Positions 1 through 57,084 of a stretch of 57,084 nt of DNA are shown one piece after another. Source of the DNA: an uncultured Robiginitomaculum sp. Lineage in GTDB: Bacteria; Pseudomonadota; Alphaproteobacteria; Caulobacterales; Maricaulaceae. Where the stretch lies: contig CALLVD010000008.1 in assembly GCA_938010385.1 (NCBI GenBank), forward strand, positions 1 through 57,084, given 5' to 3'. Position 1 is the stretch's first letter. Every line of letters begins with the position of its first letter. Under the pieces are notes generated by a model, which was not told the DNA's origin, searched no databases, and saw only the letters and a program-made list of their open reading frames with translations. A program made the translations under genes and the position numbers.

Positions 1-278
1 ATATTCAATACATTGTAACCGTTCAGCAGACGTAAGCGGGGTATATCTACACGGCTCGACACCGATCTTTGGTCGCGGGATCCGGAGAAAGGTTGCGATT
101 AACTCAAATTTTAAGGCGTCCGATTTTTTTGGGTGTTTAGACCCCGAATTCCTTGCTCGGCACATTACGATAATTTTCAAATAATACACCTAAAAATAGA
201 ATTTTAACCATACTTTTGAACAGGTTTGCAACTATAGGTTCGTAATGAGGTCTTGAAGCAAATTTTTCAGGATTTAGA
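1..278. other. Intergenic region, nothing recognised
   Basis: No supported gene. The antisense ORFs here have no recognisable motif and overlap the start of the next gene. No EcfG-type promoter and no strong hairpin with a T-tract was seen. The stretch just before the next gene is AT-rich and probably carries its promoter. Confidence 0.5.
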
Positions 279-1484
279 ATGAAAAGCGCACGAATGTTTT
301 TTCTATTATTCCGCGCCATATGCGTTGGAATAACTTTATTGCAAATTGGCCAATTCTCCCACGCGAGTGAACAGACTTCAGCAACCCGCTTAAATTCGGC
401 GCCCACAATGGAGCGACCATTTGTTGTGTTAATTCAGGCCACAGATAAATTGGAAGACTCGCCATGGTTCCAAGGAATTGACAGTTACGCTAACAACGCG
501 GCGACGTCGCTGAATATAGATTTCAAGCACTTACTCACAGGCGATGACAGAAGCGAAATTCCGAAAGTTCTTGTAAACTACATCCACAATGAGCGCCGGC
601 CCGACTACTTATTGTTCGCCAATCAAATTGAGATTGCCCCCGGCATTCTTCAATTATGTGAGGAAATGGGAATTAAGGCATTTATGATTAACTCCCCATT
701 GTCCAAAAAAGACCGCCAAGTTCTGGGGGAGCCAAGGGAAGATTTAACAAATTGGATTGGCGAAATCATCCCCGATGATGAGCAGGCCGGATTTGAATTA
801 GCCCGTATTCTCATTGAAAAAGCCCGTGAGAACAAGCAAGCAAACGGCGAGACCGGCAAAATAAAAGTAATTGGAATTTCGGGCACGAATGCAACGCCCG
901 CATCTGCACTGAGAGTTGAAGGCTTAAAACGCGCAATCGCGATGCACGAGGATGCAGAGTTACTTCAAGTCGTTTCTGCACGCTGGGTTCCTCATGTCGC
1001 GGCCCAAAAATACAGATTATTGGTTTCACGCTATGGCGAACCGGACGTAGTTTGGGCAGCGAATGATGACATGGCTTTAGGTGTATTGGAAGAGGCCCGC
1101 GCCTTTAAACACATGCCTGCAATCGGAGGCTTTGATTGGACACCGCCGGCTATCCGAGCCTTGCAAAAAGGCGAGCTGAGCGCCTCTATGGGCGGTCATG
1201 ACTTTGAAGTCGCCTATGCACTCAAAATCCTTAAAGCCTATCATGAAGGCCGGGACTTTCTGCAAACAAGTGGGACAACCTCGTTAAAATCTAAGCTTAC
1301 CTCCCTGACTCCCGAGACTGTTTACGACCATAGCAATTTTCTGACCGCAATTCGCGAAACAGAAGTCGACTATGCCACAGGACTATCTGCCTTGCTTCTT
1401 AATAAAGAAGACTATGCAGATATTTCCATAGACCAATTCAAGAAGAATTTTGAGGCAAGCCCTCTCGCAGATGGAGCGAAATAA
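279..1484 (+). CDS. Periplasmic sugar-binding-type protein (LacI/RbsB fold)
   Basis: A 401-residue exported protein. An N-terminal signal peptide (about residues 1-29, ending near SHA-S) precedes a type I periplasmic-binding fold resembling Peripla_BP_4/LacI-type ligand domains (segments such as VVLIQATDK, IKVIGISG, DVVWAANDDMALGVL, IGGFDWTP). It would bind a small ligand, perhaps a sugar or signal molecule, in the periplasm. No ABC permease or ATPase lies nearby. Its stop codon overlaps the start of the GGDEF-EAL gene by one base (TAATG). The context therefore suggests a sensory partner, similar in layout to LuxP with LuxQ, rather than a transport component. The family assignment is fairly secure; ligand and sensory role are inference. 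Confidence 0.75.
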   Translation: MKSARMFFLLFRAICVGITLLQIGQFSHASEQTSATRLNSAPTMERPFVVLIQATDKLEDSPWFQGIDSYANNAATSLNIDFKHLLTGDDRSEIPKVLVNYIHNERRPDYLLFANQIEIAPGILQLCEEMGIKAFMINSPLSKKDRQVLGEPREDLTNWIGEIIPDDEQAGFELARILIEKARENKQANGETGKIKVIGISGTNATPASALRVEGLKRAIAMHEDAELLQVVSARWVPHVAAQKYRLLVSRYGEPDVVWAANDDMALGVLEEARAFKHMPAIGGFDWTPPAIRALQKGELSASMGGHDFEVAYALKILKAYHEGRDFLQTSGTTSLKSKLTSLTPETVYDHSNFLTAIRETEVDYATGLSALLLNKEDYADISIDQFKKNFEASPLADGAK

Positions 1485-3604
1485 TGTCTCAATGGACGCA
1501 AAGAATAGGAACAAAACCCGCTTTGGCAGGGCTTATTGCGATTATCAGCATACTCTTGATTGAGGCATTGCTGTCTTGGCTTTATGCCAGCAAGACCTTG
1601 AATGCTGACTTTAAAGCTGAAGTCAATTCACATTTATCTTCATCCGCTGAAGCCATGATTATGCCAATCTGGGATCTTGATATTGAATCCTTAGACGGAA
1701 TGGCGAAATCAATCTCCCTTACTCCAAATGTTATCTCGGTGAAAGTTACAGATCCGGCAGACATAATTTTGACGCATCACGTTAATCATGATGTGGCGGG
1801 GGGCAATCCACTGGAAATATCTCGGAATATTGAAGCAGCCTATAACCGAAACATAGACAAAACAGGAACTTTAACGATTGTGTATTCGCGTACCCAAATA
1901 GGAAAAAAATTGATGCATATCGCCTGGAAATCAACGGCTAGGATGATTGTGTTTTGCGTATTATTTTTCGGTGTTTTGCTAATTACAATCAGCACAGTCG
2001 TTTTGCCAATCAGGTCCTTGGAACAAACCGTGAGAAAATACAACGAACGACAAAATCTGTCATTCGTCCCCGGGGAAGACCGAGATGACGAAATGGGGTC
2101 TTTGGCTCGCGGATTTAAGTATATGGCGAAGCAAATACATCAAAATGTTGCGACGCTGGAAGCGCGCGTCATACAACGCACACGAGAGCTGAATTCAGCC
2201 GTTCAAGACGTTGTCGCAGCCAACAAAAAATTAGAGAATGCCGCCCTGCACGATCCGCTTACGGGTTTGCCAAACCGTCTCTTCATTTCTAAATATTTGG
2301 AAGAAGAAATACAGAAAGCGGATGCGACAAACAACACAATTGCGGTAGCCCATATTGACCTCGACAATTTTAAAAAAATCAATGACACATACGGCCACTC
2401 TGCCGGTGATTTTATGTTGGTACAAATGTCTCTTCGAATGAAAGAATGGATCAACGGGGATAAAATGATTGCACGAGTGGGCGGGGACGAATTTCTTTTA
2501 ATATCTACCGACTGCCGCTCACCTAAAGATATTGAGTCCGAGATTACAGGCTTGCTGAGTGCATTGATGCAGCCTTTAAACTTTGAAGGCATCACATTGC
2601 AAACCAGTGCATCAATTGGAGTTTCGCACTATCCTAATTCCGGGTGTGACAGTAATGAGTTGATAGTCAATGCGGATTTGGCGTTATACAAAGCAAAAGC
2701 AGACGGTCGCGGTTGTATTCAGTTCTTTAAAAAACCGATGAGACAAGCGCTTAACTGGCAAAAAACGCTGGAAGCTGAAATGGTGATTGCCCTTGAAAAG
2801 CAGCAGTTTGTGCCATTTTTTCAGCCGCAAGTCGATATTGCCACCGGAAACATCAGCGGCGTCGAAGTGCTCGCACGGTGGAAGCATGAAGACCGCGGGT
2901 TAATCCCCCCTGATGTTTTCTTGCCTGTTGCGGAACGCGCGGGTCTCATGGTCTCGCTTGGCAAACAAATTATTGAAAAAGCCATTATTAGCGCGGCGGA
3001 TTGGCAGGCCAATAAGATTGAATTTGGACGTCTGGCTCTGAATTTATCAGCTGTGGAACTGGCTGAAGAGGGCCTGGTGGATTGGCTGTTAAGTACCGCA
3101 GAAAAGCACAATCTCTCTGCGGAAAAATTGTCTGTAGAGATTCTCGAAACGGTCATAATTGATGACGAAAGGTTTGATCTTGTTAAGCGATTGAGACATC
3201 TGAGGCAGGCCGGTGTCTATGTTGAGCTGGACGATTTTGGAACCGGTTATGCCAGCTTGCAGCAGTTAAACGCTGAAGAAATTGACCGAATAAAAATTGA
3301 TCGCAGTTTTATTAAAGGTATAAATTTAGATCAAAACAAGGCGGCCATTGTTAAAGCCATTGTAGATATGACACTAACCATGGGTGTGGAGGTCATAGCC
3401 GAGGGTGCAGAGACGAAAAATGAACTGGACACATTGTTTGAGTTTGGGTGTCACGTTGTTCAGGGTTACGGAATCGCAAAACCAATGCCTGTGAACGTGA
3501 TGGATGAATGGCTAAATCTGTTTTGCGGACACTCCCATCAAATAAATGCTGCGGTGCATATTCAAAAGAAAATCGAACGCACAAAGTACAAGCTAACCGG
3601 TTAA
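1484..3604 (+). CDS. Membrane GGDEF-EAL cyclic-di-GMP protein
   Basis: A 706-residue inner-membrane signalling protein. A first TM helix (about 13-33) and a second (about 153-175) flank a periplasmic sensor region. A HAMP-like linker (about 175-230) leads to GGDEF (DPLTGLPNR near 257, RVGGDEF at 331-337) and EAL domains. The cyclase signature is intact, but no RxxD inhibitory site precedes it. The EAL motif reads EVL (461-463), and the other catalytic elements remain: LNLSA near 519, DDFGTGYASL at 583, KIDRSF near 604, AEGAET near 639 and QGY at 660. Both activities are possible. It is co-translated with the binding protein upstream, which may supply the ligand signal. Confidence 0.9.
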   Translation: MSQWTQRIGTKPALAGLIAIISILLIEALLSWLYASKTLNADFKAEVNSHLSSSAEAMIMPIWDLDIESLDGMAKSISLTPNVISVKVTDPADIILTHHVNHDVAGGNPLEISRNIEAAYNRNIDKTGTLTIVYSRTQIGKKLMHIAWKSTARMIVFCVLFFGVLLITISTVVLPIRSLEQTVRKYNERQNLSFVPGEDRDDEMGSLARGFKYMAKQIHQNVATLEARVIQRTRELNSAVQDVVAANKKLENAALHDPLTGLPNRLFISKYLEEEIQKADATNNTIAVAHIDLDNFKKINDTYGHSAGDFMLVQMSLRMKEWINGDKMIARVGGDEFLLISTDCRSPKDIESEITGLLSALMQPLNFEGITLQTSASIGVSHYPNSGCDSNELIVNADLALYKAKADGRGCIQFFKKPMRQALNWQKTLEAEMVIALEKQQFVPFFQPQVDIATGNISGVEVLARWKHEDRGLIPPDVFLPVAERAGLMVSLGKQIIEKAIISAADWQANKIEFGRLALNLSAVELAEEGLVDWLLSTAEKHNLSAEKLSVEILETVIIDDERFDLVKRLRHLRQAGVYVELDDFGTGYASLQQLNAEEIDRIKIDRSFIKGINLDQNKAAIVKAIVDMTLTMGVEVIAEGAETKNELDTLFEFGCHVVQGYGIAKPMPVNVMDEWLNLFCGHSHQINAAVHIQKKIERTKYKLTG

Positions 3605-3889
3605 AAAATCCGGTAAGTCGAATCCTCATAAATATGATTCTTAAAACTATCGCTCACAAAGTCCGCCCAACCATTCCGGATTAAGCAACGCCTTGGCCTG
3701 CAAAATCAATGCGGATATTTGGCAATTAGGTGTCCAACCGAAGGCTATGCTTTCGTTAATTGGGTTAAGCCGGATTGCGGTCTGCGAACGCATTAATCTT
3801 TACAAATTGAGCCAAGGCGAGTTTGCGGCTTTGCTCCGTATTCAGGGCCGGGCGGCACCTTGGCTCATAAAATTTCAAAGGTGACATCC

Positions 3890-4080
3890 TTTACCGGTGT
3901 CCTGCCGGCCCGGACTGTTATCACGATGTGGCGTAAAGAATACAACCATATGAGGCCACATCAAGCCGGCGGCCTGCCATTTGTTACCCGAGATTCCAGA
4001 CCACACCGGGGCATAAAGGGACAAGTGCAAGCGGCCGGAAAACTCACACTCAACACCTCTTTTTACAATACCGTCGCCTT
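3890..4080 (+). pseudogene. Degraded IS3/IS481-type transposase C-terminus
   Basis: Within ORF 3860-4297 the segment MWRKEYNHMRPHQAGGLPFVT matches the C-terminal end of integrase-core transposases of the IS3/IS481 type (pattern W-x-x-x-YN-x-x-RPH-x-x-L-GG). The catalytic DDE residues and the N-terminal helix-turn-helix are absent. The frame runs on into the next gene, as expected of a decayed remnant. No terminal inverted repeats were found. The boundaries are approximate. Confidence 0.55.
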
Positions 4081-4081
4081 T

Positions 4082-4099
4082 CCGCTTAGGTCTAAGCGG
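4082..4099. promoter_or_regulatory. 18-bp palindrome, candidate operator
   Basis: CCGCTTAG-GT-CTAAGCGG is a perfect inverted repeat with 8-bp arms and a 2-bp centre, 48 bases before the symporter start. Its size and position fit an operator for a dimeric regulator of the symporter-phosphorylase operon. No LacI- or GntR-type gene is adjacent. It could also be a leftover of the decayed mobile element. Confidence 0.35.
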
Positions 4100-4146
4100 G
4101 CAAGGACAGGAATTGACAAGTTAAGTGTGGCATTTCAAAAGCGAGC

Positions 4147-5787
4147 ATGGACACACATTATTCAGAAAACGACAGACTCGCCAAACTCAGTTTACGCGAA
4201 CGCATCGGCTACGGGCTTGGGGACGCAGGGTTTAACTTTTATTGGGCTATTATCGGCTCGTATCTGGTTTTTTTCTACACTGATATTTTCGGAATAAGCG
4301 CCGCCGCCGCCGCAACTATGGTGACGGTTACCAAAATCATGGACGCCTTTACTGACCCTGCTATCGGCGCTTTAGCCGATCGGACCAAAACCCGGTGGGG
4401 AAAGTTTCGTCCCTTTCTTTTGATTGGCGCAGTTCCGATGATGGCTGCCGGCATACTGACGATGACCACACCTGACCTTGGTGAAACCGGCAAGTTAATT
4501 TGGGCCTACGGCACATATGCATTACTGATGTTATGCTACACATTTCTGAACATACCTTATTCTTCACTCTCGGGCGTGTTGTCAGCCGATGGCAGAGAAC
4601 GTAACAAAATTAACAGCACGCGTTTCTTTTTTGCTTATTTGAGCAGTATCATCGTAGGCACGGCGACCCCTGATATTGCAGCTTTTTTTGGCGGCGGTGA
4701 CCCCAACAGCGCCAAAGGTTGGCAAATGACTATGGTTATCTATTCCGTCATAGCCTCCTGTCTGTTCCTTGTAACATTTTTCACAACCAAGGAACGTGTT
4801 GAGCCTCCCAAATCCCAAAAATCAGCGAGCCCCCTTCAAGATTTGAAAACCTTATTTGTTTGCATGCCTTGGCTGGTGCTTTTCATTTTGGCTATGTTTT
4901 TTATGGTCATCATGACCCTGCGCGGCAGTTCCGCCGCCTATTATTTCAAATATTATCTGGTACGGCTGGATTTATTAGGGGCTTATATCGGCCTGCAATT
5001 TCTGGGGCTGATGATCGGCGCCGTCTTGGCGGGTTACGTCACGCGGTTTATTGACAAGAAAAAGCTGCTCATGGCAACGCTTTTGATTGTTGGCACTTTA
5101 AGCCTTATTTTTACGGCGCTCCCCAAGCCTGACCAATCGGGCATTATCCGAATAGATGCAGAGACAGCTCAAACCATTCAAGCCCAAGATTTGCTGAACG
5201 CACCGGTTGAAGGGAAGCTTACGTGGGAATCTCATGAAAAAACAATTTGGATTTTTAAAACACGTGTTCCAATGGCCGAAACAGGTCCAAGCCTGAAAGC
5301 GCAAGATCACCTGAACAAAACAATCAGCGTAAAGCAGAAAAATCCGGATGGGACGATTACAGACAGCGGTAAAACCCCAATCGAGATATATTATATTTTC
5401 ACGCTTAACTTCCTCATCAGCATTGCCTTAGGGTTTAAACCGCCTATCACATGGGGAATGTATGCCGATGTGGCAGATTTCAATGAATGGAAAACCGGAC
5501 GCCGGGCTACAGGCATGACCTTTTCGGCAACGACATGTTCTCAAAAACTGGGCAGCACTATTGGGTCCGCGGCCCTATTGGGAATGCTTGCAAGTTTGGG
5601 TTACCAAGCCAATAAGATTCAGGGCGATGCCTCTGTCAGCGGTATCGTCTATATGAAAACGCTAATTCCGGGAATATTGGCATTTTTGACCGCAGCCGTG
5701 CTGATTTTCTACAAGTTAGATCAAACTCGCTTGGACAGTATTCAAATCGATCTCAAAAATCGGCATAATGGAGACGCACCGCAATGA
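4147..5787 (+). CDS. GPH-family sugar:cation symporter (MFS)
   Basis: A 546-residue polytopic inner-membrane protein of the glycoside-pentoside-hexuronide:cation symporter family. The N-terminus shows the family signature (ERIGYGLGDAGFNFYW, then TDPAIGALADRTKTRWGKFRPF). It would import oligosaccharides released in the periplasm with a cation. It is longer than typical members because of a hydrophilic insertion of about 80-90 residues between late TM helices (approximately residues 320-410). Its stop overlaps the GH94 start (ATGA), so import and phosphorolysis are translationally coupled. The likely substrates are gluco-oligosaccharides, inferred from the neighbouring GH16, GH3 and GH94 enzymes. 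Confidence 0.88.
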   Translation: MDTHYSENDRLAKLSLRERIGYGLGDAGFNFYWAIIGSYLVFFYTDIFGISAAAAATMVTVTKIMDAFTDPAIGALADRTKTRWGKFRPFLLIGAVPMMAAGILTMTTPDLGETGKLIWAYGTYALLMLCYTFLNIPYSSLSGVLSADGRERNKINSTRFFFAYLSSIIVGTATPDIAAFFGGGDPNSAKGWQMTMVIYSVIASCLFLVTFFTTKERVEPPKSQKSASPLQDLKTLFVCMPWLVLFILAMFFMVIMTLRGSSAAYYFKYYLVRLDLLGAYIGLQFLGLMIGAVLAGYVTRFIDKKKLLMATLLIVGTLSLIFTALPKPDQSGIIRIDAETAQTIQAQDLLNAPVEGKLTWESHEKTIWIFKTRVPMAETGPSLKAQDHLNKTISVKQKNPDGTITDSGKTPIEIYYIFTLNFLISIALGFKPPITWGMYADVADFNEWKTGRRATGMTFSATTCSQKLGSTIGSAALLGMLASLGYQANKIQGDASVSGIVYMKTLIPGILAFLTAAVLIFYKLDQTRLDSIQIDLKNRHNGDAPQ

Positions 5788-8135
5788 CATATCCATTAAA
5801 GGGGGCGAAGGATATTTATGCCCCTGATGACTCCGGACTGCGGTACAATTTATACTCTCCGACAAAATTGCCTTTGGCGTCATCTTTTCTGTGGTCGTCA
5901 AAAGTCCTGTTACAAGTCAGCGCGGGCGGGTTTGTCAGGTCCAAATATCTGTCTCCGGAGCCTGCTAAATACTCCTATGCGCCTAACATAGAAGCGACGA
6001 CTTTCTTCCAGCCTGAAATGCCTTACTATGCGCACCATCCCGGCCGATTTTTCTATATTAAAGACTTGGATACGGGCGCTCTTTATTCTGCCCCCTATGA
6101 ACCTGTTAAAGCTAGGCCCGAAAAATTCGTCTTTTCCTCGGGGCAAACCGATATTCGTTGGGATGTTACGTTCGAGGGTTTAAAATTTGAGATTACTTTA
6201 ACGCCGGCTGAAGAGGATATCGTTGAACTCTGGTCGGTGAAACTCACCAATGCATCGGGGCGTCAACGCCGTATAAAATTTGTTCCGTGCTTCTCAGTTG
6301 GCTTTATGAGTTGGATGAACCAGTCAGCAGCCTATGATGCTGACCTTCAAGGTATCGTTGCAGACTGCGTTACGCCTTATCAAAAGCTGGAAGATTACGA
6401 TCGCATCAAAGCCTGCCGGGATAAGACATTTCTTCTGGCGAGAACTGCGCCTGATCATTGGGAGGTCAGCCGAGCCCGCTTTGAGGGGCGCGGAGGTATT
6501 CATAAACCTGAAAGCCTAGAAACAGGGTTTTCAAATCGACCGGCCAATTACGAAACCCCCATTGCCGCCCTGTCTTATGATTTGGATTTGGGCATAGCCG
6601 ACACAAAGGATTTTGATTTCTTGTTTGGCCCGGCCTTTGATAAAAAGGAAATTTCAAGAATAAAGCAGGCTTACTTCGGCAAAGCAGAAAATAAGAGCCC
6701 GCAGAAAACACGCGATAATAAACTGCAGGCCTGCAGAGACGTATTACAAATCGAAACGCCGGATAAAGACTTCAATAATTTTGTCAATTCTTGGCTGCCG
6801 CGCCAACTGCTCATGCACGGGGAAATCAATCGCCTTACGCAAGATCCGCAAACACGAAACTATCTTCAAGATAATATGGGGATGAGCTACCTGGCCCCCG
6901 AAAAAATGAAGCAGGCCATCCTACGAACCTTATCACAACAAAATGATGACGGGTCTCTTCCTGATGGAATATTGCTACATCCAGATGCAAAGTTTAATTA
7001 CATCAACACCATCCCCCATAATGACCACAACATATGGCTGCCCATTTGTTTAGAGTCGTATCTGGATGAAACAAATGATTACAAAATTTTGGATAAAGTC
7101 GTAGCCGGTCAAAGCGTTACTGACCGCATCAATGCGGCCATGACATGGCTTATCGGCAATCGCGACAATCGCGGCTTGAGTTACATTGCTCAAGGGGACT
7201 GGTGTGATCCGATGAATATGGTGGGGCCTGAGGGCAAAGGCGTTTCAGGCTGGCTGACAATAGCGACAGCGCACGCCCTTAAAATTTGGAGTCAGATATT
7301 AACGCGCGCGGGACGCAAATCGCCCGGCAACATTAAAACGGCCTTCCTTGATATTGCCGCAGCATCTCAAGACCATTTGTGGGACGGACAATGGTTTATT
7401 CGGGGAATTTCAGATAACAATCAGAAGTTCGGGCAAAACAGCGATAGTGAAGGCCGTATTTTTCTCAACCCTCAAAGCTGGGCTCTGATGAGCGGCATTG
7501 TCAGCCCCGAACAGAGTGATGAAATTATTGCCTCCGTCGAGCAGCACCTGGCAACGCCCTACGGGGCAACCATGCTCGCGCCGGCTTATACAAAAATGCA
7601 TGAGCATATTGGGCGAGTCACCCAAAAATTTCCGGGATCGGCTGAAAACGGATCCGTCTATAATCACGCCGCTGTCTTTTACATATACAGCCTTTATCAA
7701 ACAGAGCATTTTGACCTTGCGTTTAAACATTTGCGCGCCATGCTTCCTCAAGACGACCAAGCAGATATTCTGCGGCGCGGGCAATTACCTATCTTTCTTC
7801 CCAATTACTATCGGGGTGCTTATCATCAGTTTCCCGACGAAGCAGGCCGCTCGAGCCACATGTTTAATACGGGTACGGTGAGTTGGTATTATCGCTGCGT
7901 CATCGAAGAACTCATCGGATTACGAGGCCATCCTGACGGACTACTTATCCGGCCCAAACTGCCGTCGACTTGGCCTGCCCTATCGGCAAAACGTCTGTTT
8001 CGTGGAAGCGAAATCAACCTAACCGTGACGCGCGGCGCGGATCCGCAGGTGAGTGTTAATGGCAAGCAGCAAAAAACGCCTCTGCTCACGGACATAAAAC
8101 CGGGACAATCCTATGACGTCAAAGTAATTATCTGA
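5784..8135 (+). CDS. GH94 glycoside phosphorylase (beta-glucoside type)
   Basis: A 783-residue cytoplasmic enzyme with the layout of GH94 (former glycosyltransferase family 36): an N-terminal beta-sandwich, a helical linker and an (alpha/alpha)6 barrel. It would split a beta-glucosidic disaccharide or oligosaccharide with phosphate, giving glucose 1-phosphate. The catalytic segment reads QGDWCDPMNM (residues 471-478) where many family members have DWND. The length fits cellobiose, laminaribiose or cellobionic-acid phosphorylases and is too short for GH149. Overlap with the symporter gene argues that it acts on the imported sugar. Acceptor specificity cannot be read from sequence; laminaribiose is favoured by context only. 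Confidence 0.85.
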   Translation: MTYPLKGAKDIYAPDDSGLRYNLYSPTKLPLASSFLWSSKVLLQVSAGGFVRSKYLSPEPAKYSYAPNIEATTFFQPEMPYYAHHPGRFFYIKDLDTGALYSAPYEPVKARPEKFVFSSGQTDIRWDVTFEGLKFEITLTPAEEDIVELWSVKLTNASGRQRRIKFVPCFSVGFMSWMNQSAAYDADLQGIVADCVTPYQKLEDYDRIKACRDKTFLLARTAPDHWEVSRARFEGRGGIHKPESLETGFSNRPANYETPIAALSYDLDLGIADTKDFDFLFGPAFDKKEISRIKQAYFGKAENKSPQKTRDNKLQACRDVLQIETPDKDFNNFVNSWLPRQLLMHGEINRLTQDPQTRNYLQDNMGMSYLAPEKMKQAILRTLSQQNDDGSLPDGILLHPDAKFNYINTIPHNDHNIWLPICLESYLDETNDYKILDKVVAGQSVTDRINAAMTWLIGNRDNRGLSYIAQGDWCDPMNMVGPEGKGVSGWLTIATAHALKIWSQILTRAGRKSPGNIKTAFLDIAAASQDHLWDGQWFIRGISDNNQKFGQNSDSEGRIFLNPQSWALMSGIVSPEQSDEIIASVEQHLATPYGATMLAPAYTKMHEHIGRVTQKFPGSAENGSVYNHAAVFYIYSLYQTEHFDLAFKHLRAMLPQDDQADILRRGQLPIFLPNYYRGAYHQFPDEAGRSSHMFNTGTVSWYYRCVIEELIGLRGHPDGLLIRPKLPSTWPALSAKRLFRGSEINLTVTRGADPQVSVNGKQQKTPLLTDIKPGQSYDVKVII

Positions 8136-8326
8136 GCTTACCCAAAGCTGACGGCCGTCAGTTCGCAGGGCCTCGATTATTAAGGTATGAATACGGTTCG
8201 GGTTTACGGCCCCATTTATTTTAAAGGGCAAAACCTGCAAATAACTCTACGGGAAAATGGCGGGAAGTTAGGGCGCAGGTCAGTGTGATTAACAACACTC
8301 GCATGTGTACAAACTCTGAATTCCAA

Positions 8327-9268
8327 TCAGTTGTTTTGATAGACTCGAACCCAATCGATAACCATTTCGGCAGGAAAGGATGCGGGCTCAAAAGGGCCTC
8401 GGCCTTCACCGTCGGGGAGATTTCCGCCCACGGCCAAGTTCAAAATCAGATGAAAGCCTTGGTCAAAAGGTGCGCTTGGGTTTTCCGACTTTGGAATGGT
8501 GGCCGTGTGCCAATCCGCCTTGTCGACTTTGTAAACAAGGTCTCCGTCCACATACCATTGAATGTGATCAGGCGCCCATTCCGCCGCGAAGATATGAAAG
8601 TCTGTCGGCTCGCCGGGCAGAGCCTGCCGCTTAAATAAAACATTGTTATGCGGCCAAGGCTGTCCGAAATGTAGGGCCGCCCCGGTCCGGGTTTCAATTC
8701 CGACGGGACCGCAATCGGTGCAGGGTTCGCCCAGGTTGACGGCTTCCATAATGTCAATTTCGCCGGACAGGGGCCATTTACCGTAAGCGTTTTCCTCCGG
8801 CAGCATCCAGAAAGCGGGCCACGTGCTTTGCCCTTGAGGCAGCCTTATGCGCGCTTCAAACCGTCCGTAAGTCCAATCGGCAAGACCATAGGTGCGGACT
8901 TTTCCGGAGGTATGGCTTTGGGTTGTGAGCCCGCCGCGATCCGTTTTCTCTTGAGAAAAGCGCTCGCCGGTAAAGGATTCCGGCTTGGCAATCAGGTGCA
9001 GGTAACCGTCCTTGACTTGGATGTTATCCGGCCGGTCCGTATAGCATTGGCGTTCATAATTTCCGCCGCCCCAACAGGATGTCTCCGCCTGCCATTTTGT
9101 CCGATCAAGCGCGTCTCCCTCAAACTCATCAGCCCAAACTAATGTCATGCCGGGACGCTCCGGAGCTGAGACAGCGCGAGCGCTCTCAATGCGGCCCTCG
9201 GCGCTGTTACACCCGCACAGCAGAGCCGCGCCGAGCAAGCCGGTGAGAGTCTTTATGCCCAATTTCAT
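8327..9268 (-). CDS. GH16 endo-beta-1,3-glucanase lipoprotein
   Basis: A 313-residue secreted lipoprotein. The signal peptide ends in a lipobox (LLCGC, Cys20). The mature part is a GH16 jelly roll with the catalytic motif GEIDIME (about residues 169-175, two Glu around Asp) and aromatic cleft segments (WPAFWMLPE, FHIFAAEWAPDHIQWYVDG). This form is typical of laminarinases, which cut beta-1,3-glucan internally at the cell surface. Its start overlaps the GH3 stop by one base, so the two enzymes are co-expressed. Substrate is laminarin or mixed-linkage beta-glucan, from family knowledge. Confidence 0.93.
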   Translation of the reverse strand: MKLGIKTLTGLLGAALLCGCNSAEGRIESARAVSAPERPGMTLVWADEFEGDALDRTKWQAETSCWGGGNYERQCYTDRPDNIQVKDGYLHLIAKPESFTGERFSQEKTDRGGLTTQSHTSGKVRTYGLADWTYGRFEARIRLPQGQSTWPAFWMLPEENAYGKWPLSGEIDIMEAVNLGEPCTDCGPVGIETRTGAALHFGQPWPHNNVLFKRQALPGEPTDFHIFAAEWAPDHIQWYVDGDLVYKVDKADWHTATIPKSENPSAPFDQGFHLILNLAVGGNLPDGEGRGPFEPASFPAEMVIDWVRVYQNN

Positions 9269-11187
9269 TATTGGCGCGCGGCCGCGGTATAAGTCAGGCC
9301 ATAGCCGCGCGGTTTATATTGACCCGAGCCGTTTGCAGGCCAATCGAAAGGCAGCTTGCCTTTGAAGTTATAATCGCCTTCAACTAAAACGTCTGCAAGG
9401 CCGCCCCCTTCACTGCCCGGCAGCCATGCGGCCACAAATGCATCAGACGCCTGAATGGCAGCATCAACGCCGCGCGGGCGACCGGAAAGAAAGACCGCAA
9501 CCACCGGAATATTGCGCGCTTTTAAGCTTTGCATAAGCTTAAAATCTGCAGAGCTTGTCAGGTCAAAATCAGTATTTTGCAAATCCCCTTCCATTTCTGC
9601 ATAGGGTGTTTCGCCGAAGACGATGACTGCGACATCAGCCGCCGTCGCCGTGTCAGATGTGACAGTGCCGGAGCTGATCGCCTGTTCAAAACCGTCTTTT
9701 ACGGTAGTGAAGCCTTTATACTTTTCATCGGCGACGTCGCGGCCCTGCCATGTAAGGGTCCAGCCGCCGGATTGCATAGAAGGGCTGTCAGCGCCGGAGC
9801 CGGCGACGATGACATTGGCACGCTTGGAGATTGGCAAGGCGTTGTCATTCTTGAGCAGGACCAAGGATTCACGCACGGCCTGACGGGCAACGGCCCTGTG
9901 GCTTTTATGTCCGATCAGTTTGGCGCGACCCGCCAGCCTTTGCGTTGACGGCTTGCCGTCATCAAACATGCCGGCGCGCATTTTGACCCGTAATATGCGC
10001 CGCACGGCATCATCAAGGCGCGCCTGCGAAATCTCGCCGGCATTTACCTGGCGCACTGCATTGTCCAAGAACGCTTTCCAATCGTCAGGGACCATAATCA
10101 TATCAACGCCGGCATTGATGGCGGCCGCGCAGGATGATTTCGTACATCCCGGAATTTGTTCGTGGCCGTTCCAATCACCGATGACAAAACCGTCAAACCC
10201 CATTTTGCCTTTGAGCACATCGGTCAGCATGTATTTGCTGCCGTGGAGTTTATTACCGTTCCAGCTGTTAAAGCTGGCCATGACGGTTTGGACGCCGGCG
10301 CCGATGGTTTGGACATAGCCTTGTCCGTGAATATCGAAAAGCTCTTGCTCGGACAGAACCGTATTGCCTTGATCTTTACCGCCGGCTGTGCCTCCGTCGC
10401 CGATGAAATGTTTGGCAGTGGCGACGAGTTTTTGCTCGGACAGGAAGTTACCCAGCGCCGGATGACCTTGGAGACCCAACAGGATTTCTTTGGACAGTTC
10501 TGCGACGATTTTCGGATCGCTCGAATAGCTTTCATAACTACGGCCCCAGCGAATATCGCGGGCGACGGCAACTGTCGGCGCAAATGCCCAGTCTATGCCT
10601 GTCACAGCGACCTCGCGGGCGGTTGCCGTTCCGATATCGCGCATCAAGCCCGGATTATTGGCGGCGCCCAGACCGATATTGTGCGGAAATATAGTTGCGC
10701 CTTGGACATTATTGTGGCCGTGCACCGCGTCCGTTCCCCAGATAATAGGAATTGCGAGCCGGCCATCGCCTGTATCCATCGACGCGCCGTAAAACCGGTT
10801 AGCCAAAGCCAGCCATCCGGCAAGCGGGCCGTCAACTTTACCGGTCGGCCAAGAGCCGCCGCCGTTCAGGACTGACCCGATATTGTATTTAGCCGCGTCG
10901 TCTGGCGAGATGTTTTTGATTTCGGGCTGAATTAACTGGCCAACTTTCTGCGCCGTGTTCATTTGCGCCAGCAGCGCATCAATTCTCGTCTCTATTCCTG
11001 CATCAAGACCAATGGGTGACTTGACCGCCGGCCATATTTTGTCGGCTTGCGCGCTCAGCGGGGCGCTGAGCGGGACAGACGGCTTGGACGGGGTCACGGG
11101 CGCGGACTGCGCCTGGCTTGAACCCGTCGTGGCGCAAGCGGCAAAAATCAGGCAGGCGGCAGCACTTAGAAAAAGAGACTTTTTCAT
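9268..11187 (-). CDS. GH3 beta-glucosidase / exo-glucanase lipoprotein
   Basis: A 639-residue lipoprotein (lipobox FAAC, Cys18) of glycoside hydrolase family 3. The TIM-barrel domain carries KHFIGDGGT (about 259-267) and the nucleophile motif VIGDWNGHEQIP (Asp338). The alpha/beta domain follows and ends in ARGYGLTY-like sequence. There is no fibronectin-type C-terminal domain, so it resembles the shorter exo-1,3/1,4-glucan glucohydrolases. It would trim GH16 products to glucose or disaccharides. It is transcribed with GH16, downstream of the TonB receptor and of an intervening terminator-like hairpin that may lower its expression. Confidence 0.92.
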   Translation of the reverse strand: MKKSLFLSAAACLIFAACATTGSSQAQSAPVTPSKPSVPLSAPLSAQADKIWPAVKSPIGLDAGIETRIDALLAQMNTAQKVGQLIQPEIKNISPDDAAKYNIGSVLNGGGSWPTGKVDGPLAGWLALANRFYGASMDTGDGRLAIPIIWGTDAVHGHNNVQGATIFPHNIGLGAANNPGLMRDIGTATAREVAVTGIDWAFAPTVAVARDIRWGRSYESYSSDPKIVAELSKEILLGLQGHPALGNFLSEQKLVATAKHFIGDGGTAGGKDQGNTVLSEQELFDIHGQGYVQTIGAGVQTVMASFNSWNGNKLHGSKYMLTDVLKGKMGFDGFVIGDWNGHEQIPGCTKSSCAAAINAGVDMIMVPDDWKAFLDNAVRQVNAGEISQARLDDAVRRILRVKMRAGMFDDGKPSTQRLAGRAKLIGHKSHRAVARQAVRESLVLLKNDNALPISKRANVIVAGSGADSPSMQSGGWTLTWQGRDVADEKYKGFTTVKDGFEQAISSGTVTSDTATAADVAVIVFGETPYAEMEGDLQNTDFDLTSSADFKLMQSLKARNIPVVAVFLSGRPRGVDAAIQASDAFVAAWLPGSEGGGLADVLVEGDYNFKGKLPFDWPANGSGQYKPRGYGLTYTAAARQ

Positions 11188-11210
11188 AATATTATTCCGT
11201 ATAAGGTTTT

Positions 11211-11244
11211 AAAAAATCAGCGCGCAGAGCAAAGTCTGCGCGCT
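11211..11244 (-). terminator. Intrinsic terminator between TonB receptor and GH3
   Basis: The arms AGCGCGCAGA and TCTGCGCGCT form a 10-bp GC-rich stem with a 6-base loop. On the minus strand it is followed by GATTTTTT. It lies just after the TonB receptor stop and before the GH3 start, so it should end most receptor transcripts and allow partial read-through into GH3-GH16. Confidence 0.7.
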
Positions 11245-11258
11245 TTAACAGCCTATAT

Positions 11259-14096
11259 TTACAGCTTGGCCCGCAGACGAATGCCGTAAGTACGCGGACG
11301 AGAGAAGAAGCGCGTGTTATCAAACTGCGTGATAATAATGCCCTGCTCTCTTTGTTCATCGGTTACATTGGCAACCCACCCTTCGACGCGGTATTTACCT
11401 TCGTCATCAAAGGTGTAGCCGGCGCCCAGGTCGAACGTCCAATACGGTTCAACTTCGTCATCAAGACGCCGCGCAACATCATCATCTGGATTATAATCAA
11501 TGCCGTTGAAGATCGTCATGTTCTGCTCTGACCGATAGCCGAAGGAGACCTGCGCATCGAACATACCGGCATTGGTAAAGTCCCAAGCTTTGGACAGTTT
11601 CCCATTGAGCTGGATTTCGGGCGTTCTAATCAGGCGATTGCCTTCGATTGAACGGTTCACGGCATTAACGGCATCCACATCAGCCTGATAGCGGGCATCT
11701 TGGATTTCTTGCGAGTCAACAACGCGCGCCTCTTTCAGCCACAGCAACGTGGCATCAAAGTTGACATTGCCCGGAAACTCTACGCCTGTTTCAAATTGCG
11801 CGCCGTAAATTTCGGCGTCAGAGGCGTTAAAGTTGAAAGCGACAACAGTCCCGCCGCCACCGTCTACGGGCTCGGCACCGATGAAGTCTCTGACCTGCGC
11901 GGTAGACAATAAAGTTGTCAGTTGAATGTCGTTATAGTCGTAATAGAAGGCCGAAGCGTTGAACGTGATCGGGAGGGTTTCAAACTCAAATTCCTGCTTT
12001 GACCCGATTTCATATAATGTCAGACGTTCTTGGTCATAGGTCGGCGCCGGGCCCAATGGCGTAAACTCAGTCGAAGCTCCGCCGGCGAGGTTGAATGAGC
12101 CGTCAGATGGCGCAATGCCGGGAATATTGTCGTTAAATCCGCCGGATTTACTGCCGGTCGCGACAAGACCGTAAACCAAGTGATCGTCGGACACATCAAA
12201 CTCGCCGCGAATGCGCCAATCGACAAAGTCCTGTTTCAATGCGCCATTTTGAATGGCCGCGTCAAAATTATCAGTGGCAACAACCGCGAAAGACACATTA
12301 CCGACAAGGTTATCAAAATCACCGCCGCCGAAATTCGTTGCGGTCGCTTGCGTGAAACAGCTATTGCCGCTTGTTCCGTCAAAGCCGATTAAGAGCTCAG
12401 GACAAGGAGGCCGGTCGCCGAACGGTATCGGATCAACAACCTCGCCATTGGCGTAAATATCGTCGAGCCCGTCCCGCGCACCAAAGCGCGCGACGCCGTC
12501 AAAATAAAAATCAATAACTTCCTGTGCATCGACCACGCTGTCTCTATTGGTATCAGGATTAAAGATTGTGCGATCAAACCCTGCAAATTCAAACCCTTCT
12601 GTGCCGACGCCGGTGGCAAAACAGCACCCGAAGAAATCACCGCCGATAATGAAGGCCTGACCGAAGCGGGCATTAACACCGAACCGCTCTTTTTGGTCTT
12701 CCGTGTAGCGCAGGCCGCCGGAGACGCGGAATCTATCCGTGACGTCATAAGTCGCATCACCGTAGACGGACCAGCTTTCCGTATCCGTAAACTGGTTAAA
12801 TTCAATACCTGAGAAAAACGGATTGCGGTCACCTGTCGTAGCCAGCAAAGTGCGCTGATCTTCTTCAAATACGAAGGCGCCTAATGTCCATGAGAGCTTT
12901 TTATCATCATTAGAAAATGCGCGGACCTCATGGATTGTGCTTTCGCTGTCCGTCAGAAACTGAATTCGCGAGAAATTATCAATATCGCCGGCGCTGATAT
13001 TATCCAAAACGCCGTCATAAGCGACGGAGGCCGGAGTCACAAAATCATAATCAAACAGCAAATCACGTTTTGATCCGATATATTCAACGCTGAACGTATC
13101 AAAATCATATTCAGCGTGCAGTTTAATTCCGCTGTGTTCTGTATCTTCTTCCGGCGTAAACGCGCGGCCGACGACTTTACGCGGGTCTTTGATGCTTTCA
13201 GGTCGAATGCCGTTTCCGAGCGCATTGGCGTAGTTCACGCCGGTATAGCCGGAGCCTTGCTGCTTAAGCTGATCCGCCGTTAATGTCAGAGACAGGCGGT
13301 CTGTCGGCTCCCAGAGCGCGGTGACGCGAATGCCGCTGTCATCTGCGGCCTCGCCAACGCCAACACCTTCCGCTTCACAGGTCGGGACATTCAAGCCAAG
13401 CTCGTCGCTGCACGGCGTAATGCTTTGCAGATAGCTGTCGTGCTCGGACTTATAGCCCGCAACACGAATAGCCGCCGTCTGTCCGATTGGAATATTGACC
13501 ATGCCCTCAATCGAACGTTCATTGAAGTTACCAATGCCGACTTCGGCCATGGCGTCCCAATTTCCAAGCCATGGCTTCCAAGGGATAATGTTGACAGAAC
13601 CCGCAGTCGCATTGCGGCCGCGCAGCGTGCCTTGGGGACCGATATTAACTTCAACGCGCTCAATATCAAAGAAGCCAGCCCCAACGCCGGCAGGACGCGG
13701 CAGATAGACGTCATTCAAATGCGTGGCGGCTGCCGGATCGCCGAGTTCCGTGTTGTTGGAAGAGCCGACACCGCGAATATACACTTCGACATTGCCTTGA
13801 TTGTTGGCGATGGACAGGCCGGGAATTTTTCCGTCGATGTCTGTAACGTCTGTAATGCCAAGCATTTTTAACTCTTCGCCTGAGATAGCAGCCGCAGTAC
13901 CGGCGTAATCCTGCAGCGACTGTGCGCGGCGTTCGACAGTGACGATGACTTCAGATGTGCCGTCCGCATTGTCGATAATTTCGCTTGATGACTGCGCCGT
14001 TGCGCTCATAGGCAGAGCCATTGCCGCTGTAATGGCCGCAGCCGATACGCTGCGCATGGAGAAAAGTTTAGAAAATTCTGATGTGTGATATCGCAT
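11259..14096 (-). CDS. TonB-dependent outer-membrane receptor
   Basis: A 945-residue outer-membrane receptor with a signal peptide (about 1-34, ending ATAQ), a TonB-box-like stretch (SEVIVTVERRAQSLQD), a plug domain (VYIRGVGSS, IERVEVNIGPQGTLRGRNATAGSVNI) and a 22-strand barrel ending in RPRTYGIRLRAKL. It would take up oligosaccharides too large for porins, powered by TonB-ExbBD. It neighbours GH16 and GH3 and no SusD-like gene is present, as is usual in Proteobacteria. The C-terminal residue is Leu rather than Phe. The transported sugar is inferred to be a beta-glucan oligomer. Confidence 0.93.
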   Translation of the reverse strand: MRYHTSEFSKLFSMRSVSAAAITAAMALPMSATAQSSSEIIDNADGTSEVIVTVERRAQSLQDYAGTAAAISGEELKMLGITDVTDIDGKIPGLSIANNQGNVEVYIRGVGSSNNTELGDPAAATHLNDVYLPRPAGVGAGFFDIERVEVNIGPQGTLRGRNATAGSVNIIPWKPWLGNWDAMAEVGIGNFNERSIEGMVNIPIGQTAAIRVAGYKSEHDSYLQSITPCSDELGLNVPTCEAEGVGVGEAADDSGIRVTALWEPTDRLSLTLTADQLKQQGSGYTGVNYANALGNGIRPESIKDPRKVVGRAFTPEEDTEHSGIKLHAEYDFDTFSVEYIGSKRDLLFDYDFVTPASVAYDGVLDNISAGDIDNFSRIQFLTDSESTIHEVRAFSNDDKKLSWTLGAFVFEEDQRTLLATTGDRNPFFSGIEFNQFTDTESWSVYGDATYDVTDRFRVSGGLRYTEDQKERFGVNARFGQAFIIGGDFFGCCFATGVGTEGFEFAGFDRTIFNPDTNRDSVVDAQEVIDFYFDGVARFGARDGLDDIYANGEVVDPIPFGDRPPCPELLIGFDGTSGNSCFTQATATNFGGGDFDNLVGNVSFAVVATDNFDAAIQNGALKQDFVDWRIRGEFDVSDDHLVYGLVATGSKSGGFNDNIPGIAPSDGSFNLAGGASTEFTPLGPAPTYDQERLTLYEIGSKQEFEFETLPITFNASAFYYDYNDIQLTTLLSTAQVRDFIGAEPVDGGGGTVVAFNFNASDAEIYGAQFETGVEFPGNVNFDATLLWLKEARVVDSQEIQDARYQADVDAVNAVNRSIEGNRLIRTPEIQLNGKLSKAWDFTNAGMFDAQVSFGYRSEQNMTIFNGIDYNPDDDVARRLDDEVEPYWTFDLGAGYTFDDEGKYRVEGWVANVTDEQREQGIIITQFDNTRFFSRPRTYGIRLRAKL

Positions 14097-14117
14097 GATG
14101 TTCCCTTGGATTTTTTT

Positions 14118-14137
14118 TGATTACTGTTACGTAATCA
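14118..14137. promoter_or_regulatory. Inverted repeat upstream of TonB receptor
   Basis: TGATTAC-TGTTAC-GTAATCA has 7-bp perfect arms and lies 22 bases before the receptor start. It is a candidate operator, possibly for the LytTR regulator encoded just upstream, although LytTR proteins more often bind direct repeats. The assignment is tentative. Confidence 0.35.
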
Positions 14138-14201
14138 GAGAGCGTCGCTGCGCCGCAAGCGCTTTGCGGTGAGTGGGACTTTTTTTGCGATGAATGGGAT
14201 T

Positions 14202-14945
14202 TTAACGAAAGCGCTCGCGCAGCGCCGGCCCATATGATCGGCTGACTTTCAAACGGTGCCCTGACTTGGTGACGATAATGGCTTCGCCTTTTTTGCCGGG
14301 AATAATCCGCTCAATTCTGTCTTCATTGACAAGTGTTGAGCGGTGTATACGCAGAAACTTATCCCGGGGTAATTGCGCCTCTATTGCTTTTAATGTCGAG
14401 CGCACAAATCGCGTCCTGCCTTCCAGATGAAGGCACACGTAATCCCCCTCGGCCTCAACCCAATAAATATCACTTTTAACCAAAAACGCGATTTGATCCC
14501 GGTCTTTTACGATTAGCGTCCGATCTTGCGACGGCTCCAATGTTGTCAACATTTGCGACTTGGGTACACGCGGCGCGGCGGCCGCCAAAGCCTCGCGGGC
14601 GCGGCTCACGCTTTGAATGATTTCTACGTCGTCCAGCGGCTTCATGACGTAGTTAACCGCCCGAACTTTAAAGGCATCTACGGCATACTGCGCATACGCC
14701 GTCGTGAAAACAATCAAGGGCATGACGTCACTTTGAATAGCTTTAATGACGTCAAACCCTGTCATTATCGGCATTTCAACATCTAAAAACATGACATCAG
14801 GGCCATGTTCAAGAACAGCATCAACAGCGTCAAACCCGTTCTCGCATTGCGCTACAACCTCAATGTCAACAATGTCGTCGAGTATAGCCTTTAGGTAACT
14901 GCGCGCCAAGGGCTCGTCATCCACAATGATCGCTCGTAAGGTCAT
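14202..14945 (-). CDS. LytTR-family response regulator
   Basis: A 247-residue cytoplasmic regulator. The receiver domain (1-120) contains the acidic pair (VDDEP), phospho-acceptor Asp55 (MFLDVEMP) and switch Thr/Lys (FTTAYA, VMKPLDD). The C-terminal LytTR DNA-binding domain (about 140-247) shows YWVEAEGDYVCLHL and FLRIHRSTLVN. Its start overlaps the stop of the histidine kinase gene (ATGA), which marks a two-component pair. It lies directly upstream of the TonB receptor on the same strand and may control the glucan genes. Confidence 0.93.
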   Translation of the reverse strand: MTLRAIIVDDEPLARSYLKAILDDIVDIEVVAQCENGFDAVDAVLEHGPDVMFLDVEMPIMTGFDVIKAIQSDVMPLIVFTTAYAQYAVDAFKVRAVNYVMKPLDDVEIIQSVSRAREALAAAAPRVPKSQMLTTLEPSQDRTLIVKDRDQIAFLVKSDIYWVEAEGDYVCLHLEGRTRFVRSTLKAIEAQLPRDKFLRIHRSTLVNEDRIERIIPGKKGEAIIVTKSGHRLKVSRSYGPALRERFR

Positions 14946-16063
14946 ATCGCAACATCTTTTTGTAAAATTGGCACATAAGGAAGTTTGAGGGTTACCTGTA
15001 ACCCGCCCAAATCCGATACGCCGTAAGTTACCGTTCCGCGTTGCGGGTAATGCGTCTCGACGCGCGATTCTGTGTTTTGCAAGCCGACACCTTTTTTAAG
15101 GTCTGCAACGATGTCGGCGGCCTGAACATCGTTCCGTCCGCTATCTGATACACTCAGGACAAGGGCATCATCCCGGCGCTCTGCCGTCAGGCGCAGTGTT
15201 CCGCCTTTAACTTGACCTGCGACAGCGTATTGCAGGGCGTTTTCAAATAATGGTTGTAAAATTAATGCAGGAATGTTGGCGTCAAGCGTGTCCTCATCAA
15301 CATTAAAAACAGTGGTCAACCGATTGCCATATCTTACTTTTTCTATATCCAGATAGAGCTTAAGCGTGTCTAATTCTTCTTGCAGGCTTATGTCTGTTAC
15401 GCCTTCTTTTTCTAAAGAAAGGCGCAGAAAGTGACTGAGCTGTGAGATCATTTTGCGCGATTGATCCAGGCGGTTTGTCTTAACCAGAGCGGAAATAGAA
15501 TTTAACGTATTAAACAAAAAGTGCGGATTAAGCTGATACCGCAGCATTTTCATTTGCGCGTCACGGGACAAACTTTCAGCTTCGACCCGGCGCAGTTTCT
15601 CCGCTTCAACATCGGCCCGCTGCGCCGCAATTTGTGAATAAGCTTTGGCAATATAATAAAGCGCGGCCCAGAAACCGAAAATCAACAAAGCGGTAAAATA
15701 CCAACCGCCGAAGTCTTCCCAGATATTGGGCGCCGACAACATAACCTCGAACGTTGCCATGCGGAAAATATTCCAAATAAACGCGGTAGCGCCGACGAGC
15801 AGCAAATGCGCGAGTATGCGGCGCACAATCCCGCCTGTGCCGGCATATCGCAGCAGCCGCGCCAGAGGCCATGTCAGAAACGCCCCTGTTACCGCCTGCA
15901 GCGCGATATGCACTAAATGCATCCATTGCGGATCGCCATACCAAAGGGTCAGCGATAAAAACGACAGAATACAAAACAGCGCCCAAGCAATGACCTGTAC
16001 GCCCCACCACGGCAAAGCAATGGCCTTTGCATAGTCTTCGCTTTTCAAATTTTCAGCCTTCAA
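14942..16063 (-). CDS. LytS/YehU-type sensor histidine kinase
   Basis: A 373-residue inner-membrane kinase. About four TM helices occupy residues 20-140, then a short coiled coil, a His_kinase (PF06580) domain with QLNPHFLFNTLNS (His181), and an HATPase domain (LQPLFENALQYAV, KKGVGLQNTESRV). There is no large periplasmic sensor, so the signal is probably sensed within the membrane. It pairs with the overlapping LytTR regulator. It is divergent from tamA across a 224-base gap. Confidence 0.93.
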   Translation of the reverse strand: MKAENLKSEDYAKAIALPWWGVQVIAWALFCILSFLSLTLWYGDPQWMHLVHIALQAVTGAFLTWPLARLLRYAGTGGIVRRILAHLLLVGATAFIWNIFRMATFEVMLSAPNIWEDFGGWYFTALLIFGFWAALYYIAKAYSQIAAQRADVEAEKLRRVEAESLSRDAQMKMLRYQLNPHFLFNTLNSISALVKTNRLDQSRKMISQLSHFLRLSLEKEGVTDISLQEELDTLKLYLDIEKVRYGNRLTTVFNVDEDTLDANIPALILQPLFENALQYAVAGQVKGGTLRLTAERRDDALVLSVSDSGRNDVQAADIVADLKKGVGLQNTESRVETHYPQRGTVTYGVSDLGGLQVTLKLPYVPILQKDVAI

Positions 16064-16287
16064 ATCAGAAATCCAAAGTTAAATTCAGTCGGTCTTAACC
16101 CGAACCTTTACACTTTACGAACACATTGAAAAGGCCTGCCCGCAAAACGGGACCGCAGAAGGAGCCGGCGTAATACTTGGCTGACTGAAACGCTCTGTCT
16201 GTATGAGTGAAATAGTCAAAAATTCTTTGCGACAAATCGAATGATTAGGCGTTATGTATATGCATCACGATATAGCAGGCAGAAATT

Positions 16288-18078
16288 TTGTATACTTCAA
16301 GACACGCGTTTTCGGCAATTTTATGTGGATTTGCTTCTATCGCGGCAACGCCTGTTGCCTGCGCACAAGTCCCCCTTGCGACCGTAGAAGGCGAAATGCC
16401 GGGTGAGCTCAAGAACTTGATATCCGATGTCATGGGCGACGTTGAAAGCCCACCGCGCTCGCTGGCGCAAGCGCGCCGCCGGGTCGAAAAAGCAAGCGAA
16501 AAGGCGACCTCAGTTATGCGGTCCCAAGGTTATTACAGTGCTGATATTGATGCGCGCGTAATAGAAGCGCCGGCGCATGCAGACGCAAGTAAACGCGTTC
16601 CGCCGCGTCCGGTCCTGACAATTTCGCCCGGGCAGCAATTTAGAATCGGAGCTCTGGACGTTGCCTATTCCGGCAGTCCGCCCGATATTGCCGAGCAGAC
16701 TTTTCAAAAAATTACGTTGGCAAAAGGCGACCCGGCTCTGGCGGCTGAGGTCGTGGCGGGAGAACTGCAGGCTGTAAACTATCTCAACGCTAACGGATTC
16801 CCGGAGGCTAAAGCCTCCGAACGCAAAGCCGTTGTCGATCACAAAACCAAGACGATGGCTGTGACCTATAACATCAGCGCCGGGCAAAAAACCCGCTTTG
16901 GCCAAATCAGGCAGACGGGCACGGCTTATTTGGTAAAAAGCTGGCCGCAAATGATTGCGCCGTTTAAGCCCGGAGATGATTTTGACGTTCGCAAGCTGAA
17001 CACGCTTTCGTCGCGGGTTATCGGAACCGGCGTGTTTGACGGGGCGACGGCGACACTTTCTGATGAAGCCACACCCAATGCCGACGGAACAGTTACGCGT
17101 GATGTTATCCTTGATGTCGAGCAAGGCGCGATTAATACCGTCAGCGGTGAGATCGGCTTTTCAACAACAGATGGCAGCGGCGTGGATTTAATCTATGAGC
17201 GCCGCAACTTTATCGGCTACGCGCAGACGCTGACACTCTCTTCGAGCGTGAAAACAAACCAAATCAGCTTTGGCACAGATTATAATATTCCTTTTGCTTG
17301 GCGCGAAGACCGGGAGCTGGATTTAGGCGCAGAAATTGCGCAAGAAGATACGGATGCGTTTACCGGCGATCGGGTCAGTGCCAACGCATTGATGACACAG
17401 AAAATCAATAAAAAACTTAAAGCAGGCCTCGGTTTCGGACTTGAGGCGTCACAGTTTGATGAAAACGGTGCGGACGTCAGGTCCTATCTGTTTGAGGGCC
17501 TCGGCCGCGCCACTTATGATTCACGCAACAGTCTTTTTGATCCTGAAAAAGGCTATTTTGCAGAGACATCATTGGTGCCGACCTATAATTTCGGCGATCA
17601 GAGCGGTTTCTTTACAACAGCGGAACTCGGAGGCAGCACATATCGCCGGGTTTCCGACAGTTTTGTTGTTGCCGGACGGGCGAAGCTGGGAACAATTTTC
17701 GGCGGAGATTTGGCGAGCATCCCGCTGAACCGCCGGTTTTATGCCGGCGGCGGCGGGTCCGTTCGCGGCTTTGGCTATCAAACTATATCTCCCGAGAATG
17801 CTCAGGGCGAGCTGATCGGCGGGCGCTCGATTACCGAAGTCGGTGCAGAGCTGCGCTATAAAGGTAAGGGCCCCATAGGTTATGTCGCGTTTTTGGATGC
17901 GGGCTCTGTCACTCAAGAGCAGTCTCCTACCTTCAGTGACGTGCGCGCAGGTGTCGGTTTAGGCCTGCGCTATTATACAAGCTTCGCTCCGCTCAGAGCT
18001 GACATCGCTATTCCGCTCAACAAACGCGACGGTGATGAGGACGTGCAGCTCTATATCAGTATCGGGCAGTCTTTCTGA
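16288..18078 (+). CDS. tamA: TamA, outer-membrane BamA-like assembly factor
   Basis: A 596-residue Omp85-family protein with a signal peptide (about 1-26, ending ACAQ), N-terminal POTRA-type repeats (about 30-270) and a C-terminal beta-barrel with the family motif FYAGGGGSVRGFGYQ. TamA and TamB together help place autotransporters and lipids in the outer membrane. The frame opens with TTG: a TAG lies 15 bases upstream and no in-frame ATG fits, so TTG initiation is likely. Its stop overlaps the tamB start (TGATG), a conserved arrangement. Confidence 0.9.
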   Translation: MYTSRHAFSAILCGFASIAATPVACAQVPLATVEGEMPGELKNLISDVMGDVESPPRSLAQARRRVEKASEKATSVMRSQGYYSADIDARVIEAPAHADASKRVPPRPVLTISPGQQFRIGALDVAYSGSPPDIAEQTFQKITLAKGDPALAAEVVAGELQAVNYLNANGFPEAKASERKAVVDHKTKTMAVTYNISAGQKTRFGQIRQTGTAYLVKSWPQMIAPFKPGDDFDVRKLNTLSSRVIGTGVFDGATATLSDEATPNADGTVTRDVILDVEQGAINTVSGEIGFSTTDGSGVDLIYERRNFIGYAQTLTLSSSVKTNQISFGTDYNIPFAWREDRELDLGAEIAQEDTDAFTGDRVSANALMTQKINKKLKAGLGFGLEASQFDENGADVRSYLFEGLGRATYDSRNSLFDPEKGYFAETSLVPTYNFGDQSGFFTTAELGGSTYRRVSDSFVVAGRAKLGTIFGGDLASIPLNRRFYAGGGGSVRGFGYQTISPENAQGELIGGRSITEVGAELRYKGKGPIGYVAFLDAGSVTQEQSPTFSDVRAGVGLGLRYYTSFAPLRADIAIPLNKRDGDEDVQLYISIGQSF

Positions 18079-21000
18079 TGACGACAGAGACCAAAACAAA
18101 AAAGTCATGGCCTCGCCGCGTTTTGTGGGCTTTGGCCGTTCTTGTAATTTTAAGTCTGCTCGCGATTGTTGCGCTGCGCATTTTTATCACAACCGGCAGC
18201 GGTGCGCGCTTTATAGAATCTCAGATAAACAAGCGCAGTTTCGGGCCTATCGAACGGGTTGAGATTTCCGGCCTGTCCGGCGACCCTTTGGACATCTTTT
18301 CTATAAAATCTGTTAAAGTGTATGACGTTGACGGCGTCTGGCTGACCGCAAATGATATCGACATTGATTGGAATCCTTGGGCCTTGCGCGGCAGAGTCTT
18401 GGACTTGGACTCCGTCATTGTTTCCAAATCAGAACTGGTACGCCGGCTTAAGCTCAACTCAACTCAGTCACCGTCACCGTCGACCGATAATCCCTATTCC
18501 GTGCAGCTTGAATCGGGGCGTGTTGGGGCGTTCACGCTCGATGGATCCTTTATAGGGCAGCAGGCCGTGCTCTCTGTGTCCGGCGGAGTTACAACACAAA
18601 AGAGCGGCGCGATTGACGCAAAGCTCAGCGCCGTGCGGATTGATGCGGCAGGCGACGCGCTGAGCCTTGATTTCATACGCAACCGCTCCGGTGAGATGGT
18701 CGGCGATTTTGACCTGAAAGGCGCGGACGGCGGGACATTTGCGACCTTACTTCGCGTACCGAAAGGCACGGCGCTGTCGGGGACAGGTCAAATCCGGGGT
18801 GACATTGAAACGGGGCAAGGTGATATAGTTATTGCCTTTAACGGCGCGCCTAAAATTACCGCCAAAGGGTATTGGTCAAAAGATCAAGGCGGGGTTCAGG
18901 GGAATTTAAATACCACAAATTGGCCACTCTTTGACCGTTCCCGGCGCGGACTTGGAGACGAAGTTGACATTACAGCCTTTCTAAGCCGTACGCGCTCGCC
19001 GGAGGACTTTGAAGTCGTTGTCAAATCTGACCGCTTGACCGCCACCGCGCGCGGCCAATTGAACCCTGAAGGCGGCCTTCATGACTCAGTGAAGGTGACA
19101 GCGCGCTCAAACAGCGTAGGAGCGATTTTACCCCTGCCCGACGGATACAAGCTCGGCGCAGGCGATGTAGACGGGACTGTCAATATAAATCCGGAATACG
19201 CGTTTGCAGGCACGGTTGGTCTTCGTGATATCACAACACCATATGCAAGAGCGGCCAGCCTAAAAGGCCCTGTAAGGCTTCGCCAAGGCGGCGACGCTGT
19301 CTATGATATAGAGGGCAACTTAACGCTCGACAATCTGACGACGACCGCAGAAATTCCAATTAAATTAAGCGCAAAAACGCAGCTCACCGCCAAGGCGCGG
19401 CTGAACAGTGAGACGACCGAGATTGCCGGTGTGACTTTTAGCGTCACCTCAGGGGAGACAACATTAAGAGCATCCGGCGATGCCAATTACACCGCTCCGA
19501 GCTTTAATATCTCGGGCGATGTGGCCGCGAACATCACAACCATGGGCGCTGTGCCGGCCGGAGCGCTGCAATCGGATTTCAGATTACAGAAAACCGCAAC
19601 CTCTTTACTCGCTTTTTCAGCTGACGGCGGCTTTAAACCGGCTGCCGCACTAGCGCCGCCCTTTGACAGTTTACTGGAAGGCGGGGTGAACTTTGATGTG
19701 GATATGTCACCTATTGAGGGCGGTCTGCAGATCGCGCAGGCAAAACTTGCCGGACAAAATATTCGCGCCGCATTATCCGGTCGCGTGACAGAAACGCTAA
19801 ATATTGAAGGGGAAGCGCTTTTATCGGCCCCGCTTACCTACCCACCCGTATCTCTGTCCGGCGAAACGTCCGCAAGCTTCACCGCCACGGGAGCGCGCAC
19901 GGATCCCAATCTTCGCCTTGATGCCCGTGCCGGCAAAACAGAAGTCAGCGGTTACGTTTTGCAAGATGCAAGACTGCGCACAGAAATAAAGGATATTATG
20001 AATGCGCCAAAAGGCCCGCTGCGCCTTACAGCCAATACAGAGCAAGGTAAGTTGGATATCTCTGCTGACTTTGCCTCTCGCGAACAGGTTTACATCGCAA
20101 ATGATATAGTCTTGACTTGGGGTAGACTGACGGCGACGGGGGACATCACAAAACCGGTCAACGCACCGGCTGCAGGAAAAATCAGTCTTAATCTGCCGGA
20201 AAAAGGTGATCAATTTGCGCGGGCTGATTTGACCCTGTTTGCGCAAGGGCAAAACCAGGGAATTTCGCTCAATGCCGATGGCAAAAATATCGCTTACAAA
20301 GATTTTGCTTTCGACAAGCTGTCCGCTCGCGCCGAAGGGACTCTGTCATCACTTGAGGGACAAATTCAGGCTGAGGGTCAACGTAAGTTGAATGTCTTGG
20401 AGCGACAATTCAGCCTTAATACTCCATTTTCTTTATCGCGTGCAGACGACGGCGCTTACCGGGGCACGCTCAATCCCGACGCAAAATACGGCAATGTAGT
20501 TTTGGACGCCGGGCCACCTATACAAGCCGAATATAACGCCGGTGACATCACGCTCATCGCCCCCCTTTCGATTTCAGGGTCAAACCTTGATATCCGTTAC
20601 TCCAAGCTTTCGGGTCAAGAAAAATTCGTTTTAAAAACGTCCGAACTTCCGATTTCGCTCATCCCTATGCCGGGGAGTTTGGCAGATACGCGCGGCCGTA
20701 TCGGAGCAGATATTCAACTGGCGACTGCACCGGACGGAACAGGCGCGGCGGGCGGCGGGCGTGTTACCCTTACGGATTGGCGCGGCTTTGATATTGACCG
20801 CGAAACGGGGTTGTCGGGCGACATGAGTTTTACCTTTTCAGGCGACCGGATTAACTGGAAACTTGACGCATCGTCTTCGAAGGGCTTTACAGCGTCCGGC
20901 GAAGGCAATTTGCCGATTTCAAATGCGCCCTCCTTGGCAGCCATTCGGCCGCGTATGAATGCACCTGTCTCAGGGAAGTTTGATGCTTCAGGCGAAGCGG

Positions 21001-22295
21001 CCGCTATATTGGGGCTGGTCACACCGAGCGATGCTAATCCAAGCGGACAGCTTAAGGCGAACCTGAGCCTTTCGGGGACGGCTGCTGATCCTTTGGTGGA
21101 GGGTCAAGCTTCCGGCAGTGAATTAAGTTTAGAGGCGCCACAGCTGGGGACGAGGCTGAGAAAGGGACGTTTTACCGCCAACTTCAAAAACGATACCTTG
21201 GAAATAAAAGACGTCTTCGTCGCTGACAACAGTAAAGGAACGATTACAGGACAAGGCCTATTTAAACTTGGTGAATTTGGACGACCTGTCGGAGAGCTTA
21301 ATATGAAGGCCGCGAAATTTCGGGCGCTCGACCGTAGAGACTTCGAGGGCACTGTGACAGGTAATTTAGGATTTACAGCCACGCAGGAAACAGGGACGCT
21401 GACAGGAGATATCACGCTTAATCAGGCTGAGGTCAAACAATTCGTGACAGGGGGAGCCACTGTTGTGGAAATTCCCGTGGAAGAAATCAATAAATCGGAT
21501 CGGCTTAAACCGATTGAGATTAAAGCGCCTGTTACGCCCATCAGTCTTGACATAAATTTGCGCGCGCCACGCCGGATTTTTGTTCGCAGCCGTGGTCTCG
21601 ATGTCGAGCTATCCGTAGATGCAAGCGTTAAAGGTACGCTTACCGCTCCTGAAGTTTATGGTGAGGCCAATATCCTTCGCGGCGGCTATAAAATTGCCGG
21701 AAAAGAACTCGCCTTTGAAACCGGCGGCATTAAATTTGACGGAGAACTCAGCAAGGCTCGGGTTAACCTTGTCGCCAATACGAACACGCAAAACCTGTCC
21801 GCAACGATTGAGATTAAGGGCACGGTTGCTGAACCTGAAATTGAGCTGTCCAGCTCCCCTGACCGCCCCCAAGACGAAATCCTCTCTGCGCTCTTATTTG
21901 GACGATCCGCAACAGAGCTCTCTACAATCGAAGCCGCTCAGCTTGCGGGAGCTTTGGCACAGTTTTCGGGAGCGGGCGGCGGCTTTGACCTTATGGGCGG
22001 CCTGCGAGACGCGTTGGGTGTTGGTCAGCTAAGCATCGGTCTGGGTGAGGACGGAGGAGCTCAGATTACGGGCGGGCGCTATCTGGCAAAGAATGTATAT
22101 TTGCAGGTCTTCTCCGGCGGCGGCACCGGTCAAACAGGCGCCGTCATAGATTGGGAAGTGCGCAAAAACATTTCTCTGCGCTCAAAAATCCAAGCTGATA
22201 ATGACCAAAGCTTCACGTTAAAATGGAAACGGGATTTTTATAGCAGGCCCGTCTTGATGTTGCGGACAATCAATGGCGATTGCGGCGCAAAATAA
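18078..22295 (+). CDS. tamB: TamB, AsmA-like translocation/assembly protein
   Basis: A 1405-residue protein with one N-terminal TM helix (about 15-37) and a very long periplasmic beta-rich groove. It ends in the TamB (DUF490) domain, recognisable from EVYGEANILRGGYKIAGKELAFETGGIKFDG and RPQDEILSALLFGRSATELS. It spans the periplasm and works with TamA, in current models as a conduit for lipids or outer-membrane proteins. The length is normal for the family. It is translationally coupled to tamA by a one-base overlap. Confidence 0.93.
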   Translation: MTTETKTKKSWPRRVLWALAVLVILSLLAIVALRIFITTGSGARFIESQINKRSFGPIERVEISGLSGDPLDIFSIKSVKVYDVDGVWLTANDIDIDWNPWALRGRVLDLDSVIVSKSELVRRLKLNSTQSPSPSTDNPYSVQLESGRVGAFTLDGSFIGQQAVLSVSGGVTTQKSGAIDAKLSAVRIDAAGDALSLDFIRNRSGEMVGDFDLKGADGGTFATLLRVPKGTALSGTGQIRGDIETGQGDIVIAFNGAPKITAKGYWSKDQGGVQGNLNTTNWPLFDRSRRGLGDEVDITAFLSRTRSPEDFEVVVKSDRLTATARGQLNPEGGLHDSVKVTARSNSVGAILPLPDGYKLGAGDVDGTVNINPEYAFAGTVGLRDITTPYARAASLKGPVRLRQGGDAVYDIEGNLTLDNLTTTAEIPIKLSAKTQLTAKARLNSETTEIAGVTFSVTSGETTLRASGDANYTAPSFNISGDVAANITTMGAVPAGALQSDFRLQKTATSLLAFSADGGFKPAAALAPPFDSLLEGGVNFDVDMSPIEGGLQIAQAKLAGQNIRAALSGRVTETLNIEGEALLSAPLTYPPVSLSGETSASFTATGARTDPNLRLDARAGKTEVSGYVLQDARLRTEIKDIMNAPKGPLRLTANTEQGKLDISADFASREQVYIANDIVLTWGRLTATGDITKPVNAPAAGKISLNLPEKGDQFARADLTLFAQGQNQGISLNADGKNIAYKDFAFDKLSARAEGTLSSLEGQIQAEGQRKLNVLERQFSLNTPFSLSRADDGAYRGTLNPDAKYGNVVLDAGPPIQAEYNAGDITLIAPLSISGSNLDIRYSKLSGQEKFVLKTSELPISLIPMPGSLADTRGRIGADIQLATAPDGTGAAGGGRVTLTDWRGFDIDRETGLSGDMSFTFSGDRINWKLDASSSKGFTASGEGNLPISNAPSLAAIRPRMNAPVSGKFDASGEAAAILGLVTPSDANPSGQLKANLSLSGTAADPLVEGQASGSELSLEAPQLGTRLRKGRFTANFKNDTLEIKDVFVADNSKGTITGQGLFKLGEFGRPVGELNMKAAKFRALDRRDFEGTVTGNLGFTATQETGTLTGDITLNQAEVKQFVTGGATVVEIPVEEINKSDRLKPIEIKAPVTPISLDINLRAPRRIFVRSRGLDVELSVDASVKGTLTAPEVYGEANILRGGYKIAGKELAFETGGIKFDGELSKARVNLVANTNTQNLSATIEIKGTVAEPEIELSSSPDRPQDEILSALLFGRSATELSTIEAAQLAGALAQFSGAGGGFDLMGGLRDALGVGQLSIGLGEDGGAQITGGRYLAKNVYLQVFSGGGTGQTGAVIDWEVRKNISLRSKIQADNDQSFTLKWKRDFYSRPVLMLRTINGDCGAK

Positions 22296-22544
22296 ATTAT
22301 TCGGGAGACGTTCCAGCTCTTCGCGAATTCACTGTCAGTGCCGGCGCAATATATCAGGAATTACCGGAGTCAGGATTGATAATATCAAGCGGTAAGGCCT
22401 ACCCCGCCCTGCTCAACGGTCATCAAAGGCGACTTATCCCGAACATGCAGCACGCGTTTAAATTGCACAATATGTGCAATATGTTCATTACGCGATATCG
22501 CAGATTTTCAGGTTCTAAAACGAGCCCGCTTCAAAAGCAGAGCT

Positions 22545-25127
22545 TCAACCGTCTTTGGCATTAAGGCTTTTGATTGCATTTTGAACAGACGACTTATCAT
22601 AAGGTTTTTGCACAACGGGGGCTTGGGGATATCGTCGGGTAATTTCCGTCGCGTCACCATAGCCGGTTGCAAAGGCAAACGGGACGTTTTGCTTCGTCAG
22701 TTCCGACGCTATCGCCTCACTCGTTTCGGTCCCAAGATTCACATCAAGCAAGGCAAAGCTGATTTCTGCGCCTGCAACGGCGTCCAGCCCTTCTCTGACA
22801 TTCGGCGCAATAGTGACCGTCTGCGCGCCGATTTCGCCCAATATATCTTCCGCGTCCATTGCAATGATAATGTTATCTTCCACAACCAAAACGTGGCCGG
22901 AAATTTTTGCGCCGGACGAAGACTGCGCTTCAGTCTCTTTTGCCGGCTTGGCATTTAACGCATTCCGATATTCAGACACAAAATTAGGCGGGATCATAAA
23001 TGATGCCTCAAGCCCGGAAGTTTTATAACTCAGTTGCGCATCGCCATTGAGTTCAAAAGGGACAGAGCGCTCAATAATCGTTGTTCCGAACCCTTTGCGA
23101 ACGGGCGGAGCCTGAATAGGCGGCCCGCCGATCTCAACCCATTTTATGTCTAATGCATCGTCAATTTGCCGCGATAGAGACACCTCAACGCGCCCGGCAA
23201 CCTCGCTTAAGGCGCCGTATTTAATAGAGTTTGTCATCAGTTCATGAATGACGAGCGCCAATGTCGTATAGGCCGGCGGCGTAATAAGCGGGTCCGGCCC
23301 GGTAACGGAAACGCGCGGATTTTTCTCATCCAGATACGCTTTTGCCTCTGTAAAAATCAAATCCTGCGCGGACGCCGGCCCCCAATTTTCATTGGTGATT
23401 TGGTCATGCGCCTGCGCGAGTGCATGCACGCGGCCACCGACAATTTCGGTAAACTCGGAAATAGATTTGGCGTCGTCTTTACTCTGATTAATCAAGCCTT
23501 TGATCAAGTTAAGAATATTGCGCACGCGGTGGTTAAGCTCAGCAATCAGGATTTCCTGACTTTCCTGCGCTTTTGCCCGCTCTTTTAAGGAGGTATCAGA
23601 CATACGCAGAACGACTTCGAGCAGCGTCACTCTGAGCGCTTCCGCCGCCCGGCGCTCTCCGGCTGTCCACGGGCTGCACGTGTTGCGTACAACCTGCTGC
23701 CAAGCCTCGAAACTTTTACGCGGAGAAAGACGGCTTCCGTATTTACCGACTGTCACGGGTTTTTGGGGATTACCGGCCCAATTGACCATGCTCGCAATTT
23801 CCCGGCGGCACAAGACGATAAAATCCCGCGGCGTTCTGGACACCGGCAAAACCATAATGCCGGCTGTTCGGTCCGCGAAATCTGCGGCATTCGGATATGA
23901 CGAAATCAGGTTTTTATTGTCGTAAACGCGGCCCGTCGCTGTTGTATTAAGAAACGGAACCATGCCCGCAAACTCCTCGCGCGTCGGCGTTTGCCCGACG
24001 GCGGTAAAATTGCCGTCAATCCAGCCGATTGCCCCGTCATAGGGTATAACCTCATTCATACCTGCCAGAACTTGGTCTAAGCTTTCAGCAATCGTTTCCC
24101 CCTCGGCCAGTTGTGACATCAGGCGGTCATGCAGTCTTTGCGCGCGAAGCTGATCTCTTTTTTCTTCATCAGTTTCGTGTTGATCCAAAATGAAAGCAAA
24201 AAGCTGACCAAACAGCTCAGCCGCAGATCGGATATTAAACGGCAGGGTTTTCGGCGTCTCATTATGACAGGCAAACAGCCCCCAAAGCTTTCCGCGTTTT
24301 AAAATAGAGATCGACATAGAAGCCGCCACGCCCATATTACGCAGATATTCCAGATGTATCGGCGATACGGCGCGCGTCGTGCTCATAGTGAGATCAAGTG
24401 GCCGTCCTTCGGGATTTGTGGCGGGAATAATGTCAACGCCTTCATCAGACGCATCGGCAATAATCCGAAGCAGGCTGCGCTTATATAAAGCCCGCGCCTG
24501 TTTGGGTATATCAGAGGCCGGATAATGCAGGCCTTTAAAGCTCTCTTGATTAGCTTTAAGCGATTCCGCGACAACCGTTCCTGCGCCTGTCTCAGCAAAT
24601 TTATAGACAAGAACCCGGTCAAAGCCGGTCAGCGCCCGTAACTGGCGCGCCGCTACGTCACATAATTCCTCAGAGGACGCAGCTTTGTTAATGCGTTCCA
24701 TCATAGGGCGAACATAGGAGGTATGGTCCGCGCGGCTGACCTCTTCATATCGCTCAATTTCGATAATAATAAACCGGCCTGACATATGAAGACCGACATT
24801 ATACAAAGTTTCAGAATCCGTCAGGCGCAATCCGAACATACGCTCCATGGAATCGGGGCTGCCGAGAAGCTGCAGACGGGTTCGCATTTCATGCACAGCG
24901 TCAGCCGATAGAATATTGCGGATAGGCATGCCTATGGCATCACTTGCCTCAATCCCGATGAATTTGTGCAGGTTCAAAGAGGCATGATTGACAATCCAAT
25001 CCGTAGACACAGCCAATAACGCACCATATCTTTGGACGCGGCCCAATATATGGATAGGCTCGCGATCACAATTTGTCAGATCAATCGGTTCGTCCGGTTG
25101 CAGCGCTTCTTGCGAATTATCAGACAT
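22545..25127 (-). CDS. Bacteriophytochrome with HWE kinase and receiver
   Basis: An 860-residue cytoplasmic red/far-red photoreceptor. It has a PAS domain with the candidate biliverdin-binding Cys20 (TNCDREPIHI), a GAF domain with PASDIP (203-208) and His258, and a PHY domain with tongue motif PRKSF (469-473). An HWE/HisKA_2 kinase follows (ELNHRVRNILN, His533; HELMTNSIKYGA; IKWVEIGG), then a C-terminal receiver (Asp795 in LLDVNLG). The receiver contains FATGYG (819-824), close to the FATGUY signature known from GSR-linked regulators. It overlaps the heme oxygenase gene by 8 bases, so chromophore supply and photoreceptor are coupled. HWE phytochromes often feed PhyR-type stress signalling; that link is inferred here. 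Confidence 0.93.
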   Translation of the reverse strand: MSDNSQEALQPDEPIDLTNCDREPIHILGRVQRYGALLAVSTDWIVNHASLNLHKFIGIEASDAIGMPIRNILSADAVHEMRTRLQLLGSPDSMERMFGLRLTDSETLYNVGLHMSGRFIIIEIERYEEVSRADHTSYVRPMMERINKAASSEELCDVAARQLRALTGFDRVLVYKFAETGAGTVVAESLKANQESFKGLHYPASDIPKQARALYKRSLLRIIADASDEGVDIIPATNPEGRPLDLTMSTTRAVSPIHLEYLRNMGVAASMSISILKRGKLWGLFACHNETPKTLPFNIRSAAELFGQLFAFILDQHETDEEKRDQLRAQRLHDRLMSQLAEGETIAESLDQVLAGMNEVIPYDGAIGWIDGNFTAVGQTPTREEFAGMVPFLNTTATGRVYDNKNLISSYPNAADFADRTAGIMVLPVSRTPRDFIVLCRREIASMVNWAGNPQKPVTVGKYGSRLSPRKSFEAWQQVVRNTCSPWTAGERRAAEALRVTLLEVVLRMSDTSLKERAKAQESQEILIAELNHRVRNILNLIKGLINQSKDDAKSISEFTEIVGGRVHALAQAHDQITNENWGPASAQDLIFTEAKAYLDEKNPRVSVTGPDPLITPPAYTTLALVIHELMTNSIKYGALSEVAGRVEVSLSRQIDDALDIKWVEIGGPPIQAPPVRKGFGTTIIERSVPFELNGDAQLSYKTSGLEASFMIPPNFVSEYRNALNAKPAKETEAQSSSGAKISGHVLVVEDNIIIAMDAEDILGEIGAQTVTIAPNVREGLDAVAGAEISFALLDVNLGTETSEAIASELTKQNVPFAFATGYGDATEITRRYPQAPVVQKPYDKSSVQNAIKSLNAKDG

Positions 25128-25668
25128 AAATTCTTTCTTTTATTTCGTTGTTCGCGGCTTCAAATATCTCAAAGCCATGATTGGCAGACTCAACAATCTG
25201 TGCAATCTCCTGATGTGAAAAACTTTGCGCCCCCAGATGGGCCAAAAACTTTGTCCAGACTGCGCTGTCTTTTGACCGGGTGACAAACCGATTGGCATTT
25301 TTAACAACAGGATCACGCGAACAATCCCACTCTTTAAACAAGACCTTACCGCCCAAGGAACTTCCCGCCATAACATAAATCAATCCGAGCGCATGCATAT
25401 TTGCCCGCTTCGGCCGCGATGCCCAGACAGGCAGAGCGGCGCCCAGTTCTGAAATATCGGCCTGCAAGTCGTCGAGCCGTTCTGACTCATCCCTCAAATC
25501 ATCATAACCGAAGAGAATATCACTCAGATGCAGGCGCGCGAGATAGTGAACGCTCAGGTAACTGTGCAGTCCGCCGGCCGAAGTCAGATCATACTTAATC
25601 AATGCCGCATCTAACCGGCTGTGCGCTGCCTTTGTATCGTCTCTGAGCATAAACCTTAACGCATTCAT
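25120..25668 (-). CDS. bphO: Biliverdin-producing heme oxygenase
   Basis: A 182-residue helical enzyme of the bacterial heme oxygenase family. The proximal heme ligand is His16 in TKAAHSRLDA, and the distal helix has the flexible Gly stretch (VMAGSSLGGKVLF). It cleaves heme to biliverdin, CO and iron. Its 3' end overlaps the start of the bacteriophytochrome, which needs biliverdin as chromophore, so it fits BphO rather than an iron-scavenging enzyme. Confidence 0.88.
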   Translation of the reverse strand: MNALRFMLRDDTKAAHSRLDAALIKYDLTSAGGLHSYLSVHYLARLHLSDILFGYDDLRDESERLDDLQADISELGAALPVWASRPKRANMHALGLIYVMAGSSLGGKVLFKEWDCSRDPVVKNANRFVTRSKDSAVWTKFLAHLGAQSFSHQEIAQIVESANHGFEIFEAANNEIKERIYV

Positions 25669-25727
25669 TTCAGTAGCTTAGCGCATAAAAATACTGATGC
25701 AAGCGGGCTTGAACAGTGCTCTGAAAA

Positions 25728-26417
25728 TTATCGGGCTTTGATTTGAAATATTCGATGTTTATAGGCCACAACGACGGATTGTATATTCGGCATAGCATCC
25801 GTGAAAGCCGGATCTGACACATAAAGACCGCCCGTAAATGTCCCGAACGACGGCAGGATAATACCCGCTTCACTGACCGCGAAACATGGCGCAGACACAG
25901 AGCCCAGCCGCGAAGAAATCTTAGCCTTGGGATGATAGTGTCCGCAAATATTGACGCCGTCAGGACATTCATATGGGTGGTGGGTAAGAAGGAAACCGCC
26001 CGCCTGCACGTGATCTTCGCGCCCGCCGGTGACGGCGCTTGGGATATCGGGGTCATGATTGCCGAGCACCCATATAAACTCGCAAGCGTCACCGGACAGC
26101 GCGTTTAGTTGCGCAGCCGCTTGGGGTGACAGCCGCTCATCTGCGCGCATGTCATGGAAGCTGTCCCCCAGAGCGATAATGCGTTTCGGGCGGTAGTCAT
26201 CCGCAATGACGCGCAGCCGCTCTATAGTATCTTGGGTATCAAAGGCCGGCAGGACCGAGCGGCCAAACTCTCGCAAATAGCTGCCCTTTTCAAAATGCAT
26301 ATCAGCAACAAGCAAGGTCTGACATTCCGGCAGAAAAGCCACCTTACGAGAGTCGAGAATGATTTCACCGGCGCGAGTCTTTAAGGCGAGTTTTTCAGCC
26401 TTTGGTGGCGTTCTCAT
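25728..26417 (-). CDS. pdeM: Ligase-associated metallophosphoesterase PdeM
   Basis: A calcineurin-like phosphoesterase of about 229 residues. Metal-binding motifs are all visible: LVADMHFEKG, ALGDSFHD, WVLGNHDPD, THHPYE and CGHYHPKAK. This type belongs to the ligase-associated DNA repair cluster (PdeM, an endonuclease/phosphodiesterase). The track ORF begins at 26507, but its first 30 residues are unlike the family and overlap the helicase gene. The Met at 26417 (MRTPPKAEKLAL) is preferred and gives a 23-base overlap with the helicase stop. Confidence 0.87.
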   Translation of the reverse strand: MRTPPKAEKLALKTRAGEIILDSRKVAFLPECQTLLVADMHFEKGSYLREFGRSVLPAFDTQDTIERLRVIADDYRPKRIIALGDSFHDMRADERLSPQAAAQLNALSGDACEFIWVLGNHDPDIPSAVTGGREDHVQAGGFLLTHHPYECPDGVNICGHYHPKAKISSRLGSVSAPCFAVSEAGIILPSFGTFTGGLYVSDPAFTDAMPNIQSVVVAYKHRIFQIKAR

Positions 26418-28899
26418 TGACAAAATCTCTGACGGTTTCCAGGCGCATATCGGCCATATCTTCATGGGCAGCGCCTTCCAATATGGCCATCTTTGCCTCG
26501 CCGACAAGGGTCTCCTTGCCCAATTGCATCATGGACGGAATGGAGAGCGGTGAAGCGTGGGGAAGAATTTTATAGGTGATTTCTCCCTGAACGTCCGACA
26601 GCCAGCGGCGCAGACGCGGAATATCTAAAAGGTCGCGCTCCGCCTCCTCGCGGGCAATGCGCAGCAATATATGGTCAGGGTCATATTTCAGCAGCACATC
26701 GTAAATGAGGTCCGTACTGAATGTGACCTGCTTCATCGTGCGCTTGGCTCCCGGCAAGCGCTGCTCTGTCAGGCCGGCAATGGTCGCGATTTTACGAAAG
26801 CTGCGCTTGACCATCGGGGCTTCCGAGACCCAGCGCTCATATTCATCAGAGAGGATATCTTCGGACATCAAATCCGCGACCTGATTAACCGGCTCGATAG
26901 ACGTGATGGTCAGGGCGTAATCGGTGATGGAATAGGTCAGCGGTTTAAGCCCGCGCATTTCCATGCGCCTCGTCATCAGAAGGCCGAGCGCCATATTAAC
27001 TTTACGCCCTTCAAAGCTGTGAATAACGATGACGTGGACGCCGCGGTCAAAGAAACCCTCTGCCAAGACGCCTTCGCTTTTCGGCAGTTGCGAGAACTGC
27101 GCTTGCAAAGCCAGCCAGTCCTGTATTTGCGCAGGGAGTCGGCTCCAACCGGCCGGCTGAGAAATCAAACGCCTTACGCCGCCGGCCAAAAATGTCGAGA
27201 GCGGCATCACCCCGCCGGCAAAGGCCGGCACTTTGGGCGGGGTCTTTTTCGGCATTGGACTGGCTTCCAACGCCATGTCGCGAATGCCGTGATAGCGCAG
27301 GACTTCGCCGCCAAAGACAAAACTGTCACCGGGCGCAATGCCCATGACAAACCGCTCTTCAATCTCGCCGATATTGCGAAAGCGCTTGGATTTCATATTC
27401 GGAAAGCGCCGCACGCGCAGTTTGGCATATTCAACGATTGTGCCGATATTCATGCGGTGCCGACGCGCCTGTTGCGGCGAGGAAATTTCATAGCCGCGTG
27501 ATGTCGATTTCAATCTGGAAAACCGGTCATAAGCTTTCAGCGCATAGCCGCCGTCTTGCGCAAACCCGACCAGCAAATCAAAGTCAGACTTTGACAGATT
27601 TCGGTAAGGCCAAGCGCTGCGGATTTCGCTGAGCGTTTCGCGCTTTTTAAATTTGCCCGCGCAGGCCCGGTTGACGATGTACTGCACGGCGACATCCATA
27701 GCCCCTTCCGTATAGTCCTCTCCGTCACGCTGCCCGGCGTCAATGGCATCCATCGCCACGGCGCATTCAACCGCTTCGAGCGGATTGCAGGGGACCAGAA
27801 CAGCTTCGGACGGTTCATCCATGCGGTGATTGGACCGGCCGATACGCTGCAAAAGCCGGCTGACGCCTTTGGGCGCGCCGACTTGCAGGATGAAGTCAAC
27901 ATCGCCCCAATCAATACCCATTTCAAGAGCAGACGTCGAGACAACCGCCCGCAGCTTACCTTGCGCAATTAAGCTTTCCGTTTTCTGCCGCCGCTCACGC
28001 GAGAGCGAGCCGTGATACAGGCCAATCGATAAATTGTCGTCATTGATCTGCCAAAGCTGCTGAAAGAGCAGCTCTGTTTGCGCGCGCGTATTGACGAAAA
28101 CGATAGAGCTTTTGGCCTTTTTTATAGCCGCGTAAATATCTTTGACCGCAAAGCGCGGATTGTGACCGCCCAGCGGGTAGCGCGCCTCGGTCTGCATAAT
28201 TGACAGCTTTGGTGAGGCGTCGCCGCGCACTTCGATAATTTTAGCCGGCGCGTCTGTGGGCCCGAGCCATTTCGCCGCCGCCTGGGCATCCGCGATAGTC
28301 GCAGACAGGCCAAACCGGATATGCCCGGGCGCCAAAGTCTTGAGCCGCGCCAAAGCCAGTGACGTGAAATCCCCGCGCTTATTTGTGGCAAAGCTGTGCA
28401 GCTCATCGACAATGACGGTTTGCAAGTCGGCGAAATAGTCGGCAGCATCCGGATAAGACAGCAAGAGCATCAGACTCTCGGGCGTGGTCAGCAGGATATT
28501 CGGCGGCGTCTTACGCTGCTTTGTTCGCTGATAAGATTTTGTATCACCGGTGCGCACGCCTATGGTGATGGGCAGTCCCATTTCCGCAACAGGGCGATTT
28601 AGGTTGCGCTCAATATCATTAGTCAGCGCCCGAAGCGGGGAGATATACAGCGTGTGTAGCTTCGCCCCTGCGCCGGTTTGCTTTTGCGATAAATCAATCA
28701 GGCTTGGCAAAAAGCCCGCGAGGGTTTTGCCGCCGCCGGTCGGGGCGATTAACAGCGTGTCTTCGCGCCGTGCAAACGCGCCAACCATTTGCCGTTGATA
28801 GTCGCGGATGGCCCAGCCCTGGCGCTCGAACCAGCGCTCAAATTCGCCCGGAACCTTACCCGCACTCAACCGCTTCGTCTGTGTCACCGTATCAAGCAT
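26395..28899 (-). CDS. Ligase-associated DEXH-box DNA helicase (Lhr-like)
   Basis: An 834-residue superfamily 2 helicase. Motifs in order are IAPTGGGKTLAG (Walker A), LLTTPESLMLLL, VDELHSF (DELH box), GLSATIADAQ, then STSALEMGIDWGDVDFILQVGAPKG and QRIGRSNHR (motifs V-VI). A winged-helix and DEAD-associated C-terminal region follows. It matches the helicase of the four-gene ligase-associated repair cluster. It starts 45-72 bases from the divergent exonuclease-ligase operon, so the two halves probably share a control region. Confidence 0.92.
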   Translation of the reverse strand: MLDTVTQTKRLSAGKVPGEFERWFERQGWAIRDYQRQMVGAFARREDTLLIAPTGGGKTLAGFLPSLIDLSQKQTGAGAKLHTLYISPLRALTNDIERNLNRPVAEMGLPITIGVRTGDTKSYQRTKQRKTPPNILLTTPESLMLLLSYPDAADYFADLQTVIVDELHSFATNKRGDFTSLALARLKTLAPGHIRFGLSATIADAQAAAKWLGPTDAPAKIIEVRGDASPKLSIMQTEARYPLGGHNPRFAVKDIYAAIKKAKSSIVFVNTRAQTELLFQQLWQINDDNLSIGLYHGSLSRERRQKTESLIAQGKLRAVVSTSALEMGIDWGDVDFILQVGAPKGVSRLLQRIGRSNHRMDEPSEAVLVPCNPLEAVECAVAMDAIDAGQRDGEDYTEGAMDVAVQYIVNRACAGKFKKRETLSEIRSAWPYRNLSKSDFDLLVGFAQDGGYALKAYDRFSRLKSTSRGYEISSPQQARRHRMNIGTIVEYAKLRVRRFPNMKSKRFRNIGEIEERFVMGIAPGDSFVFGGEVLRYHGIRDMALEASPMPKKTPPKVPAFAGGVMPLSTFLAGGVRRLISQPAGWSRLPAQIQDWLALQAQFSQLPKSEGVLAEGFFDRGVHVIVIHSFEGRKVNMALGLLMTRRMEMRGLKPLTYSITDYALTITSIEPVNQVADLMSEDILSDEYERWVSEAPMVKRSFRKIATIAGLTEQRLPGAKRTMKQVTFSTDLIYDVLLKYDPDHILLRIAREEAERDLLDIPRLRRWLSDVQGEITYKILPHASPLSIPSMMQLGKETLVGEAKMAILEGAAHEDMADMRLETVRDFVNENATKG

Positions 28900-28971
28900 A
28901 TTGTAATTACGGGGTCCTTACGGGGTCAGACTTAGGAGACTTATATTTCAAACGCTTCAGCAGAAGATTGG

Positions 28972-29970
28972 ATGCAAGTGCGGCCGCAAGGTCTGTATTA
29001 CGTGCCGGCCGATGCCTATATCGACCCGCATGACGCAGTCGGACGCGCCATCATCACCCACGGTCACGCCGATCATGCCCGCGACGGTCACGGCGAGGTC
29101 TTCGCCACGCCGGAAACGCTCGAAATTATGCGCACGCGCTACTACCTGAAAGATGAGACGCAAGAGACGGGCTTGGCCTATGGCACGCGGCATGATCTGG
29201 GCAATGGCGTTACGCTTTGGTTTGCGAGCGCGGGACATATTCTCGGCTCTGCGCAGGCCGTGCTGGAATATAACGGCACGCGCATTGTCGCCGCGGGCGA
29301 TTATAAACGACACCCCGACCCGACCTGCACGCCGTTTGAAGTCGTGCCATGTGACGTCTTCATCACGGAAGCCACCTTCGCCCTGCCCGTTTTTCAGCAC
29401 CCCCCGCTGGAAGCCGAAGTTGAAAAGCTGCTGCGGTCCCTGCGCGCCCTGCCTCACCGCACCCATATTGTCGGCGTTTACGCGCTGGGGAAATGCCAAC
29501 GGCTGATGAAGACATTGCGCCTCGCCGGCTATGAAGAACCGTTTTACATGCACGGCGCCCTTAAGCGGCTGACCGAGCTCTATGAGGGCTACGGCCAAGA
29601 CTTCGGCGCATGGGAATTGGTCAGCGAAATTCCGCGCGCTGATAAGCACGTCTTTCAAGGCAAAATCGTGCTTTGCCCCCCGGCGCAGATCAATGATCGT
29701 TGGTCGCGGCGCTTTGCCGACCCGCTGCCGACAGTGGCCAGCGGATGGATGCAAATTCGCGCCCGTGCCCGGCAAAAACGCGCGGAAATGGCGCTTGTTG
29801 TCTCGGATCATGCCGATTGGGGGGACCTTATCCGTACGTGCGAAGAGACAGGCGCAGACAATATCTGGATTACCCACGGACGCGTCGAAGCGCTGCAATA
29901 TGCGCTGGAGCAGCGCGGCATGAAAGCCAAAGCGCTCAACCTGATCGGCCGTGATGAGAGCGTGGAATAA
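28972..29970 (+). CDS. Ligase-associated exonuclease (metallo-beta-lactamase fold)
   Basis: A 332-residue beta-CASP/metallo-beta-lactamase nuclease. The metal site is THGHADHARDGH (about residues 29-40), followed by SAGHILGSAQ and a C-terminal SDHADWGDL. It belongs to the ligase-associated DNA repair set. The ATG at 28972 has no Shine-Dalgarno. An in-frame ATT at 28945 sits 6 bases after a clean AGGAG (28934-28938) and would add nine residues (ISNASAEDW), so initiation there is possible. The stop overlaps the ligase start by one base (TAATG). Confidence 0.9.
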   Translation: MQVRPQGLYYVPADAYIDPHDAVGRAIITHGHADHARDGHGEVFATPETLEIMRTRYYLKDETQETGLAYGTRHDLGNGVTLWFASAGHILGSAQAVLEYNGTRIVAAGDYKRHPDPTCTPFEVVPCDVFITEATFALPVFQHPPLEAEVEKLLRSLRALPHRTHIVGVYALGKCQRLMKTLRLAGYEEPFYMHGALKRLTELYEGYGQDFGAWELVSEIPRADKHVFQGKIVLCPPAQINDRWSRRFADPLPTVASGWMQIRARARQKRAEMALVVSDHADWGDLIRTCEETGADNIWITHGRVEALQYALEQRGMKAKALNLIGRDESVE

Positions 29971-31559
29971 TGGAGCGCTTTTCCGACCTTTTGGACGATC
30001 TCTATTTCACCAATTCCAATTTGGCGAAAGAAATGATTCTGACGCAATATTTGCGCGCGACGCCGGACCCGGACAGAGGCTGGGCCTTGGCCGCTATATC
30101 GGGAACGCTGAGTTTTGATCTGTTTAAGCGCAACGTCATCAAATCCCTGATGATGGAGCGCATGGACCCGGTTTTGTTTGATATGGCCCGCGATTATGTC
30201 GGCGAAATGAGCGAGACTGTCGCGCTCGCCTGGCCGCAATCGCCCGATGCGGTGCGCCTGAACCGCCTCCCGGATTTGCATGAAGTCATTGCGGAATTTC
30301 AGGCGCGCGACAAGGCGGGCATCCGTGACTATCTGATTAATTTGCTCGATAACATGTCACCGCCGCAGCGCTGGGCTTTGCTGAAACTTGGGACACGGGG
30401 GCTGCGTATTGGCATGTCTGCGCGAACGGTTAAGCAGACTTTGGCGAAGATGAAAGACGTTGAAATCGATATTATTGAATCTGTCTGGCACGGCTTAACG
30501 CCGCCTTATACGGAGCTCTTTGCCTGGATTGACGGCAAGGCAGACCTGCCGGATATGAGCGACGTCGTCACGTTCTCGCCGGTCATGCTCGCCCACCCGA
30601 TCGATGAGGAGAAAGACCTGCCCCGCATCACGCCGCAAACCCATATCGCCGAATGGAAATGGGATGGCATACGGGTGCAGGTTTCGAGCACAGGCAAGGA
30701 GACAAAGATTTTCTCGCGCAAAGGCGAAGACATTTCAGGCAGCTTCCCTGATCTTGCGCAAGCAATTGATTTTCGCGGCGTCATCGACGGAGAATTGCTC
30801 GTTAAACCGAACGGCGAGATTGGATCCTTTAATGATTTGCAGCAGCGTTTAAATAAGAAAAAACCTGGCAAGAGCCTGATGGAGAAACTTCCCGCGCACG
30901 TAATTGCCTACGACATTATTGAGCAAGACGGCGTTTCGCAACGCGCATTGCCGCTCTCGCAACGCAGAAGCGCACTGGCGGAATTAGTTGCCACGCATGA
31001 AAACGAGCGCATAGACATGTCAGAGGACTTAACGTTCTCTGATACGGATGATCTGCGCAATCTCCGTAAGCAGGCCGCACAAACAGGCGGGCTGATTGAA
31101 GGCGTAATGATAAAAGACCTGTCGAGCCTTTATGTGTCAGGACGTCCAAAGCATGCTTGGTATAAATGGAAGCGCGATCCGTTTTTACTTGATGCTGTGC
31201 TGATGTATGCGCGGCGCGGCACAGGAAAACGCTCATCATTCTATTCGGATTATACGTTTGGCCTTTGGAATGATGAAGGTGAATTGCTTCCCATCGGTAA
31301 AGCCTATTTCGGATTTACGGATGAAGAGCTTAAAGAGATCGACAACTGGATTCGCCGTAACAAAACCCAACGCTTCGGCCCCGTGCAGGAAGTTAAAAAA
31401 GAGCTGGTTTTTGAAGTTGCTTTTGACGCGGCGCAAATCAGTAAGCGTCACAAATCCGGCTTTGCCCTGCGCTTTCCACGCATTCACAGAATACGGTGGG
31501 ATAAGCCCGCGAATGAGGCCGACAGGCTCGATGCCCTCGCGGCTTTACTCGGTCAATAG
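29970..31559 (+). CDS. ATP-dependent DNA ligase (cluster type)
   Basis: A 529-residue ATP-dependent ligase. An N-terminal DNA-binding domain (about 1-190) precedes the adenylation domain with active-site Lys in EWKWDGIRVQ, then FSRKGEDIS, IDGELLV, EGVMIKDLSSLY and WYKWKRDP. An OB-fold follows, with EVAFD and a basic end. It seals nicks with ATP, separately from the essential NAD-dependent LigA. With the coupled exonuclease and divergent helicase-PdeM genes it completes a known four-gene repair cluster. A bidirectional terminator follows. Confidence 0.93.
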   Translation: MERFSDLLDDLYFTNSNLAKEMILTQYLRATPDPDRGWALAAISGTLSFDLFKRNVIKSLMMERMDPVLFDMARDYVGEMSETVALAWPQSPDAVRLNRLPDLHEVIAEFQARDKAGIRDYLINLLDNMSPPQRWALLKLGTRGLRIGMSARTVKQTLAKMKDVEIDIIESVWHGLTPPYTELFAWIDGKADLPDMSDVVTFSPVMLAHPIDEEKDLPRITPQTHIAEWKWDGIRVQVSSTGKETKIFSRKGEDISGSFPDLAQAIDFRGVIDGELLVKPNGEIGSFNDLQQRLNKKKPGKSLMEKLPAHVIAYDIIEQDGVSQRALPLSQRRSALAELVATHENERIDMSEDLTFSDTDDLRNLRKQAAQTGGLIEGVMIKDLSSLYVSGRPKHAWYKWKRDPFLLDAVLMYARRGTGKRSSFYSDYTFGLWNDEGELLPIGKAYFGFTDEELKEIDNWIRRNKTQRFGPVQEVKKELVFEVAFDAAQISKRHKSGFALRFPRIHRIRWDKPANEADRLDALAALLGQ

Positions 31560-31577
31560 CCCGCTTCACCCATTAAA

Positions 31578-31607
31578 AAAAACCGCTTTCATCAGAAAGC
31601 GGTTTTT
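31578..31607. terminator. Bidirectional intrinsic terminator
   Basis: AACCGCTTTC-ATCA-GAAAGCGGTT forms a 10-bp stem with a 4-base loop, with A-runs on the left and T-runs on the right. It can end both the ligase operon (+) and the converging acidic-protein gene (-). Confidence 0.85.
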
Positions 31608-31644
31608 CTTTCGGGGTAATGAAATTACCCGATTTTATGCCGGC

Positions 31645-32019
31645 TTAATTATTAGCAGGGTCATCGGCTTCCGGTCTGTCAATATCAATGGTCGGAAGAG
31701 AGATTGACGTCTCATCCATATCTGCGTCCATGTCGACAGGTACTTCGATTTCTATGGTCTTAGTTTCCACATCGACGTTCGGGACAGAAACGCCGACTTG
31801 CGTTGTGCCCAAGTTAACATCGGCGACATCGACATCAAATTCAGGCATTTGGCCGGTTTCGGCAGACACATCAACGTCGACTGTAGGAAGGCGCGCTTCT
31901 TGGGTTTGATCGACATCAATCAAATATATAGCCGCCGCGCAGACGGCGATAACGGCTGCAGACCCTAAAATCCATGCGCCAATTTTTTTACCGGAATTGT
32001 TATCATACGAATTAGTCAT
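31645..32019 (-). CDS. Acidic, repeat-rich single-pass membrane protein
   Basis: A 124-residue protein of unknown function. It has a short polar N-terminus, one TM helix (about 13-34), and an exported tail very rich in Asp, Val and Thr. The tail holds degenerate repeats around VDVDV or IDID (LPTVDVDVS, PEFDVDVADV, VPNVDVETK, VPVDMDADMD, LPTIDIDRP). Such a tail could bind cations or form extended beta structure; this is inference. It lies 48 bases downstream of the PLDc_N-type small gene and probably shares its EcfG-type promoter. Confidence 0.7.
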   Translation of the reverse strand: MTNSYDNNSGKKIGAWILGSAAVIAVCAAAIYLIDVDQTQEARLPTVDVDVSAETGQMPEFDVDVADVNLGTTQVGVSVPNVDVETKTIEIEVPVDMDADMDETSISLPTIDIDRPEADDPANN

Positions 32020-32067
32020 ATTTCAGTCTTTCATGTTGGTGGGGGGGGAGGAGAGTTTTATTCGGAC

Positions 32068-32244
32068 CTAAACATTGCCCTTAGGGCCTACAAAGAACCA
32101 AATAATCAAGCCGACCAGCGGCAGCAGCAGGACAAGCAAGCCCCACAAAATTTTGGCGACGGTTGAGGCACCTGACTTAATGATTGAGAGGATCGCCCAG
32201 ATGACGATAATGAGATGCAGAATTCCAAGAATGCCTTCTAACAT
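32068..32244 (-). CDS. Small PLDc_N-type membrane protein (58 aa)
   Basis: This gene is too short for the ORF track. It reads MLEGILGILHLIIVIWAILS... and ends WFFVGPKGNV. Two hydrophobic helices are joined by a short polar turn, and the final GPKG resembles the phospholipase-D-nuclease N-terminal (PLDc_N) motif found as stand-alone stress proteins. The start has AAGGA 7-8 bases upstream. A perfect EcfG-type promoter on the minus strand lies about 50 bases before it. Confidence 0.8.
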   Translation of the reverse strand: MLEGILGILHLIIVIWAILSIIKSGASTVAKILWGLLVLLLPLVGLIIWFFVGPKGNV

Positions 32245-32292
32245 TTTTTATTCCTTGTGTGTTTCCGGGCTTAATTGCCCGATTGCAGTACC

Positions 32293-32317
32293 AACGAGCA
32301 CATCACGCTTGAGTTCC
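32293..32317 (-). promoter_or_regulatory. EcfG-type promoter, exact, for PLDc_N gene
   Basis: On the minus strand GGAAC (32317-32313), 16 bases, CGTT (32296-32293). This is an exact match to the alphaproteobacterial general-stress consensus. It would drive the 58-aa PLDc_N protein and the acidic membrane protein. Confidence 0.75.
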
Positions 32318-32396
32318 GAAATAAAAAAAATGCCCCCTGATTCGTTTTGGGCCGTATATAAACATTGCCTAAATCCGTTTTTAACCGACTTAGTTT

Positions 32397-32421
32397 GGAA
32401 CGAAGTCTTAAACGACGGGTT
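32397..32421 (+). promoter_or_regulatory. EcfG-like promoter (GGTT -10) for response regulator
   Basis: GGAAC, 16 bases, GGTT: one mismatch to CGTT. The expected transcription start falls at or next to the ATG at 32430, so the transcript may be leaderless. Confidence 0.5.
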
Positions 32422-32429
32422 GTATACGC

Positions 32430-32795
32430 ATGACCAGAACAATTTTAATCGTTGAAGACGACCCGTTCATCGCGATGGACCTGCAAGACACGTTTGAAGA
32501 AGCGGGCTATACGGTTTTGGGTCCCGTAGCTTCAGTCGTTCCCGGTCTGCAAATCATCAGTCAAACACAGCCCGATGTCGCCATGCTCGACTATAATTTG
32601 GGACGTGAGACGAGCATTCCTATCGCCCGGAAACTTGATGCAGCCTCTGTCCCCTACGTCTTTTTGTCCGGACAGGTAGAAAGCGTTATTGCTGCAAATA
32701 ATACCGAACAGAGAAAAGTGTTTAAAAAGCCGTTTGACGGCGAGCAGATTATTGCATTTGTCGACAGTGTGCTTGAGACAAGACAGGCGGGCTAG
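32430..32795 (+). CDS. Single-domain response regulator
   Basis: A 121-residue stand-alone receiver with the acidic pair (VEDDPF), phospho-acceptor Asp in AMLDYNLG (about residue 54), a switch Ser in VFLSGQ, and Lys in FKKPFD. It has no output domain, so it would act as a phosphate shuttle or sink, like the single-domain regulators that tune PhyR in other alphaproteobacteria. No Shine-Dalgarno precedes the ATG. It converges on a GAF-HWE kinase gene, a plausible partner. Confidence 0.88.
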   Translation: MTRTILIVEDDPFIAMDLQDTFEEAGYTVLGPVASVVPGLQIISQTQPDVAMLDYNLGRETSIPIARKLDAASVPYVFLSGQVESVIAANNTEQRKVFKKPFDGEQIIAFVDSVLETRQAG

Positions 32796-32893
32796 CGCTC
32801 CCCCAACCCTCGGCCAACATATCAACGGCGGGGAAGGCCATGATGTTGACAGTTAACCGAGGCACCAAGTCCTCTGAGAGAGCGACCCGGCGA

Positions 32894-32926
32894 GCAGAGC
32901 AGTAAACAGTTTGCCTGCCGGGTCAT
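32894..32926. repeat. Inverted repeat in intergenic gap
   Basis: The convergent gap 32796-32962 contains roughly GACCCGGC...GCCGGGTC with about 25 bases between the arms and no clear T-tract. It may be a weak terminator for the response regulator. Nothing else was recognised in the gap. Confidence 0.3.
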
Positions 32927-32962
32927 TAACCCACGTTAACTGAGCTGCTAATGCCGCATGGG

Positions 32963-34045
32963 CTATTCAAGACGCTCTCTGCGGGCGATAACTGTATAGT
33001 GTAAGCCGCCGGGCAGAACGTTATGCTCAGCGGTTCCTTGCAAATCCGCAGGGACTATTCGGGTGAGGATCTGGCTGCCAAAACCTTTGTGATTTGTGGG
33101 CCCGTGATTAAGGCCTGTCGCAGTTTCCCGCCATTCAAACCGGATTGTGTCGTCGTCACTGCCGGTCCAAGAAAAATTGACAAAACCTGTATCGCTTTTC
33201 AGCGCGCCGTGCTTGACCGCATTAGTCGCCAATTCGTTGAGCATAAGGGTTAGGGTAAACGCGCCTCTTGCAGAGATAAATATATCCTCTTTCGTCGACA
33301 GACTGATCCGTGAACGGGTTTCAGGCGAAAGAAATGGCGACACCGTTTTTTCGAAAAGCGCTGACAGGGGCGCACTTTGAAATTTTTGCGCCGCGATAAG
33401 CGCCTGTGTTTCTGCCAATACGGTTATTCTGTCTCGCAGCCGCTTTGCAAAATCCTTCTGATCGCCGCCGCTGCGCGCCATCAGGGAAATAAGACTGGAC
33501 ACGTGTGCGTACATATTGCCCATACGGTGGCGCAGCTCTTCATTGACCACGTTCAAATCGTCAATAACCTGCCCTTGAGCATTAGCTTCGATTTCAGCCA
33601 TGACCGTTGCCGCCATATCAGCCAATATTTGCCTATCCTCTTCATTAAAGTCATTCCGAGGCTTTGAATCTATGACGCACAAGGTCCCCAGAGCGTGCCC
33701 GTCGCCCGTAATCAGCGGCGCCCCGGCATAAAATGAAATATTGGGATCGCCGGTGACTAAAGGATTTGAAGCAAATCGGGGATCTTTATTGGCGTCAGGC
33801 ACGACCATTATGTTTTTTGATTGAATTGCATACGCGCAAAACGCCTGATCACGCGGTGTTTGTATTGCGTCGAGTCCGTGGCGGGACTTAAACCATTGCC
33901 TATCTTTATCGATGAGAGAAACCAGAGCAATTTCAGTGCCCAGCGCTCTGGAGGCCAGGCGCGTTAAACGGTCAAATCTTTCCTCAGGAAGGGAATCCAG
34001 CAATCCCGTCCGGCCCAATGCAGCCAGTCTGTTCTGTTCAGTCAT
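32963..34045 (-). CDS. GAF-domain HWE histidine kinase
   Basis: A soluble kinase of about 360 residues. A GAF sensor domain (about 8-155; LIDKDRQWFKSRHGL, FCAYAI, GTLCVID) is followed by an HWE/HisKA_2 domain with ELRHRMGNMYAHVSSL, an N-box LNELATNAVKHG and the WRE element (IRFEWRETATG). The track start at 34069 is less likely. Met at 34045 (MTEQNRLAALG) has GAGGT upstream and a family-like N-terminus. It faces a single-domain receiver and sits in the stress island, so it may feed PhyR; that link is inference. Confidence 0.88.
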   Translation of the reverse strand: MTEQNRLAALGRTGLLDSLPEERFDRLTRLASRALGTEIALVSLIDKDRQWFKSRHGLDAIQTPRDQAFCAYAIQSKNIMVVPDANKDPRFASNPLVTGDPNISFYAGAPLITGDGHALGTLCVIDSKPRNDFNEEDRQILADMAATVMAEIEANAQGQVIDDLNVVNEELRHRMGNMYAHVSSLISLMARSGGDQKDFAKRLRDRITVLAETQALIAAQKFQSAPLSALFEKTVSPFLSPETRSRISLSTKEDIFISARGAFTLTLMLNELATNAVKHGALKSDTGFVNFSWTGSDDDTIRFEWRETATGLNHGPTNHKGFGSQILTRIVPADLQGTAEHNVLPGGLHYTVIARRERLE

Positions 34046-34157
34046 AATAAACCTCGCGCCATGGCGCACAAGGCCTTCCCTTCGTGCAAGCTAGACTATT
34101 CGCCGGCGTTTGTCTGTTTTATTTTGCTGTATGACAAAAGGGTGTTTTAAACGCCTG

Positions 34158-35558
34158 TCAGGAGCGTCCGCCGCCCCATTCCTGCGAGGCCTGAACGCTC
34201 ATATAATATTCGGGATCGGATATCATCCGCTCTGATTTTTCAAATTCTGCCTTCAATTCATCCCGCTCCAATTCGGTCGGGAGGTTTTCCATGGCCGACC
34301 GTTTGAGCTTTTTCAACTGGGCCATCAGCACATCTTTGTGCGCATCGGTCTTCGCCTTTGCCGTCAGCTCCGTTAAAATAGTCAGCATTTTCAGGCACGT
34401 ATTGCGATCAGCTGTAATATAGGCCCGGCTCTGGTCACAGATCACGCTGACAAACCGTTCAAAGGAAATCGGATAAGAGATAATCCTGACGTCCCCATTC
34501 TCGTCGCGGCGATACGGGCTCGGTAAATTTGCCCGCATCATGGCGCTGATCGCGCTTTGGAACCAGTTGATACAGTTTATGGCTGTAAACGGGTCATTTA
34601 TGCCGGGGGACAGCGCCCGCGCCAATATCTCAACAAGTTCATCGGCCAAAAACAAAATGTTTTGATGCGCTGTTCTGTCTTGGCCCATAGCAAATCCGGA
34701 CCGCAGCTTTTTACTGTCACCCTCTGCCGGCTTGAACGCGGTCAAATCGCTGTTCCAAACATGCATGAGCACATCATCATTAACGGCAAAATCACCCGGC
34801 CTATATTGAAGGCGGACCACCGCATTGTTTTCTGTAGCCCAGTTTAAAATAGCAGTCTCGTTCACGGCCTGAATATAGCCCTCTGCAGAATTATAGATCG
34901 GCACAGCCTCGATCAGATCATATTGACCGGCATCAGGATCTTCGGATTGTTCGCCCTCGCCGATATTTTCAGGATACATATCCTGAATATCACGCCTAAG
35001 CTTCCTGCCGACCTGCCCCGTAATATTACCGACATTGAGGGTTTCAGGAATGTGATGGATAAAGAAAATCATAACGCCGACACTGACCATGGTCAGGCCC
35101 ATAGCGACCAAAATCGATAAGTTAGGCACAAACTCTGCGACAGCGTTTTCCGCACCGGTTCCATCGCCCGTGCGGGCAATACGAAGGATAAGCAGGCAGT
35201 AGACAAAGGTAGAGGTAAAGGTCCCTAATGTGACTTGGTTTGCGCGGTCGCGCATAAAATTACCGATTAAACGCGGCCCATATTGCCCCGCAGCACTCGT
35301 TACAGCGACCATAGTGATTGAAAAGGTCACACTGGCGACGGTCATCATAGAAGCGGCAATCGTCGTCAAAATTGCGCGCGCGCCATCGGCCTTATTTGAA
35401 TAAAACCAACCCAAATCTTCTGCGAGTCTGTAGTCCCAGTTCTTATCAATGTGACTTGTCAACATGGCCAAGAGAAAGGCCCCGAGTGCCATCAAGCCGG
35501 GAATAAAGTAATAGCTGCCCTGTAAATCATTCCAAAGCTTAATGAGCCGGGCGTTCAT
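34158..35558 (-). CDS. DUF2254 inner-membrane protein
   Basis: A 466-residue protein with an N-terminal membrane region of about four TM helices (residues 17-165) and a cytoplasmic C-terminal half. It matches DUF2254 proteins (SVTFSITMVAVTSAAGQYGPRL and NDPFTAINCINW are characteristic). Function is unknown. Its start overlaps the stop of the upstream mscS-type gene (ATGA), so it is co-translated with it and shares the stress-type promoter. Confidence 0.85.
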   Translation of the reverse strand: MNARLIKLWNDLQGSYYFIPGLMALGAFLLAMLTSHIDKNWDYRLAEDLGWFYSNKADGARAILTTIAASMMTVASVTFSITMVAVTSAAGQYGPRLIGNFMRDRANQVTLGTFTSTFVYCLLILRIARTGDGTGAENAVAEFVPNLSILVAMGLTMVSVGVMIFFIHHIPETLNVGNITGQVGRKLRRDIQDMYPENIGEGEQSEDPDAGQYDLIEAVPIYNSAEGYIQAVNETAILNWATENNAVVRLQYRPGDFAVNDDVLMHVWNSDLTAFKPAEGDSKKLRSGFAMGQDRTAHQNILFLADELVEILARALSPGINDPFTAINCINWFQSAISAMMRANLPSPYRRDENGDVRIISYPISFERFVSVICDQSRAYITADRNTCLKMLTILTELTAKAKTDAHKDVLMAQLKKLKRSAMENLPTELERDELKAEFEKSERMISDPEYYMSVQASQEWGGGRS

Positions 35559-36574
35559 TCCGACGCTTCAGCGATTGCAGGGTCAGACGATCCGCCCTTG
35601 CCCATAACTTGATAACGAGGCTTAGGCGCGGCGTCGCTTTTAGGCGCCGGCCACCCCTCTCTCTGGCCGGTTCTGTCACCGTCTGTTTCTTCTGTCTGGT
35701 CATGGAAAAGATGAACCCGCGTGTCATAGGGCATATCAATGGCAGCCTCATCCAGCGCTTTTTTGACGGCGCGCACGACTTCAGAACGCTGTTTAACGAC
35801 ATTGCCCCGCTTGCTGTCCGTCCACCAACGCGCCCGCAACGTAACCCAGCTGGCCGCAAGGTCCCAAGCGAACACTTCCGGCGCAGGATCGTTTTCAACG
35901 CCATCAATTTTTCGCAACTCTTTCTCGATAATCTCGCAAGCCTCATCTATGTCATCGGCATAGCCGATTCCGATGTCATATTGCGAGCGGCGAAACTCGT
36001 TCCCCGTCTTTACCAAAACGGCATTGGTGTAGATATCACTGTTGGGGATGACAGCCCGTTGACCGTCATAAGTGTTGATAATCGTAGCCCTTGTTTCAAT
36101 TTTCCCGACAGTTCCCTCAAAGCCGTTCACAGCAATTTGATCACCGATTTCAAAGGGTTGACGGATTAAGATAAGCATTCCTGCCAGCCAGTTTTGCAAT
36201 ATATCCTTAAATGCAAATCCGATTGCCACGGAGCTGACGCCAAGGCCCGCAATTAAATCACCGGGATTTAATGTCGGGACAATGATTGTTGCAGCGACAA
36301 GCCCGCCAAGCAAAATAACGGCTGACTTTAAAAAGCCGCCCAACACTTCACCCAAATTACTGCGACCGCGAGACGTCGCTGCCCGGTTAACAGCTTTCTT
36401 GATAATTGCCGCAAGGATTATGAATATTATGAAGACAATTATTGCGACGACAATATTGGGCAGCGTTTTGACAAAACCGTCCAGCCATGAGTCGACTCGC
36501 TCCAACGCCAATGACGGGTTCAGATCAATTTCACCTGTTTTATCATCGATTTTAGCGGTTTCAGTATCAGACAT
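35555..36574 (-). CDS. Small-conductance mechanosensitive channel (MscS family)
   Basis: A 339-residue channel with N-terminal TM helices (about 35-115). The pore helix and beta-domain are of MscS type (SVAIGFAFKDILQNWLAGMLILIRQPFEIGDQIAVNGFEGTVGKIETRATII). It releases solutes on hypo-osmotic shock. An EcfG-like promoter (GGAAC-N16-CGTA, minus strand) lies about 24 bases upstream. Operon with DUF2254. Confidence 0.93.
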   Translation of the reverse strand: MSDTETAKIDDKTGEIDLNPSLALERVDSWLDGFVKTLPNIVVAIIVFIIFIILAAIIKKAVNRAATSRGRSNLGEVLGGFLKSAVILLGGLVAATIIVPTLNPGDLIAGLGVSSVAIGFAFKDILQNWLAGMLILIRQPFEIGDQIAVNGFEGTVGKIETRATIINTYDGQRAVIPNSDIYTNAVLVKTGNEFRRSQYDIGIGYADDIDEACEIIEKELRKIDGVENDPAPEVFAWDLAASWVTLRARWWTDSKRGNVVKQRSEVVRAVKKALDEAAIDMPYDTRVHLFHDQTEETDGDRTGQREGWPAPKSDAAPKPRYQVMGKGGSSDPAIAEASE

Positions 36575-36597
36575 TATTTCCCCTCGGTCGATGAGAA

Positions 36598-36622
36598 TAC
36601 GGGACAGGGCCGGAAAAGTTCC
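36598..36622 (-). promoter_or_regulatory. EcfG-like promoter (CGTA) for mscS operon
   Basis: Minus strand GGAAC (36622-36618), 16 bases, CGTA (36601-36598): one mismatch. It is back to back with a plus-strand site at 36646. Confidence 0.55.
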
Positions 36623-36645
36623 CGCTCTTTTTTATAAGCCTGAAA

Positions 36646-36670
36646 GGAACCAATAGGAGCGCCAAACATT
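36646..36670 (+). promoter_or_regulatory. EcfG-like promoter (CATT) for 36699 operon
   Basis: GGAAC, 16 bases, CATT: one mismatch in the -10. The start of the secreted-protein gene is 29 bases further on. The same CATT variant recurs at 50176. Confidence 0.5.
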
Positions 36671-36698
36671 TATTCTCCGAGACCAAAGGAAAAATGAA

Positions 36699-37172
36699 AT
36701 GCTCAAACTCTTACTCTGTACCGCGATTATTTCGCCCTGTTTCATAATCCCTCTGTCGAAAATTTCGGCAAATACTTCGCTTACATCATATACTGCACCG
36801 AGCTTTGAGGACGTTTTTGTAGAGCCGGAGTTGCAGCGTCTTGAAAATTGTCAGTCGGCAAAGCTGGATGTGTTTTTTCACGACGAATATGTCACGCTGC
36901 ACACAGCAGAGTATCTTGCTCAGGCCGTTAAGCTTGTAAAGTCCTGTGATAATGCTGATTACGTCATCAACCCCATTGTTCCGGAGTTACAGATCGGCGT
37001 GACAACCGACCTCTTAGAGGCTCAGGTGCAAGAGCTATCGCTTATTCTCAAAGCGCATGGTATAGAGTCGCGCATAGCTGACCCTCAAATCCAAACGGAA
37101 TTTAACAGCCTGTCTGTCAATGGCAGAACTGCAATTCTGTCGATAGCAATTAGTGAGGGTAACAGCGCGTAA
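36699..37172 (+). CDS. Exported protein, distant OmpA-like fold?
   Basis: A 157-residue protein with a signal peptide (about 1-25). The pattern CQSAKLDVFFHDEYVTLHTAEYLAQAVKLVKSC, then later QVQELSLILKAHGI, resembles the beta-alpha-beta layout of OmpA C-terminal domains, with two Cys flanking a helix. The peptidoglycan-binding Asp/Arg motif is missing. Function is unknown. Twelve bases separate it from the Crp-type regulator, so they form an operon behind an EcfG-like promoter. Confidence 0.65.
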   Translation: MLKLLLCTAIISPCFIIPLSKISANTSLTSYTAPSFEDVFVEPELQRLENCQSAKLDVFFHDEYVTLHTAEYLAQAVKLVKSCDNADYVINPIVPELQIGVTTDLLEAQVQELSLILKAHGIESRIADPQIQTEFNSLSVNGRTAILSIAISEGNSA

Positions 37173-37184
37173 GCGAGGTTAGCA

Positions 37185-37907
37185 ATGAAAACATTGATGA
37201 AGCGCGTCGGACACTATGTTGACCTGATTGATGATGAGTTTGAAAATTTATCACAGCTCCCCCACCGTATGGAAACACGCCGTCCCGGTGAGGAAATCGT
37301 TGCCGTCGGCGATACGATTGACTTTGTCTTCGTCATCGAGTCCGGCTGGGCAATTCGCTACCGCATACTTGATGACGGCCGCAGGCAAATCCTGAATTTT
37401 ATGCTGCCGGGCGCATGCTTTGACATGATGTCCATGGCCTATGCAAAATCCGATCATGCCGTCAGTGCTGCAACAGAGGTAACGCTGCGCCGTATTAAAT
37501 CGTCAGATTTCCTCAGAGCCATATCCACACGGCCCAAGCTCGCTACGGCATTTTGGTGGGTTGCCATTCAGGAAGAAGCTATCCTCAGAGAGCAAATTAT
37601 CAGAATTGGTCGCCGCTCTGCAAAAGAGCGGGTAGCCCATTTACTGCTTGAGCTTAATCGCCGTATTGCAGCCGTTGAAGGCCGTTTGACCGATATGATT
37701 GACCTGCCTTTTCCTCAGGCTCTATTCGCCGATGCGCTGGGCCTGTCTATCGTACATGTCTCAAGAACACTGACAAAGCTGAAAACCGAAGGGTATATAA
37801 AAACCGTATCGCAGGGCATTCAAATTCTGGAGCGCGATAAAATGGCTGAAATGTGCGACTTTGACAGCCGCTATTTGCACTTGGAACGCCTAAAACTTAC
37901 GGACTAA
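37185..37907 (+). CDS. Crp/Fnr-family transcription regulator
   Basis: A 240-residue regulator. A cyclic-nucleotide-binding-type beta-roll (about 20-130) and a C-helix precede an HTH_Crp domain (PFPQALFADALGLSIVHVSRTLTKLKTEGYI, about 175-205). There is no N-terminal Cys cluster, so it is not a classic Fnr, and the cAMP-contact RxS pattern is not evident. It may sense another signal. It is transcribed with the exported protein upstream, and its end overlaps the converging hypothetical gene by 4 bases. Confidence 0.88.
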   Translation: MKTLMKRVGHYVDLIDDEFENLSQLPHRMETRRPGEEIVAVGDTIDFVFVIESGWAIRYRILDDGRRQILNFMLPGACFDMMSMAYAKSDHAVSAATEVTLRRIKSSDFLRAISTRPKLATAFWWVAIQEEAILREQIIRIGRRSAKERVAHLLLELNRRIAAVEGRLTDMIDLPFPQALFADALGLSIVHVSRTLTKLKTEGYIKTVSQGIQILERDKMAEMCDFDSRYLHLERLKLTD

Positions 37908-38326
37908 ATCTTCAATGATGTGGATTTAATCGCAGTCATTGCCAGTTCTGCGGCCTTCAGATGATGGTTAAGCAGATCTTCCGTCAGTGTATCGTTGACA
38001 CAGGATAGGCAGTCCTGAAGGGCGTGGTGGAAACCCGTTTCCTGCTCAAGATGATCTCCCGGAGAAATCTGCTGTGGCATATCCCTGCAATCATTTGCCG
38101 GATCTGTCTCAGGTTTTTTCAAATCTATACCATGATTGGCAAGAATGGCGTCCACGGCGCCAATGAAAGACTGCTTTTGCGCCATAGCCCTGCCGATCCG
38201 CTCGCGATCAGTACAGGCTCCCATGTCGTCATAGAGACAATTGTAAAACCACAAATTATCCAGAGCAACGCTGCGGCAGGTTTTAAGCCTGCCGAGCGTT
38301 TGCTTATCCAGATTGGCATCAGTCAC
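37904..38326 (-). CDS. Hypothetical helical protein downstream of phyR
   Basis: A 140-residue soluble protein, not recognised. It is mostly helical and rich in His and Cys (FYNCLYDDMGAC, ETGFHHALQDCLSC, LLNHHLKAAELA), which could suit a four-helix bundle or a metal-binding fold. It begins 10 bases after phyR and is on the same strand, so it is very probably part of the phyR transcript and of the general stress response. Confidence 0.65.
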   Translation of the reverse strand: MTDANLDKQTLGRLKTCRSVALDNLWFYNCLYDDMGACTDRERIGRAMAQKQSFIGAVDAILANHGIDLKKPETDPANDCRDMPQQISPGDHLEQETGFHHALQDCLSCVNDTLTEDLLNHHLKAAELAMTAIKSTSLKI

Positions 38327-38336
38327 CTGTCAGTTA

Positions 38337-39107
38337 TCAGGCGTTAGAGAAAAACAGAGCTTGGCTGATGGCAGCTTTTACATTCGCCGGCTTAAACGGT
38401 TTGGATATAAGATAAGCGGGCTCGGGCTTGTCCCCGGTCAGCAAGCGCTCCGGAAAGGCTGTAATGAAAATCACCGGAACGTCATAGGATTTTAAAATCT
38501 CATCGACGGCCTCAATGCCGGAGCTGCCGTCAGCAAGTTGCACATCGGCGAGGACTAAGCCCGGCTTTTTATCTGCCGCTGCGTTCACGGCATCTGTGTG
38601 CGTGGCAGCAATACCGTCAATCGTATGCCCAAGGTCTTCAACCAATCCCTCAATATCGGCCGCAATAATCGGCTCATCTTCGATAATCAGGACATTTGTG
38701 CGCAGTTGCTTCTCAATGTCGGCTTCCGCTTCAGCGAGAAGCGCAGACGCTTTTTCCTGATCAACATTCATCACTCCTGATATATCTTCAATCGACATGC
38801 CTTCCAATGAATTGAGCAGGAAAGCTTGGCGCGATAATGGCGTAAGCCTACGGACGCGGTCGGCAGCCGTCAGCTCGTCGCCCAAATCAGCCTCAAGTTT
38901 AGCGCCGGTGGCGTTCCAAATCGCCAAAAACATGCGATATAATGAAACTTTTGGCGGATGATCCTCGCTCACATCAGCCTCGCCGGCGACCAGCGCCTCC
39001 AAGGCTGTGCGGACATAACGGTCACCCTCAGACTGTGACCCCGTCAGAGCGCGTGAAAATCGGCGAAGATAGGGTAAATGAGGGGCAAAAGTTTCAACGA
39101 GGCTCAC
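38337..39107 (-). CDS. phyR: PhyR, anti-anti-sigma response regulator
   Basis: A 256-residue two-domain protein. The N-terminal half is sigma-factor-like (sigma2 and sigma4 regions, about 1-130; PLSRQAFLLNSLEGMSIEDIS). The C-terminal receiver (137-256) has acidic residues in IIEDEP, phospho-acceptor Asp188 (VLADVQL) and KPF. When phosphorylated it binds NepR and frees the sigma factor EcfG. It is divergent from nepR-ecfG, the usual layout. The shared region contains a minus-strand EcfG-like promoter (CGTA -10), consistent with autoregulation. Confidence 0.95.
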   Translation of the reverse strand: MSLVETFAPHLPYLRRFSRALTGSQSEGDRYVRTALEALVAGEADVSEDHPPKVSLYRMFLAIWNATGAKLEADLGDELTAADRVRRLTPLSRQAFLLNSLEGMSIEDISGVMNVDQEKASALLAEAEADIEKQLRTNVLIIEDEPIIAADIEGLVEDLGHTIDGIAATHTDAVNAAADKKPGLVLADVQLADGSSGIEAVDEILKSYDVPVIFITAFPERLLTGDKPEPAYLISKPFKPANVKAAISQALFFSNA

Positions 39108-39129
39108 AGTAAAATCCTTTATTATTGCG

Positions 39130-39154
39130 GGAACGATTGTTCCGATACGCCGTT
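39130..39154 (+). promoter_or_regulatory. EcfG promoter 1 (distal) for nepR-ecfG
   Basis: GGAAC, 16 bases, CGTT: an exact consensus match. The -35 box lies in the palindrome GGAAC-GATT-GTTCC (39130-39143). Confidence 0.8.
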
Positions 39155-39189
39155 TATATTACGACAGCAAATTTATTGTTCAAAATCTT

Positions 39190-39214
39190 TACGCGCGCGG
39201 AACCTTTTAGTTCC
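39190..39214 (-). promoter_or_regulatory. EcfG-like promoter for phyR
   Basis: Minus strand GGAAC (39214-39210), 16 bases, CGTA (39193-39190): one mismatch. It interleaves with the proximal nepR promoter, since both -35 boxes form one palindrome. Confidence 0.6.
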
Positions 39215-39223
39215 GGCTGCGTT
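39199..39223 (+). promoter_or_regulatory. EcfG promoter 2 (proximal) for nepR-ecfG
   Basis: GGAAC, 16 bases, CGTT: a second exact match, 35 bases before nepR. The -35 box is part of GGAAC-CTTTTA-GTTCC (39199-39214). Confidence 0.85.
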
Positions 39224-39257
39224 CAATATTTTTGCGGGGACACAAAAAGGCCATAGA

Positions 39258-39440
39258 ATGACTGATAAACGCGCTACTCACAAACGGAGGCGTACGGACG
39301 CCGGAGATACATTCTCCAAAGAGGACTTGCCGGATAAAATCGGCAAGAACTTACGCCAATTGTACGATGATGTGCTTAATGAGCCGGTTCCGGATGATTT
39401 CCTGAGCCTTTTGTCTCAAGCTGACGCAAAGTCTGAGTGA
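39258..39440 (+). CDS. nepR: NepR, anti-sigma factor of EcfG
   Basis: A 60-residue protein carried inside the longer track ORF 39078-39440. The core IGKNLRQLYDDVLNEPVPDDFLSLLSQ is the NepR signature, forming the two helices that clamp EcfG or PhyR. The true start is ATG 39258, with AAAAAGG 7 bases upstream. The longer frame would begin in the promoter region. It sits between phyR and ecfG and overlaps the alternative GTG start of ecfG. Confidence 0.93.
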   Translation: MTDKRATHKRRRTDAGDTFSKEDLPDKIGKNLRQLYDDVLNEPVPDDFLSLLSQADAKSE

Positions 39441-39451
39441 GGTCGGATGAC

Positions 39452-40102
39452 ATGTTACAGGAAAGCCGTACGATGACCGCACCCCATGAGGACGCAAGCG
39501 CGTCTGAAAGCGCCGCGCAGGACACGCCCGAATTTGATGAGGCCGCTTTCAAGAAGGACCTCACCGACTTGATTCCGCATTTGCGAGCGTTTTCACGCTC
39601 TCTGTGCGGAAACGCTACGCTGGCGGATGACGTCGCTCAAGACGCCCTGCTAAAAGCCTGGAATGCCCGCGAGCGCTTTATACCGGGGTCAAACCTGAAA
39701 GCCTGGACGTTTACGATTTTACGTAATCAGTTCTATTCGATTAAACGCCGGTCCTGGCGGGCGACATCTCTGGCGCCGGATGTGGCCGAGCAAACAATCG
39801 TTGCGGCGTCTGATGCAGAGCAGTCCATGCACTTGGTTGATCTGCGCCGCGGTTTGGACATGCTCCAGGCTGACCAACGTGAAGCTATTATTTTGGTCGG
39901 TGCGTCAGGATTATCCTACGAAGAAGCCGCCGAAATTTGCGATTGCGCCGTTGGCACAATCAAAAGTCGCGTCAGTCGGGCCAGAAAAGCGCTGGAGACG
40001 ATTATGACTTCCGGTAAATTTGACGGCAAGGGTGATGACGTTCGGGCGCTTGACGCTATGGATGCAATTTTAGACGAAGCAGACGCGCTCTCACGCGGTT
40101 AA
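39452..40102 (+). CDS. ecfG: EcfG, general stress ECF sigma factor
   Basis: About 216 residues, ECF15-type. Region 2 (HLRAFSRSLCGNATLADDVAQDALLKAWNARERF, then LKAWTFTILRNQFYSIKRR) and region 4 (LQADQREAIILVGASGLSYEEAAEICDCAVGTIKSRVSRARKAL) are complete. It directs RNA polymerase to GGAAC-N16/17-CGTT promoters. Start alternatives are GTG 39437 (overlaps the nepR stop, poor Shine-Dalgarno), ATG 39452 (GAGG upstream) and ATG 39473 (AGGAAAG upstream). The 39452 start is chosen, with modest confidence. It is co-transcribed with nepR. Confidence 0.93.
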   Translation: MLQESRTMTAPHEDASASESAAQDTPEFDEAAFKKDLTDLIPHLRAFSRSLCGNATLADDVAQDALLKAWNARERFIPGSNLKAWTFTILRNQFYSIKRRSWRATSLAPDVAEQTIVAASDAEQSMHLVDLRRGLDMLQADQREAIILVGASGLSYEEAAEICDCAVGTIKSRVSRARKALETIMTSGKFDGKGDDVRALDAMDAILDEADALSRG

Positions 40103-40132
40103 ACGTCTCTCTTATTTTCAGGCCGGATATCC

Positions 40133-41785
40133 ATGAAGGATTTGAGAGTCAGACTTGGTTTCATTTTAGCGTTGGCACTCATGCCATTGTTGATATTTTC
40201 TGTTTCGAAATCATACTCTGACTTCAATCGTGACAGAACCTTATTGCGCAGCAATACAGATTTAACCGCCCGAATGGCTCTGACTGAAATCGTCAGCAGC
40301 TTTGAAGTGACGCGCTCCTTATTAAAATTCAAATCGACCCTTTTGCCTCAAGAGGATTGCAGCAGTGATTTGCAGCGACTTACGAGCGAGTATCCCCAGT
40401 TTTATAACCTTGTGCAAGCAGACAGCATAACAGGGCAAATAATATGCTCGGCAAAACCGGTCAAAAGTGACCGGATTGACTTCAAGTCTTTCTCGGACTC
40501 CGTCTCGCCTAAGCAGCCTTTCCATACTGAAATCATTGACGGAACAAGCGCTGACGGCGAGCCTGGAAAAGTGCTGATTACGGTTTATGCCGATTTTAAC
40601 AATGACAAAATTACCGGATATTACGCAGCGGTGGAGGATATAAATTATTTCCCGGCGCTCTTAAAGAAGTCCAAGATATCTGATCAAAATGAGCTGGCTC
40701 TTATCGATGGCAACGCAGGAAAATTAGCGGGGGATTTAAGTGAAGCCAATTTTGAGGGATTGAAAGAGGCCTTTAAAGCCCGGTCTATGGACGACAATCG
40801 GTCATATTACGACGCAGAAGGCCGCCCTATTCTCATTCTCTCAACGCCGGCAGATAACATCTATCTCGCCGTCGCAAGCCGTAACGGCAGTAACGAAAAT
40901 TTGCAGACGTTCAACCCGTTCACCTATGCCGCCCTGCCCGTCTTTGCCTGGCTTTTCGGCTTTGCCGCAATCTGGCTGTCGACAGATCAGCTTATCTTGA
41001 TCCACCTTCGCAGGATGCGCGCTGCCACAATGCGGTTTGCAAATGGCGACCGAAAGGTTCGCGTCGGCCCGCTCAACAACGCCCCCGATTCTATTCGCGC
41101 TTTGGGGAGTAATTTTGATAAGATGGCCGACCGCATCGCCGAGCGCGAAGCGATTATCAGCGACTCCCTTGATGAGAAAGAAGCGCTCCTGCGCGAAATT
41201 CATCACAGGGTGAAAAACAACCTTCAGATTATTATCTCACTGCTGAACATGCAGGAACGCAAGCTGACCGATAAAGACGGCTTGGCAGCCATTACCGATA
41301 CGCGCAGCCGGATTAATGCAATCGCTTTGGTTCACAGAGGTCTGTATGAGAGCGCTGATTTGCGCGTCGTTGATATGCAAAAGTTCTTAGATCGCTTACT
41401 GCCCGAATTGACCATCGCCTTAGGATTGGAAGAAAAAGACATTACGGTTACCAGCCTGGCGCAATGCGAACCGATGGAAGCCGACACAGCAACGCCTGTG
41501 GCTCTGTTTGTCGTCGAAGCCCTGACAAATGCCACAAAACACGGCGTGAGCCGCGGCGGCAAAGTGGCTATAAACATTCTGCAAGACGGAAAAGAGGCCA
41601 CGGTTTCGATCGCCGATGACGGAAAAACTGTCACAGATATCAACGCTATGGGCAATGGCACCGGCATGAAATTAATGCGGGGTTTTGCCCGCCAACTGGG
41701 TGGCAGTCTGGGCAAACGCGTTGATGAAAACGGCTATGAAGTCTCAATAAAATTTTCGCCGCGATCCGCAAAGAAACTTGTTTGA
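40133..41785 (+). CDS. PhyK-like HisKA_2 sensor kinase
   Basis: A 550-residue inner-membrane kinase. TM helices at about 8-25 and 264-285 bracket a periplasmic Cache-like sensor domain. A HAMP linker (about 286-340) precedes a HisKA_2 domain with EIHHRVKNNLQIIISLLNMQ (His357/358), an N-box VEALTNATKHG and a G-box region NGTGMKLMRGFARQLGG. It lies 30 bases after ecfG on the same strand. This is the usual place of PhyK/PhyP-type kinases that phosphorylate PhyR. Confidence 0.92.
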   Translation: MKDLRVRLGFILALALMPLLIFSVSKSYSDFNRDRTLLRSNTDLTARMALTEIVSSFEVTRSLLKFKSTLLPQEDCSSDLQRLTSEYPQFYNLVQADSITGQIICSAKPVKSDRIDFKSFSDSVSPKQPFHTEIIDGTSADGEPGKVLITVYADFNNDKITGYYAAVEDINYFPALLKKSKISDQNELALIDGNAGKLAGDLSEANFEGLKEAFKARSMDDNRSYYDAEGRPILILSTPADNIYLAVASRNGSNENLQTFNPFTYAALPVFAWLFGFAAIWLSTDQLILIHLRRMRAATMRFANGDRKVRVGPLNNAPDSIRALGSNFDKMADRIAEREAIISDSLDEKEALLREIHHRVKNNLQIIISLLNMQERKLTDKDGLAAITDTRSRINAIALVHRGLYESADLRVVDMQKFLDRLLPELTIALGLEEKDITVTSLAQCEPMEADTATPVALFVVEALTNATKHGVSRGGKVAINILQDGKEATVSIADDGKTVTDINAMGNGTGMKLMRGFARQLGGSLGKRVDENGYEVSIKFSPRSAKKLV

Positions 41786-41799
41786 CGCCGGCCCGGCGG

Positions 41800-41824
41800 G
41801 GAACCTTCTGCTGTCTCTTCCGTT
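41800..41824 (+). promoter_or_regulatory. EcfG promoter, exact, for DUF883-like operon
   Basis: GGAAC, 16 bases, CGTT: exact. It lies 15 bases past the kinase stop and 57 bases before the next ATG. Confidence 0.8.
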
Positions 41825-41881
41825 AGTTAGGTTCAAGCGCTTCAATACTGACGCGCTATACCAATTTAGAGGAGACCTATT

Positions 41882-42178
41882 ATGGCGACCCAAAAGAAAA
41901 ATGTTATCGACCTTAATCCGGACATAAACAAACAGATCGAAACATTGCGCGCCGATATCGCTTTGCTCACAAAAACCGTAAAGACTCAGGCTACCCAAAC
42001 GGCCAAGGCCAAAGCGTCTAAAGTTACAGAGACAGCCACCGTTAAAGCGGCTGAAACCAAGGCAAAATATGACGAGCTGGCAAGCACAGCTGAAAAGTCA
42101 ATTAAAGAAAACCCGCTGTCTGCCGTCGCAATCGCGGCCGTAGCCGGTATGTTTATCGGCCTCTTGTCTCGCCGTTAG
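41882..42178 (+). CDS. YqjD/ElaB-like (DUF883) membrane-anchored protein
   Basis: A 98-residue protein. A Lys/Ala/Thr-rich coiled coil (about 20-70) is followed by KSIKENPLSAVAIAAVAGMFIGLLSRR, the C-terminal single TM helix with a terminal Arg pair typical of YqjD/ElaB/YgaM proteins. Relatives anchor to the inner membrane and some bind ribosomes in stationary phase. GGAGAC lies upstream of the ATG. It heads a three-gene membrane operon behind an exact EcfG promoter. Confidence 0.82.
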   Translation: MATQKKNVIDLNPDINKQIETLRADIALLTKTVKTQATQTAKAKASKVTETATVKAAETKAKYDELASTAEKSIKENPLSAVAIAAVAGMFIGLLSRR

Positions 42179-42187
42179 GCCCGCTTA

Positions 42188-42619
42188 ATGTTGAAGTTTC
42201 TCCTCGCTGCAGCACCCTATGTTCTGAAAGCGCCTAATAAATCTTCGCAAAAGCAGATTGCACGCAGCTTCACAGCTCTTATGCTTTTCGCTTTAAGCGC
42301 CATTATGATTACGGCAGCAAGCTTTATTTATATTGCGTCTGTTTACGGCGCAGCTATAGGCCTTTTGGTTGTTGCCGCCATATGTCTGTTGGGCGGACTT
42401 GCGCTGCAATGGAAGGCTAAATCGGCCAACCGCGCAGTCGTGCAAGACACGGTTTTAACGGAGACATCAGACCCGCTTGCCGCCTATGTACCGGACACAA
42501 TTTTGCAAGATCCGAATGTGTCCAAAGTCATCGGCCAAATCAAGGCGAACCCTTTAACAGCCGGATTGGCAGCAGCCACAATAGGCATGCTGCTTACACG
42601 CGAAATAATGAAAGACTAA
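42188..42619 (+). CDS. Phage-holin-superfamily-like membrane protein (DUF1469 type)
   Basis: A 143-residue protein with two adjacent TM helices (about 30-52 and 56-76), then a polar region and a further hydrophobic segment with NPLTAGLAAATIGMLLTREIM. It resembles the YqjE-like, putative-actinobacterial-holin-X family that commonly follows YqjD-type genes. It is not evidence of a prophage. It starts 9 bases after the DUF883-like gene. Function is unknown, probably envelope stress. Confidence 0.72.
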   Translation: MLKFLLAAAPYVLKAPNKSSQKQIARSFTALMLFALSAIMITAASFIYIASVYGAAIGLLVVAAICLLGGLALQWKAKSANRAVVQDTVLTETSDPLAAYVPDTILQDPNVSKVIGQIKANPLTAGLAAATIGMLLTREIMKD

Positions 42620-42621
42620 TT

Positions 42622-42774
42622 ATGACAGACGTTCATACAAATAACGACCCCGCTAAATTAACCCCGCGCGAAGCCAGATCGGCGACGCCCGTGAAAGGCA
42701 TGCCCTATGTATTGAGCATTTCAATAACCGCCGTTATCGTTCTTGCCGTCATCGGACTGGCGATTTATCTTTAA
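42622..42774 (+). CDS. Small C-tail-anchored membrane protein (50 aa)
   Basis: A short ORF absent from the track, two bases after the previous stop. It has a polar N-terminus (MTDVHTNNDPAKLTPREARS) and one C-terminal TM helix (about 29-50) ending in IYL. It is the third gene of the operon and is followed by a strong terminator. Function is unknown. The tight spacing and the terminator directly after its stop support it as a real gene. Confidence 0.65.
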   Translation: MTDVHTNNDPAKLTPREARSATPVKGMPYVLSISITAVIVLAVIGLAIYL

Positions 42775-42808
42775 TCGCAGTCTACGCTGTAGAATAATGC
42801 TAATTCAG

Positions 42809-42834
42809 AGCCGCCCGATATGGGCGGCTTTTTT
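42809..42834. terminator. Intrinsic terminator after small membrane operon
   Basis: AGCCGCCC-GATAT-GGGCGGCT followed by TTTTT. It ends the plus-strand operon and may also serve the converging EEP gene. Confidence 0.85.
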
Positions 42835-43564
42835 AATATAAAAGTCGGGACGTCACCGGCAAATGATCAGAGTATCCTGCGCGCTCGACTGCGATGTCCT
42901 GAACGCTGAAATGCTTGGAAACGAGTATGTGATCGAGGTCTTTACGCGGATTCCAGCTCGGATATGTCTTGTCAGCCGGGGTCGTCAGACGCTTCATCTC
43001 CAATAAAGATGCCAGCGCAGACAGGGGGAGCGAGGACGCGCCGCAGTTAAAATCACCGGTGATGATGACCGGCTGATCCTTCGGGGCATGCTCTGCCAAA
43101 TATTCGACCTGCATAATTTGATCGGCCCGGCCCAAACTTAGATGCACATTCAGAACATAGAAGGGCTTGGGCGCCTCAATTTTTGCCAAGATAGCCCCGC
43201 GCCCCGCCCGTTTCCCGGGCAGCTTTAAGTCGCAAATATCCGACTGCGGATATTTTGAAAGAATAGCATTGCCATGCCGTGAAATATTACCGACCTTCCG
43301 ATTTTCCTGAACTGATGCAAACCCATAATCTGAACTGAGTAAAATTTCGTCCACCTGAGATTTAAACCCGGAACGGCGGCCGCCTAAGTCAACTTCCTGC
43401 AAGCACGCCACATCATAATTTGATATCACGCCGGAGATATTTTGCAGCGTTTTCATTTTAGATTTAGAATGAAAGAGTTGCAGCCTTGCCTGAGTCACAT
43501 ACTGGCTATAGGCCTTCGTGCCGATTGCGGCTTGAATATTATAGGTGATAAGTTTCAACGGCAT
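42833..43564 (-). CDS. Endonuclease/exonuclease/phosphatase family protein
   Basis: About 243 residues. EEP-fold motifs are LKLITYNIQAAIG, VACLQEVDLG, GNAILSKYP, FYVLNVHLSLG, VIITGDFNCG, DHILVSKHF and GYSDHLPVTSRL. Members cleave phosphodiesters in nucleic acids or lipid headgroups. It is divergent from cardiolipin synthase, which hints at a lipid role. The track start 43606 lies inside the divergent promoter. Met 43564 (MPLKLITYNIQ) begins at the family's first strand. It has no Shine-Dalgarno and may be translated from a leaderless mRNA. Confidence 0.87.
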   Translation of the reverse strand: MPLKLITYNIQAAIGTKAYSQYVTQARLQLFHSKSKMKTLQNISGVISNYDVACLQEVDLGGRRSGFKSQVDEILLSSDYGFASVQENRKVGNISRHGNAILSKYPQSDICDLKLPGKRAGRGAILAKIEAPKPFYVLNVHLSLGRADQIMQVEYLAEHAPKDQPVIITGDFNCGASSLPLSALASLLEMKRLTTPADKTYPSWNPRKDLDHILVSKHFSVQDIAVERAGYSDHLPVTSRLLY

Positions 43565-43573
43565 CGCAATCTT

Positions 43574-43599
43574 AACGTCAAGGCGGAACACAAAGTTCC
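43574..43599 (-). promoter_or_regulatory. EcfG promoter, exact (N17), for EEP gene
   Basis: Minus strand GGAAC (43599-43595), 17 bases, CGTT (43577-43574). The predicted start of transcription is within a few bases of ATG 43564. Confidence 0.72.
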
Positions 43600-43609
43600 C
43601 ATACACGTT
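43585..43609 (+). promoter_or_regulatory. EcfG promoter, exact, for cardiolipin synthase
   Basis: GGAAC, 16 bases, CGTT. The -35 box shares the palindrome GGAAC-ACAAA-GTTCC with the minus-strand promoter, so it is a true bidirectional element. Confidence 0.82.
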
Positions 43610-43630
43610 TAATTACGGTTAGGGAATAAT

Positions 43631-45088
43631 ATGACCGGTGTACCGATTACAGCGCTTTTGCATATCTTGGCCGTGACCTTAATGAGCCTGAGAATCTTAT
43701 ATCGGCGCATGGCGGTCAATACGACGATGGCTTGGCTTGTTATTATTGCCGCGCTGCCGGTTGGCGGAATAATTTTGTATTTCCTGTTCGGGGATCATCG
43801 CTTGGGAAGAAAGCGCCTGAAACTTGGGGAGCGCATACGCGGCTATTACCAAAGGGCCTATGAAATTAATGAATGCGACATTGCCCAAGATCAGATGTCG
43901 GTATCCCCCTATTTCGAGGATTTATCGCGGGTCGTTGCGACGGAAACCGGGTTTCATCCGTCTGTTACTGAAAACATTCGTCTGTTTGATGAAGCCGGCC
44001 ACATCTTCAGCGCTCTGGTAGAGGACATTGATGCGGCAAAGCACAGTTGTTTTGTAGAATTTTATATTGTCGAAGCCCAAGGCCGCGTTATCCCCGTTTT
44101 GGAAGCCATAGAACGCGCCGCCCTGCGGGGCGTGCAGTGCCGTTTTTTGGCCGATGACATAGGCAGCCGAAAGTTTTTAAAAAGCAAGTGGCGAGCCAGG
44201 CTGGAGCAAGCCGGCGTCGTCATTGTGCGATCTTTGGAAGTCAGTTTCTTAAAATCATTTTCCAAAAGAACCGACCTCAGAAACCACAGAAAACTCGTCG
44301 TGATTGATTTATCCGTCGGCTATATCGGCAGCAGCAATCTTGTCGATCCGACCAAATTCAAACAACACGCTGATGTCGGGCAATGGGTCGATATTATGGC
44401 CCGTGTGGAAGGGCATATCTCTTCCTCCCTTGCTGTCGTTTTCAATACAGATTTTATTTTTGATAAAGACGGCGAAAAATACGACGTTGAGAAGCTGAAA
44501 AACCTTCCGCGTGTAACACCGCCCCAGCCGGCCACAAGCAACGCTGTTTTGCAGCTTATACCGTCAGGCCCGGAAATGCGCACCGCCTTAATTTATGAAG
44601 TCATTATCGCCGCTCTGTTTGGCGCCAGACAGTCAATCACGATTGTCACGCCTTATTTTGTCCCGGATGAAGCGCTTGTCTTAGCTTTAACCAATGCTGC
44701 GCGGCGGGGCATCGACGTCTTGCTCATTCTGCCGGAGCGCATCGACTCGATTATGGCTCGCCATGCAAGTGAGGCCGTCTACGATGATTTGCTCGCCGCC
44801 GGCGTTGTCATACGCCGCTACCAAAGCGGCATGCTCCATACGAAAGCCATTTTGATTGACGACAATGTTTCGTTCATAGGCACCGTCAATATAGACATGC
44901 GCAGTTTTTATTTAAATTTGGAAGTGACCCTCGCCATTTATGACAAAGCCTTCACGCAGCGATTACAGACGACTGTCGACCATTACGTCGCGCGCGCCGA
45001 CCGGCTGTCTTATGAAGTTTGGCAAAAACGCTCAAAAGTGAAGCGGTTTAAAGAGAACGTTTTACGATTGGCCGCGCCGCTCCTGTAG
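43631..45088 (+). CDS. Cardiolipin synthase (phospholipase D family)
   Basis: A 485-residue membrane enzyme. Two N-terminal TM helices (about 5-22 and 35-55, the PLDc_N region) are followed by two HKD motifs: NHRKLVVIDLSVGYIGSSNL (about 218-237) and HTKAILIDDNVSFIGTVNID (about 396-415). It joins phosphatidylglycerol units into cardiolipin at the inner membrane. TAGGGA precedes the ATG. An exact EcfG promoter indicates stress-induced membrane remodelling. Confidence 0.92.
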   Translation: MTGVPITALLHILAVTLMSLRILYRRMAVNTTMAWLVIIAALPVGGIILYFLFGDHRLGRKRLKLGERIRGYYQRAYEINECDIAQDQMSVSPYFEDLSRVVATETGFHPSVTENIRLFDEAGHIFSALVEDIDAAKHSCFVEFYIVEAQGRVIPVLEAIERAALRGVQCRFLADDIGSRKFLKSKWRARLEQAGVVIVRSLEVSFLKSFSKRTDLRNHRKLVVIDLSVGYIGSSNLVDPTKFKQHADVGQWVDIMARVEGHISSSLAVVFNTDFIFDKDGEKYDVEKLKNLPRVTPPQPATSNAVLQLIPSGPEMRTALIYEVIIAALFGARQSITIVTPYFVPDEALVLALTNAARRGIDVLLILPERIDSIMARHASEAVYDDLLAAGVVIRRYQSGMLHTKAILIDDNVSFIGTVNIDMRSFYLNLEVTLAIYDKAFTQRLQTTVDHYVARADRLSYEVWQKRSKVKRFKENVLRLAAPLL

Positions 45089-45112
45089 GAACGAAAACCC
45101 GTTCAGCGCGTA
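45088..45112 (+). promoter_or_regulatory. EcfG-like promoter (CGTA) for hemerythrin gene
   Basis: GGAAC, 16 bases, CGTA: one mismatch. It begins at the last base of the cardiolipin synthase stop. Confidence 0.55.
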
Positions 45113-45145
45113 ATTTATGGGAGCACACAAACAAAGGAATTTCCC

Positions 45146-45592
45146 ATGAATATATACACACGATTAAAACAGGATCACGAAAAGCAACGCGATCTTTGCG
45201 ACAAAATCAAATCAACGCACAGCGGATCAAAAAACCGCGCCAATCTGTGGGAAGAGCTGAAAGTTGAATTGGAAGCTCATGCCGCCGCCGAAGAACAGGT
45301 ATTCTACTCTGCGCTTATGCAAAAGCCCGACGGCACGGAGGAAGCCCGACACAGCGTTCACGAGCATCAGGAAATGACCAAGCTTATCACCGAGCTGGAC
45401 GCTATGGATCAGTCAACTGATGTTTGGGAAAAGAAGTTTAAAAAGCTCGCCCATGACGTCATTCATCACGTCGACGAAGAAGAGGCCGACATTTTCCCTG
45501 CGGCCAGAAAAGTCATCGCAACGCAAAAAGCCAGTGACATGGTTGAGGCCTTTAACACCCGCAAACCGGCCGAAGTCGAGCGTCACGCCTGA
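45146..45592 (+). CDS. Hemerythrin HHE-domain protein
   Basis: A 148-residue four-helix protein. Candidate di-iron ligands are His11 (KQDHEK), EAHAAAEEQVFY, HSVHEHQEM and HHVDEEEADIFP. Such proteins bind O2, NO or iron and are common stress genes in alphaproteobacteria. CAAAGGA precedes the start. It is monocistronic, between an EcfG-like promoter and an intrinsic terminator. Confidence 0.9.
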   Translation: MNIYTRLKQDHEKQRDLCDKIKSTHSGSKNRANLWEELKVELEAHAAAEEQVFYSALMQKPDGTEEARHSVHEHQEMTKLITELDAMDQSTDVWEKKFKKLAHDVIHHVDEEEADIFPAARKVIATQKASDMVEAFNTRKPAEVERHA

Positions 45593-45613
45593 TAAACAGC
45601 TTTTCAATGATCT

Positions 45614-46417
45614 TTAAAGAAATCGCCGGGATTTAAGCTCGGCGATTTCTTTTGTCCAAGGATCAGCAGAGGCAAAATTTCCGTCTTGCCAATAAATCTC
45701 CGTGACTTTTATTATCTCGGAGTCAATCTCAATGTGATTAAAGCTCGCAGGCTTATTGCGGCGGCGCACTGACAGCGTTCCGGATCCGATAGACATAATT
45801 TCCGTTTCATCGGGCTGACGCTCCAGCGCGAAAGGCGCATGCACATGACCGCTCAGAACGGCGTCAATATTCATCTCGCTGAGACGCGTCAAAGCCTGCG
45901 CGCCCTGCTCCGTCTCTTTTTGCAGCGGGGACGACGGCGGATAAACAAGCGGATGGTGAACTGCGATCATCTTAACAGTTTGCGGCGATGTCGCTTTGAG
46001 CTGCGCAATTTTTTTATCCAGCACCTCCGGGTCAACAACACCCAATGACCAGTCCGGTTTGGCTTGCCATCCACGGGCTGTATTCATCGGCACAATGGAC
46101 ACGTGCTTATCTGTGAAGTGCGGCTCACCCTGCGGGGCAATGATCTTGTTATAGCGCCCAAACGGATTGAAAAATCGTTGCAACAGGCCAAACATCGGCG
46201 TGTCATGATTACCGGGCGTAATAAGTTTTGGCCCGGGCAGCGTTCGCAGCCAATCGCGCGCAGCATAGAATTCCTGCGTCTTGCCGTTTTGGGTTATGTC
46301 CCCGCAAATAACCGTTACGTCCGGTTTGAGCAAATCGACCGTGGCTTTAAGGGCCGCCATGGCGTCTTTGTCTTCGACGCCGAAATGAATATCGGCAAAT
46401 TGTACAATGGACGTCAT
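45614..46417 (-). CDS. Calcineurin-like metallophosphoesterase (Icc/CpdA type)
   Basis: A 267-residue phosphoesterase. Metal motifs are FADIHFG, VICGDITQNG, TPGNHDTP, AVHHPLVYPP and SGHVHAPF. Relatives hydrolyse cyclic nucleotides or lipid-linked phosphates. Its start overlaps the stop of the lipid-kinase-like gene (ATGA), so they act together, and a lipid or UDP-sugar substrate is as plausible as cAMP. Its last codons form part of the terminator hairpin of the converging hemerythrin gene. Confidence 0.88.
   Translation of the reverse strand: MTSIVQFADIHFGVEDKDAMAALKATVDLLKPDVTVICGDITQNGKTQEFYAARDWLRTLPGPKLITPGNHDTPMFGLLQRFFNPFGRYNKIIAPQGEPHFTDKHVSIVPMNTARGWQAKPDWSLGVVDPEVLDKKIAQLKATSPQTVKMIAVHHPLVYPPSSPLQKETEQGAQALTRLSEMNIDAVLSGHVHAPFALERQPDETEIMSIGSGTLSVRRRNKPASFNHIEIDSEIIKVTEIYWQDGNFASADPWTKEIAELKSRRFL
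45619..45653 (+). terminator. Intrinsic terminator after hemerythrin gene
   Basis: GAAATCGCCG and CGGCGATTTC form a 10-bp stem with an 11-base loop followed by TTTT. It overlaps the 3' end of the converging phosphoesterase gene. Confidence 0.75.
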
Positions 46418-47322
46418 CGGCTATCTCCGCGGTGCAGCTCAGGGGCTAAAACCATGACACCCTCAGGTTCAAATTTTATCTCAATCGGGCACCGCATTTG
46501 TTCAGATTCTCCGTCAAGAAGAACGTCAAACGCGCCTTGCCCGTCAATGCTCACACGCTCGGCAAAGGCGGTTTTCACTAACACGCTGTCACGCCAATCC
46601 TGCGTCAAGGCTTTGGCCCCAATCCCGATTAGCTCAGAGACCGAAAGCTGCGGCACAGAGGCCAGTTCAAATTTATCAGGCTGCGTTGCGCCGGATGTCA
46701 TAAAGGGGCAGTAAATTTGCAGTCCGTTTGCCTCGGTTTCGAAACCTGCCCCGTCGACTTCAACTGCAAATCCTTCACCGTGGGCTATGGCCGAAAGAAC
46801 ATCAGGGATTTGTTTTACCGCTGACAGAACTTCACCGCCGCGCAGCGATTCCCGCGCTTCAGACAAAACGATAGGGTCACCCAGAATTGCGCCGCAGAAA
46901 AACACCCGATCATTGACCAGACCGCCGACTTGCCATCTCGCCTGCTTTTGCGCCAACGCCATCTCCAGCGCTGCATGCCAATCATCAGTGCCGTAAAGCG
47001 CTTTGGGCAACATATTCATCGTGCCGCCCGGCAAAGCGACTAAGGGTATGCCCGCCTCTCTCGCAACGATAGCCCCCGCCCTGCACGTTCCGTCGCCCCC
47101 ATACACCGTCAATAAGTCAGCGGCGGAGTCTTTTATTGCCTGTAAGCTGTCCTTAAGCCCGTCAGGCTCAACGCAATAAACTTTCGGCGCAGGCAAGCCG
47201 TGGCGGATAAAGATTTCGGGCAAAGCTTCGCTGATATCGGACGTGCTGCCGGATGCGATGTTGATTAACACCACGGGCGTTTTAAACGCGGGCTGTGATA
47301 TGTCGGACCGCGCTTCAGTCAT
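46414..47322 (-). CDS. Diacylglycerol/lipid kinase-like protein
   Basis: A 302-residue protein of the DAGK catalytic/YegS/LCB5 family. The nucleotide-binding segment VYGGDGTCRAGAIV (about 73-86) and LPGGTMNMLPKAL are clear, and the C-terminal beta-sandwich follows. It would phosphorylate a lipid alcohol. It overlaps the phosphoesterase by 4 bases, forming a kinase-phosphatase pair next to cardiolipin synthase. No EcfG-type box was found directly upstream on its strand. Confidence 0.88.
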   Translation of the reverse strand: MTEARSDISQPAFKTPVVLINIASGSTSDISEALPEIFIRHGLPAPKVYCVEPDGLKDSLQAIKDSAADLLTVYGGDGTCRAGAIVAREAGIPLVALPGGTMNMLPKALYGTDDWHAALEMALAQKQARWQVGGLVNDRVFFCGAILGDPIVLSEARESLRGGEVLSAVKQIPDVLSAIAHGEGFAVEVDGAGFETEANGLQIYCPFMTSGATQPDKFELASVPQLSVSELIGIGAKALTQDWRDSVLVKTAFAERVSIDGQGAFDVLLDGESEQMRCPIEIKFEPEGVMVLAPELHRGDSR

Positions 47323-47411
47323 GGTTTTTCGGTAAACTCATACCGTTTAAACGTGCAGACGCACCGAAAGTTGCCTGCTCTTTCGCATTGCCTAAATAAC
47401 GTGCCGGTTTC

Positions 47412-47436
47412 GGAACCAAATAGCTTTTCAGACCTT
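47412..47436 (+). promoter_or_regulatory. Weak EcfG-like promoter (CCTT) for csbD-like gene
   Basis: GGAAC, 16 bases, CCTT: one mismatch in the -10. CsbD-type genes are often under the general stress response, which raises its plausibility. Confidence 0.4.
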
Positions 47437-47470
47437 CTTTCAGCGTACAACCCACTGAAAGGAAGATGAC

Positions 47471-47638
47471 ATGGAAAGCGAACATATTAAAAGCGCCGCA
47501 AACAAACTGACAGGCAAAGCCAAGGAAAAGCTTGGTGAGACCGTCGACGACAAGTCACTTGAGCTTAAGGGCAAAGCCCAACAGCTAAAGGGCGACGCGC
47601 AAAACATCCTCGGCGACGCCAAAGACGCTGTTGAGTAA
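47471..47638 (+). CDS. CsbD-like stress protein (55 aa)
   Basis: A short gene missing from the plus-strand track; a minus-strand shadow ORF covers it. It begins MESEHIKSAANKLTGKAKEKLGETV and has the repeated KLTGKAKE / LKGKAQQ / LKGDAQ pattern of CsbD proteins, small hydrophilic helical proteins made in stationary phase or stress. GGAAG lies 5 bases before the ATG. A terminator follows. The function in the family is unknown. Confidence 0.88.
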   Translation: MESEHIKSAANKLTGKAKEKLGETVDDKSLELKGKAQQLKGDAQNILGDAKDAVE

Positions 47639-47686
47639 AACAGAAAAATTTATACCCGCAATGTTCTGTGAAACATAGCAACGGAA

Positions 47687-47714
47687 AAGCCCGCTAAGAT
47701 TTAGCGGGCTTTTT
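47687..47714 (+). terminator. Intrinsic terminator after csbD-like gene
   Basis: AAGCCCGCTAA-GAT-TTAGCGGGCTT followed by TTT; an 11-bp stem with a 3-base loop. Confidence 0.85.
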
Positions 47715-47798
47715 GCGTGCCGGGGTGTGCGTTGCGCGGGCCATAGAGGGTCGCATCGCTCCCATTGGCAGAGCGAGAAGCGGGCCTTTGCGGTAAAA

Positions 47799-48854
47799 TT
47801 ACTCGACAATGGCGACGGTTATCGCATTGCCCAGATCTGTGCGCGCATCGCTCAGCGTCAGATAACCGGTATCAGGATTGACAGACCAAAGGCCGACATG
47901 GCCCTTATTGGTCGCCGTAATAATATAGTCACCGCCCGGGGACATGGCCCAATCGCGGACCTCCCCAAACCCCATCGGGACAATACCGGCTTGCGTCAGT
48001 GAGCGGTCCGGCTTGACGTCAAAAAAGGCCATATCCTGATTGACCCGATTAAAGGCATAGACGCGCCGCCCGTCGGGCGCGACGTGAATATCGCTGCTGC
48101 GGTTCATCGCGCCATCTGTTGTAGTCGCGATGACCTGCTTGGGCGGCTGCTTGACCGCGCCTGTAGCGACGTCAATGTCAAAGACAGCCACTTCGCTGCT
48201 ATGCTCAAGCAGCAAGTAAAGCGCATCGCCGCTCGGATGGAAATCCAAATGGCGCGGGCCGCCGGGCACGGTGACAATGGGCGGCGTTATCGGCGTGACC
48301 GTGCCGGCCGCTTGATTGACCGTGAATTGACGCAGTATATCATCCCGGCATCCGGCGTAGGCAAATTTACCGCTCGGGTGGACGCGAAATTGGTGAGCCT
48401 CGCTGCACGGAAAATCTTGCGGCGCGGAAAATGTCTCCCCGTCAAAGCGCCGCGCGGTCAGGCGTTTGTCCGGAAAATGCGCGGTGAAAACCATGGCACC
48501 GTCAGCGCTTGTTTCGACCGCTGTCGCGCCTCTGCCCGCTTGCGCGCTTGCAATCGGCGTAATTTCAGCCCCGTTTAGACTTAGCGCAGACGCAGTCAGC
48601 TTATTCGGGTGCAGCGAATAAAGCGTATCGCCGTTGACACGAACATAATGCGCATTTGTATTGTCAGTCTGCGTCTGTCCTGTGAATTTCAGTGTTGTCG
48701 GACTGTAAGTCAGGATTGTTGTCGGGCCTTTGTTCGCGCCGATTATGACGTGACTCTCACTCCCGGCTGCCGGGCCGGACGCCGGCTGAGATGAACAGGC
48801 GCAGAGCACGCCCGCTGCCGTAATAACGGTCAATGATTTAAACAGGCTCAACAT
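47799..48854 (-). CDS. Lactonase-like seven-bladed beta-propeller lipoprotein
   Basis: About 351 residues. The signal peptide ends in a lipobox (VLCACSS). The mature protein shows repeated blades of the 6-phosphogluconolactonase/YkgB-like propeller (PGGPRHLDFHPSGDALYLLLEHSSEVAVFDID; DGRRVYAFNR). An exported location argues against a role in the pentose phosphate pathway. It may bind or hydrolyse another compound. The track start at 48914 is too early; Met 48854 (MLSLFKSLTVITAAG) begins the signal peptide. Confidence 0.8.
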   Translation of the reverse strand: MLSLFKSLTVITAAGVLCACSSQPASGPAAGSESHVIIGANKGPTTILTYSPTTLKFTGQTQTDNTNAHYVRVNGDTLYSLHPNKLTASALSLNGAEITPIASAQAGRGATAVETSADGAMVFTAHFPDKRLTARRFDGETFSAPQDFPCSEAHQFRVHPSGKFAYAGCRDDILRQFTVNQAAGTVTPITPPIVTVPGGPRHLDFHPSGDALYLLLEHSSEVAVFDIDVATGAVKQPPKQVIATTTDGAMNRSSDIHVAPDGRRVYAFNRVNQDMAFFDVKPDRSLTQAGIVPMGFGEVRDWAMSPGGDYIITATNKGHVGLWSVNPDTGYLTLSDARTDLGNAITVAIVE

Positions 48855-48925
48855 TTTTACCCCACAATATTTTTCTATTTTCTTGCACCTTAAGGCTTTG
48901 GCCGCCGCGCACAATCACTGAAAAG

Positions 48926-48950
48926 GGAACGCTAGTGCGACCGGTGCGTT
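48926..48950 (+). promoter_or_regulatory. EcfG promoter, exact, for creA-DUF4112 operon
   Basis: GGAAC, 16 bases, CGTT, 39 bases before the CreA start. Confidence 0.82.
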
Positions 48951-48988
48951 TCAACCGTGAACCAAAAGATTAAAAAAAGAGAGATCCG

Positions 48989-49483
48989 ATGAAAACTGCC
49001 GCTTTAACTGCCCGATGCGCCCTTGCCTTAACGACCGTATGGCTTGCCGCTTGCGGAGGTTTAAGCGGCGGCGATGTCGCTGAAATCAACAATGATTGGA
49101 CCGGAAACGAGATTAAGATTGAGAGCTTTGAGGACGAAAAAGTCAGCGGCGTCACCTGCCATATGGCGCATTTTGACCGCGGCGTCATAGACCGTCTTCG
49201 GCGCGGCGATTGGTTTGAAAACCCGTCAAACGGCTCAATCTCTTGCGGCGTAACCGGCCCGGTGGTGATCGGCGATATATCCAAAAGCAAAGGCGGCGAG
49301 GAAGTGTTTCGCCAACGCCAAAGCATTATCTTTAAAAAGCTCGCTGTGCGCCGCGTCTGGGATGCTAAAAACAACACGCTGGTTTATTTGGTATATTCAC
49401 GCCAAATCGTTGACGGTTCGGCCAAGATGAGTATTGCGAGCGTTCCGCTTTTTGGTCACGATGTGACACGCACCGGAGGCTAA
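48989..49483 (+). CDS. creA: CreA-family periplasmic lipoprotein
   Basis: A 164-residue protein. A lipobox-type signal (WLAACGG) is followed by the CreA core: IKIESFEDEKVSGVTCHMAHFDRG, EDPSN-like ENPSNGSISCGVTGPV, and RQSIIFKKLAVRRVWDAKNNTLVYLVYSRQI. CreA is a conserved periplasmic protein without a firm function. GAGAG precedes the ATG. It heads a two-gene stress-type operon with DUF4112. Confidence 0.9.
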   Translation: MKTAALTARCALALTTVWLAACGGLSGGDVAEINNDWTGNEIKIESFEDEKVSGVTCHMAHFDRGVIDRLRRGDWFENPSNGSISCGVTGPVVIGDISKSKGGEEVFRQRQSIIFKKLAVRRVWDAKNNTLVYLVYSRQIVDGSAKMSIASVPLFGHDVTRTGG

Positions 49484-49484
49484 A

Positions 49485-49901
49485 GTGAGCGAAGACTATA
49501 CTGACGCGGATGAACTTTCTGTTCGCGCCATAGAAAATTTGGCAGGATTGATGGATAGCCGTTTTACCCTGCCGGGCACGAATATCAGTCTGGGCCTGGA
49601 TACAATTATCGGCCTTATTCCCGGTATTGGTGACACAATCGGTCTTGGCGTGTCAGGCTATATCATCGCCCGCTCTGCCAAGCTTGGCGTCCCGAAGCGT
49701 AAGCTGGCGCGTATGGGGATGAACAGCGGGATTGACTGGGCTATCGGCACGATACCGCTTATCGGTGATATCTTCGATGTGGGCTGGAAAGCCAATAATC
49801 GCAATGCCGCGATTTTGCGCAATCATCATAACAAAGTTCAGGCCAAGCGCCGCAAGTCCTCTGACCCCGTGACGATCGACCCGAACGAAAAGTTTATTTA
49901 A
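49485..49901 (+). CDS. DUF4112 membrane protein
   Basis: A 138-residue protein matching DUF4112 (LAGLMDSRFTLPGTNISLGLDTIIGLIPGIGDTIGLGVSGYII and IGTIPLIGDIFDVGWKANNRNAAILRNH are characteristic). It has two short hydrophobic segments. It uses GTG at 49485 with a strong GGAGG 5 bases upstream, inside the end of creA. Function is unknown. It converges by 4 bases on the DUF2945 gene. Confidence 0.88.
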   Translation: MSEDYTDADELSVRAIENLAGLMDSRFTLPGTNISLGLDTIIGLIPGIGDTIGLGVSGYIIARSAKLGVPKRKLARMGMNSGIDWAIGTIPLIGDIFDVGWKANNRNAAILRNHHNKVQAKRRKSSDPVTIDPNEKFI

Positions 49902-50113
49902 GCCTTAGAAACTTCGCTGTGAGATTTTAGCACGGCGTCACCGTCATCTTGTTTGATGTAGTAAGCCGGCTCATCATCAGACGCCTTGCGGGTGACTTCA
50001 TTGCCTTTAATTTTGCGGGTAACTTTTTCGGTATAGACCGTATCAATTTTTCCGGTCGCTGTGCCGCTGCCCCAGTTCCATTCAACCTGAGTGCCTTTAG
50101 AATATCCTGACAT
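49898..50113 (-). CDS. DUF2945 (hypervirulence-associated TUDOR-like) protein
   Basis: A 71-residue soluble protein beginning MSGYSKGTQVEWNWGSGTATGKIDTVYTEKVTRKIKGNEVTR, matching the small DUF2945 beta-barrel family, often stress- or desiccation-linked. The track start 50182 is wrong: ATG 50113 has AGGAG 7 bases upstream, and the EcfG-like promoter lies between. It is divergent from the 47-aa gene. Confidence 0.85.
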   Translation of the reverse strand: MSGYSKGTQVEWNWGSGTATGKIDTVYTEKVTRKIKGNEVTRKASDDEPAYYIKQDDGDAVLKSHSEVSKA

Positions 50114-50139
50114 AACTTGCTCCTGTGTTGTGCTTATCA

Positions 50140-50164
50140 TACGCGGCGAGCGCGCATCCGTTCC
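50140..50164 (-). promoter_or_regulatory. EcfG-like promoter (CGTA) for DUF2945 gene
   Basis: Minus strand GGAAC (50164-50160), 16 bases, CGTA (50143-50140): one mismatch. It is back to back with the plus-strand site at 50176. Confidence 0.58.
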
Positions 50165-50175
50165 GCGCAATCGCC

Positions 50176-50200
50176 GGAACATTAGGCCGCCCTGCGCATT
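50176..50200 (+). promoter_or_regulatory. EcfG-like promoter (CATT) for 47-aa gene
   Basis: GGAAC, 16 bases, CATT: one mismatch, 31 bases before the ATG at 50231. Confidence 0.5.
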
Positions 50201-50230
50201 GATTTCGCAGCAACACTGAAAGGATAGCCC

Positions 50231-50374
50231 ATGGCCAATGACACAATCGAAAAACGCACAGCCGAGAATAAGACAGGCGCCTTATACGACAATAAGGTTG
50301 TTCACCTGTCATCGCAAAAGGCCGCGCAAAATCTGAAAGACGCGGCGGCTGAGCAATTCGGCGAAGAAGAATAA
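50231..50374 (+). CDS. Small hydrophilic protein (47 aa), unknown
   Basis: Not in the ORF track. It begins MANDTIEKRTAENKTGALYDNK and ends AAAEQFGEEE, highly charged, with no Cys or membrane segment. AAAGGA lies 8 bases before the ATG. An EcfG-like promoter precedes it. It ends two bases before the 3' end of the convergent tRNA gene. The family is not recognised; a small stress protein is likely from context. Confidence 0.68.
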   Translation: MANDTIEKRTAENKTGALYDNKVVHLSSQKAAQNLKDAAAEQFGEEE

Positions 50375-50375
50375 A

Positions 50376-50452
50376 TGGTCGGAGTAGCAGGATTCGAACC
50401 TGCGACCCCTAAGCCCCCAGCTTAGTGCGCTACCGGACTGCGCTATACTCCG
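50376..50452 (-). tRNA. tRNA-Pro (anticodon GGG)
   Basis: A 77-base cloverleaf on the minus strand with encoded CCA. The acceptor CGGAGTA pairs with TACTCCG, discriminator A. The anticodon stem CTAAG/CTTAG encloses loop CTGGGGG (anticodon GGG, codon CCC). The T-loop is GGTTCGAATCC. All arms are intact. Confidence 0.96.
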
Positions 50453-50464
50453 ACGTAAAGATTT

Positions 50465-50499
50465 AAGGCCTGATTTCACATAGCGTGAGATCGGGCCTT
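50465..50499. terminator. Hairpin between merR and tRNA-Pro
   Basis: A 13-15 bp stem including two G-T pairs (GGCCTGATTTCAC with GTGAGATCGGGCC) and a 5-base loop, with T-runs on the plus-strand side and a weaker one on the minus. It probably ends the merR transcript before the tRNA. Confidence 0.55.
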
Positions 50500-50569
50500 T
50501 TCCGATTGGGCGGTTATAAGGAGCGCGCCTTCGCCCCGCAATACCAAAGACTGCGAAACGGCGCAGGCA

Positions 50570-51145
50570 TCACGTCTTTTTTTGATATTTTTCCCAGCGA
50601 CCGCGCAGGCCTTTCAGCTTATCTAAAGCCACCGTCAAATCTGCCTCGGATTGCGCGCTGATTTGCGGCGCAGCCGGCGGCGCGGGGGTAAACGGTACGA
50701 CGGTCGGCTGCACGCCTTCGTCTTGAATTTGGGCAGTAGCCGGCGACGGCGGCGCGGCAAGCACCTGTTTCGCGGCAGGCGCAAATTCGGGCTTGGGCGG
50801 AATGCCGGGCTTAATTCTGTCAGGGACAAGATCGCGCTGCTCTATCGGACGCGAGGGTCGGCGCTCGGCGGCTGAATGGCCAAGTTCGACAACGCTTTGC
50901 GCGCCTTTAACTTTAATCAGTTTTTGAACGTCTTTGATTTTGTGTTTTTCATCATGGAGAAGAATGCGAAGGCCGCGCAGAAAATCGATATCCTCGGGAC
51001 GGTAAAACCGCCGTCCGCCGCCCCTTGTGACCGGCTGCAAATCCGGAAATTTGGCTTCCCAAAACCGCAAGACATGTGGCTTTAAATCAAGCTCATCTCC
51101 GGCTTCGCTGATAGTGCGAAAGGCGCGACTGGACTTATTTTGCAT
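50570..51145 (-). CDS. MerR-family transcriptional regulator
   Basis: About 191 residues. The N-terminal winged HTH (FRTISEAGDELDLKPHVLRFWEAKFPDLQPVTRGGGRRFYRPEDIDFLRGLRILL) is typical of the MerR-type gene found next to ihfA in alphaproteobacteria. The rest is Pro/Ala-rich and disordered, ending in a short basic helix. There is no metal-binding Cys. Met 51145 has AAGGA upstream and is preferred to the track start 51163. The target is unknown. Confidence 0.9.
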   Translation of the reverse strand: MQNKSSRAFRTISEAGDELDLKPHVLRFWEAKFPDLQPVTRGGGRRFYRPEDIDFLRGLRILLHDEKHKIKDVQKLIKVKGAQSVVELGHSAAERRPSRPIEQRDLVPDRIKPGIPPKPEFAPAAKQVLAAPPSPATAQIQDEGVQPTVVPFTPAPPAAPQISAQSEADLTVALDKLKGLRGRWEKYQKKT

Positions 51146-51268
51146 ACTTATATCCTTCGGCAAGCGGCATGGCGCATAAAGGCGCGGGCTTATCGTCTTG
51201 ATATTATAGCTGATTCGCGCCCCATTTCATAATGCAAGGCAAAGGGCAGCGCGGCGCGCAGATTACTG

Positions 51269-51583
51269 CTATTTTTTTGCCGCGGCGGTCAGGGATGCAT
51301 TGACCCGGTCTTTGAGTACATTTGACGGTTTGAACACCAAAACGCGGCGCGATGTAATCGGGACTTCTTCGCCGGTTTTCGGGTTGCGCCCGATCCGTTC
51401 GGATTTATCGCGCAGAGAGAACGTGCCAAAACCGGCAAATTTTACCGTTTCGCCGCGCAGCAATGCGCCAATCATATGATCTAGGATAGACTCAACAAGA
51501 GATGCCGATTCAGCACGCGACAAGCCAATCTCACGATAAACGGCTTCGGTCAGGTCAGCGCGGGTGACAGTATTTGTGCTCAT
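51269..51583 (-). CDS. ihfA: Integration host factor alpha subunit
   Basis: A 104-residue HU/IHF-fold DNA-bending protein. [41 protein letters not shown] carries the beta-arm with GRNPKTG, and the IHF-alpha-type ending is present. It acts with IhfB in nucleoid architecture. It lies between fabH and merR, the conserved alphaproteobacterial order. Confidence 0.95.
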
Positions 51584-51704
51584 ATCGATATCGCTTTAAA
51601 GCGCCCCTCAGTCTTAAGACTTAAGCGCGGCAGGGCGCATTTGGCAAGAAAAAACCTTATAAAACAGTCTCAAAAACTTAAAATCAGGCTAAAGTGTCCG
51701 CCGG

Positions 51705-52682
51705 TTAATAGCCAATCAAGGCCGCGCCCCATGTAAATCCGCCGCCAAAGGCCTCCAGCATAATCAGATCGCCGCGCTTTATGCGCCCGTCGTTTTTAGC
51801 GGCCATAAAGGCCAGCGGAACGGAGGCCGCCGATGTATTGGCATGGCTTGCTACAGTGGAAATCACCTTATCAGCGTCCACGCCAAGTTTTTTAGCAACG
51901 CCCGCCAATATGCGCTGATTGGCCTGATGCGGGACGAACCAATCAATCTCGGTAGTATCAATGCCGGCATTATCCGCGCAGGTTTGAATTGCGCCGGAAA
52001 TATCAGTGACCGCATGGCGAAACACCTGATTGCCCAGCATACGCAAATGCCCGACCGTTTGCGTGCGAGACGGGCCGCCATCCACATAAAGCATATCGCG
52101 GTGCCGCCCGTCAGAGCGGATAAAGCTGCTGATCACGCCCTTACCCTTGCCGTTATCATCGCTGCCGGCGGCAGAGAGGACAAACGCCCCGGCCCCGTCG
52201 CCGAACAGCACACAAGTCGTGCGGTCTTCCCAGTCCAGTATGCGCGAGAACGTCTCTGCGCCAATCAGCAGAGCGTGCTTGGCCTGCCCGGCCTTAATCA
52301 TGGAATCCACGACGGTGACGCCGTAGATAAAGCCGCTGCAAACCGCCTGCACGTCAAAGGCTGCGCCATGGGTCATGCCGAGCGCTTCCTGAACGATGGT
52401 CGCCGTAGACGGAAAGGTCAGATCCGGCGTGGTGGTCGCGACAACGATTAAATCAATATCGTCCGCGCTCAAACCCGCATCTTGCAGCGCAGCCTGCGCC
52501 GCTTCGGTCGCCAGATGAGAGGTAAACTCGCCCTCACCGGCCACGTGGCGCTGCTTTATCCCGGTGCGGGCCTGAATCCATTCGTCGGAGGTATCGACTT
52601 TTTTGGCCAATTCGTCATTGGTCATAATCGTCTGCGGCAAATATCCGCCAACGCCGCTGATGACAGTTTTTAAAGATGACAT
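51705..52682 (-). CDS. fabH: Beta-ketoacyl-ACP synthase III (FabH)
   Basis: A 325-residue thiolase-fold enzyme that starts fatty-acid synthesis by condensing acetyl-CoA with malonyl-ACP. The catalytic triad is visible: Cys in VQAVCSGF, His in FVPHQANQRI and Asn in SHANTSAAS. The C-terminal GGGFTWGAALI is standard. It follows plsX by 9 bases and is in the same operon. Confidence 0.97.
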   Translation of the reverse strand: MSSLKTVISGVGGYLPQTIMTNDELAKKVDTSDEWIQARTGIKQRHVAGEGEFTSHLATEAAQAALQDAGLSADDIDLIVVATTTPDLTFPSTATIVQEALGMTHGAAFDVQAVCSGFIYGVTVVDSMIKAGQAKHALLIGAETFSRILDWEDRTTCVLFGDGAGAFVLSAAGSDDNGKGKGVISSFIRSDGRHRDMLYVDGGPSRTQTVGHLRMLGNQVFRHAVTDISGAIQTCADNAGIDTTEIDWFVPHQANQRILAGVAKKLGVDADKVISTVASHANTSAASVPLAFMAAKNDGRIKRGDLIMLEAFGGGFTWGAALIGY

Positions 52683-52691
52683 AGATGTGCC

Positions 52692-53750
52692 TTAAACTTC
52701 CGCAGCCGACTCAATATCGAGTTCGGCATCATGCAGGCGGGTGAGTGTTTTTTCAATCTCTGCGTTAAAATCACTCTCGGCCAAGCTCATCGCAACGTTG
52801 ATGGCATTGGCGTAGCCTTTGGCATCCGTGCCGCCATGGCTTTTGACAACCACGCCGTTCAGCCCCAAAAACGCCCCGCCGTTAAAATTACGCGGATCAA
52901 TGCGCGCTTTCAGCCGGGAGAACGCCACAGCATTTATCAGCTTGGCAAGCTTGCCGAACACATTGCCGTCCAGCGCGTTTTTCACCAAATCCCCGATAAA
53001 TCGCCCGGTCCCCTCGGCCGTCTTCAGCGCAATATTGCCGGTAAAGCCGTCCGTGACAATCACGTCGACAGTACCGGTCGAAATGTCATTACCCTCAACA
53101 TAGCCGGCATAATTGAGGCCAAAATCAAGCTCTTGAAACCGCTTATGGGCCGCTTTAATTGTGGCCGTGCCTTTTTCCTCCTCGGTCCCGACATTCAGCA
53201 GGCCGACGGACGGCGATGATTTCTTATACAGCGCGCGGTAATAGGCTTCGCCGAGCACTGCAAATTCAGTCAGCTGCGTTTCATCACAATCAATATTGGC
53301 GCCGATATCAAGCACGATGCATTGCCCGCCCGCGCGCGGCCACACGCCGGCAATGGCCGGGCGCTGCACGCCCTCTTTCATGCGTAATTGCAGTTTTGAC
53401 ATGGCCATCAGCGCGCCGGTATTGCCGGCCGATATAGCCACGCGGGCCTCGCCGGCTTTGACGGCCGCAATGGAATTCCACATAGAGCTGCCCTTGCCGC
53501 GCCGCAGGGCTTGGCCCGGCTTTTCATCCATGGCCACCGCCTTGTCCGAATGCACGATTTCGCTGCGCGCTTTGGTCAGCGGCGCTTTTTTCAGAAGTTT
53601 TTCAATCGCGGCCTGATCACCGTGGAGCAGAAAGCGCGCGGCGCGGCTTTTGCCGTCCGTTTTTAAAAACCGCTCACAGCCGGCAATGACGATGCCGGGC
53701 GCGTCGTCCCCGCCCATGACATCCACAGAAATAATAACGCCTTCAAGCAT
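52692..53750 (-). CDS. plsX: Phosphate acyltransferase PlsX
   Basis: A 352-residue enzyme that converts acyl-ACP to acyl-phosphate for phospholipid synthesis. Family segments are ISVDVMGGDDAPG, SAGNTGALMAMS, GVWPRAGGQCIVLDIGANIDC, VDVIVTDGFTGNIALKTAEG and VVKSHGGTDAKGYANAI. It heads the plsX-fabH-ihfA-merR group. A GGGAG lies about 10 bases before the ATG. Confidence 0.97.
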   Translation of the reverse strand: MLEGVIISVDVMGGDDAPGIVIAGCERFLKTDGKSRAARFLLHGDQAAIEKLLKKAPLTKARSEIVHSDKAVAMDEKPGQALRRGKGSSMWNSIAAVKAGEARVAISAGNTGALMAMSKLQLRMKEGVQRPAIAGVWPRAGGQCIVLDIGANIDCDETQLTEFAVLGEAYYRALYKKSSPSVGLLNVGTEEEKGTATIKAAHKRFQELDFGLNYAGYVEGNDISTGTVDVIVTDGFTGNIALKTAEGTGRFIGDLVKNALDGNVFGKLAKLINAVAFSRLKARIDPRNFNGGAFLGLNGVVVKSHGGTDAKGYANAINVAMSLAESDFNAEIEKTLTRLHDAELDIESAAEV

Positions 53751-53814
53751 ATACAGCCGACTCCCTTTGCTGCGCCCTGTCTACAGCACGCGCGCCGGCC
53801 TGACTACCGCCAAG

Positions 53815-54342
53815 TCAGCCCGCGATAAAGGGCGCGAAGCTGACCTGTCGGGATTTTAACGCAGGCAGTTCCATAGCATCCACGCCGGCGTAGGATTGCG
53901 CGATGTAATCGCTCAGGGCGCGAGTAAAATCGTCGTCCCCGTCCGGCAGAAGATTGCTTTTTATCGTCTCCGTCAGTGACGCTTCGCCGTGCAGAGCCTG
54001 CGTATAGGCCTTCGTGCGCTCAAAAAACAGCGAGATCATCGGCTTGATGCGCCGGGAAATCCCGGTATCGGCCAGGCCCTCTTCGCGCATAGCGATATTA
54101 AAGTCCTGCACCATCACGTCATAGAGCGCTTGGTTAAGCTGACGGCCTTCGTCACCGAATTTTTGCGCCGCCGCCATAATTACCGTCATATGCAGGGTCA
54201 GAAGGTCGATGCGGCCGTTATAACTGTCATCAACCTTCCCGGCCCCGTAAAACGCCGGCAAGCGCGATTGCTTTAAGCATTCTGTGTAAAGACCGGCGGC
54301 AGCGATATCCTCGCCCCGGCGTTTGAAAAGCTTACCAAACAT
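53815..54342 (-). CDS. Ubiquinol-cytochrome c chaperone family protein
   Basis: A 175-residue protein of the CBP3/UQCC1-like family (GLYTECLKQSRLPAFYGAGKVDDSYNGRIDLLTLHM; MREEGLADTGISRRIKPMISLFFERTKAY). Relatives help assemble cytochrome bc1. It is divergent from bamE, a recurrent alphaproteobacterial arrangement. Confidence 0.92.
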   Translation of the reverse strand: MFGKLFKRRGEDIAAAGLYTECLKQSRLPAFYGAGKVDDSYNGRIDLLTLHMTVIMAAAQKFGDEGRQLNQALYDVMVQDFNIAMREEGLADTGISRRIKPMISLFFERTKAYTQALHGEASLTETIKSNLLPDGDDDFTRALSDYIAQSYAGVDAMELPALKSRQVSFAPFIAG

Positions 54343-54433
54343 GAAATCCTCTTAAATCTGCAGCCTTCACGCTTGCATGCGCGCCCGAGCTTGGTTAGGT
54401 CATATCAACCTTACAGTATATAGGAAGCGGTCA

Positions 54434-54937
54434 ATGGCCTCTGCACTGATTAAAACTGTCGCAGCTGCGGCGCTGATAATGGGATTTGGGCTCTCGGCCT
54501 GTAACCCGACCTTGCGGACACACGGCTATGTGCCGACAGAAAAAGACAAGCCCCAGGAAATTGAGCCCGGCGCCGATACCAAAGCCACCGTGCTGGCGCG
54601 CCTCGGCAATCCGTCTACCACCGGGACTTTCGAGCAAGAGACATGGTATTACATGTCATCGGTACGTCAGCGTCTGGCCTATCTGCGCCCGATTACCGAA
54701 GAACGCCAAATCACAGCCGTCGTCTTTAACGATGACGGCCAAGTCCAAGCGGTCGCCGAATACGGCCTTGAAGACGGACGCATCGTCAACTTTGTCGGCC
54801 GCGAAACCCCGACGCGCGGACGCGAGCTCTCCGTACTCGAACAAATCTTCGGCACAATCGGCCGTCTGCCGACCGACAGCCTGACCGGCAATCGCCAAAC
54901 ACCCGGGGGGGGAGGCGGCCCGGGCAGCGGACGCTAA
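54434..54937 (+). CDS. bamE: Outer-membrane assembly lipoprotein BamE
   Basis: A 167-residue SmpA/OmlA-type lipoprotein of the BAM complex. The signal ends in LSAC-N. The core has KATVLARLGNPSTTGTFEQETWYYMSS and ITAVVFNDDGQVQAVAEY. The C-terminus is Gly-rich (TPGGGGGPGSGR). The start is Met 54434 (MASALIKTVAAAALI, with AGGAAG upstream) rather than the track's 54377. A terminator follows. Confidence 0.93.
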   Translation: MASALIKTVAAAALIMGFGLSACNPTLRTHGYVPTEKDKPQEIEPGADTKATVLARLGNPSTTGTFEQETWYYMSSVRQRLAYLRPITEERQITAVVFNDDGQVQAVAEYGLEDGRIVNFVGRETPTRGRELSVLEQIFGTIGRLPTDSLTGNRQTPGGGGGPGSGR

Positions 54938-54960
54938 GTCCGCCTGCCCTGACCCGCTGC

Positions 54961-54995
54961 AAAGCCCGGCCGCATATACGCGCCGGGCTTTTTTT
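54961..54995 (+). terminator. Intrinsic terminator after bamE
   Basis: AAAGCCCGGC and GCCGGGCTTT form a 10-bp stem with an 11-base loop, followed by a T-run. Confidence 0.88.
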
Positions 54996-55039
54996 GAGGG
55001 GTGAATCCCTGCCGGCTTCCGGCATCATATGCTCCCTTC

Positions 55040-55147
55040 GCTCATCCCGGCGAAGGCCGGGATCCAAGCGATTTCGCGGATGTCCCAAATTTGAACTGCG
55101 CTAATCGCAGGTTCGGCTTGGATCCCGTTTTTCAACGGGATGAGCGG
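55040..55147. repeat. REPIN-like element 1 (two inverted hairpins)
   Basis: Two 20-base hairpins face each other: ATCCCGGC-GAAG-GCCGGGAT (55044-55063) and ATCCCGTT-TTTC-AACGGGAT (55122-55141). They are flanked outside by GCTC and GAGC. Inside, GGATCCAAGC pairs with GCTTGGATCC, so the whole unit can fold on itself. Confidence 0.7.
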
Positions 55148-55327
55148 CGAGAGGCCGGTGCTTGAGCTGAAAACCCAGCGCGAAGACTTGAGGCGGGAAG
55201 TTTGGTGACCGGTACTTGGACCCTTCCAAAATAGGGGGTTCGATTGTCAGGCGTTGTCGGAGGAATATCAGATACAAGCAATTCACGCCTAAAAACCAGT
55301 CTGCCTTGGATATCCTATCTCAAATCC

Positions 55328-55432
55328 GCTCATCCCTGCGGAGGCAGGGATACAGTGGCGCGAATGATGTGTTGAGCTCTCCGGCCTCGATTTGGCCTCG
55401 CCACTTTACCCCTGCCTGCGCAGGGGTGAGCG
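55328..55432. repeat. REPIN-like element 2 (two inverted hairpins)
   Basis: Same architecture as element 1: ATCCCTGC-GGAG-GCAGGGAT (55332-55351) and ACCCCTGC-CTGC-GCAGGGGT (55408-55427), with GCTC/GAGC outside and AGTGGCG/CGCCACT inside. The arm bases differ from element 1 but stay paired. Confidence 0.7.
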
Positions 55433-55640
55433 GGTAATGGAGAGATTGTTCGAAATTACGATCCAATGTTATCGACACCAATTCGCTTCCGTCACTGTAT
55501 CCCTTTCTAAACTCGGAGCGCTCAAGTCTGCAGGCTTGGCGCAGTAGGCTCATACCCCCTCGATACAAGCCCCCTCTCACATTCCCCCTTGCATCCCTCA
55601 CCGCCTTACTGTAACAGCACGCTAACACAGTGAGACGGAT
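55433..55640. other. Intergenic region before yerC-like gene
   Basis: No gene is supported; the ORFs here are low-quality shadows. The stretch should carry the promoter of the yerC-like/his operon. No T-box, leader peptide rich in His codons or riboswitch was recognised. Confidence 0.45.
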
Positions 55641-55961
55641 ATGACGCAAGTGGTGCAAATTGAACGGCAGACGGATGTGGCGACGCGCAGGGCGCTTTTG
55701 GCGCAGGCTATGGCGTCTGTGCCGGATGCGGAAACGCTGGAGCAATTTTTGATTGATCTTTGCACGCCGGCAGAGCTGCGCGCCCTGTCCGAGCGTTGGC
55801 ATGTGGCCAAGCTGCTGGATGCGGGCGAGCTGTCTTACCGCGAAATTAATGCCCGCACGGGCGTATCGACAACAACCATCGGGCGGGTCGCCCGGTTTTT
55901 AAATGAAGAGCCCCACGGCGGATATCGCGCGGCGCTGACAAGATTGAAAGATAAGACATGA
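55641..55961 (+). CDS. YerC/YecD-type TrpR-like regulator
   Basis: A 106-residue protein of the TrpR/YerC/YecD family (FLIDLCTPAELRALSERWHVAKLLDAGELSYREINARTGVSTTTIGRVARFLN), with the HTH in the second half. Members bind DNA, and several are linked to histidine genes. Its stop overlaps the hisG start (ATGA), which strongly suggests control of, or by, the his operon. Confidence 0.9.
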   Translation: MTQVVQIERQTDVATRRALLAQAMASVPDAETLEQFLIDLCTPAELRALSERWHVAKLLDAGELSYREINARTGVSTTTIGRVARFLNEEPHGGYRAALTRLKDKT

Positions 55962-56842
55962 GTGACAGATTACGCATTGCGGTGCAGAAAAAAGGCCGTC
56001 TGGCCGAAGACAGTTTTGCCATGCTGAAAAAATGCGGGCTGCGGTTTTCCATACGCGGCGGCGGCTTGCTGGCGCGGGTGAAAAACGTACCCGTCGATTT
56101 GTTGCTGGTGCGTGATGATGACATTCCGTCATTCGTCGCGACCGGCGCGGCGGACCTTGGCATTGCCGGTGAAAACGTGCTGGTCGAAGAAGTGCTGATG
56201 ACCGCCGGCGGCATGGACGCGGTGATTGATCGCCGCCTTGGGTTTTCGCGCTGTAAGCTGTGCCTCGCGGCGGATTCCAACGGCCCTATCCAATCATCAA
56301 AGGATTTGGAAGGCACAAAAATCGCCACGACTTACCCCGGCGTATTGGGAAAATACCTGAAAGAAAACAATATCAAAGCGACATCTGTTGAGATGAAAGG
56401 CGCGGTTGAGCTCGCCCCGAGCATTAATATCGCAGAGTCCATTTGCGACCTCGTGTCCTCCGGCGCGACGTTAGAGGCCAATGGCCTTGCCGCGTTTGAA
56501 ACTATCTTAGAATCCGAAGCGGTTTTAATAAAATCATCGCGCAAATTCTCGCCGGAAAAGCAGGACATTTACGACAAGCTGGTGCGCCGCATTGACGGCG
56601 TGCTGCGCTCTGCTGACAGTAAATATATCATGCTGAATGCGCCCAAAGACGCCGTCGCCGCCATCAGCGAAATTCTGCCGGGATCTGATGCGCCGACCAT
56701 TATCCCGCTTGGCGGTGATTCCGATTTGGTCGCCGTTCAGGCCGTGTGTACAGAAAATGTCTTTTGGGACACGCTGGAAGATTTAAAAGCCGCGGGCGCG
56801 CGCTCCATCCTCGTCCTGCCGATTGAAAAGATGTTAGGTTAA
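55958..56842 (+). CDS. hisG: ATP phosphoribosyltransferase (HisG)
   Basis: A 294-residue long-form enzyme catalysing the first step of histidine synthesis (ATP + PRPP). LRIAVQKKGRLAEDS, ADLGIAGENVLVEE and the PRPP-loop region DLVSSGATLEANGL are visible. The C-terminal regulatory domain (about 220-294) for feedback by histidine is present, so no HisZ partner is needed. It is coupled to the yerC-like gene and followed 3 bases later by hisD. Confidence 0.96.
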   Translation: MSDRLRIAVQKKGRLAEDSFAMLKKCGLRFSIRGGGLLARVKNVPVDLLLVRDDDIPSFVATGAADLGIAGENVLVEEVLMTAGGMDAVIDRRLGFSRCKLCLAADSNGPIQSSKDLEGTKIATTYPGVLGKYLKENNIKATSVEMKGAVELAPSINIAESICDLVSSGATLEANGLAAFETILESEAVLIKSSRKFSPEKQDIYDKLVRRIDGVLRSADSKYIMLNAPKDAVAAISEILPGSDAPTIIPLGGDSDLVAVQAVCTENVFWDTLEDLKAAGARSILVLPIEKMLG

Positions 56843-56845
56843 ATC

Positions 56846-57084
56846 ATGCAAACCTTCGTTTGGTCAGATTTAAACGCATCGCAGCGCGAGGCCGCCCTCG
56901 CCCGCCCCGCCGCTATGCTGGACGATACGGTCATCGGCGGCGTCAAAGCCATCATGGCCGAAGTGCGCGCGCGCGGTGATGACGCTTTGCGGGAATTCAC
57001 TGCGAAATTTGACGGCGCGACCCTGACGGATATTCGCGTGCCGGCCGGGGATTTGGAAGCGGCCTGGGATGATCTGGACGCCGG
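56846..57084 (+). CDS. hisD: Histidinol dehydrogenase, 5' part
   Basis: The gene runs off the window. About 79 residues are visible (MQTFVWSDLNASQREAALARP..., VIGGVKAIMAEVRARGDDALREFTAKFDGA), matching the N-terminus of HisD, the NAD-dependent enzyme of the last two steps of histidine synthesis. It begins 3 bases after hisG and is cut only by the window edge. Confidence 0.92.
   Translation, partial: MQTFVWSDLNASQREAALARPAAMLDDTVIGGVKAIMAEVRARGDDALREFTAKFDGATLTDIRVPAGDLEAAWDDLDA

Follow-up and report, generated by a model that had tools for sequence, protein, structure and literature searches.

The window, i.e., the whole stretch of 57,084 nucleotides of an uncultured Robiginitomaculum sp. analysed here, contains four perfect hairpins (8-bp stem, 4-nt loop) at positions 55039-55432, which are arranged as two inverted pairs. 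Judged by their sequence, both units can be assigned, as REPIN-like dimers with the tag variant CGCTC, to the CGTC REP superfamily. They are probably non-autonomous elements spreading in the Robiginitomaculum-like lineage, with a small GIY-YIG nuclease as the most likely trans-acting partner. A candidate is, e.g., the 129-aa nuclease of contig 11, whose gene adjoins the same hairpins in the genome of the window. By themselves, the units are variants of repeats already described, and their interest lies in the link to the nuclease.

All four hairpins are paired at 8/8 positions with GCTC/GAGC outside, and each unit starts with CGCTC on the left and ends with GAGCG on the right (Table 1). Here, sequence and scans agree with the preliminary description, which had reported four hairpins in two inverted pairs of about 105 bases. 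A degenerate 27-mer hairpin model matched three of the four hairpins, with 0.00 matches expected in shuffled sequences. Folded as one long single-stranded DNA hairpin, unit 1 reaches -35.6 kcal/mol (z -6.6) and unit 2 -38.7 kcal/mol (z -7.9), values that were not equalled by any shuffle. The pairing of the inner sequences within each unit, also described beforehand, was found between CCAAGC and GCTTGG in unit 1 and between AGTGGCG and CGCCACT in unit 2. Units 1 and 2 are different subtypes, the former with CCAAGC tails and the latter with the tails ACAGTGGCG and AAAGTGGCG. The T run of a terminator was sought at the window hairpins without success, and for this reason a reading as terminators was rejected. 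An Rfam search returned sub-threshold chance matches only.

Table 1. Features of the bamE-yerC intergenic region, in positions of the window.
Feature	Position	Strand	Remarks
Stretch absent in the sister genome, bamE terminator to conserved yerC leader	54997..55587	.	approximate ends; both units, spacer, further sequence
Unit 1, REPIN-like inverted pair, CGTC-superfamily REPs, class A	55039..55146	.	108 bp; CCAAGC tails
Hairpin 1a	55044..55063	+	ATCCCGGC-gaag-GCCGGGAT; tag CGCTC 55039-55043, tail CCAAGC
Hairpin 1b	55122..55141	-	ATCCCGTT-gaaa-AACGGGAT (on the + strand ATCCCGTT tttc AACGGGAT); tag CGCTC (55142-55146 on -), tail CCAAGC
Unit 2, REPIN-like inverted pair, class B	55327..55432	.	106 bp; tails ACAGTGGCG / AAAGTGGCG
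Hairpin 2a	55332..55351	+	ATCCCTGC-ggag-GCAGGGAT; sequence scan
Hairpin 2b	55408..55427	-	ACCCCTGC-gcag-GCAGGGGT (on the + strand ACCCCTGC ctgc GCAGGGGT); sequence scan

The CGTC REP superfamily of Di Nocera, De Gregorio and Rocco (2013, PMC3733652) comprises small repeats that are widespread in alphaproteobacteria, and the dRS3 repeats of Neisseria are CGTC-1 REPs (PMC3733652). These repeats lack associated transposase genes, and whether an enzyme mobilises them, and which one, was not settled by the authors (PMC3733652). With the CGTC-1 REPs the window units share the 8-bp stem usually opening with AT, the 4-nt loop, the occurrence as inverted dimers, the alphaproteobacterial host and, in case of class A (unit 1) only, the CCA tail (PMC3733652), whereas unit 2 carries ACA/AAA in this position. 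The window stems correspond to those of CGTC family 1 (8 bp opening with A-T, 4-nt loop), one of the four opening with A-T followed by C-G. A difference is given by the tag, since all four hairpins carry CGCTC, which is not listed besides CGTC, TGTC and CCTC in the survey (PMC3733652). Since the nucleases of CGCTC elements are related to those of CGTC elements, we file the window units as a variant of the superfamily and not as strict members. Furthermore, we propose that a gene for an enzyme is linked to the repeats, whereas the survey found no associated transposase (PMC3733652). Similar to the REPINs of Pseudomonas with RAYT (PMC3116915), the units consist of two inverted REPs that form one long hairpin and are dispersed as a unit, but they lack the GTAG tag, and the RAYT gene of the window's genome has other flanking repeats.

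The genome of the window (G000) is a 2.05-Mb assembly of 119 contigs with 75% completeness. At least 24 such hairpins are dispersed over 12 of its contigs, mostly as inverted dimers of ~100 bp; a mirrored control pattern gave 0-1 matches. Dimers were located on C8 (two), C23, C48, C97 and C99, and contig 97 carries a copy of unit 2 with 83% identity. For 50 distinct hairpins of this genome and its relatives, selected with no condition on the inner three pairs, the inner three positions are paired in 48, 49 and 49 hairpins, compared to shuffle means of 22.6, 27.5 and 39.9, and each position shows 2-4 different Watson-Crick pairs. Because these values lie well above the shuffles, the compensation in the hairpin arms noticed at the window is real and general. 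The multiple copies, the covariation and the lack of both units at the corresponding site of the sister genome (see below) bear out the earlier view of mobile REPIN-like doublets under structural constraint. On contig 23 (L340 2040-2260), another palindromic repeat, CCTTCTCCC...GGGAGAAGG with CCCCTCATCCGCC, is situated between two CGCTC dimers.

Both units are intergenic and located between bamE and yerC-hisG. In the sister genome G004, whose HisG and BamE are 95% and 91% identical to those of the window's genome, bamE and yerC are adjacent as well, and ~590 bp including both units are missing there. No such hairpin was detected in the yerC loci of 29 relatives (94 kb). As far as can be judged from these sequences, a gain of both units in the lineage of the window would be the simplest reading, although at this site, as at contig 11 and gatA-gatB, divergence of the sister's intergenic flanks prevents exact junctions or target duplications from being read. 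Downstream of bamE, a terminator-like hairpin (window 54965-54995, GCCCGGC...GCCGGGC with a T run) is conserved in the sister genome. A class B dimer is common to both genomes at an orthologous site (L344 245-340, L148 279-375), where only one of its two hairpins has changed; therefore, class B predates their split. The tail CCAAGC occurs on 11 of the 24 hairpins of the window's genome and was not seen among the hairpins scanned in the sister, where the GIY-YIG element and the dimers carry CCAGAG-like tails; this comparison of tails covers a small sample.

The gene that actually sits among these hairpins encodes a GIY-YIG nuclease and not the RAYT assumed by the preliminary description. Contig 11 of the window's genome has an insertion, absent from the sister, with the complete 129-aa ORF, the final codons of which run into a CGCTC hairpin; a left hairpin was sought and not detected, only the right one. 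The tail of this element, CCAAGC, is that of unit 1. Conversely, the sister's own GIY-YIG gene is located between gatA and gatB and enclosed by two hairpins facing each other, whereas at this site neither gene nor hairpins occur in the window's genome, so that presence and absence of the elements are reciprocal. The contig 11 protein contains the Pfam GIY-YIG domain (E 1e-12), the active-site positions Y10, Y21, G23, R31, E68 and N87 are invariant in 12 GIY-YIG sequences, and among solved structures UPF0213 proteins come closest. A cognate nuclease matching the class B tail in unit 2 was not found in the incomplete genome of the window. Contig 12 carries another, diverged GIY-YIG gene (53615-53881, L399) that has no hairpins at its flanks and a similar gene in the sister; it is possibly a housekeeping member.

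Relatives were searched with the contig 11 protein and one protein of the CGTC clade, and their loci were scanned for hairpins within a near zone (200 bp upstream and 250 bp downstream of the GIY-YIG ORF) and a far zone (the rest of the same loci). Near and far zones contained 37 hairpins in 13.5 kb versus 6 in 74.8 kb (2.74 and 0.080 per kb) in the first order sample, 16 in 9.0 kb versus 5 in 41.2 kb (1.78 and 0.12 per kb) in the second order sample, 21 in 12.6 kb versus 6 in 68.8 kb (1.67 and 0.087 per kb) in the class sample, and 48 in 13.5 kb versus 11 in 71.4 kb (3.57 and 0.154 per kb) in the phylum sample. The density next to GIY-YIG genes is thus 15-34 times higher (p 9e-9 to 2e-28), and in control runs the same scanner gave five matches in 570 kb of RAYT loci, none in 94 kb of yerC loci and, with a scrambled tag, two over all GIY-YIG loci. 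Adjoining hairpins were observed for 54 of 102 distinct loci, about half being without them, and for 37 of 78 genes in the family-to-class sample. In 37 of the 102 loci they occur on both sides, 24 of these with outward tags as in the window, and 22 of the 37 carry the same arms left and right (shuffled mean 3.3, maximum 9). The GIY-YIG family hence comprises genes bounded by matching tagged hairpins.

On the nuclease tree of the family-to-class sample, the tag (CGCTC or CGTC) changes once, compared to a minimum of 6 and a mean of 9.7 changes in shuffles. All three mismatches between host and tag follow the nuclease, namely two members of the window's family with CGTC and one member of another order with CGCTC. 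No match to the GIY-YIG query was obtained in G075 and G076, which contain 6-10 REPs. The correlation at genome level, for which the GIY-YIG cut-off was set after the data were seen, is not decisive because Y1 genes correlate with REP abundance as well.

We infer an enzymatic mobilisation comprising recognition, cleavage and copying with single-strand specificity, which might proceed as follows. When DNA becomes single-stranded during replication, repair or uptake, the tagged hairpin would form, and the nuclease would recognise tag plus hairpin and nick the hairpin. Repair or recombination could then copy the segment between the hairpins elsewhere, whether or not it contains the nuclease gene. 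Since GIY-YIG enzymes cleave DNA by hydrolysis but do not join ends by themselves, copying would need host functions. It is tempting to speculate that CGTC REPs of the Pseudomonadota in general are nuclease-driven, i.e., that a GIY-YIG enzyme instead of an HUH transposase drives REPIN spread and that tag and enzyme co-evolve, but we propose this broader statement only tentatively. If true, REPs would be mobilised in a second way that differs in its chemistry, and the linkage suggests that REPINs arose with two unrelated enzyme chemistries. Due to the phylum-wide linkage, the co-evolving tags and the presence/absence pattern of the sisters, the enzyme question left open in 2013 becomes directly testable biochemically.

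A search of the available literature for a link between GIY-YIG enzymes and REPs found nothing. Ssn proteins, reportedly described in Nature Communications in 2025, are said to be GIY-YIG nucleases of Neisseria and other organisms that act site-specifically on single strands, with a repeated target in Neisseria. Both systems pair small GIY-YIG proteins with a repeated sequence; the Ssn work reportedly concerns ssDNA cleavage and transformation, whereas we connect the nucleases with CGTC REPs and the spread of REPINs. This connection may overlap with that work.

As another explanation, the hairpins could be RNA or DNA signals maintained by the host, i.e., terminators, mRNA stabilisers or supercoiling sites, and would then lie close to GIY-YIG genes because both insert into the same intergenic hot spots. 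The intergenic position of both units between bamE and yerC-hisG and the stability of the hairpins are in agreement with this, but it seems unlikely, given that the units are missing at the same site of the sister and hairpins at the yerC loci of the 29 relatives, that no T run is present, and that matched left and right arms and co-evolution of tag and nuclease are unexpected of independent regulators. Alternatively, REPs could be insertion targets of homing-like GIY-YIG elements that enter pre-existing hairpins, REP spread being caused otherwise. Known homing nucleases are found among GIY-YIG enzymes, and a gene enclosed by two hairpins resembles a REPIN into which a gene was inserted. However, the empty sites of the sisters at gatA-gatB and contig 11 are devoid of any hairpins, so gene and hairpins are absent together, and we regard this order of events as quite improbable.

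The dependence on a RAYT transposase, as put forward by the preliminary description, would make the Y1 (HUH) transposase of contig 33 the enzyme that moves the units in trans. Such a RAYT-like gene indeed exists in the window's genome (E 4.5e-13; 79.9 bits against NF047646 with a cut-off of 80), so that the search for it, like the genome-wide copy count, did not contradict that description. A CGCTC hairpin overlaps its stop codon (L018 1271-1303), and since the stop codon lies inside the hairpin, the C-terminal residues are REP-encoded; the sister gene has a different end. Y1 transposases are also enriched in REP-rich genomes (10 of 19, versus 9 of 61 REP-poor genomes, p 0.0016). However, the 93%-identical RAYT gene of the sister lacks this hairpin, and an ordinary insertion of a REP is therefore its best interpretation. 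The contig 33 gene is associated with this lone hairpin, in the window's genome only and with its upstream flank cut by the contig end, and not with flanking cognate REPs. Among 80 RAYT relatives from named genomes, none is flanked by CGTC hairpins (five matches scattered over 570 kb). The flanks of these genes carry repeats of the AATTACGGTGACAGT type instead, and their core GTGACAGT is situated beside 52 of 80 loci at 13 times the surrounding density. The repeats taken as the RAYT's own are GGTGACAG. Several REP-rich relatives are without a Y1 match, among them the near-complete genomes G005 and G029. For these reasons (none of the 80 flanked, other repeats at the flanks, sister gene without hairpin) the RAYT was rejected as the main partner, and its action on the units is unlikely. 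In the flanks of this RAYT lineage (L220-L299), inverted repeats of the type AATTACGGTGACAGT(N)ACCGAAAC represent the candidate cognate repeat.
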